Shown here: positions 1 to 41,009 of the stretch, in pieces
Layout of the letters: each line of letters begins with the position of its first letter
How positions within the stretch are numbered: the first letter of the stretch is position 1
DNA from: a virus
IMG/VR virus record: IMGVR_UViG_3300032240_002669
Location: 1-41,009 of that record
Length of the DNA stretch: 41,009 bases
Direction: 5' to 3' (one strand)
Notes under the pieces: model-generated
Databases searched by the model: none
What the model saw: only the letters and a program-made list of their open reading frames with translations
Told to the model about the DNA's origin: nothing
Translations under genes and position numbers: made by a program

Positions 1-23
1 AATGGTGATCGTGTAACGGGAGT

Positions 24-46
24 CCGCCGTTTTTTCCGCCGTTTTT
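24..46. repeat. Direct repeat CCGCCGTTTTT x2
   Basis: CCGCCGTTTTT occurs at 24-34 and again at 36-46, one base apart, at the left end of the gene-poor leader. Role unknown. Confidence 0.5.
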
Positions 47-330
47 GGCGTTGATACACCGCCTAAAAGTGCGCTTTTCGTGACGAAAGTTGTGTAAGAA
101 ATGCGCTGTTTTTGTATAACGTGTTGTGCGGTTTTGTTTACAATGGGTGACAAACACTAACGGTGTGGAACGAGTCGGATTTTTGTCCACGCAATGTTTT
201 GTTTAGTTCAATTATAGTATGTGACAGGTTGGTTGGTAACGGTGTTTGTGAGTGGAGATTAGCCACATTTTCATTGTGCACGATCCAAACTCTTTTTTAT
301 GAACTTTTTGTTCACACATCATCCCTTTTT

Positions 331-363
331 TGACGCACAACTACGCTTTTGTGACGCACAACT
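331..363. repeat. 12-bp direct repeat TGACGCACAACT x2
   Basis: Two exact copies at 331-342 and 352-363, 21 bp apart, about two helical turns, so both would face the same side of the helix. They sit just upstream of the first of three tandem promoters, which would suit an operator or activator site; that role is inference. Confidence 0.55.
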
Positions 364-366
364 CAA

Positions 367-398
367 TTTGGTTTTGTCACAATTTGTTCGTACCTTTG
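367..398 (+). promoter_or_regulatory. Bacteroidota-type promoter 1 of the leader
   Basis: TTTG at 367-370, a 20-nt gap, then TACCTTTG at 391-398. This is a full match to the Bacteroidota -33/-7 consensus TTTG - TAnnTTTG. It is the best host-type promoter in the window. Confidence 0.7.
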
Positions 399-431
399 TT
401 GCGTCTTTGAACTTTTTTGTTGCAAAGTAAG

Positions 432-463
432 TTTGGTTTTGTCAAAGTTGTTTTGTATCTTTA
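432..463 (+). promoter_or_regulatory. Bacteroidota-type promoter 2 of the leader
   Basis: TTTG at 432-435, a 20-nt gap, then TATCTTTA at 456-463. It has the same geometry as the promoter 65 bp upstream, with one mismatch in the last base of the -7 box. Confidence 0.65.
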
Positions 464-522
464 GACCAAAAGCGTTTTGTTTTTTTTTTTTGTTTACACC
501 CAATGATTTTTTGTTGCAGGGT

Positions 523-555
523 TTTGTTGTGGCAGGGTTTTTGTCGTACATTTAC
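523..555 (+). promoter_or_regulatory. Promoter of the first AT-hook gene
   Basis: TTTG at 523-526, a 20-nt gap, then TACATTTAC at 547-555. The spacer holds the GGCAGGGTTTTTGT block that recurs upstream of other early genes. The start codon follows 17 nt after the -7 box in an A-rich leader. Confidence 0.65.
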
Positions 556-572
556 GTTATAAAGATTAAGAT

Positions 573-1223
573 ATGAAGATAATTGAAACCCCGTTTATGG
601 TTGGTGATGATCAGATTGGAACTGTGAAGCGCTATACCGATATTGAACCTGAGTTAGCTAATCCCCAGCCACGTGATAGGGTTTTACCCGCACCGTATTT
701 TTACGAGAAGCGTTTATATTTTTTTCTAATCAAACAACGCGAACCCGGTGAACCAGGATGGCCACGTGGTGGCTATGAGGTACGTGATGAGGGTGGTGCG
801 TGCCGTTGTTTTGATTTGGATCAGGTGATTTTACACCCAGCCGTGATCAAACACAAGCGTACACTGGATAAGATGCAGCGCACGGCCGAGAAGCTAGCTA
901 AGCAACGTGAGCGTGATCTGAAGCGTGGTGCTAAACCGAAGAAGGAGAAGGTGGAAGGCGGCCGCAGGGGTCGACCAGCACTTGATCCAGCGGTAAAGGC
1001 AGCCCGTGACGCAGAGAAGCTAGCACGTGGTGAACGCAGCGGAGGGAAACGTGGTAGACCAGCTTCTGGTGTTACACCGAAAGCCCCTAGGGCCGCAACC
1101 GGAGGCAAGCGCGGGCGTCCTTCACTCACTAGTGAGATGATCAGCCAGCGCGCCAGCCAGAAAGCAATGGTGAAGGCACGTACTGGTGGACGTAGGGGTC
1201 GACCTAAAGTAACTAGACGATAG
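573..1223 (+). CDS. AT-hook protein with four hooks
   Basis: A basic protein of 216 aa. Residues 1-90 form a non-repetitive domain I do not recognise. The rest is a Lys/Arg/Ala-rich tail with four AT-hook motifs (core RGRP) at about 129-136, 157-164, 177-184 and 205-212, each as GG(R/K)RGRP. AT-hooks bind the minor groove of AT-rich DNA, so the protein probably coats or bends phage or host DNA early in infection, or acts as a regulator. The spacing of 28, 20 and 28 residues shows a repeated unit related to the one in the 2283-2537 product. It is the first gene after three tandem promoters, so high early expression is likely. The DNA-binding role is inferred from the motifs; the N-terminal domain function is unknown. 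Confidence 0.75.
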   Translation: MKIIETPFMVGDDQIGTVKRYTDIEPELANPQPRDRVLPAPYFYEKRLYFFLIKQREPGEPGWPRGGYEVRDEGGACRCFDLDQVILHPAVIKHKRTLDKMQRTAEKLAKQRERDLKRGAKPKKEKVEGGRRGRPALDPAVKAARDAEKLARGERSGGKRGRPASGVTPKAPRAATGGKRGRPSLTSEMISQRASQKAMVKARTGGRRGRPKVTRR

Positions 1224-1224
1224 C

Positions 1225-1256
1225 CGTGTTTGGCAGAGTTTTGTTCATATATTTAC
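1225..1256 (+). promoter_or_regulatory. Early promoter module
   Basis: The -7 box TATATTTAC lies at 1248-1256 after the conserved GGCAGAGTTTTGTTCA block. There is no TTTG at the usual -33 distance; CGTG at 1225-1228 sits there instead, as in some other early modules. The leader AAAATTAAAAGAT leads into the ATG at 1282. Confidence 0.55.
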
Positions 1257-1281
1257 ACCGTACTAAATAAAATTAAAAGAT

Positions 1282-1488
1282 ATGATTTACGAAATTTTTA
1301 CACACACCGATCGCCTTGTTTATTTACAGAAAGCGATGGGTGATCAGATTGTTATTTTAAGTGAACCAGACGCATCTGGTCAGTTAAAGATCTCTATTGA
1401 AGTTGAGAGTGCGATTGATATCCTAGATATCTTCCACGCCGGAGTGAGTTACGGTTTAGATAAAATGAAAGCTGTTTACACCCAATAA
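1282..1488 (+). CDS. Small early protein, FHAG-motif family (copy 1)
   Basis: A 68-aa protein of unknown function. Its second half, (I/V)xILDIFHAGxxxGxDK, matches the product of 1779-2000, so the two are paralogues separated by one other gene. No membrane segment or known domain is visible. It has its own promoter and an A-rich leader without a Shine-Dalgarno sequence. The ATG at 1282 lies 26 nt after the -7 box, as in neighbouring units. It is probably a cytosolic early protein that acts on host functions, but nothing in the sequence says which. Confidence 0.6.
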   Translation: MIYEIFTHTDRLVYLQKAMGDQIVILSEPDASGQLKISIEVESAIDILDIFHAGVSYGLDKMKAVYTQ

Positions 1489-1490
1489 GT

Positions 1491-1520
1491 GGTGTGGGCA
1501 GTGTTTTGTTCATATATTCA
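1491..1520 (+). promoter_or_regulatory. Early promoter module
   Basis: GGGCAGTGTTTTGTTCA is followed by the -7 box TATATTCA at 1513-1520. The -33 position lacks TTTG (GTG/TGTG instead). It lies just after the stop codon of the preceding gene. Confidence 0.5.
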
Positions 1521-1539
1521 CGGTATAAAATTATTAAGT

Positions 1540-1737
1540 ATGGATTTGAGATTAAGATGTGTTAAAGGTATTGCAGATAAAACTAATATTATCTGTTTAG
1601 TGAATGATGTTGTAAGAATAGTCATTGTAGATGAAGGTTTAATTACTGTTGTTGGTGAAAAAGGTTGGTGTCAAGGTATGGAACTAGAGTTTTCTACAAT
1701 TGAAATTGCAGAACAATTTGAAGTGTTTTTCGGTTAG
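1540..1737 (+). CDS. Small hypothetical early protein
   Basis: A 65-aa protein starting MDLRLRCVKG. An in-frame GTG at 1489 would place the start upstream of the promoter module and would translate the promoter itself, so I chose the ATG at 1540, which has the standard spacing from the -7 box. The sequence alternates hydrophobic and charged residues, as in a small beta-rich fold. It lies between two paralogous genes. Function unknown. Confidence 0.55.
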   Translation: MDLRLRCVKGIADKTNIICLVNDVVRIVIVDEGLITVVGEKGWCQGMELEFSTIEIAEQFEVFFG

Positions 1738-1760
1738 GCACCGTTCCGTTCTTATCTTGA
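1729..1760 (+). promoter_or_regulatory. Early promoter module (weak match)
   Basis: TTCG at 1729-1732, a 20-nt gap, then TATCTTGA at 1753-1760. The spacer contains GGCACCGTTCCGTTCT, a diverged form of the early block. It overlaps the end of the upstream gene. Confidence 0.45.
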
Positions 1761-1778
1761 ATTATAAAATTAAAGGTT

Positions 1779-2000
1779 ATGAAATACAAATTAGTTATGA
1801 ACAAAGAGCGTTTTGATGCTCTAAATGAGAAGATGAGTGATAAAGTGGTTATCATTAAAGAAGAGGTTGAAGGAGATACTTACTGGATCCACTTTGAGGT
1901 TGAGATTGAGGGTGTAGTTGACATGCTAGATTTTTTCCACGCTGGTTACCATGCTGGTTATGATCGTGGAGTGAATTTATTCAGACCTAAGTACGATTAG
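1779..2000 (+). CDS. Small early protein, FHAG-motif family (copy 2)
   Basis: A 73-aa acidic protein related to the product of 1282-1488: both have a (S/G)D(K/Q)(V/I)VI(I/L) stretch followed by DhLDhFHAG, then G-x-D. The invariant FHAG and the following Gly/Asp suggest a conserved turn or ligand site. No known family is recognised. The gene has its own, weaker promoter and an AAATTAAAGGTT leader. The duplication with divergence suggests two related targets or dosage, which is inference. Confidence 0.6.
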   Translation: MKYKLVMNKERFDALNEKMSDKVVIIKEEVEGDTYWIHFEVEIEGVVDMLDFFHAGYHAGYDRGVNLFRPKYD

Positions 2001-2001
2001 G

Positions 2002-2034
2002 TTTTCCGGGGTAACGTTTTGTTCGGACATTTAC
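2002..2034 (+). promoter_or_regulatory. Early promoter module
   Basis: GGGGTAACGTTTTGTTC precedes GACATTTAC at 2026-2034. At the -33 position there is TTTT rather than TTTG. It sits between the paralogue gene and a short membrane peptide gene. Confidence 0.45.
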
Positions 2035-2060
2035 ATTATAAACTTAAACATAAATAAAAT

Positions 2061-2216
2061 ATGGAATTATTTCAAATTGTAGGATCAGTAGTATTATTAG
2101 CAATGTTTTTTGTACCAGCGTATAACATCTATAAGAACAGATACGTGATCGAAATGAAGGATAGCCGTGGGGTTGTTCGTAAGCGTGACATGCGTAACGG
2201 TCGTTTTGTTAAATAA
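2061..2216 (+). CDS. Short membrane peptide (51 aa)
   Basis: An ATG at 2061 opens a 51-aa frame ending at the TAA at 2214-2216. Residues about 4-20 are hydrophobic (FQIVGSVVLLAMFFV) and predicted to span the inner membrane; the rest is a basic cytosolic tail. The promoter module and A-rich leader directly upstream support it as a real gene despite its length. It may act on the host envelope; the exact function is unknown. Confidence 0.6.
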   Translation: MELFQIVGSVVLLAMFFVPAYNIYKNRYVIEMKDSRGVVRKRDMRNGRFVK

Positions 2217-2219
2217 TAT

Positions 2220-2252
2220 TTTGGTTGGGCAGGGTTTGGTTCCGATATTTAC
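2220..2252 (+). promoter_or_regulatory. Early promoter module with intact -33
   Basis: TTTG at 2220-2223, a 20-nt gap, then GATATTTAC at 2244-2252. The spacer holds GGGCAGGGTTTGGTTCC. It drives the small AT-hook gene. Confidence 0.6.
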
Positions 2253-2282
2253 AATATAAATTAAAAATAAAAAATCAAGGTT

Positions 2283-2537
2283 ATGTCAACAGAAAAATCA
2301 GCACAAAGAGGTCGTCCAGTATTAAGTACATCAGCTCGTCAAGCACGTTTAGCAGCCAGAGCAGCTAGAGCAGCCGCGGGTGGATCAATTGGAAGAGGTC
2401 GACCAGCAAACGGTGATTCAGCACGTCAACAGAAATTAGCTGAGCGCGCAGCGAAAATTGCAGCCGGGGAAGTGATCAAGCGTGGAGCCCCTAAGAAGGT
2501 AACACCAGACACGACACCAGCCGAGGTAGCTGCATAA
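2283..2537 (+). CDS. Small AT-hook protein built from a 29-residue repeat
   Basis: An 84-aa protein rich in Ala, Arg and Lys. RGRP cores lie at residues 9-12 and 38-41, with a degenerate third copy (RGAP) at 67-70, exactly 29 residues apart. Between them run Ala/Arg-rich helices with a common SARQ..LA.RAA pattern. The hooks should bind AT-rich DNA in the minor groove, and the helices may bridge DNA. The repeat resembles the 28-residue unit of the 573-1223 product, so the two genes probably share ancestry. A strong terminator follows at 2542-2585, making this a single-gene transcript. The nucleoid-protein-like role is inferred. Confidence 0.7.
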   Translation: MSTEKSAQRGRPVLSTSARQARLAARAARAAAGGSIGRGRPANGDSARQQKLAERAAKIAAGEVIKRGAPKKVTPDTTPAEVAA

Positions 2538-2541
2538 TTGT

Positions 2542-2585
2542 TCACGGTGGGTGGGGAGTTTAACCTCACCCGCGTGACTTTTTTT
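2542..2585 (+). terminator. Intrinsic terminator after the small AT-hook gene
   Basis: Stem GGGTGGGG (2549-2556) pairs with CCTCACCC (2564-2571). An outer stem TCACG (2542-2546) pairs with CGTGA (2573-2577). A run of seven T follows at 2579-2585. This is a textbook Rho-independent terminator. Confidence 0.75.
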
Positions 2586-2615
2586 ATCAATTTTTTACCA
2601 CTAATAATTAATATT

Positions 2616-2831
2616 ATGATTAAGATATTCGGATACACTATCAATTTGTTACAGTTCATAACGGTTTTTTTATTCGGCACCAGAGCCGAGGGTGAAGCGA
2701 TCAACCTGGAGTACGGCGTGGAGCAACCCAAGCGCACAGTGGAGCCCCAGGGGCAACCAGACCAGTTCGACTGGATGCATCAGCTGAGGGTGAGTTCACT
2801 CCATGGGGTAAATCAGAGGGTATTTTATTAA
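2616..2831 (+). CDS. Small protein with N-terminal membrane segment
   Basis: A 71-aa frame from the ATG at 2616. I chose this start because the upstream part of the open frame overlaps the terminator. Residues 1-20 are hydrophobic and could be a signal or anchor. The remainder is polar, GC-richer than its surroundings and rich in Gln and Pro, with no known domain. No early promoter module precedes it, so transcription probably depends on leakage through the terminator, and the gene may be marginal. Confidence 0.4.
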   Translation: MIKIFGYTINLLQFITVFLFGTRAEGEAINLEYGVEQPKRTVEPQGQPDQFDWMHQLRVSSLHGVNQRVFY

Positions 2832-2837
2832 AGTAGA

Positions 2838-2870
2838 TTTGGAGGTCAGAGTAATTTTTCGTATTTTTAC
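2838..2870 (+). promoter_or_regulatory. Early promoter module with intact -33
   Basis: TTTG at 2838-2841, a 20-nt gap, then TATTTTTAC at 2862-2870. The spacer holds GGTCAGAGTAATTTTTCG. Confidence 0.6.
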
Positions 2871-2896
2871 GACATAAATAAATTAAAACAAAATAT

Positions 2897-3154
2897 ATGA
2901 GTACTAACAAACCGTATTTTCGAGTTGAGTTAACAGAAGAGAACCAGATTCACGTTGAGTGTGATGGAAGTGGAAGTGAATTAATGAATCTATTCGCGAA
3001 CGTGATCAACGATAATCCAGACATTGCTGAAGTGATCACATTAGCCTTGATGGCTGTTTCCATGAGGAAAGATGAGGAAGCAGGTGTTGAGGGGTTAAGT
3101 GAAGAGGATGTGATTGATATGGTTCAGAAGTTAAAGGTTGTTGGTGACGCATAA
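2897..3154 (+). CDS. Small acidic hypothetical protein
   Basis: An 85-aa acidic protein with predicted helices in the second half (residues about 25-80) and a short beta-like start. No known motif. It has its own promoter with both boxes and an A-rich leader. The acidity and small size fit a DNA-mimic or an inhibitor of a host enzyme, but nothing specific supports that. Confidence 0.6.
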   Translation: MSTNKPYFRVELTEENQIHVECDGSGSELMNLFANVINDNPDIAEVITLALMAVSMRKDEEAGVEGLSEEDVIDMVQKLKVVGDA

Positions 3155-3171
3155 TTAAAGATAATAGCCGA

Positions 3172-3199
3172 CGTGGCTTAAAAACGGTTCATACTTTTA
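3172..3199 (+). promoter_or_regulatory. Possible weak promoter
   Basis: ACGTGGC at about 3171-3177 and GGTTCA followed by TACTTTTA (3192-3199) resemble the early module. The hairpin at 3217-3238 lies only about 20 nt downstream, so the transcript would be very short unless it reads through. Confidence 0.3.
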
Positions 3200-3216
3200 A
3201 TTTTTAATGGTTAGAG

Positions 3217-3246
3217 GAGCTGGGTGTCTACCCGGCTCTCTCTTTG
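3217..3246 (+). terminator. Hairpin, probable terminator, next to a promoter
   Basis: GAGCTGGGT (3217-3225) pairs with ACCCGGCTC (3230-3238), nine pairs with one G-T, loop GTCT, followed by TCTCTTTG. The TTTG at 3243-3246 doubles as the -33 box of the next promoter. Confidence 0.6.
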
Positions 3247-3274
3247 CTAGGCAGGGTTCACAGCGTATATTCAC
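3243..3274 (+). promoter_or_regulatory. Early promoter module
   Basis: TTTG at 3243-3246, a 19-nt gap, then TATATTCAC at 3266-3274. The spacer holds GGCAGGGTTCACAGCG. It follows the hairpin at 3217-3238 without a gap. Confidence 0.6.
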
Positions 3275-3296
3275 GTTGTACTTAAAATTAAAAGAT

Positions 3297-3500
3297 ATGA
3301 ATTTAACAATTGAAGAAGTGAAAGTGATGAGATTGGCGTTACAGAAAGCTCCATTAGCTCGATTGACACTTGACCTAGCAACCAGAACAGATAAGTGGTT
3401 AGCTGACCAGGGGTGGAAATTAGAATACCGCGCGTTACCTAAGGTAAAATATCAGCGCCAAAAACACGAGTATGTTTGGGTGGAAATTAATAATCAATAA
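3297..3500 (+). CDS. Small basic hypothetical protein
   Basis: A 67-aa protein starting MNLTIEEVKV. An in-frame ATG at 3207 lies upstream of the terminator hairpin and promoter and would translate both, so the ATG at 3297 with the standard AAAATTAAAAGAT leader is preferred. It looks like two short helices followed by a basic, aromatic beta-rich end. No known family. The lipoprotein gene follows 10 nt later and is probably in the same transcript. Confidence 0.55.
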   Translation: MNLTIEEVKVMRLALQKAPLARLTLDLATRTDKWLADQGWKLEYRALPKVKYQRQKHEYVWVEINNQ

Positions 3501-3510
3501 AATTACATTT

Positions 3511-3684
3511 ATGAAGCAAACCAAGTATTTACCTGAAATGGTAATCGGATGGATCATTGCAGTTGCAGTAGTGGTGGGTCTCACCAGCTGCTCAAGCACC
3601 AGGCACTCAAGCACCCCTTCCACCCGCGTGGTTCAAGGGACGAGTGAATGGAAGTATGTTGAATTAAGGGGTAATAAGCATTAA
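3511..3684 (+). CDS. Small phage lipoprotein
   Basis: A 57-aa protein starting MKQTKYLPEM. A hydrophobic signal segment at about 10-23 is followed by lipobox LTSC with Cys27 as the predicted lipidation site, then a short Ser/Thr-rich tail. The mature part of about 30 residues would be exported and anchored in the envelope. Small phage lipoproteins (T5 Llp, streptococcal phage Ltp) block superinfection by binding receptors or the DNA-injection step; a similar job here is inference. The start at 3511 gives the signal peptide its correct N-terminus. The gene ends just before a GC hairpin plus promoter. Confidence 0.6.
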   Translation: MKQTKYLPEMVIGWIIAVAVVVGLTSCSSTRHSSTPSTRVVQGTSEWKYVELRGNKH

Positions 3685-3690
3685 ACAAGA

Positions 3691-3722
3691 CGGGGCGGGG
3701 CAAAGCCCCGTCCGTATCTTTA
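3691..3722 (+). promoter_or_regulatory. Hairpin-promoter module
   Basis: CGGGGC (3696-3701), loop AAA, GCCCCG (3705-3710) form a perfect hairpin. Four bases later comes the -7 box TATCTTTA (3715-3722). The hairpin occupies the place between -33 and -7, and no TTTG is found at -33. The upstream transcript would carry the hairpin; the new transcript would not. Confidence 0.6.
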
Positions 3723-3745
3723 TGCTGTACTTAAAATTAATGGTT

Positions 3746-4033
3746 ATGAAAACAAGAAATTATATGATGAAGCAGTTAGAGCAAGCATGGGGCATTCGCT
3801 TCATCAGCACGACTGAGGAGTTCAATGGGTCTCAAGGTGGGATCTGGTTATCGGGTGAAAATGGGGATACAGATCCCTTAGATGGTGGAATGGAGTTATT
3901 CGATTATTACTCAGAGAATTATAGCCGATATGAGTTTGGGGTTTATAACCGTATTAGGGAGTGGGCTGAAAGTAAAGGCTGGTGGTTCGAATGGAATGAT
4001 CCAGGAACAATCATGTTGTGGCCTATGAACTAG
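3746..4033 (+). CDS. Hypothetical early protein, Trp/Gly/Glu-rich
   Basis: A 95-aa protein starting MKTRNYMMKQ. Two further in-frame ATGs (3722, 3740) are nearer the -7 box; 3746 fits the spacing of the sister units best. The sequence is acidic in the middle and aromatic-rich at the end, without membrane segments. No known family. It is a single gene between two hairpin-promoter modules. Confidence 0.55.
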   Translation: MKTRNYMMKQLEQAWGIRFISTTEEFNGSQGGIWLSGENGDTDPLDGGMELFDYYSENYSRYEFGVYNRIREWAESKGWWFEWNDPGTIMLWPMN

Positions 4034-4035
4034 GA

Positions 4036-4068
4036 CGTGGCGGGGTAAGGCCCCGCTCGTATATTTAC
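4036..4068 (+). promoter_or_regulatory. Hairpin-promoter module
   Basis: GCGGGG (4040-4045) pairs with CCCCGC (4051-4056), loop TAAGG, followed by the -7 box TATATTTAC at 4060-4068. CGTG at 4036-4039 sits at the -33 position. Confidence 0.6.
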
Positions 4069-4090
4069 CCCGTACTTAAAATTAAAAGAT

Positions 4091-4321
4091 ATGAATATTG
4101 AAAAAAAGATTGAAGTAAGATTGCAGCAATTAGGTGCTGCGTGTGAGCGTCTGGAACAGTACCAAGCCAGAGGCTGGGATGTGATGGCTGCAACCACCAA
4201 GGTTGCGATCGCTAGATTAGAGCGTGAGATTGATCAGTTAGAGTGCGCTGAATCTGGTTACGGGGATGAATCACCAGCTGAGTACAGACGAATGATGGCT
4301 GAGATAGGCGTCGTGCTGTAA
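4091..4321 (+). CDS. Small coiled-coil hypothetical protein
   Basis: A 76-aa protein, mostly helical with heptad-like hydrophobics (residues about 4-60), so probably a short coiled coil or helical hairpin. No catalytic motif. The ATG at 4091 follows the module leader AAAATTAAAAGAT. The next gene starts 30 nt after its stop without a module, so the two probably share a transcript. Confidence 0.6.
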   Translation: MNIEKKIEVRLQQLGAACERLEQYQARGWDVMAATTKVAIARLEREIDQLECAESGYGDESPAEYRRMMAEIGVVL

Positions 4322-4351
4322 ATAATATTTATCATTATAATAAACACATTT

Positions 4352-4510
4352 ATGAAAATATTAAACGTAACCCGAGAAACAGTAACTGTAAAGATGGCCA
4401 GCGGTGAGACCAAGATGATCCCGTTCGCCGAGTTTAAAGCACAGTACCCAACCGAATTAAAGCGCTGGGTGGAAGACGAGATTGACTTCCGTAACGACAG
4501 ACGAATATAA
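4352..4510 (+). CDS. Small hypothetical protein (52 aa)
   Basis: An ATG at 4352 opens a 52-aa frame to the TAA at 4508-4510. The first part (MKILNVTRETVTVKMASGE) looks like beta strands, the second like a charged helix. It follows the preceding gene by 30 nt and is followed immediately by a hairpin-promoter module, which supports it as a real gene end. Function unknown. Confidence 0.5.
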   Translation: MKILNVTRETVTVKMASGETKMIPFAEFKAQYPTELKRWVEDEIDFRNDRRI

Positions 4511-4543
4511 CGGGGCGGGGCAGAGTCCCGTTCGTATATTTAC
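4511..4543 (+). promoter_or_regulatory. Hairpin-promoter module
   Basis: CGGGGC (4516-4521), loop AGA, GTCCCG (4525-4530), one G-T pair, then the -7 box TATATTTAC at 4535-4543. It starts at the base after the upstream stop codon. Confidence 0.6.
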
Positions 4544-4565
4544 GGTATAATAAAAATTAAAAGTT

Positions 4566-4862
4566 ATGAATAGAAAAGAAATCGTTAGAGCAATTACATA
4601 CAAGGTATGTGAATACGCTCAGTCATTAGGTTACACCATCGAGGATGATGGGTTCGGAGGTAGATTACAATTCCAGAAGCCAGATGCTAAGGATGCTTAT
4701 GATTGCATCGAGTGGAGCCGTTCGTACCAAGACGCTGTATGTGTTAATTGGGCTAGTGATGAATTAAAGGTTGACTGTGAGAAGATAGATACTCATATGA
4801 AACCTATAATTGAGTATTACAACGCTCAATACGTAGATAAACGTAAAAAAGCAGTAGCATAA
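4566..4862 (+). CDS. Hypothetical early protein (98 aa)
   Basis: A soluble protein with an N-terminal helix (IVRAITYKVCEYAQSLG), a glycine-rich turn and beta-like stretches, ending in a basic tail. No motif that I recognise. The ATG at 4566 has the standard module spacing. It is a single gene flanked by two hairpin-promoter modules. Confidence 0.6.
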   Translation: MNRKEIVRAITYKVCEYAQSLGYTIEDDGFGGRLQFQKPDAKDAYDCIEWSRSYQDAVCVNWASDELKVDCEKIDTHMKPIIEYYNAQYVDKRKKAVA

Positions 4863-4894
4863 TGTGACGGGGCAAAGCCCCGTTCATATATTCA
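4863..4894 (+). promoter_or_regulatory. Hairpin-promoter module
   Basis: ACGGGGC (4867-4873), loop AAA, GCCCCGT (4877-4883), seven perfect pairs, then the -7 box TATATTCA at 4887-4894. The hairpin begins within 5 nt of the preceding stop codon. Confidence 0.6.
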
Positions 4895-4917
4895 AGTCAC
4901 AATTAAAATATAAAAGT

Positions 4918-5115
4918 ATGTTAACAAAACGAATGAGAGATTTAGAAAGACAAGCAGACGCGATCGAGCAAGCTGCTGAAAACAAAAGCACTATCAACGT
5001 GAACAGTTTAATGAACATGAACGATATGTATTATGTAGGTAACTTAGTAGATGTAGATGGAGATGGTTGGGTAAGTAAAGCTGAAGCACAGCAAATATTA
5101 GATGAAATAAGCTAA
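4918..5115 (+). CDS. Small EF-hand protein
   Basis: A 65-aa protein starting MLTKRMRDLERQ. A helical first half is followed by a perfect EF-hand calcium loop at residues 45-56: Asp45, Asp47, Asp49, Gly50, Ser53 and Glu56 occupy positions 1, 3, 5, 6, 9 and 12. A short helix follows. It probably binds Ca2+. A GTG at 4864 is in frame but would read through the hairpin and promoter, so the ATG at 4918 is chosen. A single EF-hand usually pairs with another, so it may dimerise. The partner and role are unknown. Confidence 0.65.
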   Translation: MLTKRMRDLERQADAIEQAAENKSTINVNSLMNMNDMYYVGNLVDVDGDGWVSKAEAQQILDEIS

Positions 5116-5181
5116 TAAGCAACTATAATATCAGCTATATAAACAATAACCAAATACCAATCAATTAAAAGTATAACAAAC

Positions 5182-5376
5182 ATGAAAACATTATTTACAA
5201 GCAAGTACATTGAAGTATCATTAGTAACAGGTCTAGTGGTAGGTATAGCTAAAGCAGACGACACGTATGCCCTATTATTAGGATTTATAGTGATCGAGTT
5301 TAAAGCATATAATATGGTGAAGAATAAGCGTGGTAAATGGGAAGGCACGCGTGCTGGTAAGCCCAACAAACTATAA
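5182..5376 (+). CDS. Small membrane-associated protein
   Basis: A 64-aa protein with hydrophobic stretches at about 11-21 and 28-42 and a basic C-terminal tail (KNKRGKWEGTRAGK). One or two membrane passes are possible. There is no hairpin-promoter module in the 66 nt upstream, so it probably shares the transcript of the EF-hand gene. The minus-strand frames across it look like shadows. Function unknown. Confidence 0.5.
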   Translation: MKTLFTSKYIEVSLVTGLVVGIAKADDTYALLLGFIVIEFKAYNMVKNKRGKWEGTRAGKPNKL

Positions 5377-5396
5377 TGGGCGCCCGCCGATTGAAT

Positions 5397-5445
5397 GCCC
5401 GGTTATCCGGGCGTTCGTAATATCGGGCATCCGGGCAACCGGGCA
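5397..5445. repeat. CCGGGC hairpin and 8-bp iterons
   Basis: GCCCGG (5397-5402), loop TTAT, CCGGGC (5407-5412) form a perfect hairpin. CGGGCA then recurs at 5424, 5432 and 5440, exactly 8 bp apart. Confidence 0.6.
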
Positions 5446-5469
5446 CGTGACCAAAAAAGGTTTCGGAGT

Positions 5470-5500
5470 CGATAGCGGGACGATAGCGATACAATAGCGA
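5470..5500. repeat. 11-bp-spaced GATAGCG repeats
   Basis: GATAGCG at 5471-5477 and 5482-5488 and AATAGCG at 5493-5499 are spaced 11 bp, about one helical turn, so bound proteins would line up on one face of the DNA. Confidence 0.6.
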
Positions 5501-5701
5501 AGTGCTCCCACGCTAATTGCGGTCAATCGACGGGCCACGGTCAACGCAAAAAAACTATGGGTATTCGCGACAGAAACACCGTAAACATTGGCCGACAGGT
5601 ATATACGCATATATTAGCCCAAAATCACACCTCATATTTCCAAAAATACCCCTTTTACCCACATTTGCGAAATCCCAAAAGTAGATCTTAAACAAAATTA
5701 G

Positions 5702-5734
5702 TTTCAAGTGGCAAGGTATATACGTTACATTCAC
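5702..5734 (+). promoter_or_regulatory. Early promoter module
   Basis: TTTC at 5702-5705, a 20-nt gap, then TACATTCAC at 5726-5734. GGCAAGGTATATACG fills the spacer. The ATG at 5755 follows an AAAATAAAAGGTT leader. Confidence 0.5.
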
Positions 5735-5754
5735 GTAAACAAAAATAAAAGGTT

Positions 5755-5952
5755 ATGCTTACATTATTACTCAGCTATTGGGCGTTAACAACAATATTAG
5801 GAATTTATTGGATGGTTAAGAACCCATCAATTCAACAAGACCCCAACGAATTTACATTACTTGAAGTTGTCGCACATATATTTCCTTGCGCGTTACTCGC
5901 TTGGGCTATTATACCAATGATGTTATTGAATAAAATCAAATTCAAACGTTAA
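5755..5952 (+). CDS. Small two-pass membrane protein
   Basis: A 65-aa protein with two hydrophobic segments, residues 2-22 and about 39-59, joined by an acidic loop and ending in a basic tail (NKIKFKR). Both ends are predicted cytosolic. No known family; a role in envelope modification or exclusion is possible but unsupported. It is the first gene of a three-gene unit with the GIY-YIG protein and a second membrane peptide. Confidence 0.6.
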   Translation: MLTLLLSYWALTTILGIYWMVKNPSIQQDPNEFTLLEVVAHIFPCALLAWAIIPMMLLNKIKFKR

Positions 5953-5962
5953 GCCCTTAGCC

Positions 5963-6460
5963 ATGATACGCCTCACACCCGACGAAGCCAAGCAATACCG
6001 TCAATTAAATCCAGACACCGATTTTAAGTACCACATGAAGTCCGCTATCGGTTATACACTTTCACCCGATACAAATAATCCAGGCTGGGAGTCCATCACA
6101 TATTATGGTGCTAGTTGGATCGATCCTACTCTTACCCCACACAATCCTCATTACGTTTACGTTCTTTGTAATCCTTCTATGCCGGGTATATGTAAAATTG
6201 GTTATACGACGACAACAGTTTATGATCGCGTTCGCCAGCTTAATTTAGCTACGGGCGTTATTACGCCATGGTATCCTGTATTTGCATATAAGTGCCCTAA
6301 CGGCCGTATGTTGGAGAATGAAGTTCATAATGAACTTGAGTTATTAGGTGCACGAGTAAACAAGAAACGTGAGGGTTTCTATATGTCATCTGATGATGCG
6401 CGTAAAATTATTGAAAAATTAGGTGCTAAATATCAAAATCAAAATTATACTAATGAATAA
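5963..6460 (+). CDS. T5orf172/GIY-YIG-type protein
   Basis: A 165-aa protein. From residue about 64, YVYVLCNPSMPGICKIGYT matches the start of the T5orf172 (MUG113) branch of the GIY-YIG nuclease superfamily, with YVYV as the GIY strand and KIGYT as the YIG strand. VYDRVRQLN supplies the usual Arg, LENEVHNEL the catalytic-type Glu, and GFYMSS the closing motif. The N-terminal 60 residues are an extra region of unknown function. Family members are found in phages and often have unclear targets; DNA cleavage is plausible. It begins 10 nt after the membrane gene and overlaps the start of the next by 8 nt, so the three are co-transcribed. Confidence 0.75.
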   Translation: MIRLTPDEAKQYRQLNPDTDFKYHMKSAIGYTLSPDTNNPGWESITYYGASWIDPTLTPHNPHYVYVLCNPSMPGICKIGYTTTTVYDRVRQLNLATGVITPWYPVFAYKCPNGRMLENEVHNELELLGARVNKKREGFYMSSDDARKIIEKLGAKYQNQNYTNE

Positions 6461-6641
6461 ACATTTACATCTTCCTATTGCTGTTTTTATTTGGATGTGT
6501 GGTCATATCGCACTTGCGGTTTTATTTGTTTATTTGTTAGTAACACGTTTACCTTCTTTTTGGTTTATGTTTTGGAGTTTTTCATTTATGCATTTTTGTT
6601 GGTTGGAGATTGCGAGGGAATATAATAGAACCCATTTTTAA
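6453..6641 (+). CDS. Small two-pass membrane protein
   Basis: A 62-aa protein starting MNKHLHLPIA. I chose the ATG at 6453, which overlaps the stop of the GIY-YIG gene by 8 nt (typical coupling), over an in-frame start at 6423 deep in that gene. Hydrophobic segments at about 8-30 and 34-52 are rich in Phe and Trp. Function unknown. Confidence 0.55.
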   Translation: MNKHLHLPIAVFIWMCGHIALAVLFVYLLVTRLPSFWFMFWSFSFMHFCWLEIAREYNRTHF

Positions 6642-6650
6642 TATATTTAT
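6642..6650 (+). promoter_or_regulatory. Candidate late promoter box
   Basis: TATATTTAT directly after a stop codon, with no TTTG at the -33 position. About 95 nt of untranslated leader would follow before the next ATG. Confidence 0.35.
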
Positions 6651-6727
6651 TGTATATACGGATAGTTGTAGGGGGTAGGCTCTCAAACGGTTTTAGCCAA
6701 GGAGAATTACGTCTTATTCAAACTATT

Positions 6728-6736
6728 TATATTTAT
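6728..6736 (+). promoter_or_regulatory. Candidate late promoter box
   Basis: TATATTTAT 9 nt before the ATG at 6745. It matches the box found ahead of other late genes, but the distance to the start is very short, so the upstream box at 6642 may be the one used. Confidence 0.3.
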
Positions 6737-6744
6737 TGATAACA

Positions 6745-7494
6745 ATGGCCATATACAAAATAAAAGCAGAGGATAAAGCAGCATTATTAAATCGTTTAGA
6801 AAAACTAAATGTTGATGTTAGCTCTAATAATTTGAAGAATAAATCTGTCTTTCAAGATGGAAAAATTGTAAATTATTTTGAATTAACCATTGATAACCCT
6901 GAACAAGAAGAAAAAATAAACTCAATATTAAACCAATCACCCGCAATAAATCAAATAAGCGAAATGGAAACTAAAAAGAAAAAATTAACTAAAGACGAAT
7001 TAAAAGAAATGGTTCGTCAAGAATTACAAGCTGTTTTAGCAGAAAAGAAAAAAGTTAAAGACGAAGATAAAAAATCTAAGTTAGACGAAAATGAAATGGA
7101 AGAAGAAGGAATGGACGGTAAAAAAGTAACTATTTCATTAAATGAGTATATCGGTGATCCAGGTGCAGCTGATTTAGGTCGTTGGGCTGCAGAACATTTT
7201 CCAGCTATTTGGAAGCAATTCCAAGCTATTAGTACTGTAACAAACGTTGATGGTCAACAATACGTTGATTTTGGTAATATGTTTGTTATGTTATGTACTG
7301 CAGGAACTATTACAGTTAGTATTGGTTTAGCTGTAGTTAAAGATCAAATCGTTGCTGCTGCTAAGAAAATTAAAAATGCTGCTAAATCATTATTTGGTGG
7401 TAAAGTAGCTGAAGGTGAAGAAGGTGCTGATCCAGAATTAGAAAAAGCATTAGGCGAATTACCTCAAGGTACTTTGGCTAAGTTAGCTAAGTAA
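6745..7494 (+). CDS. Hypothetical protein with a membrane segment
   Basis: A 249-aa protein. Residues 1-65 are a small mixed domain. Residues 75-125 are highly charged and include LKEMVRQELQAVLAE, which resembles the N-terminal helices of the 30726-41009 cluster. Residues about 177-198 are a hydrophobic segment, followed by a basic amphipathic helix (VAAAKKIKNAAKSL) and an acidic end. I do not recognise it; a membrane-active structural or internal virion protein is possible. The ATG at 6745 is preferred over a TTG at 6736. It is a single late gene closed by a strong terminator at 7516-7548. Confidence 0.55.
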   Translation: MAIYKIKAEDKAALLNRLEKLNVDVSSNNLKNKSVFQDGKIVNYFELTIDNPEQEEKINSILNQSPAINQISEMETKKKKLTKDELKEMVRQELQAVLAEKKKVKDEDKKSKLDENEMEEEGMDGKKVTISLNEYIGDPGAADLGRWAAEHFPAIWKQFQAISTVTNVDGQQYVDFGNMFVMLCTAGTITVSIGLAVVKDQIVAAAKKIKNAAKSLFGGKVAEGEEGADPELEKALGELPQGTLAKLAK

Positions 7495-7515
7495 TTTTAC
7501 TTAAAAAATATATTT

Positions 7516-7548
7516 GAGCGACTTGTGAAAACAGGTCGCTCTTTCTTT
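7516..7548 (+). terminator. Intrinsic terminator overlapping the next promoter
   Basis: GAGCGACTTGT (7516-7526), loop GAAA, ACAGGTCGCTC (7531-7541): eleven pairs with one G-T, then TTTCTTT. The last TTT is part of the TTTG -33 box of the sigma operon promoter. Confidence 0.85.
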
Positions 7549-7577
7549 GGCTACGTTATTTCTTGTTCGTATATTGA
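7546..7577 (+). promoter_or_regulatory. Host-type promoter of the late-sigma operon
   Basis: TTTG at 7546-7549, a 20-nt gap, then TATATTGA at 7570-7577. The spacer ends in TTGTTCG as in early modules. The gp55-like gene is thus led by an early-type promoter, as needed for a factor that switches on late genes. Confidence 0.6.
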
Positions 7578-7598
7578 TGTTAAAATAATTTAAAAACA

Positions 7599-7766
7599 AT
7601 GAGATACAAAGACTTATTATTGCAAAAGGTTGAACAATTAGACATCATGATTAACAACCTAAATTTGATTGCTAGAGAAGGACAGATTACAGACAATCAC
7701 TTCGAACAATTAAAGGATCAAATTGAAGAAATTCGTTATCAAATTTCATTAGAAAACGAAGACTAA
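7599..7766 (+). CDS. Small coiled-coil protein, sigma operon gene 1
   Basis: An ATG at 7599 opens a 55-aa frame to the TAA at 7764-7766. The product is almost entirely helical with heptad-like leucines and isoleucines, a probable coiled coil. It follows the promoter at 7546-7577 and abuts the next gene with 1 nt between. Function unknown; the operon position suggests a link with late transcription. Confidence 0.6.
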   Translation: MRYKDLLLQKVEQLDIMINNLNLIAREGQITDNHFEQLKDQIEEIRYQISLENED

Positions 7767-7767
7767 T

Positions 7768-8016
7768 ATGTTAGGTCAAAAATGGCAAGACATATTACAT
7801 TGGGTTGAGACTCAATTAGAAGAACCTCAACGTACTCAGCTTCTTACTTTATGTAAGGAGTTTGAGTCATCCCAATCTCCCTCTCCCACTACCGATAAAC
7901 CCTTTTTTAAATTAGAGGACAAACCAAAACGTCAATCTAAAAGGGATATACAGAATAAACTTATATCGGAAAACCCAAACGCAGATAATTTACAAAATAT
8001 TTTAAAAGGATTTTAA
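7768..8016 (+). CDS. Hypothetical protein, sigma operon gene 2
   Basis: An 82-aa protein with a helical first half (residues 1-32), a Ser/Pro/Lys-rich linker and a short C-terminal helix (ADNLQNILKGF). In T4 a small protein, gp33, works with gp55 and the sliding clamp through a C-terminal hydrophobic motif. This protein's size, position and hydrophobic end would fit such a co-activator, but I see no clear sequence match. Confidence 0.55.
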   Translation: MLGQKWQDILHWVETQLEEPQRTQLLTLCKEFESSQSPSPTTDKPFFKLEDKPKRQSKRDIQNKLISENPNADNLQNILKGF

Positions 8017-8017
8017 C

Positions 8018-8305
8018 ATGGAAATAGTATTAGGAATATTAGGACTAATTGTTATAGTTCTAGGTTTTACAACTTGGAACTTATTAATGAAAAACGAAAA
8101 AGCAGAAGACTTAATCAGTGAACAAGATGAATTAATTAACACATTAACGTCTAGTGTAATTAAAATTGATGAAGTAATCACACAATTGGATTCATCAGGT
8201 GCATTTGAAAGTGATGATGAAATAGGTACGTTCTTTGAACAAATAAAAAGTATGAGAGATACCTTATTAAATAATTTAGATAAAAAGATAGAAAATAATG
8301 TATAA
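8018..8305 (+). CDS. Membrane-anchored coiled-coil protein
   Basis: A 95-aa protein with one N-terminal membrane segment (residues about 2-24) followed by an acidic helical domain with heptad-like pattern (30-92). The short N-terminus and charge pattern predict the helical part in the cytosol. It overlaps the gp55-like gene by 8 nt and is surely co-expressed with it. Function unknown; spanin-like or membrane-tether roles are possible. Confidence 0.55.
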   Translation: MEIVLGILGLIVIVLGFTTWNLLMKNEKAEDLISEQDELINTLTSSVIKIDEVITQLDSSGAFESDDEIGTFFEQIKSMRDTLLNNLDKKIENNV

Positions 8306-9092
8306 CGGATATTACGATAATGATAATTTTGATGCCGCTAAATTTTTAGATGAGCAAATGGGTCCCGCTTTAACTAAAAAGGGCAACGTACGTAAACGTA
8401 AACCAAAGCAACCTAGAATATATTTTACAGAGGATACTGAAAATGCTATTGTTGAGTACTTATCACATACTGATCAAGAAATTAGAAATAAAATATATAA
8501 TTCACGTATTGCTTATGGTTTTTATAAATTAGCTGAAAATATTATCCATACGTTTAAATTTTACTATACTGACACAGATACGATTGAGGATTTAAAACAT
8601 GAGGTAGTAGCGTTTCTTCTTGAGAAACTACACTTATATAATCAAGATAAAGGTAAAGCTTATTCATATTTCGGTACTATTGCTAAACGTTACTTAATAG
8701 TTTACAACCAGAACAACTATAAGAAACTACAGGAAAAAGTAAATATGGACGAAGTAAACGACGAAAACGATATGTTTGTCGATAATAACATAGGATTAGA
8801 TGAGGAGAAGAATGAGCTTAATATGTTTTTAGATCAATATGTTGCTTACGTAGACAAACACATTTATACTATATTCCCTAAACAACACGATGCTCGAACA
8901 GCAGATGCGATTGTTGAATTATTTCGTAAACGAGAGAATTTAGAAATATTTAATAAAAAGGCATTATACATTTATATTCGTGAAATTACAGATGTAGATA
9001 CACCTCAAATTACTAAAATCATTAAAAAGCTAGATACAATACGTCTTAAATTATTTAATGAATTTTATGAACACGGGTATATAAAAATGTAA
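8298..9092 (+). CDS. Late-transcription sigma factor, gp55-like
   Basis: A 264-aa protein. Residues about 60-135 match the sigma region 2 of T4 gp55 relatives: RIAYGFYKLAENIIHTF, then DLKHEVVAFLLEKL, then YNQDKGKAYSYFGTIAKRYLI, which are the core-binding and -10-reading helices. gp55 proteins replace the host sigma factor and direct RNA polymerase to late promoters that have only a -10 box, together with the sliding clamp. That fits the TATATTTAT boxes without -33 ahead of late genes here. The protein is longer than T4 gp55 (about 185 aa), with extra N- and C-terminal helices. It is the last gene of an operon under a host-type promoter. Identification is by motif reading. Confidence 0.75.
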   Translation: MYNGYYDNDNFDAAKFLDEQMGPALTKKGNVRKRKPKQPRIYFTEDTENAIVEYLSHTDQEIRNKIYNSRIAYGFYKLAENIIHTFKFYYTDTDTIEDLKHEVVAFLLEKLHLYNQDKGKAYSYFGTIAKRYLIVYNQNNYKKLQEKVNMDEVNDENDMFVDNNIGLDEEKNELNMFLDQYVAYVDKHIYTIFPKQHDARTADAIVELFRKRENLEIFNKKALYIYIREITDVDTPQITKIIKKLDTIRLKLFNEFYEHGYIKM

Positions 9093-9106
9093 CCTTTGTT
9101 TTTTTC

Positions 9107-9114
9107 ATATTTAT
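9107..9114 (+). promoter_or_regulatory. Candidate late promoter box
   Basis: ATATTTAT (preceded by C, followed by ACGTA) 22 nt before the ATG at 9137 and just after the gp55-like gene. There is no proper -33 TTTG at the 20-nt distance. Confidence 0.45.
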
Positions 9115-9136
9115 ACGTAAATAACACATAAATATC

Positions 9137-9532
9137 ATGGAAAATTTCAACCAAGTTATATTTGGTAAAAAAACTTTCTCGGATCTATTGCAGGATATAT
9201 ACAAGACTACGAAAAAAACTGAGGATAGAATTGAAGAATTAATTATGGCTCTTAAGCCATTCATTAACACTCCAGCAGATGCTGTGATGATTGTCCCACT
9301 TATCAAAGAATATTTAGATGTTCAGGTAAAAAACAACGACCATTTAGTAAGAATGGCATCAGTTGTTCAAAGAGCCATGACTAACAGCGCATCTGCTGGT
9401 AGTAATGATTTATTAATTTCTGAAGAAGAAAAAGAACAATTATTACTTGAAGTTAAGAAAATGGGGGATGAAACAAAACAATTAGAAAACATTGATACCA
9501 ATGCTACTAAAATATTAGAAAATGGTAATTAA
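9137..9532 (+). CDS. Hypothetical structural or baseplate-linked protein
   Basis: A 131-aa, almost wholly helical protein with coiled-coil character at about 15-40 and 95-120 and no membrane segment. It is not recognised. It follows a candidate late promoter and overlaps the hub/spike gene by 11 nt, which suggests a baseplate subunit or an assembly chaperone. Confidence 0.55.
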   Translation: MENFNQVIFGKKTFSDLLQDIYKTTKKTEDRIEELIMALKPFINTPADAVMIVPLIKEYLDVQVKNNDHLVRMASVVQRAMTNSASAGSNDLLISEEEKEQLLLEVKKMGDETKQLENIDTNATKILENGN

Positions 9533-10703
9533 ACACGGTTTATCCTCATTACGTACCCCAGCATCATCCGGTGGTTCTACCTTTAAATTTATGGTAGGCA
9601 AGGTGTTTGCTACTGTAATGGATGATAAAACCCCTTCTAAAAAAGTATTTGATTTGTGTGGTGGTTGGAGTGGTGTAGGTACAGTATTGTTTAAACTTTA
9701 TGATGTAAATAAATCAAAAGATAAATATGAGGAGAATGAAAAAAGTGGTTCTGTTTTAGGATATTCTTTAGCTAAACCATTTTTTCCAAATCAAAAATAT
9801 CCTCCATTAAATGGAGAGTTGATTTTAGTTTTTTCCCTACCATCAATTGAATCTCAAAAAAGTAAAGTTAGTAGTAAATCTACCTATTATTATATAACAA
9901 ACATTAATGTATGGGGTAATAATCATTCTAACTCTCAAACAGAAGATCCTAATTTTCCTTTAGGTTTAGGTTTTGATGAAAACCCAAGTATAGAAGGTAT
10001 TTTACCTTTTGAGGGTGATTATATACTTGAAGGTAGATTTGGAAATACTTTAAGATTTGGTTCTACAAATAAAATTAATACAGGAGAGAATTTTTGGAGT
10101 GATAGTGGTAAAAATGGTGATCCTATTACTATCTTAGCTAATGGTCATAAATTTGGAAGTGGTGCTTTATATGTTGAAGATATTAATAATGATGCTTCAT
10201 CATTGTATTTAACTTCTTCTCAAAAAGTACCATTAAATGTATTTAAAACTAAACTCAACCCCCTTACTACTACTTCATTACCAAATAAGTATATAGAGGG
10301 ATCTCAAGCAATATTAACCTCTGATAGAGTTGTTATTAATTCTAGAAAGGAAAATGTTTTATTATTTGCTAGAAACAATATTGAATTATATACTAAAAAT
10401 ACTATTAGTTTAGATGCTGATGATAAAACTGTAATAAACTCCCCTGTTATACTTTTAGGTTTAAATGGAGATAAAGTTCCTGAAGAGCCTGTATTATTAG
10501 GTAACGAAACTGTTGCTTTATTAAATACTTTACTTACAAGTTTATCCACATTTAGCACAATATGTTCATCAGCATTGAATGGGTCAAAAGGTTCACCTAT
10601 TACTCAACTTAATACTGCAGCAAGAGGATTAAAAGAATCAGTTGATAATTTAATTCCAAAATTAATTGATATTAAATCACAAAAAGTAAGAGTAGCTAAA
10701 TAA
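9522..10703 (+). CDS. Baseplate hub/central spike protein, gp5-like without lysozyme
   Basis: A 393-aa protein. The N-terminal half has an OB-fold-like beta region that ends in GDYILEGRFGNTLRFGS, the signature of T4-like gp5/VgrG hub proteins. Later beta-rich repeats (residues about 265-330, NxIELYTKNTISLDADD) fit the start of a trimeric spike, followed by a helical end. In T4, gp5 carries a lysozyme domain between these parts; none is visible here, and a separate GH19 enzyme is encoded at 14598. It forms the membrane-piercing centre of the baseplate. It overlaps the upstream gene by 11 nt and the downstream ATG by 1 nt (TAATG). Confidence 0.75.
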   Translation: MVIKHGLSSLRTPASSGGSTFKFMVGKVFATVMDDKTPSKKVFDLCGGWSGVGTVLFKLYDVNKSKDKYEENEKSGSVLGYSLAKPFFPNQKYPPLNGELILVFSLPSIESQKSKVSSKSTYYYITNINVWGNNHSNSQTEDPNFPLGLGFDENPSIEGILPFEGDYILEGRFGNTLRFGSTNKINTGENFWSDSGKNGDPITILANGHKFGSGALYVEDINNDASSLYLTSSQKVPLNVFKTKLNPLTTTSLPNKYIEGSQAILTSDRVVINSRKENVLLFARNNIELYTKNTISLDADDKTVINSPVILLGLNGDKVPEEPVLLGNETVALLNTLLTSLSTFSTICSSALNGSKGSPITQLNTAARGLKESVDNLIPKLIDIKSQKVRVAK

Positions 10704-11980
10704 TGCCAAATACAGTTAACATATCAGGATTAGCATCTAATGCAGCCGCTGCTAAAGGAAAATTAGAATCTTTAAAAGCATCAAAATTAGCTGATTTAGC
10801 CCTTGAAAAGGCTAAAGAAATGACATCAGGTCCTGTACAACAGGTATTAAAAGATATAGATACTGCTAAAAAGAAATATGAATCTTTAAAAGCAGATACT
10901 GTTGGTAAATTAGATAATTTAGATAAACGTGTTGCTGATAAATCTATTACTCAAGAAGAAGCAGATAGAATTAAAGGAATAGTACAAGGAAATTTTGATA
11001 CAGAAGAAAAAGATTTACAAGAATTTATTGATAAAAAAACAGAAGAATACAATAAATTAATTAGTAATACTAAAGATGCTATAAAGAAAAAACTAAGTGA
11101 TGCCGATGAGAAAGTTAAAAATTTCTTAAAGAAAAGTCATAAAAGAGCTAAAAGAAAAAATGGAAAGATATTAAAAGATTTATTAAAAGGAGCTATTAAA
11201 GCTGCTAAAAAAAATCCGGTTCCCGTTATAATGGCTGCTCTAACTATAACATGTCAATTAATTTCTGTAAGAAATAAAAAAATTGAAGAATTAGTAGATG
11301 GAGTGAATAAAGTAATTGATAATATTCAATCTAAAGATGATGTTAAAAAAGCAACATTATTAAGAAATAATGCTATAAGAGTTATAAAGGAAAATGAAGC
11401 TAAAATTAATTCAATAAAAGATACTCTAGAAAGAATAGCACTAATATTATCTATATTAGACATTATTTTATTTTTAGCAGATATACTCTTACCAATACCA
11501 ACAACATCACCAGTAGACGTTGTTACTCCTTCTAAAGAAAAATTTAGAAAAAAATATGAGTTAGCGGTTGAAATTATAACTAGTTTATTAGCTGCTATTG
11601 CTATTATTGAAAATTTATTAGATAGAATAATTGAAGAATTAGAAGATCAAAAAGAAAGGCTTAAAGAAATTGATGCTTTCTTTGATGAACCTGCTAATCT
11701 ATCAGCATTTGATAGAACTGATTTAGATAAAATACTATCAACCTTATCCCCGTCTGGTAATTTAGGTGATTTATCTACAGGATATAAAGGATTTAAGTTT
11801 GCTCTTAAAGAGGAAAACGATCCTAAATTTGTTGTAGCGGGAAATAAACGTAGATATGCTGTTGCCCTTAGCAAAGATGGTGTTGAAGTCTTACAATCAT
11901 CTCGTTCATTTACATTAGATCCTGACATTCTTATTGAAGAACTTAAATTAATCATAGATCAACGAAATCTTAAAGCTTAA
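10703..11980 (+). CDS. Large coiled-coil baseplate-region protein
   Basis: A 425-aa Lys/Glu-rich protein. Residues 1-170 are long charged helices. Hydrophobic segments lie at about 170-190, 247-272 and 290-310, and a small beta-containing domain closes the chain (about 355-425). It is not recognised. Position between the hub and gp25, together with membrane-like helices, suggests a hub-bound factor that is ejected with the tube and inserts into the host membrane, as tape-measure-type proteins do; this is inference. Its start overlaps the stop of the spike gene (TAATG), so translation is coupled. Confidence 0.55.
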   Translation: MPNTVNISGLASNAAAAKGKLESLKASKLADLALEKAKEMTSGPVQQVLKDIDTAKKKYESLKADTVGKLDNLDKRVADKSITQEEADRIKGIVQGNFDTEEKDLQEFIDKKTEEYNKLISNTKDAIKKKLSDADEKVKNFLKKSHKRAKRKNGKILKDLLKGAIKAAKKNPVPVIMAALTITCQLISVRNKKIEELVDGVNKVIDNIQSKDDVKKATLLRNNAIRVIKENEAKINSIKDTLERIALILSILDIILFLADILLPIPTTSPVDVVTPSKEKFRKKYELAVEIITSLLAAIAIIENLLDRIIEELEDQKERLKEIDAFFDEPANLSAFDRTDLDKILSTLSPSGNLGDLSTGYKGFKFALKEENDPKFVVAGNKRRYAVALSKDGVEVLQSSRSFTLDPDILIEELKLIIDQRNLKA

Positions 11981-11991
11981 TATTTATTATT

Positions 11992-12339
11992 ATGGATGCA
12001 ATTAAATTTAAAACTCTAATTAAAGAAGCCGTTCGTGAAGCGGTTCGTGAAGAAATTGGAGTAATGTTATTAGAACAATTAAAAAGTGGTGTAACATCTC
12101 AACCACTTACTGAAGGTCGCTCATTATCATTCGATAGCGGGGATGTACATAGCGTTGGAATGAGATCACAAATGGGAAACAAAATGGCAGAAATGTTTGG
12201 AATGCCATCTGGAGCAAAACCTCAAACTCAGTTAAAAGTAGATCCAACAAGTGATAATCCATTCGCTGCATTTATTAATGATACTGCAGCTAATTTGAGC
12301 CCTCAGGAAATGAGACAAATTGTTCAAACCCAAGGTTAA
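11992..12339 (+). CDS. Small protein with capsid-targeting-like N-terminus
   Basis: A 115-aa protein starting MDAIKFKTLIKEAVREAVREEI, an amphipathic helix with the (I/L)xE site IKE before Ala, like the proteins encoded at 30726-41009. The rest is flexible, Gly/Ser/Met-rich, with a short helix at the end (SPQEMRQIV). It lies 3 nt before gp25. It could be a baseplate assembly factor or an internal head protein; the N-terminus argues for the latter, the neighbours for the former. Confidence 0.5.
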   Translation: MDAIKFKTLIKEAVREAVREEIGVMLLEQLKSGVTSQPLTEGRSLSFDSGDVHSVGMRSQMGNKMAEMFGMPSGAKPQTQLKVDPTSDNPFAAFINDTAANLSPQEMRQIVQTQG

Positions 12340-12342
12340 TAA

Positions 12343-12753
12343 ATGGCTGTACCTAAAACATATCGTGTAGATCCCCGAGACTTGCAAAAAAATATTGCAA
12401 TTGGGGTAAGTTTACCTTTTAGTAAACCTTCTGCATTTACTAGTACTTATAGTACTAAAGAACAGGTAAAGTATAATTTAATTAATCTTTTGTTAACTAA
12501 TAAAGGAGAAAGGATTGAGAATCCTGAATTTGGTTGTGATATAAAAAGATTTATATTCGATTTTATTAACAAAAACAATGCTAGTAAAATTGATGATAAT
12601 ATAAGAAAAGGTGTAGCAATGTTTATACCTGAAATAAATTTAGAAAACGTAACCGTAACACCAACACCAGACCAACATATTATAAACATAAAAGTTTCTT
12701 ATAGTATGAAGATATCAGGTGAAGCTGATGAAATACAAATTAATTTTGAATAA
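12343..12753 (+). CDS. Baseplate wedge protein gp25
   Basis: A 136-aa protein of the T4 gp25/IraD family. The hallmark stretch NLLLTNKGERIENPEFGC at about 46-63 matches the family pattern (LLLTxxGER.x.P.FG), followed by a helix (DDNIRKGVAMF) and beta strands. gp25 sits at the core of the baseplate and starts sheath polymerisation. Length is normal for the family. It ends in TAATG, which starts the gp6 gene, so the two wedge proteins are made together. Confidence 0.85.
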   Translation: MAVPKTYRVDPRDLQKNIAIGVSLPFSKPSAFTSTYSTKEQVKYNLINLLLTNKGERIENPEFGCDIKRFIFDFINKNNASKIDDNIRKGVAMFIPEINLENVTVTPTPDQHIINIKVSYSMKISGEADEIQINFE

Positions 12754-14582
12754 TGTCTGAGACTAAAAACATATCGTATTTAAATAAGAGCTTTAGTGAT
12801 TTTAAATCTACATTGATTAAACATGCTAAGACTTATTTCCCTTCAGTATATAATGACTTTTCAGATGCATCACCAGGAATGATGTTTGTTGAAATGGCAT
12901 CTTATGTAGGTGACGTATTATCATTTTACTTAGATACTCAATTTCAAGAAAATTTACTTTTATATACAAAGGAAAAAAGCAATGCATTATCATTAGCTTA
13001 CGCTTTAGGTTACAGACCTAAAATGTCTTATGCTTCATATGTTGACTTGCAAATATCACAAAGAGTACCTATTGTAACTAACATTTTAAACAATACCCAA
13101 ATCCCAGATTCTAATTACTATATGGTAATTCCTGAGAATAGTGTTGTTGAAAGTGTAACTGGGGTTAGTTATATTACTACAGAGTTAGTTGATTTTTCTA
13201 AAGAAGAAAATAGAGTTATTTTATATGAGGATTCAAATTATTATAGAGTAACAAAAACAGTAAAAGCAATATCGGCTCAAATTAAAACTACTACTATTGA
13301 TTTTGGATTAACTCCACAAAAATTTACTACGGCTACCATATCTGACAGTAAAATATTAAATGTTTTGCAAGTTACAGATGAGAATAACAATATATGGTAT
13401 GAAGTTCCATATTTAGCCCAACAAGGTGTTCCTCAAAAATCATCAAACCCAACATACAATTCTGATTCAATTCCTTATTTATTAAATTATATTGAAACTC
13501 CTAAACGATTTGTTACTAGATTTAAAGAAAATGGTGATTTAGAATTACAATTTGGAGCAGGTACAAATTCCTCTTCAGATTCTTCTATATTACCTGATCC
13601 TAATAATCTAAATTTAGGTATTGATGCTAATGTGTATGACCCAAATAATACATTTAATAGAGCAGCAGTAGTAACTACAAGAGAATATGGTTTAGCCCCA
13701 ACCGGGATATTAACTATAAAATATCTTGTAGGTGGTGGTGTTTCTTCAAATGTTTCTTCTAATGAAATTGTTAATAGAAAATTCAATTTAGCCGATATTA
13801 CATTTAATGGTAATGTATCAAGTCCTCAAGATACAAATATCTTTAATAGTATGATTATTACTAATCCTGAACCTGCTATTGGTGGAAGAGATGAAGATAC
13901 AGTAGAAGAAATTAGACAAAATACACTTCATTCATTTTCTTCTCAAAACAGAGTTGTAACTAAAGAGGATTATATTAATAGAGTACTTAGCATGCCTAGC
14001 CATTTTGGATCAGTAGCTAAAGTATATGCTATAAATGATTATGCTTTATCCCATAATGAAGGAAATGATAGATTGTTAGATAATAATCCTTTAGCTATTA
14101 GTTTATATGTTTTAGGATATAATGCTAACAAGAAATTAGTAACTCCTCCTACAGCACTTAAAACGAATATTAAAAATTATTTATCACAGTATAGAATGGC
14201 CACAGACGCCATTAATATTAAAAATGCTTATTATCTTAATATAGGTATTAACTTTGATATTTCTGTATTACCAACATTTAATAATAAAGAGGTATTAAGT
14301 AATTGTATAGAAGCTATAAAAAGCAAATTTAGCATTGAATATATGCAAATTAATAAACCTCTAGTTATATCAGATATCAATTCAACTCTAATTCAAGTTA
14401 AAGGAGTTCAATCAATATCTAAAGTTGAAGTTGTAAATAAATCTGGAGGTGATTATTCTCCATATAGCTATGATATTCATGGTGCAACAAAACATAATAT
14501 ATTATATCCATCATTAGACCCATCTATATTTGAAATTAGATTCCCTGATGTTGATATACAAGGAAGAATTGTAACCTTATAA
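12753..14582 (+). CDS. Baseplate wedge protein gp6 (baseplate J-like)
   Basis: A 609-aa protein. The N-terminus (FSDFKSTLIKHAKTYFP, then DASPGMMFVEMASYVGD and FYLDTQFQENLLLYT) is the typical start of T4-like gp6, and the central and C-terminal parts match the baseplate J-like layout, including the conserved RVVTKEDYINRV stretch. gp6 dimers form the inner ring of the baseplate and bind gp25. Length is close to T4 gp6 (660 aa). Its start is coupled to gp25 by TAATG. Confidence 0.85.
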   Translation: MSETKNISYLNKSFSDFKSTLIKHAKTYFPSVYNDFSDASPGMMFVEMASYVGDVLSFYLDTQFQENLLLYTKEKSNALSLAYALGYRPKMSYASYVDLQISQRVPIVTNILNNTQIPDSNYYMVIPENSVVESVTGVSYITTELVDFSKEENRVILYEDSNYYRVTKTVKAISAQIKTTTIDFGLTPQKFTTATISDSKILNVLQVTDENNNIWYEVPYLAQQGVPQKSSNPTYNSDSIPYLLNYIETPKRFVTRFKENGDLELQFGAGTNSSSDSSILPDPNNLNLGIDANVYDPNNTFNRAAVVTTREYGLAPTGILTIKYLVGGGVSSNVSSNEIVNRKFNLADITFNGNVSSPQDTNIFNSMIITNPEPAIGGRDEDTVEEIRQNTLHSFSSQNRVVTKEDYINRVLSMPSHFGSVAKVYAINDYALSHNEGNDRLLDNNPLAISLYVLGYNANKKLVTPPTALKTNIKNYLSQYRMATDAINIKNAYYLNIGINFDISVLPTFNNKEVLSNCIEAIKSKFSIEYMQINKPLVISDINSTLIQVKGVQSISKVEVVNKSGGDYSPYSYDIHGATKHNILYPSLDPSIFEIRFPDVDIQGRIVTL

Positions 14583-14597
14583 AATTAAAATAAAAGT

Positions 14598-15197
14598 ATG
14601 AATCTAGAAAAATTGAAAGGACATGTTCCTGATGCAGTTATTTCTCAAATCCCAGGAGTTATGGAAAAGTTCCAGATCAATACTCCGTTACGCTTAGCTC
14701 ACTTCTTAGCTCAATGTGGTCATGAGTCAGGTGGATTTAGATTAACAAAAGAAAACTTAAATTACTCCGCTAAAGGATTAATGGGAATTTTTAAAAAATA
14801 TTTCCCTAATGAAGATTTGGCTAAACAATATGAGCGCAAACCAGAAAAAATTGCCAATAAAGTATATGGTAATAGAATGGGTAATGGTCCCGAAGCATCT
14901 GGTGATGGTGCTAAGTTTTGTGGACGTGGTTATATCCAACTAACAGGTAAAGATAATTATATTGCTTTTGGTAAAGCTATTAATGAAGATTTAACAGTAG
15001 ACCCAACATTAGTAGCATCAAAATATGCATTATTATCCGCTGCTTGGTTTTTTAGTAAGAATGGGTTAAATAAATTAGCTGATGGTGGTGCAACAGATGC
15101 AGTTGTTACTATGATTACTAAGAGAGTTAATGGTGGTACTATTGGGTTGCCTGATAGAATTAAACACTTTAAAGAATTTTATGCAGTATTAGCATAA
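14598..15197 (+). CDS. Glycoside hydrolase family 19 lysin
   Basis: A 199-aa single-domain enzyme. LAHFLAQCGHESGGF at 33-47 is the GH19 active-site helix with Glu43 as the predicted acid; GDGAKFCGRGYIQLTGKDNY at about 99-118 and SAAWFF are further GH19 signatures. Such phage enzymes cleave peptidoglycan glycan strands. There is no signal peptide, so access to the wall needs either a holin or incorporation in the tail. Its place just after gp6, and the lack of a lysozyme domain in the gp5-like spike, suggests that it may serve in the tail; it could equally be the endolysin. A terminator follows directly at 15228. Confidence 0.85.
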   Translation: MNLEKLKGHVPDAVISQIPGVMEKFQINTPLRLAHFLAQCGHESGGFRLTKENLNYSAKGLMGIFKKYFPNEDLAKQYERKPEKIANKVYGNRMGNGPEASGDGAKFCGRGYIQLTGKDNYIAFGKAINEDLTVDPTLVASKYALLSAAWFFSKNGLNKLADGGATDAVVTMITKRVNGGTIGLPDRIKHFKEFYAVLA

Positions 15198-15227
15198 TAT
15201 TCAAAAATAATACATAATTAAAGTAAG

Positions 15228-15274
15228 AGTTTCCGGTTGCTATATTTATATGTAGCATAACCGGAAACTTTTTT
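15228..15274 (+). terminator. Terminator with a late promoter box in its loop
   Basis: AGTTTCCGGTT (15228-15238) pairs perfectly with AACCGGAAACT (15259-15269), followed by six T (15269-15274). An inner stem GCTATAT/ATGTAGC adds seven pairs. The apex contains TATATTTAT (15241-15249). Confidence 0.8.
15241..15249 (+). promoter_or_regulatory. Candidate late promoter inside a terminator loop
   Basis: TATATTTAT lies 27 nt before the ATG at 15277 and within the hairpin at 15228-15274. A start about 7 nt downstream would give an mRNA without the left arm, so the new transcript could not be terminated here. Confidence 0.5.
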
Positions 15275-15276
15275 AC

Positions 15277-16344
15277 ATGGCCGTATACAAAATATTCCCT
15301 GAAAAGGACGCAACAATTTATTCTTACTACCCCTCAACTAATACAGGGCTAGACGAAATTCTAGAAATTAGTACTTTTGAAACTACTTACAGTGGTAATA
15401 GAGAGTCTTCTAGAGCTCTTATTAAATTCTCTACTAGTGAGATAACAAATATAATTGCTAATAAAGTATCAGGAAGTGGGTATAAAGCCTACTTAAAGCT
15501 ATATTTAGCAAATGCATCTGAAATCCCATCAGAATATAAAATTGAATGTTACCCAGTATCGGGAGCTTGGGATATGGGAACGGGACGTTTAGCTAATTTC
15601 CCATCTACTAATGATGGAACTAGCTGGAGTGGTAGAACATCTACAGTATCATGGAGTATTGAAGGTGGTGATTTTTATACTAGTTCATTTTCAACTCAAT
15701 CTTTTGCATATAACGACGAAAAGGATATTGAATTAGATGTTACTACAACTGTAGCTGCATTTAATGCTTATGAAACAAATCCATTTGCTGCTCTTAGAAT
15801 TAAAAATGAAGGATTTATTTTAAAACATTCAAGTAGTATAGAATTTTCTACTGCTAGTTCTCCATTTGAATTAAAATATTTTTCTACAGATACTCATACT
15901 ATTTATCCACCTTGTTTGGAAATTAGATGGGATGATAGTACATTCGTTACTGGTAGTAACACTGTAACTCATAATCATAAAGCCGTTGTTTCATTAAAGA
16001 ACAATAAAGCAGAATTTCAACAAGACTCAGTTAATAAATTCAGATTAGGAGTTAGAGACCAATACCCACCAAGAACATTTAATACAAATCAATTGTATAT
16101 AACGGGTTCTCAATTATTACCTAGTGCGTCATATTGGGCTATTAAGGATTTAGATACAGAGGAATGGATTGTTGATTTTGATACTAATTATACAAAGATT
16201 AGTGCAGATCCTACTTCTAGTTTCTTTACAGTTCATATGAATGGATTACAACCAGAAAGATTTTATAAAATAGTGATCAAATCAATAATTGATGGTTCAA
16301 CTATTATATTTGATGAAGATTATATTTTTAAAGTAATTAGATAA
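15277..16344 (+). CDS. Tail/baseplate protein with DNRLRE-like domain
   Basis: A 355-aa beta-rich protein. The start, FPEKDATIYSYYPSTNTGLDEI, and the pattern of short strands up to about residue 215 resemble the DNRLRE/CBM96-type beta-sandwich found in bacterial and phage surface proteins. A second beta domain covers about 235-355. It is probably a peripheral baseplate or fibre subunit, perhaps sugar-binding. It begins directly after the terminator-promoter element and is coupled to the next gene by TAATG. Confidence 0.6.
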   Translation: MAVYKIFPEKDATIYSYYPSTNTGLDEILEISTFETTYSGNRESSRALIKFSTSEITNIIANKVSGSGYKAYLKLYLANASEIPSEYKIECYPVSGAWDMGTGRLANFPSTNDGTSWSGRTSTVSWSIEGGDFYTSSFSTQSFAYNDEKDIELDVTTTVAAFNAYETNPFAALRIKNEGFILKHSSSIEFSTASSPFELKYFSTDTHTIYPPCLEIRWDDSTFVTGSNTVTHNHKAVVSLKNNKAEFQQDSVNKFRLGVRDQYPPRTFNTNQLYITGSQLLPSASYWAIKDLDTEEWIVDFDTNYTKISADPTSSFFTVHMNGLQPERFYKIVIKSIIDGSTIIFDEDYIFKVIR

Positions 16345-16673
16345 TGACTAATATAAAAGTTGATAAAACTATTTTAGGAAAAAATAATAGTGTATTAGAT
16401 ACAAATTTTAGTTTTTTCTCAAAACTTACCCCTACTCCTAGTTTTACTATTGAAGATTTTTTTCAATTGTATGAAGAGTTGTTTTATCAAATTCCTAAAG
16501 AAGGTGAAGTTGAATCTCATAGATATATTTTAACTAAAGAGGCAGAATATTTAGGAGTTCAATTAGCAGATGATGTTGATATACAAGCATTACTTAATGA
16601 AATTACTTCTTTAAGACAGCAGCTTTTAGATGCAAAAACAATTATTACAGATTACACAAAGACTAAAAAATAA
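16344..16673 (+). CDS. Small tail-module protein with C-terminal coiled coil
   Basis: A 109-aa protein with an N-terminal extended region (1-40), a helical middle (FFQLYEELFYQIP) and a C-terminal coiled coil (about 82-105, LLNEITSLRQQLLDAK). It is not recognised. Its TAATG overlaps on both sides place it in a tight tail operon, so it probably joins or chaperones the two large neighbours. Confidence 0.55.
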   Translation: MTNIKVDKTILGKNNSVLDTNFSFFSKLTPTPSFTIEDFFQLYEELFYQIPKEGEVESHRYILTKEAEYLGVQLADDVDIQALLNEITSLRQQLLDAKTIITDYTKTKK

Positions 16674-19600
16674 TGGCTGAAATAAAGATTATAGGGAATA
16701 TTAATAGTACAACTCAATCAAATAGATTTGATGAGAAAGATATTGCTTTGTTAGGTCAAAACAAAATTGTAAATAATTTTGGAACAGTAGATGATTATAT
16801 AGAATATCATGTTAATGATGCTTTAGGAAATCCTTTAAATCAATCTTATTCATATCTATCGTATAAATCCCCTACAAACCTTGCTTTAAATTCAGATGGT
16901 ACTTATTCTTCTTTAGAAATAGATCCTATAGAAGATTTAAAGAAACAGTATAGTAATGGTGAGTTTCAAACAGTATATAACTTTTTTAGAAATAAATTAG
17001 GAACTCCTGTTTCACCTCTTTTTATTAAAGAAATATCTGATGATAGAACGGAAATTAAAGTAGGTTCTACTTTTTTAAATAATGATTTAATTAAGGAAAA
17101 AACAAATATCTTAATTAATGAGATTAATAGTACTCCTTATTTAAAGTATTACTTAGCAAATTTTAGAAAAAATAATATACCTGTTATAATCAATGTTGAT
17201 TTAGATACAACAGATGATGTATATTATACTTTAATTAAATTATATCATCCTTTATCTGAAGACATTTCTGTAAAAGATACTTTTTGGATTGTAGATGAAA
17301 TTATTGATAGTTATACTTTTGATATTAATTTAGATAAATTATTAATATTAGATGAAGTTCCTAACATAAAGGGACCTAATTTTAGTGTTAAAGTTGATTT
17401 TAATAATGTAAGTACACCTTATCATAATCATAACACATTAATAAATCAGTTAACGGGTTCTAATTATGATTTCATTACTCATTATTTGAGTGGATCAATT
17501 GACATTAATGTAGATTATACAGATTTTAATGATTTCATTAGATTTAGCTCAGCTGAGAGTAGAGTTTCAAATTTTATAAATAAGGTTATTACTATTCAAA
17601 ATTATGAAGCTTCTTCATCTATTATAGAATCTAGTACACTTTCAACTAAAGCAACAGAATTAGCTTATTACTCATCAAGTATTAATTCAGTTGTTACTAG
17701 TTTTGATGAGTTTGAAAAATATATGTACTTCGAATCAAGTTCATATACTTATCCAAAAACCACAAGTACTAAACCATTTGTATTAGAGTCTGCAACATCT
17801 TCTGTTGTTACTACTTGGTATAATGATAGATTAACAGCAGCGCAAGATTTTGATTTAAATAATCAAGATCAATTACTTCAGTTAATCCCAAGCTACTTAC
17901 TTGAAGATCCAGCAAATACCCCATACTTAACATTTGTTAATATGATGGGACAATATTTTGATAATATATGGATTTATTTGAAATCAGTAACGGATTTATA
18001 TAAAAATGAAAATAATCTTGAAAAAGGTATTTCTAAAGATATTGTATTCCATGCATTACAATCGTTAGGAGTTCATTTATATAATGATAGTGCTGATGTA
18101 GATTTAGATTTAGCCTTATTAGGAGCTAATAGTGGTAGTATTGGAGATTTAAATAATATTCCTAAAAAAGATTTAGTTGCTGAAGTATATAAAAGAATAT
18201 ACCATAATATTCCATTATTGTTTAAATCAAAAGGTAGTAACAAAGGATTAGACCATTTAGTTAATATATTTGGTATTACAGGAAGTATTTTACCAATTAA
18301 AGAATTTGGAGGAAACGCTAAGAATAATACATTATCAGACAACAATGATGATAAAATTCGTATTATTACTACTCAAATTACAGGAAGTGTATTATCACCT
18401 TATGTTAGACTTGAAGAAGAAAGTACAGACATTGTATCAGTAAGATCAACAGACTATCATAAAGTTGATATCTCATTCTCTCCTCAAAACGAAATAGATA
18501 ATGTTTTATCATCATCTATATCTAATGTTATTTCTAATTTTGAAATTGACAGTTACGTTGGTGATCCTCGTTTTGAATCAAATAACAATTATCCAACATT
18601 AGATACTTTAAGACATTCTCATATTGATTCAAATTTTACAACAGAATTTGATTATGCTGGTTTTATTGGGTTGATTAAGTTTTTTGATAACTCTTTATTT
18701 AAGATGTTAAAGGATTATGTACCTGGAAGATCTACTTTATTAACAGGTATTACTATTCGTCCTCAAAACTTAGAAAGAATTAAATTTAAAAGAACTCAAC
18801 CTAATGTTACTAACCAAAGTGTATATGAAGCTGAGTATCAAGGGCCGGTAATTACTGAGGATAATGATTATCTATATAGTTTATTACCAAGGGATAGACG
18901 AGCATTTTATAATGGAGAATTAAGTGGAAGTTGGCCTAATATTAATTATGATTTTTTAATTACTAACCCAAATCCATTTTTAATTACTACACCATCTAGT
19001 TCATATCAATTTGAACATACTGACTTTAATGTTATGTTAAATAATGCTAAAGAAAGTAAACCTTCTGTTAAAGTTCAAAAATTAATTCCATTATACTCAT
19101 ATGTAAGTGGAAGTTTAATTCAAACTGGGGATAGACAAGTACAAACAGATGTTCAAGATAGCAATGAATCATTAATGTCTTTTGAATTATCAAGACATAG
19201 TGGAGTTAAAGTAACATCAGCTCAATATAATATCCATACTGATGGAGACGATTCATATGGTAAAACAGCAGCAATTGATCATCAAGTAAGAAAAATTGGT
19301 TTATTTTCTGAAGTAGTAAAAAGTAAATTTTTACCAAACAGAAATGATGTTGTTACAAAATATCTTGTAGATGAAGAGGGTAATTTAACTGAATTAAATC
19401 AACGAAATAAAAATTGGGTTGAGGTACAAAATACATTCATTACTAACGATTATTTAAATGTATCATTATTTGATAATCAAAAATATAGTAACCAAAAAAG
19501 TTTAGATGGGTCTAAAACTATATTTGAAAGTGGATATTCATATACCCCTTTATTATATTTTTCAGGAAGTGATAGTACATTATTTTTTCAAGCATCTTCC

Positions 19601-21139
19601 GGAAATACTTCTCGTGCTTTAGAAGCAAGCCACAATATTGGATTAATAACAAGTTCAGAAGGAGGAACACCAGATTATCCATTATTTACAAATGGAGGAG
19701 ATAAAGTAATATATAACGTATTTACAGATATTACTACAGACATAAACTCCTCAGCTTATTACCATATAGGATCTAAAAATTCCCCTCAATCTTTTCCTTC
19801 ATACTCAGTTCCTGAAACAGGATTATATAATATTACTTCAAGTTTTAGTTTAGAAGTAACAATGTCAAATGGAGGTGATGTTACATGGTCTTTAGAAATA
19901 GTAAGTGGAAGTACAGTAATAGCAAGCAATATTCAAAATCTAACTATATTAGACTCAGTTGTAGGTACAGTACATAATAGTAGCTATTATATGCCTAATT
20001 ATGATCCATATAATGCTAATGATGGACATGGTGATGATGTTGTTGAACATGGAAGTGCTTATGTATTGAGTAGTGATGTTGTAAACTTATCAGGTAATAT
20101 TATATTTTCTAGGGGAACAACATTATATAGTTACTCTGTGTATAATTCTATATCATTACCTACTACTTTATGTAATGATTGTAATAATTGTCCTTGCCGT
20201 GTAAGTTTTTCAAATCCTGTAACAATTTGGAGTTTATCCCCAACATTAACTTTTGGAGTTGAAGGGGGTACTTGTGGTACTAGTTATAATCCTTTTAATG
20301 TAGGTGGTACAACGGCATGTGCAACTTATAGTTATGAAAGAGGTAAAGGATATAATGGTGTTGTATACGAAATACCAAACATATATAGTAGTTCTGAAAA
20401 TGCTCGTATTGATTTTAGTATAACAATACAACAAAATTTAACTTCTCCAACTGATAAGTTAGAATTTCGTATAAAACAAAAGAATTTAAATATAGTTAGT
20501 GGTGGTAACTACATAGCTAAATTTGCTTCTCCAGGATTTTTAAGAATAGCATCTGTTTCTAACCAGGTAAACCAACTTCCAAATGCTGTTCCTGGAAGTA
20601 GCGGATTTATTGATTCTACTACATTTACTGCTAACAGTACAACAAGTAGTATAACATTAAATAGTCAATTATCTAGTTTTGCTGGTGGGCAATATACATT
20701 TATCCCAAATCCCCCAACGGGATCTGGATTACCAGTTCATTCATTATATCCTACTTATGGGGATGTAGATTATGCTTTTGACCCTTCATTTTATGATATG
20801 ATAGTTCATCATAATACAAGTGGACAGGTATCTGAATATAGAATTGTTAATACTAGAATAATTAATGCTAAATTAGTTTTAGATATATATCCTGCTTTTG
20901 ATAATAGTAGTAAAGCTACAGCATTTAGAGGATCCCTTGATAAAATATTATTCTTAAAAAGATTAAAAGACGAAACAAATACAATTATAAACTTTATTAA
21001 ACGTGATGGTAAAACATCATACGGCTTTACAATTCCTGAAAATTTACATCCAGATGTATTTGCAAATATTGATACTATTACTCGTCAAGTAAAACAAAAG
21101 ATGCTTGAGGGTGGTGGTTTAGATGGAGGTACAATATAA
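16673..21139 (+). CDS. Very large baseplate/tail protein, gp7-like or tail-I-like
   Basis: A 1488-aa protein, the largest in the window. Residues about 395-545 hold a stretch typical of phage tail protein I-like regions (LLQLIPSYLLEDPANTPY; later VYKRIYHNIPLLFKSKGS, then NKGLDHLVNIFGITG), which in these phages links the baseplate wedge to fibres. The middle and end are beta-rich, with a Cys-dense patch around 1163-1175 (LCNDCNNCPCRVSF) that could bind metal or form disulfides. Position and size fit a gp7-like wedge protein carrying extra beta domains. It is the last gene of the TAATG-coupled set that starts at 15277. Confidence 0.6.
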   Translation: MAEIKIIGNINSTTQSNRFDEKDIALLGQNKIVNNFGTVDDYIEYHVNDALGNPLNQSYSYLSYKSPTNLALNSDGTYSSLEIDPIEDLKKQYSNGEFQTVYNFFRNKLGTPVSPLFIKEISDDRTEIKVGSTFLNNDLIKEKTNILINEINSTPYLKYYLANFRKNNIPVIINVDLDTTDDVYYTLIKLYHPLSEDISVKDTFWIVDEIIDSYTFDINLDKLLILDEVPNIKGPNFSVKVDFNNVSTPYHNHNTLINQLTGSNYDFITHYLSGSIDINVDYTDFNDFIRFSSAESRVSNFINKVITIQNYEASSSIIESSTLSTKATELAYYSSSINSVVTSFDEFEKYMYFESSSYTYPKTTSTKPFVLESATSSVVTTWYNDRLTAAQDFDLNNQDQLLQLIPSYLLEDPANTPYLTFVNMMGQYFDNIWIYLKSVTDLYKNENNLEKGISKDIVFHALQSLGVHLYNDSADVDLDLALLGANSGSIGDLNNIPKKDLVAEVYKRIYHNIPLLFKSKGSNKGLDHLVNIFGITGSILPIKEFGGNAKNNTLSDNNDDKIRIITTQITGSVLSPYVRLEEESTDIVSVRSTDYHKVDISFSPQNEIDNVLSSSISNVISNFEIDSYVGDPRFESNNNYPTLDTLRHSHIDSNFTTEFDYAGFIGLIKFFDNSLFKMLKDYVPGRSTLLTGITIRPQNLERIKFKRTQPNVTNQSVYEAEYQGPVITEDNDYLYSLLPRDRRAFYNGELSGSWPNINYDFLITNPNPFLITTPSSSYQFEHTDFNVMLNNAKESKPSVKVQKLIPLYSYVSGSLIQTGDRQVQTDVQDSNESLMSFELSRHSGVKVTSAQYNIHTDGDDSYGKTAAIDHQVRKIGLFSEVVKSKFLPNRNDVVTKYLVDEEGNLTELNQRNKNWVEVQNTFITNDYLNVSLFDNQKYSNQKSLDGSKTIFESGYSYTPLLYFSGSDSTLFFQASSGNTSRALEASHNIGLITSSEGGTPDYPLFTNGGDKVIYNVFTDITTDINSSAYYHIGSKNSPQSFPSYSVPETGLYNITSSFSLEVTMSNGGDVTWSLEIVSGSTVIASNIQNLTILDSVVGTVHNSSYYMPNYDPYNANDGHGDDVVEHGSAYVLSSDVVNLSGNIIFSRGTTLYSYSVYNSISLPTTLCNDCNNCPCRVSFSNPVTIWSLSPTLTFGVEGGTCGTSYNPFNVGGTTACATYSYERGKGYNGVVYEIPNIYSSSENARIDFSITIQQNLTSPTDKLEFRIKQKNLNIVSGGNYIAKFASPGFLRIASVSNQVNQLPNAVPGSSGFIDSTTFTANSTTSSITLNSQLSSFAGGQYTFIPNPPTGSGLPVHSLYPTYGDVDYAFDPSFYDMIVHHNTSGQVSEYRIVNTRIINAKLVLDIYPAFDNSSKATAFRGSLDKILFLKRLKDETNTIINFIKRDGKTSYGFTIPENLHPDVFANIDTITRQVKQKMLEGGGLDGGTI

Positions 21140-21155
21140 TAAAATTTAAAATTTG

Positions 21156-21164
21156 TATATTTAT
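21156..21164 (+). promoter_or_regulatory. Candidate late promoter box in a palindrome
   Basis: TATATTTAT inside the inverted repeat TGTATAT-TT-ATATACA (21154-21169), 20 nt before the ATG at 21185. No -33 TTTG. Confidence 0.45.
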
Positions 21165-21184
21165 ATACAGTAATTAAACACACT

Positions 21185-21847
21185 ATGGCAATATTAAATC
21201 CTTCTTATGTAACTGTTGATGCGGTATTAACCAAAAAGGGCCGCGAATTGTTGGCTCGCAACGACGGTTCATTCCAAATTACACAGTTTTCATTAGCAGA
21301 TGATGAGGTTGATTATACTTTATATAACCCAACTCACCCATCTGGTTCAGCATATTATGGCGAAGCTATTGAAGCTATGCCAGTCATTGAAGCGTTCCCA
21401 GACGAAGCACAAATCATGCGTTATAAATTGGTAACTTTACCAAGAGGTACAAGCAAAATGCCTGTTATTTCTTTAGGTTACTCTTCAATTATTTTGAAAC
21501 AAGGCGCATCATTAAGTATTACTCCACAAACATTAAACTATTTAGGTGCTAATAGTACTTATGAAACTAATGGATATGTAATGAGTGTTGCTGATATTCG
21601 TTTATTATCTACATTTACAGGGGCTGGTATTACTGGTGCTACTGTAGGTAATATGGGTTTAAATACAACAAGTGGTACTAAATTGTCTAAAGCAGAAATT
21701 GGTACTTCATTTACATTAACTGGAACCACAATAAACACTTTATTTGGTACTACTGCAACTTCATTAACTACTACTATTACTGTAACTGGTAGAGATAGTG
21801 GTTCTAGAATTACAGTTCCTTTAATTATTCAAAAAGTTAATAACTAA
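21185..21847 (+). CDS. Conserved-looking tail/baseplate protein
   Basis: A 220-aa protein starting MAILNPSYVTVDAVLTKKGRE. The first 60 residues (LTKKGRELLARNDGSFxIT, then FSLADDEVDY) have the look of a conserved structural domain; I recall similar starts in T4-like phages of Bacteroidota and cyanobacteria but cannot name the subunit. The second half is Thr/Ser/Gly-rich beta structure. It is preceded by a candidate late promoter and followed after 7 nt by the next tail gene. Confidence 0.55.
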   Translation: MAILNPSYVTVDAVLTKKGRELLARNDGSFQITQFSLADDEVDYTLYNPTHPSGSAYYGEAIEAMPVIEAFPDEAQIMRYKLVTLPRGTSKMPVISLGYSSIILKQGASLSITPQTLNYLGANSTYETNGYVMSVADIRLLSTFTGAGITGATVGNMGLNTTSGTKLSKAEIGTSFTLTGTTINTLFGTTATSLTTTITVTGRDSGSRITVPLIIQKVNN

Positions 21848-21854
21848 TTAACAT

Positions 21855-22811
21855 ATGTCATTTAATAGATATAACACAGAAGATTCAGTAATAAGTTCAG
21901 AAACTGTAGTACGTGGTTTGTGGCCTTCAGATAATGTGAATTTAACATCTGTATCAACTTCATCAACTCAAGCAGCTGCTTCACAATTTTACTTAGATGT
22001 TTATAACGCAGGTGAAGTAGTATTCTCTATTGAATATGCTCACATTTCAGGTTCAGGATCAGCTTACTTTAATTCAAATGTAACTAGTTCTTCACCTACT
22101 AAGGTAGTGTATGGTCAATACAGAAATTTAATTTATGGAAGTGAAGAAGCAACTTTCCAAATTGGAGGCACTAATGTAAATCAGTTTTATGTTATTAACG
22201 TAGCAAGATCTCGTTACAAAGAAAGCATCCATCCAGGTTCTTTAACTTTACCACTAAGTGGAAGTTCAGGAATTATTTACTTAACAGATAATAGTAATAT
22301 TTTAACTACTAGTCAATTTATTGATAGTAATAGATATTTTAATATTGTAAGTGGATCCGCAGGAGTACCAGCTAATACAACAGTATATGGTCATATGTTC
22401 CCAGACTTAGGATTAATTGTTTTAAATCCAGGTGCTCTTACAGGATATATGACAGCTCCAGCTACATCAACTAACAGTTATGATAATAATAATGCTAAAT
22501 TATATAATTCTATAAGTTTAGCTACTGCTGGTAGTAAGTTTTTTAGATTACAATCTTCTGAAACTATTTCATCACGTTTCTTCTTTACAAGAATTAAAAA
22601 CAGTGAATATAATTATACTTCGAATCCATCAATTATTGATAATACAGGAAATATTTTGTACACTACATTAATTGATAATCCACAAACTTATATTACAACT
22701 GTAGGATTGTATAACGATAATAATGAATTATTAGCTGTTGCTAAATTAAGCAAACCATTAGTAAAAGACTTTACTAAAGAAGCATTAATTCGTATCAAGT
22801 TAGACTACTAA
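21855..22811 (+). CDS. Tail protein with a C-terminal domain shared with the 26660 gene product
   Basis: A 318-aa beta-rich protein. Residues about 248-318 (SEYNYTSNPSII ... TVGLYNDNNELLAVAKLSKP) are clearly related to almost the whole product of 26660-26968. The N-terminal part (SxxGEVVFSIEYAHISGSG, SRYKESIHPGS) looks like a structural domain that might bind the baseplate. The shared domain may be an assembly or attachment module used twice in the fibre network. The gene is followed after 20 nt by the large adhesin gene. Confidence 0.6.
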   Translation: MSFNRYNTEDSVISSETVVRGLWPSDNVNLTSVSTSSTQAAASQFYLDVYNAGEVVFSIEYAHISGSGSAYFNSNVTSSSPTKVVYGQYRNLIYGSEEATFQIGGTNVNQFYVINVARSRYKESIHPGSLTLPLSGSSGIIYLTDNSNILTTSQFIDSNRYFNIVSGSAGVPANTTVYGHMFPDLGLIVLNPGALTGYMTAPATSTNSYDNNNAKLYNSISLATAGSKFFRLQSSETISSRFFFTRIKNSEYNYTSNPSIIDNTGNILYTTLIDNPQTYITTVGLYNDNNELLAVAKLSKPLVKDFTKEALIRIKLDY

Positions 22812-22831
22812 CATAAAAGAAATGTTATTAA

Positions 22832-25789
22832 ATGGCATCATTCAAAAAACTGAATACTCCAGACGTATTCGTTGTTCCGTATACAGCTAATAAAAACTGG
22901 GACCTTGATTTCGCTTGTGTCCCTCAGGATGGTGCTTACTTTACTATATTTAAGGGTAAAAATATAACTGGTAGTATTGATTTAGTTGATGGTCCTGTAA
23001 CTGAAACTCAATATGAGTCTTTAGTTTATAGACAAATCAACCATTTACATTATCAATCAACATCAGCTAGTTATTTATCTTCTCAATCTTTATTAGATTC
23101 ACTTTATTACGCTTCTGTTCCAACAGAATCTGTAAAAATATCAACAGGATCTTATTTTATACATAATGAAAATCCTTCATTTATAAATAATTTTCCTACA
23201 TCATCAAATGATATTATTAGAGTAATGTCATTTAACCAAAACATTTATGGTGAACAAATTAAACCTAATAATTTTGTTTTAACAACAGATACTTATCAAT
23301 TAGTTGATGATGGGTTAGGGAACATCTATGATATATCTTTTTCAGGATACTATGTACAACCAGGTTACTACGCACCTCCAGGATATATTGTTGAATTAGA
23401 TAATAAAGTTCATGTTGGAAATATATTTTATTCTCAAGGTTTAGTTGTAATAACTAACCAAAATTATAAATGTTTTCTTCCAACACCTCCAAACGCTATA
23501 AATGATTATTTTAGAGTACTAAATGTACAACGTACTAAAAAATTAGATATTTTAGCTAATGATTATATTGATAGTTGCGGTTCTACAGCTATAGTTACTA
23601 GTTCAGTAGTAACATTCCCATATGCTGGGTATAATTTTCCTGATACTACTTTTACTACAGGTTCTCTTTTTATAGATGAATGTAAAACTTTAGGTGTAAC
23701 CCCAGGAAAATATAAATTACATTATACTGTTAGAGATAATACATGTTTATTAAGTAATACTGCTAGTATTAATTTAGAACTTTATAAGTTACCTTTAGAA
23801 ATATCTAAAAACTTTCAACCAATTGTTTGTATTGGGGGTATTTCACCTGTAACTTTTTCAATAAATTATGGGGTTCCACCTTATCAATATTCAATTGGGG
23901 GTGTAACATACAATAATTTACCTAACTGCGCTTGGTATCAACCAACAGCTTCCACAACTGCTCCTATTGGTAATAACACATTATATGTTAAAGATAGTGA
24001 AGGAACAGTAGTTTCCTCATCATTTACCGTATTAGCAGATATATTTACTGTTACAAATAATAAAACAAATATATCTTGTTATGGTAGTGGGGATGGAAAG
24101 ATTGCAGTAACAGGTTCATCTGTTTATGGAGCTCCTTATTCTGCCTCTATTGATGGTGGAAGCCATTGGAATGGATTTACAGCTAATACTTCATTCTCAA
24201 ATCTAACACCAGCTACTTATACTATAACTGTAAAAGATGGGTTGTGTAGTACTACATCTCTAGTTACAATAACTCAACCAGACCCTTTCACTGTTACTAT
24301 GGATCCAACTAAAGCTGATTGCCCTGAACCAGGACAAGAGGTTGGTGCTATTAGTATGACAGTAACTGGAGGAACGGCTCCATATACTTATTCTTGGGTT
24401 ACAGGTTCTACTCAAGTAAGAACAACAGAAGATCCAACAGGGTTACCTGCAGGAACTTATACAGTTACTGTAACTGATTCTCATGGTTGTACTATTACAA
24501 CAAATGCTACTATTAGTAGTGTTGATATGATTGCTATTACTTTAACTCCAACAAATGAAACTTGTGGGAATGGTGCAGGCTCAATTTCAGCAACTGTAAC
24601 TGGAGGTAGTGGTGATGGGTTTACATATTCTTGGAATACAAATCCAGTTAAAACAACAAAAGATATTAGTGGATTAGTATCAGGAAATTATGTATTAACA
24701 GTAACTGACAAAACAACTCTTTGTACTCATACAGCAAACGTAGATATTACATCAACCCCAGGTGTAACAGCAGTAAGTGCAGATGTTACTTATAATGAAT
24801 GTGATAGTAGTTTAGTAGTTACAGCTACTGGAGGAACTTCACCTTACACATTTGTTGCTGTAAATGGTGGAACTACCAAATCAGTAGGCCCTACTACCAA
24901 TCCAGGTACTATTGTTTTAAATAGTGGATTAGCAGGTGGAACTTGGAATATAACAGTATCAGATGCTAATGGATGTACTGCAACAACAACCAAGACAGTA
25001 AGAGCTAGAGAATATAGATACTCAGACCCAGTTTGTCAAAATTTAAATGCTACTTTAATAGTAGATGAATCAAAAGGAGCAGGTACTAACTTATTTGTAA
25101 TAACAAATACAGGAAATGCGGCAACAATGGTATCTACAGGATACCAATATATTCAATTACATAATGGAACAGCTTATACTGCTCAATCTCCATTATATCC
25201 ACCTTCTGATGGTGGGTGGGTTGGAACTTACCCTTCAGCTTCAAACTCAATGTCTATTTGGATGAATGGAACTTCATTATATAGTTCTTCAAGTATAGAA
25301 ACAGGAAGTGGTGATTGGTTAACATATCCATTTACAGCAACTAATAATGATTACTTAATTAAAGTAGATGCAATATTAAACTCAGCACCTCCTCCTCCTC
25401 CACCACCACCATCAACTACAAAAACATTTAGTAATTGGGCATGGAATAGTGGTACTTCAACTTGGTATGGTAATGGTAATAGTGGAACCGTTTATGGGTA
25501 TACTGCTGGAAATAGTGGTACAACTATTATAACAGGAACATTGGTAATATCAGGTGGATCTCAAAACATATCAGTATGTGCATCACCAGCAGGCACTTCA
25601 GCATTAGTTTCAGTAACTTGCGACTTAATTGAAGTTGGTGGTCCGGGAAATTATGCATTCTCTGCTAGTAAGAATACTGCAGGTAGTCCTTCTTGTGATA
25701 ATCAAGTAGTAGGACCAGGTACATATACAGTAACATTAAGAGGAACATTTGGATCTAGTTCATCAGGCCAATCAGTATACATTAACTAA
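22832..25789 (+). CDS. Tail fibre/adhesin with SprB-type repeats
   Basis: A 985-aa protein. Residues 1-225 look like a T4-like tail attachment region (NIYGEQIKPNNFVLTT, VGNIFYSQGLVVITN). About 225-330 resemble a cadherin-like/Ig domain (NDYFRVLNVQRTKKLDILAND). About 400-725 hold four related repeats, best seen at 486-565 and 566-643: a Cys near the start, TVTGGTAPYTYSW, then GLPAGTYTVTVTDSHGC. This is the SprB repeat of the Flavobacterium gliding adhesin. A poly-Pro linker (about 854-861) leads to a C-terminal Gly/Ser/Thr-rich beta region that may contact the host. It probably projects from the tail and binds host cell surfaces; the repeats look acquired from the host phylum. Confidence 0.75.
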   Translation: MASFKKLNTPDVFVVPYTANKNWDLDFACVPQDGAYFTIFKGKNITGSIDLVDGPVTETQYESLVYRQINHLHYQSTSASYLSSQSLLDSLYYASVPTESVKISTGSYFIHNENPSFINNFPTSSNDIIRVMSFNQNIYGEQIKPNNFVLTTDTYQLVDDGLGNIYDISFSGYYVQPGYYAPPGYIVELDNKVHVGNIFYSQGLVVITNQNYKCFLPTPPNAINDYFRVLNVQRTKKLDILANDYIDSCGSTAIVTSSVVTFPYAGYNFPDTTFTTGSLFIDECKTLGVTPGKYKLHYTVRDNTCLLSNTASINLELYKLPLEISKNFQPIVCIGGISPVTFSINYGVPPYQYSIGGVTYNNLPNCAWYQPTASTTAPIGNNTLYVKDSEGTVVSSSFTVLADIFTVTNNKTNISCYGSGDGKIAVTGSSVYGAPYSASIDGGSHWNGFTANTSFSNLTPATYTITVKDGLCSTTSLVTITQPDPFTVTMDPTKADCPEPGQEVGAISMTVTGGTAPYTYSWVTGSTQVRTTEDPTGLPAGTYTVTVTDSHGCTITTNATISSVDMIAITLTPTNETCGNGAGSISATVTGGSGDGFTYSWNTNPVKTTKDISGLVSGNYVLTVTDKTTLCTHTANVDITSTPGVTAVSADVTYNECDSSLVVTATGGTSPYTFVAVNGGTTKSVGPTTNPGTIVLNSGLAGGTWNITVSDANGCTATTTKTVRAREYRYSDPVCQNLNATLIVDESKGAGTNLFVITNTGNAATMVSTGYQYIQLHNGTAYTAQSPLYPPSDGGWVGTYPSASNSMSIWMNGTSLYSSSSIETGSGDWLTYPFTATNNDYLIKVDAILNSAPPPPPPPPSTTKTFSNWAWNSGTSTWYGNGNSGTVYGYTAGNSGTTIITGTLVISGGSQNISVCASPAGTSALVSVTCDLIEVGGPGNYAFSASKNTAGSPSCDNQVVGPGTYTVTLRGTFGSSSSGQSVYIN

Positions 25790-25820
25790 AGGATATAGTA
25801 TAATAAAATATTTATAAATA

Positions 25821-26648
25821 ATGATAAGAAGATCCGGAAATAAAATTTATACTAAAGTCACTCAGTATTTTACTGATGATAGTAGTGCTGTGGGTTATTC
25901 TCATAACTTAACTACTCCAACAGAAAGTTTTTGCGGTACTAATTTTTATTATGAACAACGTTATACTAGTAGTTTAACTAATGGGAAGTGGAGAGATTGT
26001 TTATACGGCCCCTTTACTTTTTGCTCAGGCTCAACTTCAGCAAGTGCTTGTACATCAGGTAACTGTGATCAATTTTATTTAGATACATCTACAATAGTAA
26101 TAGATTATACAGGAATAGAAGGTGATCATGCATCAACTATCACTTTATATACAGGTTCAAGATTATATTTATCTTCTAGTTTAGAATTAGCTCCTGATGG
26201 GTATTATGTTTCAGGTGGAATTTATTATAAAGTAGGAAATGGAAATTGTTGTGGATGGAATGATGGAACTTTTATGTCTAGTGGTAGTTGTAGTTCAATA
26301 CCAACAGGTTCTACAGCAGTAACAGCATCTGTAACAGGTGTTGGTGGATTTATGCAACCTTGTGTTGGAGGAACAATTGACGATAATATGGGAGCATCAA
26401 TAGGTATTTCTAACCCAGTAGATGTTGATACTACATTTGTAGTAAATGTATCATATTATACAAATTATGCAGGATGTAATAATGCCTCGTCATACGCTTT
26501 CACATTAACAATCCCATCAGGAAGCTCAAGTGATAATTTTAATGCTTGTACTAATGGATATTATATTTCTACTGGGGCTACTATATGTAGTGCTTGTGTT
26601 TCAAGTTGTGATAATCCAAACATAACATTTGGTACAAGTGGATGTTAA
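25821..26648 (+). CDS. Cys-rich tail/fibre protein
   Basis: A 275-aa Ser/Thr/Gly-rich beta protein with about twenty Cys residues, often in pairs (NCCGW, CSACVSSC), and no signal peptide. Cys-rich beta proteins of this type may be stabilised by metals or by disulfides once outside the cell. Lying between the SprB-repeat adhesin and a small tail domain protein, it is probably a fibre tip or adhesin partner. No family is recognised. Codon use and base composition match its neighbours. Confidence 0.55.
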   Translation: MIRRSGNKIYTKVTQYFTDDSSAVGYSHNLTTPTESFCGTNFYYEQRYTSSLTNGKWRDCLYGPFTFCSGSTSASACTSGNCDQFYLDTSTIVIDYTGIEGDHASTITLYTGSRLYLSSSLELAPDGYYVSGGIYYKVGNGNCCGWNDGTFMSSGSCSSIPTGSTAVTASVTGVGGFMQPCVGGTIDDNMGASIGISNPVDVDTTFVVNVSYYTNYAGCNNASSYAFTLTIPSGSSSDNFNACTNGYYISTGATICSACVSSCDNPNITFGTSGC

Positions 26649-26659
26649 AATAATTAATT

Positions 26660-26968
26660 ATGGCAATTTATACAGGATCATTTAATATTAACTTTAGAAA
26701 TGAACATACAGTTTACGAAAACTTTGTAAAATGTACTGTTGAGGAGAGTGAATACAATTTATCTTATAATCCTACTTTGCTATCTGATAAAACTAACGTA
26801 TCATCATCTATAATGGATTTTGCAACTGGTTCTGATTTTAGACCTTATGTTACAACATTAGGTTTATATAATGAACAAAATGAACTTTTAATGGTTGCAA
26901 AATTCGGAAAACCAATTCCTATTTCATCAGATACTGATATGACGTTCTTGGTGAAGTACGACACATAA
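26660..26968 (+). CDS. Stand-alone copy of the shared tail domain
   Basis: A 102-aa protein related to the C-terminal domain of the 21855-22811 product: both have SEYN..xNP, then YVTT(L/V)GLYN(E/D)xNELL(M/A)VAK and KP near the end. Here the domain stands alone after a short N-terminal strand region (MAIYTGSFNINF). It probably attaches or caps one of the neighbouring adhesins, as the related domain does for its own chain. Function is inferred from relation only. Confidence 0.6.
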   Translation: MAIYTGSFNINFRNEHTVYENFVKCTVEESEYNLSYNPTLLSDKTNVSSSIMDFATGSDFRPYVTTLGLYNEQNELLMVAKFGKPIPISSDTDMTFLVKYDT

Positions 26969-26982
26969 AATAAAACTTAGTT

Positions 26983-27438
26983 ATGCATCAAGTTGTAGGA
27001 CCTGTTCTTCAGGTTGAGGATCTAATTAATGATCCTGATTTTAATCCCTCTGAATATTATGGGTATGTTTATTGTACTTTAGATACAACAACAGGTAAAC
27101 AATATATTGGTAAAAAAGCATTCTTTCATAAACAAAATAAAAAATTAGGAAAGAAAGAATTAGCAACACTACCTGTGGCTCGTGGTAAAAAACCAAGCAA
27201 AAAATTAGTTATATCGGAAAGCGACTGGAAGACTTATTATGGTTCTTCTCTTGAAGTAAAAAAATTACCAAAAGAAAATTTAAAGCGCTACGTGTATAAA
27301 CTATGCAAAACCAGCAAACAACTAACATATTGGGAAACAAAATATTTATTTCAACACAATGTATTGGAGGATGATCGTTACTTAAATGATAATATTTTAG
27401 GCAAATTCTTCCGCAAAGATTTGTTTGAGGCAGAATAA
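26983..27438 (+). CDS. GIY-YIG endonuclease-like protein
   Basis: A 151-aa protein. YYGYVYCTLDTTTGKQYIGKK at about 25-45 holds the GIY (GYVY) and YIG (YIG) strands. DWKTYYGSS is next, followed by the catalytic-type Glu in YWETKYLF and a conserved RYLNDNILGKF end, a layout I know from T4-like phage Seg-type/putative endonucleases. It probably cuts DNA, either as a free-standing homing nuclease or in phage DNA metabolism. It is the first of a replication trio and lies 20 nt before the primase gene. Confidence 0.75.
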   Translation: MHQVVGPVLQVEDLINDPDFNPSEYYGYVYCTLDTTTGKQYIGKKAFFHKQNKKLGKKELATLPVARGKKPSKKLVISESDWKTYYGSSLEVKKLPKENLKRYVYKLCKTSKQLTYWETKYLFQHNVLEDDRYLNDNILGKFFRKDLFEAE

Positions 27439-27458
27439 GATCGTATATTAATGGTTAT

Positions 27459-28427
27459 ATGGTTGAAAATGCAGCATTATTAGTTCTAGTCGAATCAGTA
27501 CTAGGCAAAGGACAAGTCACAAGTAAGGGTAATTATGCCTTTAAATGCCCATTCTGTTCTCATCACAAAAATAAATTAGAAGTTAGTTTACGTACTACTG
27601 CTAAAAAGGAAAATTTTTGGCATTGTTGGGTTTGTGATTCAAAAGGCAAAACCATTCGTGCATTGTTCAAACAAGCCAAAGCAACACCAGATAAATTTAA
27701 AGACTTAAGTTTATTAATTCAACCCACTACTTTTAACACAAACGATGTCTCTAGTGAAGCAATCGCTTTACCCGCAGAATTTATATCAGTAAGCAACCCA
27801 TTACCCCATATTATGACTGATAAAGGTCTTGATAGGGTAGCACAAATCGAAGCAAAACATGCATTTAGGTTTTTAGCTAAGAGAGGTATTACTGTTGATG
27901 ATATGATTAAATATAACATTGGTTTCTGTAAAGAAGGACCATATGCTGGTCGAGTTATTATTCCATCATATGATGCAAATGGTACATTAAATTACTTTGT
28001 AGCCCGTGCTTATAAAGATTCAGATCGCAAATATAAAAACCCACCTGTAGCATCTAAGGAAGTTATAGGTTTAGAATTATATATAAATTGGAATGCACCA
28101 ATCATACTATGTGAAGGTATGTTTGATGCTATTACAATTAAACGTAATTGCATTCCATTGCTTGGAAAAGTATTACATGACAAGCTAATGGAAAAAATAG
28201 TAAAATCAAATGTTGATAGAATTTACATCGCATTAGACAATGATGCCAAGAAAGACGCCTTAAAACACGCTGAGAAATTGATGTCGTATGGTAAGGAAGT
28301 GTATATGGTTGAATTGGATGGTAAAGATGCAAATGAAATTGGATTTGATTCATTTTTAACTACTCTTGAGCAAACACAACCTCTGACTCTTCAGAGCTTG
28401 CTTGAGAAAAAACTACAATTAATATGA
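27459..28427 (+). CDS. DNA primase, gp61/DnaG-like
   Basis: A 322-aa protein. The N-terminal zinc ribbon has CPFC at 30-33 and CWVC at 56-59. A central linker leads to a primase core with YNIGFCKEGPYAGRVIIP and then the Toprim motifs ILCEGMFDA (catalytic Glu), ALDNDAKKDA (DxD) and DGKDANEIG. This is the layout of T4 gp61 and DnaG primases, which make RNA primers for lagging-strand synthesis with the gp41-type helicase. Size is near T4 gp61 (342 aa). Its stop overlaps the start of the nuclease gene (ATGA). Confidence 0.85.
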   Translation: MVENAALLVLVESVLGKGQVTSKGNYAFKCPFCSHHKNKLEVSLRTTAKKENFWHCWVCDSKGKTIRALFKQAKATPDKFKDLSLLIQPTTFNTNDVSSEAIALPAEFISVSNPLPHIMTDKGLDRVAQIEAKHAFRFLAKRGITVDDMIKYNIGFCKEGPYAGRVIIPSYDANGTLNYFVARAYKDSDRKYKNPPVASKEVIGLELYINWNAPIILCEGMFDAITIKRNCIPLLGKVLHDKLMEKIVKSNVDRIYIALDNDAKKDALKHAEKLMSYGKEVYMVELDGKDANEIGFDSFLTTLEQTQPLTLQSLLEKKLQLI

Positions 28428-29206
28428 TTGACAAAAATGCAAACATTATAAAAGATCCTAAGATCAAACGTATTGTTGAGTATAGTGCCGACAATAAGCA
28501 AGTTAATGTCTTAGATCAACGTTTCTACAGAAGAGATGGCAAACATTATCCTTCTGTATCTAGCATTTTGAATTATTTTCCTAAGAACCAATTCTTTCAC
28601 AGTTGGTTAAAAGATGTAGGACACAACTCAGAAATTATTGCTAATAAAGCAGCTGGTGAGGGAACACAAGTACACAATGCTGTTGAAGCATTTTTAAACG
28701 GAGAAGAACTTACTTGGATTGATGAGTATGGTAATGCTAAATACAATTTAGATGTTTGGAAGATGATTCTTAAGTTTGCAGACTTTTGGAATACACACAA
28801 ACCAGAATTAATCGCAACCGAGTACCATTTGTTTTCAGATGAACATGAATTTGCAGGTACTGCGGATTTAATTGTTAAATTATTTGATAACATATGGTTG
28901 CTAGATCTTAAAACATCTAACAGTTTACATACGTCATATGATTTACAATTAGCCGCTTATGCTACAGCTTGGAACGAAACTCACAATGAGAAAATAACTC
29001 ACACAGGTATATTATGGGTTAAGGCAAATACACGAGGTGAGGGTAAAGGAGATAAAATCCAAGGTAAAGGTTGGGAGTTAAAAGTTGTTAATGATATTGA
29101 AACTAATTTTAAAATGTTTAAAAATATCCAAGAAATATATAAACTAGAGAACCCAAATGCTAAACCTATGACGGAATTATTACCAACATCAATTAAAAAG
29201 GTTTAA
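28424..29206 (+). CDS. PD-(D/E)XK exonuclease, RecB/Cas4-type
   Basis: A 260-aa protein. Active-site motifs of the PD-(D/E)XK family are in order: GEGTQVHNAVE (His84), TEYHLFS (Glu133), GTADLI (Asp148), LLDLKTS (Asp161, Lys163) and YDLQLAAYA (Gln175). Such enzymes degrade DNA ends; phage members act in recombination, replication or host DNA degradation. There is no Cys cluster, so it is not a typical iron-sulfur Cas4. It is translationally coupled to the primase, which favours a role in replication or recombination. Confidence 0.8.
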   Translation: MIDKNANIIKDPKIKRIVEYSADNKQVNVLDQRFYRRDGKHYPSVSSILNYFPKNQFFHSWLKDVGHNSEIIANKAAGEGTQVHNAVEAFLNGEELTWIDEYGNAKYNLDVWKMILKFADFWNTHKPELIATEYHLFSDEHEFAGTADLIVKLFDNIWLLDLKTSNSLHTSYDLQLAAYATAWNETHNEKITHTGILWVKANTRGEGKGDKIQGKGWELKVVNDIETNFKMFKNIQEIYKLENPNAKPMTELLPTSIKKV

Positions 29207-29220
29207 GGATATTTATTTGT

Positions 29221-29925
29221 GTGAAGAATAACCAATTTACTATTGTAATTCCTTGTAAAAATGAAAGTATTAATATATACGATTGTTTAGGATTTATATG
29301 TAGACAAAAAGATATTACTGGAACTAGAATAATAATTGCAGATAATTCTGATGATCAAGAATCATTAGAATGGTTATATAAAGCAAAAATAGATTATAAG
29401 TATTCTCTTAATATAGAAATTATTAAAGGGGGGTATCCATCTAAAGCGCGTCTTGAAGGCTCGAAATTAGTTGATACCCCTTATATATTGTTTCTAGATG
29501 CTGATATAATGTTACTTGATAAGAATGTTTTAGATATTATATCTGATTTTAAAGGAGATTTATTAACTGTTCCTTTCCAAACTGAAAAAGGATGGAATTG
29601 GGTATTTAGATTATTTGATTTATTTCAAATATTAAGTATAAAATTAGGTACACCATTCGCCGTAGGTGGATTTCAATATTGGAATACTCAAAAATATTGG
29701 GAATTAGGTGGATATAAAGAAGATGAATTATTTGCTGAGGATTATTCTTTATCATCTAAAGTAAAACCAAATAAATTTTGGATTCATAAATCAGGAGGAG
29801 TATTTACATCTGCTAGACGATTTAAAAAGAAAGGAATTACTTATATGTTTTGGATTATGATTAAAAGTTATTTTAACCGAAATAATCCAGAATTTTTTAA
29901 ACATCATCACAATTATTGGAAATGA
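29221..29925 (+). CDS. Family 2 glycosyltransferase
   Basis: A 234-aa GT-A enzyme. FTIVIPCKNES is the nucleotide-binding start, IIIADNSDD the second strand, and LFLDADIMLLD holds the DxD motif (Asp93, Asp95) that binds the metal and sugar nucleotide. GGFQYWNT and EDYSLSSK complete the fold. A C-terminal amphipathic/hydrophobic helix (ITYMFWIMIKSYF) probably attaches it to the membrane. It starts at a GTG, the only plausible start here. It overlaps the metallophosphoesterase gene by 4 nt, so the two probably act together on an envelope glycolipid or on phage DNA or protein glycosylation. Confidence 0.75.
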   Translation: MKNNQFTIVIPCKNESINIYDCLGFICRQKDITGTRIIIADNSDDQESLEWLYKAKIDYKYSLNIEIIKGGYPSKARLEGSKLVDTPYILFLDADIMLLDKNVLDIISDFKGDLLTVPFQTEKGWNWVFRLFDLFQILSIKLGTPFAVGGFQYWNTQKYWELGGYKEDELFAEDYSLSSKVKPNKFWIHKSGGVFTSARRFKKKGITYMFWIMIKSYFNRNNPEFFKHHHNYWK

Positions 29926-30662
29926 AATACCAAGCAATTATAGTTTCAGATTTACATTTAGGGACCAAAGATTCAAAAGCTGAAGAATTTATTGAATTTT
30001 TAGAAAAACATCCTACAAATCTTTTAATTTTAAATGGAGACATTATTGATGGTTGGGCTATTAATAGAGGAGCTAAATGGAAAAAACAACATACAAAAGT
30101 TATTTCCAAATTATTAAAATTATCTAATAAAACCCAGATAATCTGGATTAGAGGAAACCATGACGAATTTATACAAGAATTTATTGGAATGCACTTCGGC
30201 GGCATTGAAATTAGAGAAGATTACGTTTTCAATACAAAAGTTTGGGTTGAAAATGATGTCTATAGGAATGAAAGCTATTATATTTTCCACGGAGATGTTG
30301 TGGATGTTTTTATAACCAAATATAAATGGTTAGCTAAAATAGGAGCTGTGGGATATGACTTTGCATTATGGTTAAATAGAGTTTACAACAATTATCGTAA
30401 ATGGAGAAAATTACCATATCAGTCAATATCTCAAAAAATTAAAGGTGGTGTTAAAGCAGCTACTAATTATATCAACGATTTTGAAACTACAGCACTATCC
30501 ATGGCTCATAAAAAAGGATGCAATGGAGTTATGTGTGGTCATATCCATCAACCAGAAGACAGGTTAATTAATGGTAAACGTTATATTAATAGTGGTGATT
30601 GGGTAGAAAATATGAGTGCTATATTGGTTGATAACAATGGCGTTATAACTTTACATAAGTAA
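29922..30662 (+). CDS. LpxH-like metallophosphoesterase
   Basis: A 246-aa calcineurin-type phosphoesterase. Metal-binding motifs are in order: SDLHLG (Asp10, His12), NGDIID (Asp40), RGNHDE (Asn79, His80), FHGD (His123) and GHIH (His207, His209). The insert and length resemble UDP-2,3-diacylglucosamine hydrolases (LpxH) and their relatives. I chose the ATG at 29922, which overlaps the glycosyltransferase stop (ATGA), over a TTG at 29916. Co-translation with a glycosyltransferase suggests phage-directed change of lipid A or another surface glycolipid; the substrate is not proven. Confidence 0.75.
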   Translation: MKYQAIIVSDLHLGTKDSKAEEFIEFLEKHPTNLLILNGDIIDGWAINRGAKWKKQHTKVISKLLKLSNKTQIIWIRGNHDEFIQEFIGMHFGGIEIREDYVFNTKVWVENDVYRNESYYIFHGDVVDVFITKYKWLAKIGAVGYDFALWLNRVYNNYRKWRKLPYQSISQKIKGGVKAATNYINDFETTALSMAHKKGCNGVMCGHIHQPEDRLINGKRYINSGDWVENMSAILVDNNGVITLHK

Positions 30663-30679
30663 GTAATAAATTAATATTT

Positions 30680-30710
30680 ATAGGTGGCTTGGCTCGTCCA
30701 GGTCACCTAT
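30680..30710 (+). terminator. Hairpin abutting a late-type promoter
   Basis: ATAGGTGGCTTGG (30680-30692), loop CTCGT, CCAGGTCACCTAT (30698-30710): thirteen pairs with two G-T. No T run follows; TATATTTAC begins 2 bases later. Confidence 0.65.
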
Positions 30711-30711
30711 T

Positions 30712-30720
30712 TATATTTAC
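30712..30720 (+). promoter_or_regulatory. Candidate promoter box after hairpin
   Basis: TATATTTAC at 30712-30720, directly after the hairpin at 30680-30710, with the ATG at 30726. The short distance would make the mRNA leaderless or nearly so. Confidence 0.4.
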
Positions 30721-30725
30721 GACAC

Positions 30726-31685
30726 ATGATCAAACTGATTGACATAGCTAAATTAATTGTTGAAGGTGGTAATGTATTTGATGCTACATCACCAATCGAC
30801 AAGGCTAATATTGAACCTACATTAGAAAAATTCATAGACGAATTGTCACGTATTTTTCCTAAAAAGAAAGATACATTTAAAGCATTTGAAAGATTAGGGT
30901 CAGTTGGCAAGAAAAATGTATCAGGAGATATTGATTTATCATATAATGAACATCATTTATATAATAAAAATTTACCTGATTTTAAAGGTTGGGGAGTGGA
31001 TGAAGGTAAATATAATGAATTATTTCAATTATTTACTAAGCGCTCTAGAGTTTCAACACCAGCTCAAATATCATTACGAGCTATGGTTGAATTAATATCA
31101 ACTAAATTAGATGAAAACTCTAGTGAAATAGAAGTTGATACTAAATCATCAGGTAAAGGTACAATATTTTGTAGTGCACCTCAATACAATCCTCAAGGTC
31201 AAAAATTAAATAAAAATGTTCAAATTGACATTAATATTGGAGACCCAGATTGGTTAAGATTTAGTTATCACTCAGCTATGTATCAAGATAATGTTAAAGG
31301 TTTACATCGTACTCAATTAATATTATGTTTATTTTCTCTTAAAGGTAGGATATTCAATCACGCTATAGGTGTTATTAATAAAGAAACAAGAGAAAATGAA
31401 GCTAAAAATCCAACTGAAGCTGCAGCATTGTTGAATAGATTATTTGGATTTGAAATTACTCCTGAAATATTAGACGATTACCATAAGTTAATTGGTTTTT
31501 TAAAGAGTAATTTGAGTGAGGAAGATTATAATAAATTAATTGATAAATTTTTAAGAATACTAGACTTAACTAGAGCTGATATTCCTGATGGATTACAACA
31601 ATATTGGATTGATAACCAAGATAGATTGCAACTAACAGGCAAATATCTCCCAGATAATTCAAGATTATTACAATATAAGAAATGA
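30726..31685 (+). CDS. Polymerase-beta-type nucleotidyltransferase with capsid-targeting-like start
   Basis: A 319-aa protein. Residues 1-13 (MIKLIDIAKLIVE) form an amphipathic helix ending in IVE before Gly, like a T4 capsid-targeting peptide. The enzyme core has RLGSVGKKNVSGDIDLSY with Gly58-Ser59 and Asp68/Asp70, and the third acidic residue in VQIDINIG (Asp168). This is the active-site pattern of the nucleotidyltransferase superfamily (transfer of NMP to RNA, protein or small molecules). The C-terminal half is helical, as in many members. I chose the ATG at 30726; an upstream in-frame start would run through the hairpin. It overlaps the kinase gene by 4 nt. Confidence 0.65.
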   Translation: MIKLIDIAKLIVEGGNVFDATSPIDKANIEPTLEKFIDELSRIFPKKKDTFKAFERLGSVGKKNVSGDIDLSYNEHHLYNKNLPDFKGWGVDEGKYNELFQLFTKRSRVSTPAQISLRAMVELISTKLDENSSEIEVDTKSSGKGTIFCSAPQYNPQGQKLNKNVQIDINIGDPDWLRFSYHSAMYQDNVKGLHRTQLILCLFSLKGRIFNHAIGVINKETRENEAKNPTEAAALLNRLFGFEITPEILDDYHKLIGFLKSNLSEEDYNKLIDKFLRILDLTRADIPDGLQQYWIDNQDRLQLTGKYLPDNSRLLQYKK

Positions 31686-32518
31686 TTAAATTATTAGACA
31701 TATTAAAAGAGGCTATGGCACCTAAAGATAAAATGATTATCATGGCTGGAGCTGCAGGTTCAGGTAAATCAACTTTAATTAATAAAATTAAAGGATCAAC
31801 TCCTGGATTTGAAATTATTAATCCAGACAAATATGTTGAGGATAAGAATAGTCCTATGTATAACAATTTGATGCAATCATCAATGCAAGTAGATGATAAA
31901 GATGTACCTGCTGCTTTAGCTGCTCATCAATCATTTATTTGGGATACAACTGCAGCAAATGCTGCTAAGTTATTTGGTGGTTTGTATAGACGTAAAGAAG
32001 TACCAGGATTATTAAATCAACATCCAGATTATGATGTAATGATGATCATGGTTTATGCCCATCCTATTGTTTCATTTTTAAGAAACTTTAAACGTGAGCG
32101 TAAAGTACCAAAAATAGCTGTATTATCAACTTGGAACTCAGTATATGGAAATATAGATACGTATAAAGCCAAATTAGGCGATAATTTTATTATGTATCAA
32201 GCTCCTGATGAAGAATATGCAAAAGAAATTAATGAGTTTAATTCGGCCGTTAAAACAGGAAAATTATATGATTGGTTAAATGATTTAACATTGCAAGATA
32301 AAGATTCATTTAAATCAACATTAGGTAATAAATCAACAGAACCATTATCACCTGAAGAACAAGCTAAAAAAGATAAGGCTAATGAAAAACAGGTTGAATT
32401 ATATAAACAGCAAGTAGAACAGTTAGAACGTGAATTTGATAGTATTAATAATAAAATCAAAAATTACGTTTTACCTGAACAAGAAATTATAAATAAAGTA
32501 AAATCCTTCGTACAATAA
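31682..32518 (+). CDS. Zeta-toxin-like P-loop kinase with capsid-targeting-like start
   Basis: A 278-aa protein. MIKLLDILKE at 1-10 is the cluster-type start, with LKE before Ala. The Walker A motif GAAGSGKST lies at 23-31, IINPDKY at 45-51 supplies the zeta-type Asp, WDTT at 87-90 the next strand motif, and HPIVSFLRNFKRERKVP (127-143) the Arg-rich lid. These are the features of zeta/PezT-type kinases, which phosphorylate UDP-sugars or other small molecules. The last 70 residues are a coiled coil. If injected with the DNA it could act on the host at once. It is coupled to both neighbours by 1-4 nt overlaps. Confidence 0.65.
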   Translation: MIKLLDILKEAMAPKDKMIIMAGAAGSGKSTLINKIKGSTPGFEIINPDKYVEDKNSPMYNNLMQSSMQVDDKDVPAALAAHQSFIWDTTAANAAKLFGGLYRRKEVPGLLNQHPDYDVMMIMVYAHPIVSFLRNFKRERKVPKIAVLSTWNSVYGNIDTYKAKLGDNFIMYQAPDEEYAKEINEFNSAVKTGKLYDWLNDLTLQDKDSFKSTLGNKSTEPLSPEEQAKKDKANEKQVELYKQQVEQLEREFDSINNKIKNYVLPEQEIINKVKSFVQ

Positions 32519-33912
32519 TGAATTTAGGTCAATATATAGCACAACAATTATTAGAAAATGATCAATATACTATTGGTGTATTTCCTGGTGCTTTCAAACC
32601 ACCTCATAAAGGACATTTTAATGTTGTTAAGAGATTAGCAGACATGTGTGATGAGGTTCAAATTTTAATTTCACCTAAAACTCGTGATGGAATTACTGTA
32701 GAAGAAAGTGTTGCTGTATGGGAATTGTATAAAACTTTACTACCGGGAAATGTTAATTATTTAGTTGCAGAAGAAAACCCAGTTAAAGAAACATACAGCT
32801 TAATTACATCCAACCCAGAAGCAAAAATTATTGCTGCATTTGGTAAAGATGAATTTACTCGTTTTAATTCTATCTTATCAAATGAAAAATATAAGAATGC
32901 AGAATTATTTAATGCAGGGAATTTTGATGGAATTAGTGCCACTGATTTTCGTACTGCTATTAGAGCAAAAAATGAGCAATTAATTAAAACTTTCTTGCCT
33001 GAAGGTATTGATGTTAAACAATTCATGGATGCTGCTGGTTATACAATGGGCGACACCGAAAAAGAAGAGTTAAAAGAAGGTAAAGTGAATTTGGATTTAT
33101 TAAAGAAATTCATTAGCTTCACAATACGTGAATTGGGAATTGAGGGGGGAGGGGGAAAGATCGTGATAAGCGGCGATACGGCGAAAGCGAGGGAAATGAA
33201 GTCAATGGGGTTATATACTCCACAAGACGATAAGATATGGGTTTATACCGGTAATCGTAACATGGCTGATATATGTCGAACTGTTTCTCACGAATTAGTA
33301 CACTTATCTCAAAAACAAAAAGGACAAACTTTAGACGGCACAACAGGATCAGATACTGAAAATGAAGCTAATTCTAAAGCAGGTCAAATAATGAGAAAAT
33401 TCGCTCAAATGAATCCTATGATATTCGAAGCACAAACACCAACACCACAATTTAAAATATATTGCGATATGGATGGTGTTCTTGTTGACTTTGAAAAAGG
33501 ATACGAAGAATTAACTGGTAAAAATATTAGAGGAAATCACGTTAAAGGTGATAGTAGTTTTTGGCAACCAATAGCAGATGCAGGTGAAGCGTTTTGGACT
33601 GGATTGACTTGGATGAAAGATGGAATGCAATTATGGGAATATATTAAACAATACTCTCCTAAATTACTTTCAGCACCTTCACGAGACCAATCATCCAGAA
33701 CCGGAAAACAAAAATGGGTAGACGAAAATATACCAGGCACTCCATTATTACTTAAATCAGCAGAATTAAAACAATTATACGCATCTCCTAAATCAATATT
33801 AATTGATGATAGAGCAGATAATATTAAACGATGGAAAGAAGCAGGTGGTATTGGGATATTACATACTTCAACTATTGATACAATCAATCAATTAAAAGAA
33901 TTAGGTTTATGA
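32518..33912 (+). CDS. Three-domain fusion: nucleotidylyltransferase, metallopeptidase, HAD phosphatase
   Basis: A 464-aa protein with three enzyme-like domains. (1) Residues 15-180 are a cytidylyltransferase-type Rossmann domain, with GAFKPPHKGH (HxGH, His30/His33) and ISATDFR (139-145). (2) About 190-300 are a zinc metallopeptidase, with HELVH at 258-262 and a likely third ligand in TENEANSKAG. (3) About 312-464 are a HAD phosphatase like the 5'(3')-deoxyribonucleotidases, with DMDGVLVDF (Asp317, Asp319) and ILIDDRADNIKRW. The N-terminus MNLGQYIAQQLLE is capsid-targeting-like. ELKE before Gly188 and MIFE before Ala305 are (I/L)xE sites at both domain borders. A GC-rich patch lies at 33135-33210. 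It may be a polyprotein cut during head maturation. Confidence 0.7.
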   Translation: MNLGQYIAQQLLENDQYTIGVFPGAFKPPHKGHFNVVKRLADMCDEVQILISPKTRDGITVEESVAVWELYKTLLPGNVNYLVAEENPVKETYSLITSNPEAKIIAAFGKDEFTRFNSILSNEKYKNAELFNAGNFDGISATDFRTAIRAKNEQLIKTFLPEGIDVKQFMDAAGYTMGDTEKEELKEGKVNLDLLKKFISFTIRELGIEGGGGKIVISGDTAKAREMKSMGLYTPQDDKIWVYTGNRNMADICRTVSHELVHLSQKQKGQTLDGTTGSDTENEANSKAGQIMRKFAQMNPMIFEAQTPTPQFKIYCDMDGVLVDFEKGYEELTGKNIRGNHVKGDSSFWQPIADAGEAFWTGLTWMKDGMQLWEYIKQYSPKLLSAPSRDQSSRTGKQKWVDENIPGTPLLLKSAELKQLYASPKSILIDDRADNIKRWKEAGGIGILHTSTIDTINQLKELGL

Positions 33913-34490
33913 TGAATGAAAGTGTTTTGAAAAAAGAGTTTCGAGAAAAGGATGTACAGCGAGTAAGAAATATAGTAAATAAAAAATACGGAGATAAAAT
34001 CTCAACTCAAGTAGGTTATACTAAGGAAAATATCGATCATAAAGAAGGTGATATTTGGGAAGAAAATGGTAAAAATTGGACCATTAAGAATGGTATTAAA
34101 ATGACCATATCCAAATTAGACTTAGTTAAAAAAGCCCTACAAATCCCACTTACATGCCCTAAATGTGGTAAAGCAATGAAGAAAAAAGTATTGGATACTA
34201 AAATGTATGCAATACATAAAGAATGCTTTGACTGTGTTATTGTAAGAGAAACTAAATTGCGTTTAGAAGGTAAATATGAAGCATATGTACAAGATATGGT
34301 TCAACGCAACGCTAAAGGATTTATTGGAGATCTTGAACAAATATTACAAGATTTAATTAACGATGTACACCCAGACCAAATTGTTACTGAAAACGGTGAA
34401 ATGGAGCAATGGTCTGGTGGTGATAACACGGGTCTAATCAAGGAATTTCAAGAATATATCGAAAAGGTAAAGAATATAACCCAGTCCTAA
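33909..34490 (+). CDS. Zinc-ribbon protein of T4-like phages
   Basis: A 193-aa protein. Residues 1-25 (KKEFREKDVQRVRNIV) form a basic helix. CPKCGKAM at about 79-86 and HKECFDCV at about 98-105 form a probable zinc ribbon. The rest is helical and acidic. I recall similar starts in hypothetical proteins of T4-like phages but know no function. The start is either the ATG at 33909 or the one at 33912. The gene sits within the capsid-targeting cluster but lacks such a peptide. Confidence 0.55.
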   Translation: MMNESVLKKEFREKDVQRVRNIVNKKYGDKISTQVGYTKENIDHKEGDIWEENGKNWTIKNGIKMTISKLDLVKKALQIPLTCPKCGKAMKKKVLDTKMYAIHKECFDCVIVRETKLRLEGKYEAYVQDMVQRNAKGFIGDLEQILQDLINDVHPDQIVTENGEMEQWSGGDNTGLIKEFQEYIEKVKNITQS

Positions 34491-34530
34491 TATTTATTGC
34501 TATCAATAACTAAATATATAGGTAGATATA

Positions 34531-34809
34531 ATGGACAATCTTTATTCAGTAATAATAACAGCCATAACAGTTTTAGGAGGTACCACAGCGTTTCGTTACT
34601 ACGAAAAACGAGCTATGCACAAAGAAAGAGATGAAGACTTCATCCGCCACGACTGCAAAGACAGAATTATTAAATTAGAAGCTTTACTAGAAAAATCATC
34701 CCAAGAAAAAGATGAAATGCGCCAACAAATTTTAGATTTAGTTGCTGAGGTAGCTTCATTAAGAACTGAAATCAAGTATTTAACTGATAAACGCATTGGA
34801 AGTATATGA
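34531..34809 (+). CDS. Membrane-anchored coiled-coil protein
   Basis: A 92-aa protein with one N-terminal membrane segment (about 5-20) followed by a long charged coiled coil (about 45-87). This layout is shared by phage inner-membrane spanins and some holin-associated proteins, but nothing is decisive. It lacks the capsid-targeting-like start of its neighbours. It overlaps the next start by 4 nt (ATGA). Confidence 0.5.
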   Translation: MDNLYSVIITAITVLGGTTAFRYYEKRAMHKERDEDFIRHDCKDRIIKLEALLEKSSQEKDEMRQQILDLVAEVASLRTEIKYLTDKRIGSI

Positions 34810-35204
34810 TAAAATTAACAGAATTAATCACAGAAGAGATTGATGAGTATGATGTTGAAAATGAACAAGATTTAAAAGAATTTGTTCAATTTATAAAAGA
34901 GTATACTCAAATGATAAATGAGGCTGATTGCTCATGTATTACCGAAGCTGAATATCACGGTCATAAAGTGCAGCTAGGTAAAATAATGCAGGGTGATATT
35001 AAGAAATTTAAAGTATACGTTAAAAATAATAAAGGTAAAGTTGTAAAAGTTAATTTTGGATTTGGTGGCAAATCAGCTCATGGTAAGAGAATGAATATCA
35101 AAGTTAAAAATCCAAAAAGACGAGCAGCATACCGAGCAAGACATAACTGTGATAACCCAGGACCACGTTGGAAAGCTAATTATTGGTCTTGTAGAAAGTG
35201 GTAA
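34806..35204 (+). CDS. Capsid-targeting-like protein with ARHNCDNPGP domain
   Basis: A 132-aa protein. MIKLTELITEEI at 1-12 is the cluster-type start (ITE site), and further (I/L)xE sites lie at INE before Ala and ITE before AEYHGHK, just ahead of the C-terminal domain. That domain (about 49-132: GHKVQLGKIMQGDIKKFKVY, KVVKVNFG, RARHNCDNPGPRWKANYWSC) is a conserved phage domain I recall from head-related phage proteins. Its Cys residues may bind metal. The site placement suggests that the domain is freed by the maturation protease; this is inference. Confidence 0.6.
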   Translation: MIKLTELITEEIDEYDVENEQDLKEFVQFIKEYTQMINEADCSCITEAEYHGHKVQLGKIMQGDIKKFKVYVKNNKGKVVKVNFGFGGKSAHGKRMNIKVKNPKRRAAYRARHNCDNPGPRWKANYWSCRKW

Positions 35205-35205
35205 T

Positions 35206-35724
35206 ATGATAAAGTTAACAGAAATATTACAAGATATAATAGCTGAAAGTAAACTTTGTAAAAAAGGTAGAGCTTATTATAATCGTCGCAGAGCTGCTGG
35301 TGAAAAACCATCAGCTTATCTTTCTGGCCGTGCTGTTAAAGTATGTAAGGGATTAATGGAGGGTGATGATGAAACTATTGAATGTGAAAAGTGTGGATGG
35401 AGATGGAAATTAGAAGATGGGGGAAAAGATCCATATACTTGTCATAAATGTGGATACGATAATTCCAATGTATATAATTCAATGGAAGAATCACTTCACG
35501 ATTGGTTTGCAAAAGAAGATTGGGTTCGTATTGATACAGCAGGTAATATAACAGGTCCTTGCGGTACAATGAAAAAGGGACATAAGACAACTCGTTGTTT
35601 ACCTCGTGCTAAAGCAAATAGTTTAACTAAAGCTGAACGCGCTGCTACATCAAAGAAAAAAGTAGCATCAGATAAACAATTTGTACCTAATACTAAAAAA
35701 GCAAAAGTAAAGTTTAATAAGTAA
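35206..35724 (+). CDS. Capsid-targeting-like zinc-ribbon protein
   Basis: A 172-aa basic protein. MIKLTEILQDIIAE at 1-14 ends in IAE before Ser. Next are KLCKKGRAYYNRRRAAGEKP, then a zinc ribbon with CEKCGW and CHKCGY, and a basic C-terminal domain (HDWFAKEDWVRIDTAGN, GPCGTMKKGHKTTRCLPRAK, LTKAERAAT) that I recall as a recurring phage/bacterial domain (I think DUF6321, not checked). The ATG at 35206 is preferred over an upstream in-frame start inside the previous gene, since it restores the common N-terminus. It probably binds nucleic acid in the head. Confidence 0.6.
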   Translation: MIKLTEILQDIIAESKLCKKGRAYYNRRRAAGEKPSAYLSGRAVKVCKGLMEGDDETIECEKCGWRWKLEDGGKDPYTCHKCGYDNSNVYNSMEESLHDWFAKEDWVRIDTAGNITGPCGTMKKGHKTTRCLPRAKANSLTKAERAATSKKKVASDKQFVPNTKKAKVKFNK

Positions 35725-38363
35725 TGAGAGCAATTGATAAATTTATAATTCACGTAACACACAATTTATTTCCACTTAATGAGTATTCAGAAGGTGAGAT
35801 TAATAAATTAATGGCTAAATTTAAAGAAGAAGCTGATGATTTAAATATTGAGATTGCTGATGATAAATTAAAAGCATATATTGAACGTTTTGATTCTTTA
35901 AAAAATTCTCCTAAAGTAACTGAAAAAGATTTACGTAAGTATTCTTTATCAAAATTAATTAAATTAGTTACTTCATCTAAAGGAGTTGCTGAGCCTGAAG
36001 AGGCAGCCGATATAACACCAGATGTAGTTTACGAACAAAATGGTTTAATTATATATAATGGTTCTAAAGAGGAAAACTGTTTAAATTTTGGTAGAGGTGA
36101 ATCTTGGTGTATTACTAGAGGTTCATTTGGTAACTATCGTTATGATGATAATAGAAAGAACCCAACATTTTATTTAGTAAAAGATACAAATTTACCTAAC
36201 AGCGACCGTAAAAGTTTCTTTGTAGTTGTTGTTGGTAGTGATAATACTTACAAAGCATCAGATAGATCAAATAATGATGTTGGTGGTAGAGCTACAGAAT
36301 GGGATAGATGGGAACCATGGAGTTTTATTGAACAAAATTTCCCATCAGTTACTGGTTTAAGAAGTGTATTCAAATATATTCCTTTATCTTCTAAAGAAAA
36401 ATTAAACCAATCTTATAAAAATAAACCTACAACATATAGAGAATGGGCTAAATTACCATTTGATGTTAAAGAACAATATCTAGTTGTTAGAAAAGGTAGA
36501 CAATTGTTTAATGATATTACTAATGATCAATTTATAGAAAAACATCTATCTAAATTCCCTCAAATAGCATCAACAATTGCTACTAATGCTGGTATTATTG
36601 ATAGTGCTACATTAGCTAAAAATTTAGAAAAATTTTCAAATCAAGATGTTAAATCAATCATAGCAAATATGAGAGATAAAATTTCTTTAGAATATTTGTC
36701 TACTGAAGCTATTACATTCGAGGTTAAAAAATTCTTAGTTAAATTTGATAAATTCCAATCATCAAAATCAGTAAGATTATATGTTACTAAAGATGGAGAA
36801 GGAATTGTTAAATTAACATTAGATGGTAACGATATTAATATAGGATTATATACTGAAGAAGATGATTATCCTAATATTAAATTAAATAAACGTACATCAA
36901 AATATCTTTTAGAATACCCAGACTTAGATAAGATTCCATTTAAAACATTAGTTTCATTATCTAATGAAGGCACAATTGATAAGAGTGTTATTGGTAATGT
37001 ATTGGAAAAAGCAAAAACAGATTCTAATTCTGCTTTAGTTGTTAAGGAAACAGAAGGTGGAAATTTAATAATTTTAGACTCAAATACATTCTCTTCATAT
37101 AAAATGGATAATGAAGGTAAAGTTACTTCTTTACCATTTGGTGATGAAGAAGTACAAAAAGTATTTGCTGGTCAAAGTAATAATGAAGGATTCCAACAAA
37201 ACGCCCTTACATTAATTAACCCAAATGATCCTATACCTCAAACAGTAGATAAAGATTCTTTTGTTTCTATATTGAAATCAATTCCATTAAATAAAAGAAT
37301 AGTAAATTGGAGAGGAACTAATAGTGTAATTTTAATACCTGAAAATAGTAGTGAAACTGCTTTCTTTATTATGGCTACTAATAGAGGATTAAATAATTTA
37401 ACAATAGATGCTTTAGCTAGAGATAATAACTGGAGAAAACCAAATGAAAGAACTACAACAACTGACCCACAAGTTTATGCAGCATATTATGCTTATTTAA
37501 GAAGCACATCTACTGCCTATTCAGATGAACAGTTTATTGGTAGTTTAAGAAATACATCTGCATATGGTAATACAGGTTATCAAATTAGAAAAGCAGCTAT
37601 TGCTGCAAATCCGCCACTACAAGCTGGTAACATTTATAGACCAGTTATAGCCGAAGATGGAAAACCTTATATAATTAATACTCAAAATTCAAGATTAAGT
37701 TTTACAATATCTGATTCAACAGGTAAATTATTAAAAGCAAATTTATCAAGTAGTCAAGCAGCTAGAATATTAGGAGTTGCTCCAGCAGCAGGCCAAGCAT
37801 CAGTTGCAACTACAGGTAGAAGAGGAAGACCAGCAGGTGTAACAAACGCTCCTCGTCAACCACAAGCCGCTACTCCAGTAGCAGCAGGTGATATTAATGT
37901 TGCAGAGGAAATGAGTCAAATTGGTTTAGATATAGCATATTCTCGTTTACCTAGATCTATATTTAGAAGATTAAATGTTAATAATGCTTCTCGTGTTGCT
38001 CCGGATGGTGATAGAGGTGCTGCTCGTCGTAATAATATTTTAGGTACAGCAGGTAGAGTAGGTAGAGTTATTTCTATTGGTGCTAGTAAAATTTACATTA
38101 TTAGATTAGCTAATCAACAAGTAATAGCATCTATTAATGTACAACCAGGTAATAGTAACTACATATTAACAGGTAATGCTAATGGTAATAATGCAATATC
38201 ATTAAATTCACCATCAGATTTATTGAATGCGTTGCAACAACGTGGTTTGGCAGAGGCACATCAGTACATTATGAATGAATACCTAGATGCAAATCCAGGA
38301 CATATAAAAGAATTTAAAGAATTACTTCGTAAACATATAAACGAAAAAAAGAATGCAAGTTAG
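35724..38363 (+). CDS. Large multidomain protein with one AT-hook
   Basis: An 879-aa protein. The start MRAIDKFIIHVTHNLFPLNE is helix-like, with LNE. Residues about 95-200 hold LNFGRGESWCITRG and FYLVKD, a motif set that I recall from hypothetical proteins of large phages. The middle (200-620) is mixed and unrecognised. An AT-hook (GRRGRPAG) lies at about 697-704 in a Pro/Ala-rich linker. A beta domain follows, and LAE before Ala occurs near the C-terminus. It may be a DNA-associated internal protein. It overlaps the upstream stop by one base and the next gene by 11 nt. Confidence 0.55.
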   Translation: MRAIDKFIIHVTHNLFPLNEYSEGEINKLMAKFKEEADDLNIEIADDKLKAYIERFDSLKNSPKVTEKDLRKYSLSKLIKLVTSSKGVAEPEEAADITPDVVYEQNGLIIYNGSKEENCLNFGRGESWCITRGSFGNYRYDDNRKNPTFYLVKDTNLPNSDRKSFFVVVVGSDNTYKASDRSNNDVGGRATEWDRWEPWSFIEQNFPSVTGLRSVFKYIPLSSKEKLNQSYKNKPTTYREWAKLPFDVKEQYLVVRKGRQLFNDITNDQFIEKHLSKFPQIASTIATNAGIIDSATLAKNLEKFSNQDVKSIIANMRDKISLEYLSTEAITFEVKKFLVKFDKFQSSKSVRLYVTKDGEGIVKLTLDGNDINIGLYTEEDDYPNIKLNKRTSKYLLEYPDLDKIPFKTLVSLSNEGTIDKSVIGNVLEKAKTDSNSALVVKETEGGNLIILDSNTFSSYKMDNEGKVTSLPFGDEEVQKVFAGQSNNEGFQQNALTLINPNDPIPQTVDKDSFVSILKSIPLNKRIVNWRGTNSVILIPENSSETAFFIMATNRGLNNLTIDALARDNNWRKPNERTTTTDPQVYAAYYAYLRSTSTAYSDEQFIGSLRNTSAYGNTGYQIRKAAIAANPPLQAGNIYRPVIAEDGKPYIINTQNSRLSFTISDSTGKLLKANLSSSQAARILGVAPAAGQASVATTGRRGRPAGVTNAPRQPQAATPVAAGDINVAEEMSQIGLDIAYSRLPRSIFRRLNVNNASRVAPDGDRGAARRNNILGTAGRVGRVISIGASKIYIIRLANQQVIASINVQPGNSNYILTGNANGNNAISLNSPSDLLNALQQRGLAEAHQYIMNEYLDANPGHIKEFKELLRKHINEKKNAS

Positions 38364-38598
38364 TCAATTAAAACAAGCTATACGCGAAATTATAGAAAAA
38401 GTAATGGCTGAAGGCCCGGCAACAGCTCCTTCAAAACCAAATACTGAACCAGCAGTACACCCTGGAAAACCAGGTACTGATAAACCTAAACCTCGTCGTC
38501 CATTAGGAAATCCTGATGTTAAACCAAAACCAAAAGCATCAATGAACGAAGAAGAAATGTTGGATAAAATTGTTAAAAGATTTCAATCTAAGAAATAA
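38353..38598 (+). CDS. Small internal-protein-like gene
   Basis: An 81-aa protein. MQVSQLKQAIREIIEKVMAE is an amphipathic helix with IRE, IIE and MAE; the last precedes Gly. A Pro/Lys-rich disordered middle (about 22-62) and a short C-terminal helix follow. After cleavage a small basic peptide would remain, as for T4 internal peptides. It overlaps both neighbours (11 nt and 1 nt). Confidence 0.55.
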   Translation: MQVSQLKQAIREIIEKVMAEGPATAPSKPNTEPAVHPGKPGTDKPKPRRPLGNPDVKPKPKASMNEEEMLDKIVKRFQSKK

Positions 38599-39620
38599 TG
38601 GCTAAATCTAAATTATTAGAAGTAGATTACGAAAAAATATTTTCACCACAAACAATGGCTGCCTTAAAAGGTAAGTCTGGTGAATCATTGCGTCAAATGG
38701 TTGGTAATAAACCTTTAATGCAAACAATGTTGCGTTCTAAAGAAGTATTAGACCAAATTATTGCTGCTGAAGAAGGATATCGTGATGAATTAGAAATGGT
38801 AGCTACACAAATGGTTACTGATGCTTATCCTATTATTGACTATGCTAATATTAAAATTATTGCTAGTATAGGTAATGATATGGATATCGAAATGAATCCT
38901 AATAATGAAGATCCTACAACACCTGATTTTGGTGAAGATGATCCTGAAAAGATGAAGGCAAAACGTCTCCTTATTAATGGTATTACTCAAGGTGCTTCTG
39001 TTAGAGGTGCTTTTGGTTTTATGCTATTTAGAGAATACCTAGATCAAATCAACCCAGAATTAGTAGGTAAATACAATGAAATATTAAAATTAGTATTTGG
39101 TATTTACGATGATGAAAATGCTATTGCAATGATGTTAGCGGCTATTTCGCAAGGACAAAAAATGCAAGGTGGTGAAAGTGAAATGGAATACGATGATGAA
39201 AATGGTCAATTTATAATTAAAGCACAAGCAATGTGTTTTCCTATGTTAGTGCATGAAATTGTAAAAGGATTATATGAAATTATAGGTACAGAAGGATTTG
39301 GATCAGATAAAGAAAAAAATCAAGCTATTGTTAATGCTGTAGATAAGGTTTCAAATGAACCTGAAGATTTACGTTATGGTAAATTCATATATGATGCTAT
39401 TAATAAAATATATGCTTCATCTGATGTAGAAGATCCACGTGTTCGTGAATTGTTCTTTGCATCTGTTTATAAATTACCTGATGAGGAATTTTTCCCATTT
39501 GTTGAAAATGCTGTTAATGATTCTTTAACACCATCCCAAGTACGTTGGTCTAATAATGAAATGAATGATATTGCTCGCGATTTAACAAAAGATGATACAG
39601 GATTAGAAGATTTAGATTAA
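38598..39620 (+). CDS. Acidic helical protein of unknown function
   Basis: A 340-aa acidic, mostly helical protein with no membrane segment. It begins MAKSKLLEVDYEKIF, with LLE but without a clear targeting helix. Met and Asp/Glu are frequent (DPTTPDFGEDDPEKMKAKR). It is not recognised. The acid-rich helical character and its place among head-related genes would suit a scaffold or core protein, but this is only a guess. A candidate late promoter follows at 39629. Confidence 0.55.
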   Translation: MAKSKLLEVDYEKIFSPQTMAALKGKSGESLRQMVGNKPLMQTMLRSKEVLDQIIAAEEGYRDELEMVATQMVTDAYPIIDYANIKIIASIGNDMDIEMNPNNEDPTTPDFGEDDPEKMKAKRLLINGITQGASVRGAFGFMLFREYLDQINPELVGKYNEILKLVFGIYDDENAIAMMLAAISQGQKMQGGESEMEYDDENGQFIIKAQAMCFPMLVHEIVKGLYEIIGTEGFGSDKEKNQAIVNAVDKVSNEPEDLRYGKFIYDAINKIYASSDVEDPRVRELFFASVYKLPDEEFFPFVENAVNDSLTPSQVRWSNNEMNDIARDLTKDDTGLEDLD

Positions 39621-39628
39621 AATTTTAC

Positions 39629-39637
39629 ATATTTATA
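39629..39637 (+). promoter_or_regulatory. Candidate late promoter box
   Basis: ATATTTATA (in ACATATTTATATATA), 14 nt before the ATG at 39652, with no TTTG at -33. It matches the box at 9107, 15241 and 21156. Confidence 0.45.
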
Positions 39638-39651
39638 TATAAACACATACA

Positions 39652-40143
39652 ATGAATACTACAGTATTACGTCAGATTATTAAAGAAGCTATTGTTGATC
39701 GTTTAAAAATGATTGATGAAGCAGGCGATAAAGCAGCAATTAACGCAAAAATTGCTAAAATTGAAGAAGATATCAAAGAAGCACATGATATCAAAAATGC
39801 AATCCCTACAAACATTAACCACTATGTTGATCCAGAAATCATCAGTGATTTAATGGATGATATGAATAACAGCATTGATGAATTAGAAGCTAAGAAAAAA
39901 GAACTTCAAGATCAATTAACATCAATGGATAAACCAGTTAAAGAAGCTAAGAAAAAACCATCTGCAGGTATGACTAAAAAAGAAAAATCTGCAGTAGCTA
40001 AAAAAGCACATGCTGGTGGCGACATAGGTAAAAAAGGTAAAGGATTTGAAAAAGTAGAAAAAGCAGCAGAAAAAGAATATGGTTCTAAAGAAGCTGGACA
40101 AAAAGTAGCAGCAGCTGCAATGTGGAAATCACAAGCAAAATAA
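39652..40143 (+). CDS. Capsid-targeting-like protein with a recurring phage C-terminal domain
   Basis: A 163-aa protein. [12 protein letters not shown] before Ala is the cluster-type start. Residues 25-95 form a coiled coil. The Lys/Ala-rich C-terminal domain (about 105-160: [44 protein letters not shown]) is a recurring small domain in phage internal and scaffold proteins. Basic charge suggests DNA contact within the head. It is led by a candidate late promoter. Confidence 0.6.
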
Positions 40144-40150
40144 TAAAATA

Positions 40151-40513
40151 ATGGGCCAAGTAGAAAGAATGAAAAAATTAGCTGGTTTAATTAATGAAGC
40201 TTTAGATGCTGTTGGGCGTGAAGATGCCGATATTAATAATGATGGTAAAGTAGATAAAACAGATAAATACTTAAAACATCGTCGTGATGTTGTAGCTAAA
40301 AATCTTGGTGAAAATGAAGATCATGAAGCATCAATGGCTAAAGCTGAATTACGTGACATGTTAATGAACGGAGCTAAAATTTATCAACTAATACAACCAG
40401 GAGATGAATTACCAGGTTGGGTATCATCTTACATAACATTGGCTTCTGACTATATTCATAGTATTAAAGAATATATGGTTGAACAAGAAGCTGAAACAAT
40501 AGAAAATGGATAA
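40151..40513 (+). CDS. Capsid-targeting-like protein with an EF-hand-like loop
   Basis: A 120-aa protein. [10 protein letters not shown] before Ala (from the second Met at residue 7) is the targeting-like helix; the true start could be 40151 or 40169. [12 protein letters not shown] at 27-38 has Asp/Asn at positions 1, 3 and 5, Gly at 6 and Asp at 9 and 12, an EF-hand/dockerin-type calcium loop. The C-terminal helical region ([34 protein letters not shown]) is a domain I recall from phage head-related proteins. It overlaps the next gene by 8 nt. Confidence 0.6.
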
Positions 40514-41009
40514 AAGAATATTATTAGAAAAATATATTAAAAAAGCAATTAAACAAAAATTGCAAGAGGAAGAGCAAGCTATTAAGCGTGCTGAAAAATC
40601 TCTATACTTAATATATCGTTTCCCTAAACTAAAAGATGCTGTTGAATCAGTAATGTCTCCTTCATTTAGTAGATATTTAAGTAGTGTTACTGTTATTGCT
40701 CCAAAACCAACAACATTTAATGTTGAATTAATTAATGGTTTAGATTTTCAATTAGTATATTCAAGTGGTGGCAAAACAGGTGGTAATTTTATTGCTAAAG
40801 TAGCAGGCAAAAAATATGATTTATCTATGGGTAGTGGAGTAAATAGAGCAAGCTCAGCAGTAGCAAATTTATTATCATTATCTCCAGCTCTTAAAGAAGA
40901 TGTTAACGCCGCTGCTCCAGCAGACGCAACTGCCGCTGCTCCAGAAGCACCAGCTCCTGATGCAGGTGAAGCAGCATTTAATGACTTAGCAGGTGCAGGT
41001 ACACCTCCA
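40506..41009 (+). CDS. Capsid-targeting-like protein, cut by the window end
   Basis: The ATG at 40506 overlaps the preceding stop by 8 nt, and 168 codons stay open to the window end, so the C-terminus is missing. The start [19 protein letters not shown] is a basic amphipathic helix with LLE, like its neighbours. Residues about 30-120 look like a small alpha/beta domain, followed by an Ala/Pro-rich linker ([17 protein letters not shown]). Function unknown. Confidence 0.5.

Follow-up and report, generated by a model that had tools for sequence, protein, structure and literature searches.

How can a late promoter lie inside a hairpin that resembles a transcription terminator, and what would such a hairpin do to the expression of the gene behind it? 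This question is raised by the short interval between a GH19 endolysin-like gene and a gene for a 355-aa protein in the window, by which we mean the whole stretch of viral DNA analyzed here (41,009 nucleotides). The initial annotation had read the interval as a terminator closing the endolysin unit, with a promoter in its loop whose transcripts escape. We favor, with a probability of about 0.6, a different emphasis: the element would be a read-through filter in the style of phage T4 e and I-TevI whose chief effect is on translation and to which termination has probably been added in the window's clade. The parts of the locus are the following.

14598 to 15197, plus strand: GH19 endolysin-like gene, 5' of the hairpin element (PHROG 181 endolysin, E 1.9e-71; Pfam Glyco_hydro_19, E 4.4e-9).
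15228 to 15238, plus strand: left arm of the hairpin, AGTTTCCGGTT, in perfect pairing with the right arm and predicted to be absent from box-started RNA.
15242 to 15249, plus strand: late-type promoter box, ATATTTAT, lying inside the hairpin with its 5' half in an inner stem, marked by strand bias and by conservation at the junction.
15254 to 15255, plus strand: predicted transcription start, a purine 12 to 13 nt from the first base of the box.
15259 to 15269, plus strand: right arm of the hairpin, AACCGGAAACT, pairing with the left arm and lying within the leader of the 355-aa gene.
15269 to 15274, plus strand: T6 tract, broken by a C in L010 and L012 (CTCTTTT).
15277 to 16344, plus strand: 355-aa gene, proposed to be governed by the element and located among baseplate/tail genes.

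The source virus is a T4-like phage, with gp25- and gp6-type baseplate genes as well as the GH19 endolysin in the 41-kb window. Its closest cultured relatives found are Flavobacterium phages of the genus Immutovirus, which carry gp20, gp23, protease, and terminase genes of T4 type, and the host probably belongs to Flavobacterium-like bacteria. The 355-aa product has no match in PHROG or Pfam; its orthologue in Flavobacterium phage immuto lies directly 3' of a baseplate wedge gene. The related genomes compared are one-directional and 160 to 171 kb long, with strand counts of long open reading frames (ORFs) of 138:1 and 142:0 in those of 171 and 160 kb. Since transcription runs one way in these two relatives, read-through is a general problem for such genomes. 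Elsewhere in the window, positions 573 to 6641 hold a run of short ORFs, many with a GC-rich segment on their 5' side (GGCAGGGT or GGGGC..GCCCCG hairpins) followed by a box like TATATTTAC and a leader rich in A; these are probably early promoters whose -7 box resembles that of the host. Between this early region and the late block stands a strong terminator-like hairpin, GAGCGACTTGTGAAAACAGGTCGCTC plus TTTCTTT, at 7516 to 7541.

The hairpin is real and no product of chance. As the initial annotation stated, its stem is a perfect 11 bp (15228-15238/15259-15269) with a T6 tract, although the first T of the tract is also the final stem base (15269), leaving five T after the stem. Folding of 15220 to 15280 gives -27.0 kcal/mol, compared with -8.3 ± 2.25 for shuffled sequences (z = -8.3; 0 of 200 shuffles). 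This is the sole perfect 11-bp inverted repeat with a loop of 3 to 30 nt within the window; shuffled windows contain a mean of 0.93 such repeats, and none of 100 shuffles contained one with at least four GC in the arm and a T-rich tail. The box, which had been placed at the hairpin apex, is indeed enclosed by the arms, but there is no open loop, because its first half is paired in an inner stem, GCTATAT/ATGTAGC, that leaves a loop of 4 nt. A feature that had gone unremarked and that bears on function is the ATG of the 355-aa gene at 15277, 2 nt past the T run and 7 nt past the stem; the main stem excludes this AUG, and folding places it partly within a weaker outer helix. Database matches to the left arm plus box fall at the GH19/355-aa junction in 27 of 28 cases, and no further exact copy of the arm sequence was found in the related genomes searched.

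Several lines of evidence from comparative sequence analysis support ATATTTAT as a late-type promoter element, as had been suspected. The sequence at 15241 to 15249 is TATATTTAT. In two related genomes, ATATTTAT is biased to the coding strand (57:5 and 55:10) and stands mostly 20 to 35 nt 5' of ATGs, and this one-stranded placement ahead of ATGs suggests that transcription runs in the coding direction. A purine occurs 12 nt from the first base of the box in 33/35 and 27/30 cases, the rule by which the start in the window is predicted. At the GH19/355-aa junction the box is present in 80 of 96 distinct leaders of relatives, most of which are without the GC hairpin. As in T4 late promoters, where gp55 directs recognition of a TATA box, an 8-bp AT box lies about one helical turn before the putative start (PMC2988020), and a gp55-like sigma candidate is encoded. 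Unlike in T4, the box read in the direction of transcription is ATATTTAT and not TATAAATA, the two being reverse complements; put in terms of strands, the late box ATATTTATA is the reverse complement of TATAAATAT, and the T4 late box sits on the opposite strand. ATATTTAT(A) also resembles the -7 box of Flavobacterium, TAnnTTTG (PMC9723704).

The probable reader of the box and the late box of the upstream operon lie close together.

8298 to 9092, plus strand: gp55-like late sigma candidate, with weak profile matches and a structural match.
9107 to 9114, plus strand: late box of the upstream tail operon; the orthologous box in other relatives is also inside a hairpin, with no such hairpin in the window.

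The ORF at 8298 to 9092, just 5' of the tail operon, gives two weak profile matches, Sigma70_r2 (E 0.003, below cutoff) and phrog_1740 sigma (E 0.006). Its predicted structure, of moderate confidence, best matches T4 gp55 in the promoter complex 7d7c (Z 9.6, rmsd 3.3 over 118 residues), and the lower ranks are mostly sigma factors; Z values below 13 can be unspecific for helical models, so the gp55 match is support rather than proof. Foldseek alone returned nothing below E 0.001 for this model, hhalign against T4 gp55 was not significant, and a gp55 family sequence search found no match in the related genomes G001, G003, and G008 and a marginal one in immuto, where the gene orthologous to the sigma candidate has a weak phrog_234 match. 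We regard this ORF as a candidate late sigma of Bacteroidota T4-like phages that family libraries recognize only weakly.

With the box at 15242 to 15249 between the arms and the start predicted at 15254, late RNA would not contain the 5' arm, and the structural contrast on which the initial annotation was built holds: RNA from upstream has both arms and box-started RNA has one. To express what this contrast could mean for translation, we used the opening energy of the start region (-14 to +14) in read-through RNA minus that in box-started RNA. The difference is 14.1 kcal/mol in the window and 13.4 kcal/mol in G003, ranks 1 and 2 of 71 box genes (median, 2.1). The identical calculation on T4 late genes puts e first (13.4 kcal/mol, close to the value here) and I-TevII second (11.3) of 16 box-gene pairs, and in T4 the hairpins of both genes are described as being avoided by RNA from nested late promoters (PMC3014915; PMC2988022). 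The calculation did not detect T4 soc and thus misses some cases. Across 84 distinct orthologous leaders of the 355-aa gene, the median difference is 7.6, compared with 0.7 and 3.8 for two control late genes; the orthologues share kinship, so Mann-Whitney values on these leaders are descriptive only. When the tested region is cut to -10 to +10, the window difference falls to 1.4-7.0 kcal/mol, since the ATG itself is outside the main stem. By folding, a stable hairpin would cover the translation initiation region of upstream-started RNA, with the window ATG partly covered.

These values suggest the following mechanism. Polymerase arriving from upstream, in the GH19/tail operon or in earlier transcription, would produce RNA with both arms, which would fold so that positions of about -18 to -8 of the 355-aa gene lie under the right arm, as does the start codon itself in relatives. 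With the start region covered in read-through RNA, ribosomes could not initiate there. In the window's clade, the U tract after the hairpin would probably end much of the read-through RNA as well. Polymerase recruited to the ATATTTAT box, presumably with the gp55-like late sigma, would instead make RNA from about 15254 without the left arm, so that the start region would be open. The 355-aa gene would thus be expressed solely from its own late promoter. Against reading the element as a filter, there is no obvious need for an early/late switch here, since a late box of its own (9107) already serves the upstream operon.

The element corresponds to a switch described in phage T4, that of e, soc, 49, and I-TevI, and occurs here in altered form in a distant relative; the initial annotation did not draw this likeness. 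In the leaders of T4 e, soc, 49, I-TevI, I-TevII, I-TevIII, and segB and of Aeh1 mobE, hairpins hide the ribosome site in long transcripts, and the late RNA is without the 5' arm. As in the e class, the late box here is inside or between the arms, read-through RNA can fold and box-started RNA cannot, and the phages are of T4 type. Unlike the e class, there is no Shine-Dalgarno site to be expected, the box is ATATTTAT instead of TATAAATA, a U tract follows the window hairpin, which could therefore act as a terminator too, the controlled gene encodes a 355-aa baseplate-region protein, and the switch is predicted from sequence and folding. Flavobacterium mRNAs are without Shine-Dalgarno sites, and structure in the start region tunes initiation (PMC6847099). 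In hosts of this kind, the whole start region rather than a Shine-Dalgarno site must be hidden. The A of the ATG is paired in relatives with AT hairpins, and the AUG of the window is 7 nt past the stem, in a phylum where no Shine-Dalgarno site is expected.

Comparing the GH19/355-aa junction leader among relatives, we told three forms apart. The first, in close relatives (27 database copies), has the GC arms AGTTTCCGGTT/AACCGGAAACT plus T6, or CTCTTTT in the L010 group, and the hairpin is kept in all copies found. Within the window's clade, the L010/L012/G003 subgroup has CTCTTTTAC as its U run, and the C in it converts a G-U to a G-C stem pair. The second form, in most relatives with GH19 upstream (protein about 50 to 58% identical), has arms such as TAGTTTGGTAGTTAC/GTAATTACTAACTA and no U run, and its outermost pair takes in the A of the start codon ATG. 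In the third form, the enclosing hairpin is slight or absent, and in many of these leaders the transcribed box itself can base-pair around the start codon, e.g., CATATTTATATG with CATGTAATTATG. Shuffling of the upstream flank gives P values of 0-0.03 for the first form and mostly 0-0.08 for the second. Enclosing hairpins are not significant in the L030, L044, L053, and L149 orthologues, and the orthologue in immuto lacks both the box and the hairpin. In the AT-hairpin class, covariation among 30 relatives did not exceed that in shuffles (one pair with double changes), as expected where the right arm hardly varies, and RNAalifold returned just a small local helix for the same set; we rejected covariation as proof of structure because its signal is not beyond chance. 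What the relatives have in common is that read-through RNA is predicted to hide the start region of the downstream gene.

Two observations on individual leaders concern the arms themselves. In L066, L082, L084, and L060, whose leaders are orthologous to 15242-15277 and have no flanking arms, the box RNA CAUAUUUAUAUG can pair with the start codon region; if the promoter sequence served as left arm too, box-started RNA would be exempt in the same way. In L020 (1950-2003), little of the hairpin and the box is left, and GGGAAACTCTTTTACATG follows the end of GH19, through either a deletion or an assembly join.

Orthologues of a 131-aa gene (9137 in the window) in another clade, among L398-L442, provide a second junction with the box inside a hairpin and no U run. 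Their arms, such as TAGTTTC/GAAACTA, are accompanied by an outer helix over the start region, and the box-enclosing hairpins have P values of 0-0.017 in 9 of 10 cases. The leaders are L422 (347-403), L417, L436, L400, L403, L398, and L404; the left arm appears to reach into the last codons of the sigma-like gene. Covariation is uninformative (96.7% of cells paired, no double changes). The hairpin is absent from the window copy of this junction and present in the other clade, which suggests that the box-in-hairpin arrangement has arisen repeatedly.

Could the hairpin be simply an intrinsic terminator for the GH19 unit whose loop holds a late promoter, translation being uninvolved? The T6 tract, the GC-containing 11-bp stem, and d'Aubenton-type scores of +5.4 in the window and +4.0 in the L006 group are like those of other terminators of these phages (-2.6 to 43), and these genomes do set terminators beside late boxes; termination in the window is plausible on these sequence grounds. 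However, the score falls to -1.1 in the L010/L012/G003 group, where a C breaks the U tract and makes the stem stronger, and to -65 in the second form, the GH19-linked AT-hairpin relatives, whose box-enclosing hairpins have no U tract; at its base, beside the U tract, the stem is also A/U rich. Moreover, elsewhere in the related genomes, the terminator hairpin and U run come directly before the late box rather than around it (9 of 45 and 4 of 34 boxes by automatic detection, a few doubtful calls among them), whereas at the focal site, alone among late boxes of the genomes compared, the box is inside a strong hairpin. Enclosing hairpins are not enriched over all late boxes (1 to 2 of 30 to 35 per genome), a point against the read-through filter. 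Our literature search found no close precedent for promoters inside terminator loops. We consider a pure terminator unlikely, and termination, judged from these alignments, is not the conserved property at orthologous junctions. The core logic of the initial annotation is probably right; its claim that upstream RNA folds and stops finds support in the window score but is too narrow as termination alone, and the insulation of two late units that it proposed, for which the hairpin does score as a terminator with a stable stem and T tract, is elsewhere the task of ordinary terminators before the box. A separate arrangement is seen at 30674 to 30726, where box AATATTTAT is directly followed by a strong hairpin, AGGTGGCTTGG..CCAGGTCACCT, and a T-rich tail before the next ATG; a start from the first box would land within the left arm. 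It is kept in G003 (29737, reversed orientation) and in G008 (70096), where two boxes flank the hairpin.

The inverted repeat might also serve at the DNA level, as the site of a dimeric regulator controlling the box. Its near-symmetric arms do flank a promoter, and I-TevI binds an operator overlapping its own late promoter, besides having a hairpin (PMC2988022). Against such an operator, however, arm sequences differ among relatives, the related genomes searched hold no other exact arm copy, and the pairing in relatives uses G-U (the inner stem of L006, the L046 class), which is symmetric as RNA and not as DNA; we give this reading very little weight. Nor do we see much room for a plain late promoter with a chance or neutral hairpin, or with one that solely protects the 3' end of upstream mRNA after processing and leaves the downstream gene unaffected. 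Some orthologues without an enclosing hairpin and the absent covariation signal would fit it, but it is improbable given the fold z score, the retention of the hairpin in every first-form copy, and the top start-occlusion difference of the 355-aa orthologues among genes compared. We consider a wider version of the read-through filter doubtful: the hairpin would terminate the upstream unit, block translation from RNA that escapes, and carry an exempt late promoter, and one-directional Bacteroidota T4-like genomes would have this combination again at other junctions, each time with arms built independently.

If the read-through filter is confirmed, the start-hiding switch of T4 would be extended to T4-like phages whose hosts work without Shine-Dalgarno sites. 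For such phages, with genomes of 160 to 170 kb read one way, read-through is a constant problem. The many natural variants of the junction, with GC arms and an intact or broken U tract, AT arms that extend to the start codon, or no hairpin, would make termination and the block of translation separable.

Follow-up and report, generated by a model that had tools for sequence, protein, structure and literature searches.

Shared N-terminal tags on unrelated proteins of T4-related phages as predicted prohead-targeting propeptides

The N-terminal peptides shared by a set of unrelated proteins in a phage genome fragment are, with high confidence, prohead-targeting propeptides working like the capsid-targeting sequence (CTS) of T4; the packaging, cleavage, and injection of these proteins are predicted from sequence. 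We further think it reasonably probable that the peptides belong to an open modular cargo code in T4-related, probably Bacteroidota-infecting phages, in which dozens of unrelated proteins carry interchangeable tags, one of them copying the C-terminal docking peptide of the scaffold, with cargo in scaffold places and a single cut after Glu.

In the mechanism that we propose, the tag, a short amphipathic helix, would first dock its protein in the prohead core, and cargo bearing a scaffold-tail-like tag would sit at the docking site of the scaffold tail on the capsid shell or core. A gp21-type S77 serine protease would then cut after (I/L)xE, as the tag boundaries strongly suggest; the freed body would stay in the head with the DNA and, by analogy to T4 IPI and Alt, would probably be injected at infection and act in the host. 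Since the tag would be a head address label cut by a phage protease, enzymes can probably be loaded and delivered to the next bacterium.

The window, meaning the whole stretch of DNA analyzed, is a complete 41,009-base IMG/VR record but a fragment that stops short of its own head genes, and a near-identity search of it against phage records returned no match. Two longer relatives, G002 (160,926 bp) and G004 (171,171 bp), are both near-complete; because G004 has a 127-bp direct repeat at its ends, it is probably a closed genome (its IMG/VR class is linear). The nearest cultured phages are the Flavobacterium phages vB_FspM_immuto (major capsid protein 58% identical). The group is large and T4-like, with a recognizable gp20 portal, gp17 terminase, gp21 protease, and gp23 capsid gene, and its hosts are probably Bacteroidota. 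Both immuto and G004 encode a GroEL, immuto also a GroES, and both carry 7-deazaguanine synthesis genes, with a DNA guanine transglycosylase in immuto, so that modified DNA is likely. The host on record of Microcystis phage Mel-JY01 (L036) is cyanobacterial, while its capsid protein, scaffold tail, and protease are nearest the flavobacterial group, and this host record may deserve a check. At window positions 29221-30662 lie glycosyltransferase-like and metallophosphoesterase-like genes that are found in G002 and not at the same spot in G004, an accessory insertion that adjoins the nucleotidyltransferase described below.

The first-pass annotation had listed at least eight products whose N-terminal peptide ends in (I/L)xE, and all eight are present at their assigned starts in the window sequence. 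They lie between positions 30726 and 40513, and their N-terminal peptides are 10 to 20 residues long and end in (I/L/M)xE. The features are as follows (arrows mark predicted cut sites).

30726..30764, plus strand: tag MIKLIDIAKLIVE of the nucleotidyltransferase; predicted cut IVE↓G.
30765..31685, plus strand: nucleotidyltransferase body, Pol-beta superfamily (GS...GDIDL, D168), from a fold match and invariant Asp.
31682..31711, plus strand: tag MIKLLDILKE of the P-loop kinase; predicted cut LKE↓A.
31712..32518, plus strand: P-loop kinase body, zeta/AAA_33-like, from Pfam Zeta_toxin and Foldseek.
32518..32556, plus strand: tag MNLGQYIAQQLLE of the three-domain fusion; predicted cut LLE↓N.
32569..33000 (right end approximate), plus strand: NMN/pantetheine-phosphate-type adenylyltransferase domain, from TIGR00125 and PDB PPAT.
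33070..33440, plus strand: probable zinc metallopeptidase domain (HELVH, residues 258-262), from sequence and a weak DUF6782 match.
33448..33909, plus strand: 5'(3')-deoxyribonucleotidase (HAD) domain, from phrog_2643 (E=1e-27).
34806..34835, plus strand: tag MIKLTELITE; predicted cut ITE↓E; the G004 counterpart (137626) begins MIKLSDLIEE.
35206..35247, plus strand: tag MIKLTEILQDIIAE; predicted cut IAE↓S; matches the T4 rule given below.
38353..38412, plus strand: tag MQVSQLKQAIREIIEKVMAE; predicted cuts IRE↓I and MAE↓G.
39652..39687, plus strand: tag of the 39652 product; predicted cut IKE↓A, with a second site, IDE↓A, at residue 23.
40151..40198, plus strand: scaffold-tail-like tag of the 40151 product; predicted cut INE↓A.
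40506..40571, plus strand: weak, doubtful tag of the 40506 product, conserved in G004.

The open reading frame list places the start of the 30726 gene at a GTG at 30684, but L038, the nearest relative (89% identical), shares the MIKL start. The N-terminus at 38353 reads MQVSQLKQAIRE↓IIEKVMAE↓G, with ...AIRE↓A...VLAE↓N in G004 and ...VLAE↓G in G002. The 39652 tag is kept in both of these relatives, and in other phages the same protein continues into a second tag. Two further products had been put forward as weaker candidates. We agree for 40506, whose only sites are LLE↓K and LQE↓E, and find no convincing site at 35724. The window tags are mostly of the MIKL class, and there are at least three tag classes overall. 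The MIKL class may resemble the capsid protein N-terminus (MEIQQLLES), and another class the scaffold N-terminus. A baseplate-region protein (window 11992-12339) begins MDAIKFKTLIKEAVREAVREE, a tag-like helix preserved in all relatives; it could be a tagged protein encoded away from the head block or else a false positive.

We regard modularity as the decisive evidence for the T4 interpretation, since the tags behave as separable modules, with a boundary exactly at the (I/L)xE↓ bond, that are gained or lost, swapped, and reused on unrelated bodies. In viral contigs, a degenerate DNA pattern for MQKLAGIITE matched 117 stretches, whereas 257 Gb of sequence from bacterial and archaeal genomes gave no match. 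Most of the 90 MQKLAGIITE frames read have the Glu 16 to 23 residues from the start, and 81 bodies fell into 45 clusters at E≤1e-3, some of which deeper profiles could merge. MIKLIDLLxE was found in at least 120 viral stretches, which brings the two tags together to over 230, and on 34 body clusters; in 79 of 81 frames its Met is the first in-frame ATG. The tagged bodies of relatives include P-loop kinases, a nucleotidase, an HD-domain protein, a hydrolase, and an ART-PolyVal ADP-ribosyltransferase that scored over the Pfam cut-off; a Pfam search of 44 bodies with the scaffold-like tag found no recurrent family. The 40151 body (54 to 55% identity with G004 and G002) shows a swap exactly at the Glu, since its orthologues bear tags of a different class, MIKLTHLVE↓G in the G004 protein and MIRLSNLVE↓G in the G002 protein. 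Some fusions keep the Glu while P3 is not Ile or Leu. The bodies at 40151-40513 and in immuto gp079 contain an EF-hand/dockerin-like stretch, and their (A/G)LD start always comes right after the Glu, fusions included.

Tag copies also occur inside proteins, where they divide a first tagged part from a second or form the end of the protein. Since T4 gp21 and Alt undergo C-terminal processing (PMC9026906), these internal and C-terminal copies recall the processing of those two proteins. Proteins with two tags, one N-terminal and the other internal or C-terminal (G002 114417, G022 104390, L070, L078, L097, L105, L115, and L138), are possibly polyproteins cut into two cargo proteins.

Presence and absence of the tag are clearest in the nucleotidyltransferase, whose body starts GGNVF in all 26 relatives. 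Sixteen of these have an N-terminal extension of 13 to 18 residues, with at least four different sequences, each ending in (I/L)xE, and the other 10 begin with Met directly followed by GGNVF, with an in-frame stop upstream; their tree requires two changes of tag state. A further relative, located via its tag, reads MIKLIDLLREALIIE↓GGNVF. The orthologue in immuto, gp089, is untagged, and cut sites are predicted in that phage for gp076, gp077, gp079, gp080, gp082, gp083, and gp087. The AlphaFold2 model of the window protein has a pLDDT of <50 for residues 1 to 15 and >90 from about residue 20, most of the body lying above 90. Foldseek matched it to Pol beta/mu/lambda in the PDB with a probability of 1.00 at a TM score of only 0.3 to 0.37, and the GS and D-x-D motifs and third Asp (D68, D70, and D168) are invariant. 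The earlier nucleotidyltransferase call thus stands as a Pol-beta type by fold, at the superfamily level only.

The tag of the kinase is conserved as well, with M1, L4, L8, and E10 invariant in seven relatives, down to 53% identity; relatives of this kinase are few in viral contigs. It had been described as zeta-like. A P-loop kinase is upheld at the superfamily level, whereas for a specifically zeta identity there are a Pfam Zeta_toxin match (26.4 bits; cut-off, 22.3) that covers the P-loop half only and Foldseek matches to small-molecule/tRNA P-loop kinases, zeta toxin among them, none of which is specific. In the three-domain fusion, the tag residues are conserved and Glu13 is invariant in seven relatives, and the adenylyltransferase domain begins only at residue 17 to 19 (TIGR00125 over cut-off for residues 19 to 53; PDB PPAT from residue 17). 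The HELVH domain has a weak match, below cut-off, to the putative metallopeptidase DUF6782, and immuto gp088 has an equivalent HExxH stretch. The proposed composition of adenylyltransferase, probable HExxH metallopeptidase, and 5'(3')-deoxyribonucleotidase holds at the superfamily level. In relatives the nucleotidase domain also forms a separate tagged protein, with LLLE↓ES in immuto gp087 and MIKLIDLLNE↓I in L389 and other contigs. A NadR identity for the fusion was considered and rejected, TIGR01526 scoring 22 bits against a cut-off of 341, while only a general adenylyltransferase domain model reaches its cut-off; because of this and of the generic kinase fold, where a nicotinamide riboside kinase had been sought, we dropped an NAD-repair explanation. 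The N-terminally untagged immuto gp088 (L028 17132-19855) joins the modules of the window in another way: besides an adenylyltransferase and a pair of HExxH-like stretches, it has a second nucleotidyltransferase-like part.

These bodies bear on a rather unlikely alternative, namely, that the proteins with tags serve in the prohead core or in morphogenesis and would be targeted and cut, then consumed or expelled before maturity, with little injected. In T4, gp21 degrades gp67, gp68, and gp22 once they have been targeted (PMC9958956, PMC9026906), and the small Lys/Ala/Glu-rich products of 38353 and 39652 look more core-like than enzyme-like. However, a role in a core is not obvious for a nucleotidyltransferase, a kinase, an adenylyltransferase, a nucleotidase, or an ADP-ribosyltransferase, and the bodies differ freely among phages.

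One tag class points to how such cargo might dock. The scaffold gene sits between the protease and capsid genes, the position of T4 gp22, and its product ends in R[MFW][QKR]x[LI]A[GNF] in all 79 viral contigs read and in R-x-[QKR]-x-[LI]-A-[GNF], or a close variant of it, in eight phages that include RM378 (RIKRLAGL) and Mel-JY01 (RMKKLAGIVK). Only 12 residues are invariant over the whole scaffold, and three of them lie within the last 11. This peptide recurs as the core R-M-Q-x-L-A-G-I/L of one tag class (R-M-Q-x-L-A-G-I/L-x-x-E), and position 4 is variable in both; in the window this class is represented only by the 40151 tag, which contains RMKKLAG. T4 and cyanophage scaffolds were not seen to have this C-terminal tail. 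Because the tag copies the extreme C-terminus of the scaffold, RMQKLAG-class cargo would be expected to occupy the docking site of the scaffold tail, and the likeness suggests that tag and tail bind the same partner. Less plausibly, both could simply be short amphipathic helices with no common docking site, a reading under which head targeting would still stand. Covariation of the tag with its own scaffold tail within phages is weak (P=0.04), the other tag classes do not show so clear a resemblance (only the RMQKLAG class does), and the T4 CTS is unlike gp22. Against this, tag and tail agree at seven to eight residues, share the L-A, and are variable at the same position 4, and among all open reading frames of the sampled genomes only scaffolds and one of 82 amino acids end in this way.

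The head genes of the phage lie outside the window, so that its protease is predicted from those of relatives. A gp21-type protease was sought in G002 and G004, and both encode a Peptidase_S77 protein (E ~1e-32, over the curated cut-off) about 15 kb beyond the gene that matches the right end of the window, in the same gene neighborhood; the conserved His/Ser/Asp of T4 gp21 are aligned in the relatives' proteins. Of 38 contigs with a scaffold-like tag or a relative of the nucleotidyltransferase, 23 encode S77, among them every one of the nine that reach 97 kb, and S77 was found in 8 of the 12 contigs of at least 100 kb with a MIKL tag; the four in which none was seen are incomplete or diverged. 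The S77 frame at G037:C1:50206-50733 contains one in-frame TAG, and this phage may thus recode a stop codon. The site at which T4 gp23 is matured, FLTE↓A after residue 65, aligns with VVE↓S, VSE↓A, ISE↓A, and LME↓T in the capsid proteins of relatives, such that the Glu is kept and P3 is Val in G004 and immuto and Ile/Leu in Mel-JY01/RM378. Together, S77 in the relatives and separable tags with their boundary at (I/L)xE↓ support the capsid-targeting reading offered by the first-pass annotation. Amphipathic N-terminal helices can also bind membranes, and a similar peptide occurs on the baseplate-region protein at 11992, so that the N-termini could serve another destination, such as membrane or tail, with (I/L)xE incidental; we consider this very improbable given the Glu exactly conserved at tag boundaries, the co-occurrence of S77, and the similarity to the scaffold.

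Finally, we scored N-termini with a rule taken from the T4 literature and not fitted to these phages, (I/L)xE with the Glu at residue 8 to 24, followed by A/G/S/T/N, and no Pro. It matched 6 of 13 open reading frames of at least 60 amino acids from 30.7 kb on versus 2 of 44 in the rest of the window (P=0.001, Fisher test). As a positive control, it found 4 of 8 scorable known T4 substrates (gp24, gp22, IPII, and IPIII) at a background of 13/245, and it is therefore specific but only half-sensitive. In viral contigs, 22% of the 879 distinct open reading frames lying no more than 10 kb from a scaffold gene matched at the N-terminus, compared with 4 to 5% at offsets of 60 to 100 (P<1e-23); by protein family, the counts were 24/156 at the N-terminus and 2/116 at offset 60 (P=5.5e-5; other offsets, P=2e-4 to 0.009). 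Matches were nearly absent from the portal (0/50), terminase (1/40), and PhoH (0/30) families. At P3 of the N-terminal Glu, Leu is enriched 3.2-fold and Ile 1.95-fold, and amphipathicity, mild for single peptides, is significant jointly (Stouffer z=3.3). In scan statistics on seven relatives, matches were concentrated in one 30-gene stretch in G004, G002, and immuto (P≤4e-4 each) and in G022 (P=0.015), while clustering was not significant in G010, G039, and G040; clustering beside head genes consequently fails as a universal rule in three of the seven. Chance, whereby a Lys/Glu/Ile-rich proteome often yields (I/L)xE and about 1 to 7% of internal protein stretches in these phages match, is refuted by both enrichment tests and by unrelated bodies carrying the same tags.

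If the prohead-targeting interpretation is true, an N-terminus by itself would mark a virion-carried protein, giving testable functions to scores of hypothetical phage proteins, and the tags would be a natural route for loading enzymes into phage heads. Copying of the scaffold tail is a proposed docking mechanism for prohead cargo, for which the T4 work gives core association only. Flavobacterium phage immuto, a relative in culture, would allow every step to be tested.

The tagged ADP-ribosyltransferase of relatives has a parallel in Alt, the ADP-ribosyltransferase that T4 packages. The CTS of IPI, IPII, IPIII, and Alt, together with gp21, shares with the system described here an N-terminus of about 10 residues, a cut after (L/I)xE, an S77 protease, and the use of one propeptide on unrelated bodies (PMC9026906). 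IPIII MKTYQEFIAE and MIKLLDILKE of the window have the same length, hydrophobic positions 4, 7, and 8, and Glu10. Unlike in T4, the tags have other sequences, fall into at least three classes, sit on a far larger set of bodies, and also occur internally and C-terminally, and one class copies the scaffold C-terminus. In engineered P22 scaffold fusions, scaffold sequence carries cargo in; that loading is engineered, whereas here a natural short copy of the scaffold tail stands mostly at the cargo N-terminus and is predicted to be cut off later. In phage P1, N-terminal residues of DarB suffice to load a reporter into the head (PMC9024508); P1 differs in that its Dar proteins have no reported shared consensus and it has no identified separate scaffold. 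The ejection proteins of SPN3US and phiKZ, with the proteases gp245 and gp175, are similar in that many head proteins are cut after Glu and ejected (PMC10052503, PMC9026906), but their motif is AxE or S/AxE rather than (I/L)xE and their protease belongs to the giant-phage family S80 (PMC5694885). Polyvalent proteins are effectors reported as probably delivered with DNA (PMC5512222), and the ART-PolyVal domain is among the tagged bodies here; polyvalent proteins are large and multidomain, in contrast to the mostly small single proteins with one tag found here. A review anticipated the T4 principle for varied cargo (PMC9026906), and searches of open-licence literature for the tag core and for combined terms on such phages found no match, nor did virion proteomics turn up for any member of the group. 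The principle is already known from T4, and what is new is how widespread and modular the tags are, that they can be present, absent, or exchanged at the cut site, and that one class copies the tail of the scaffold.
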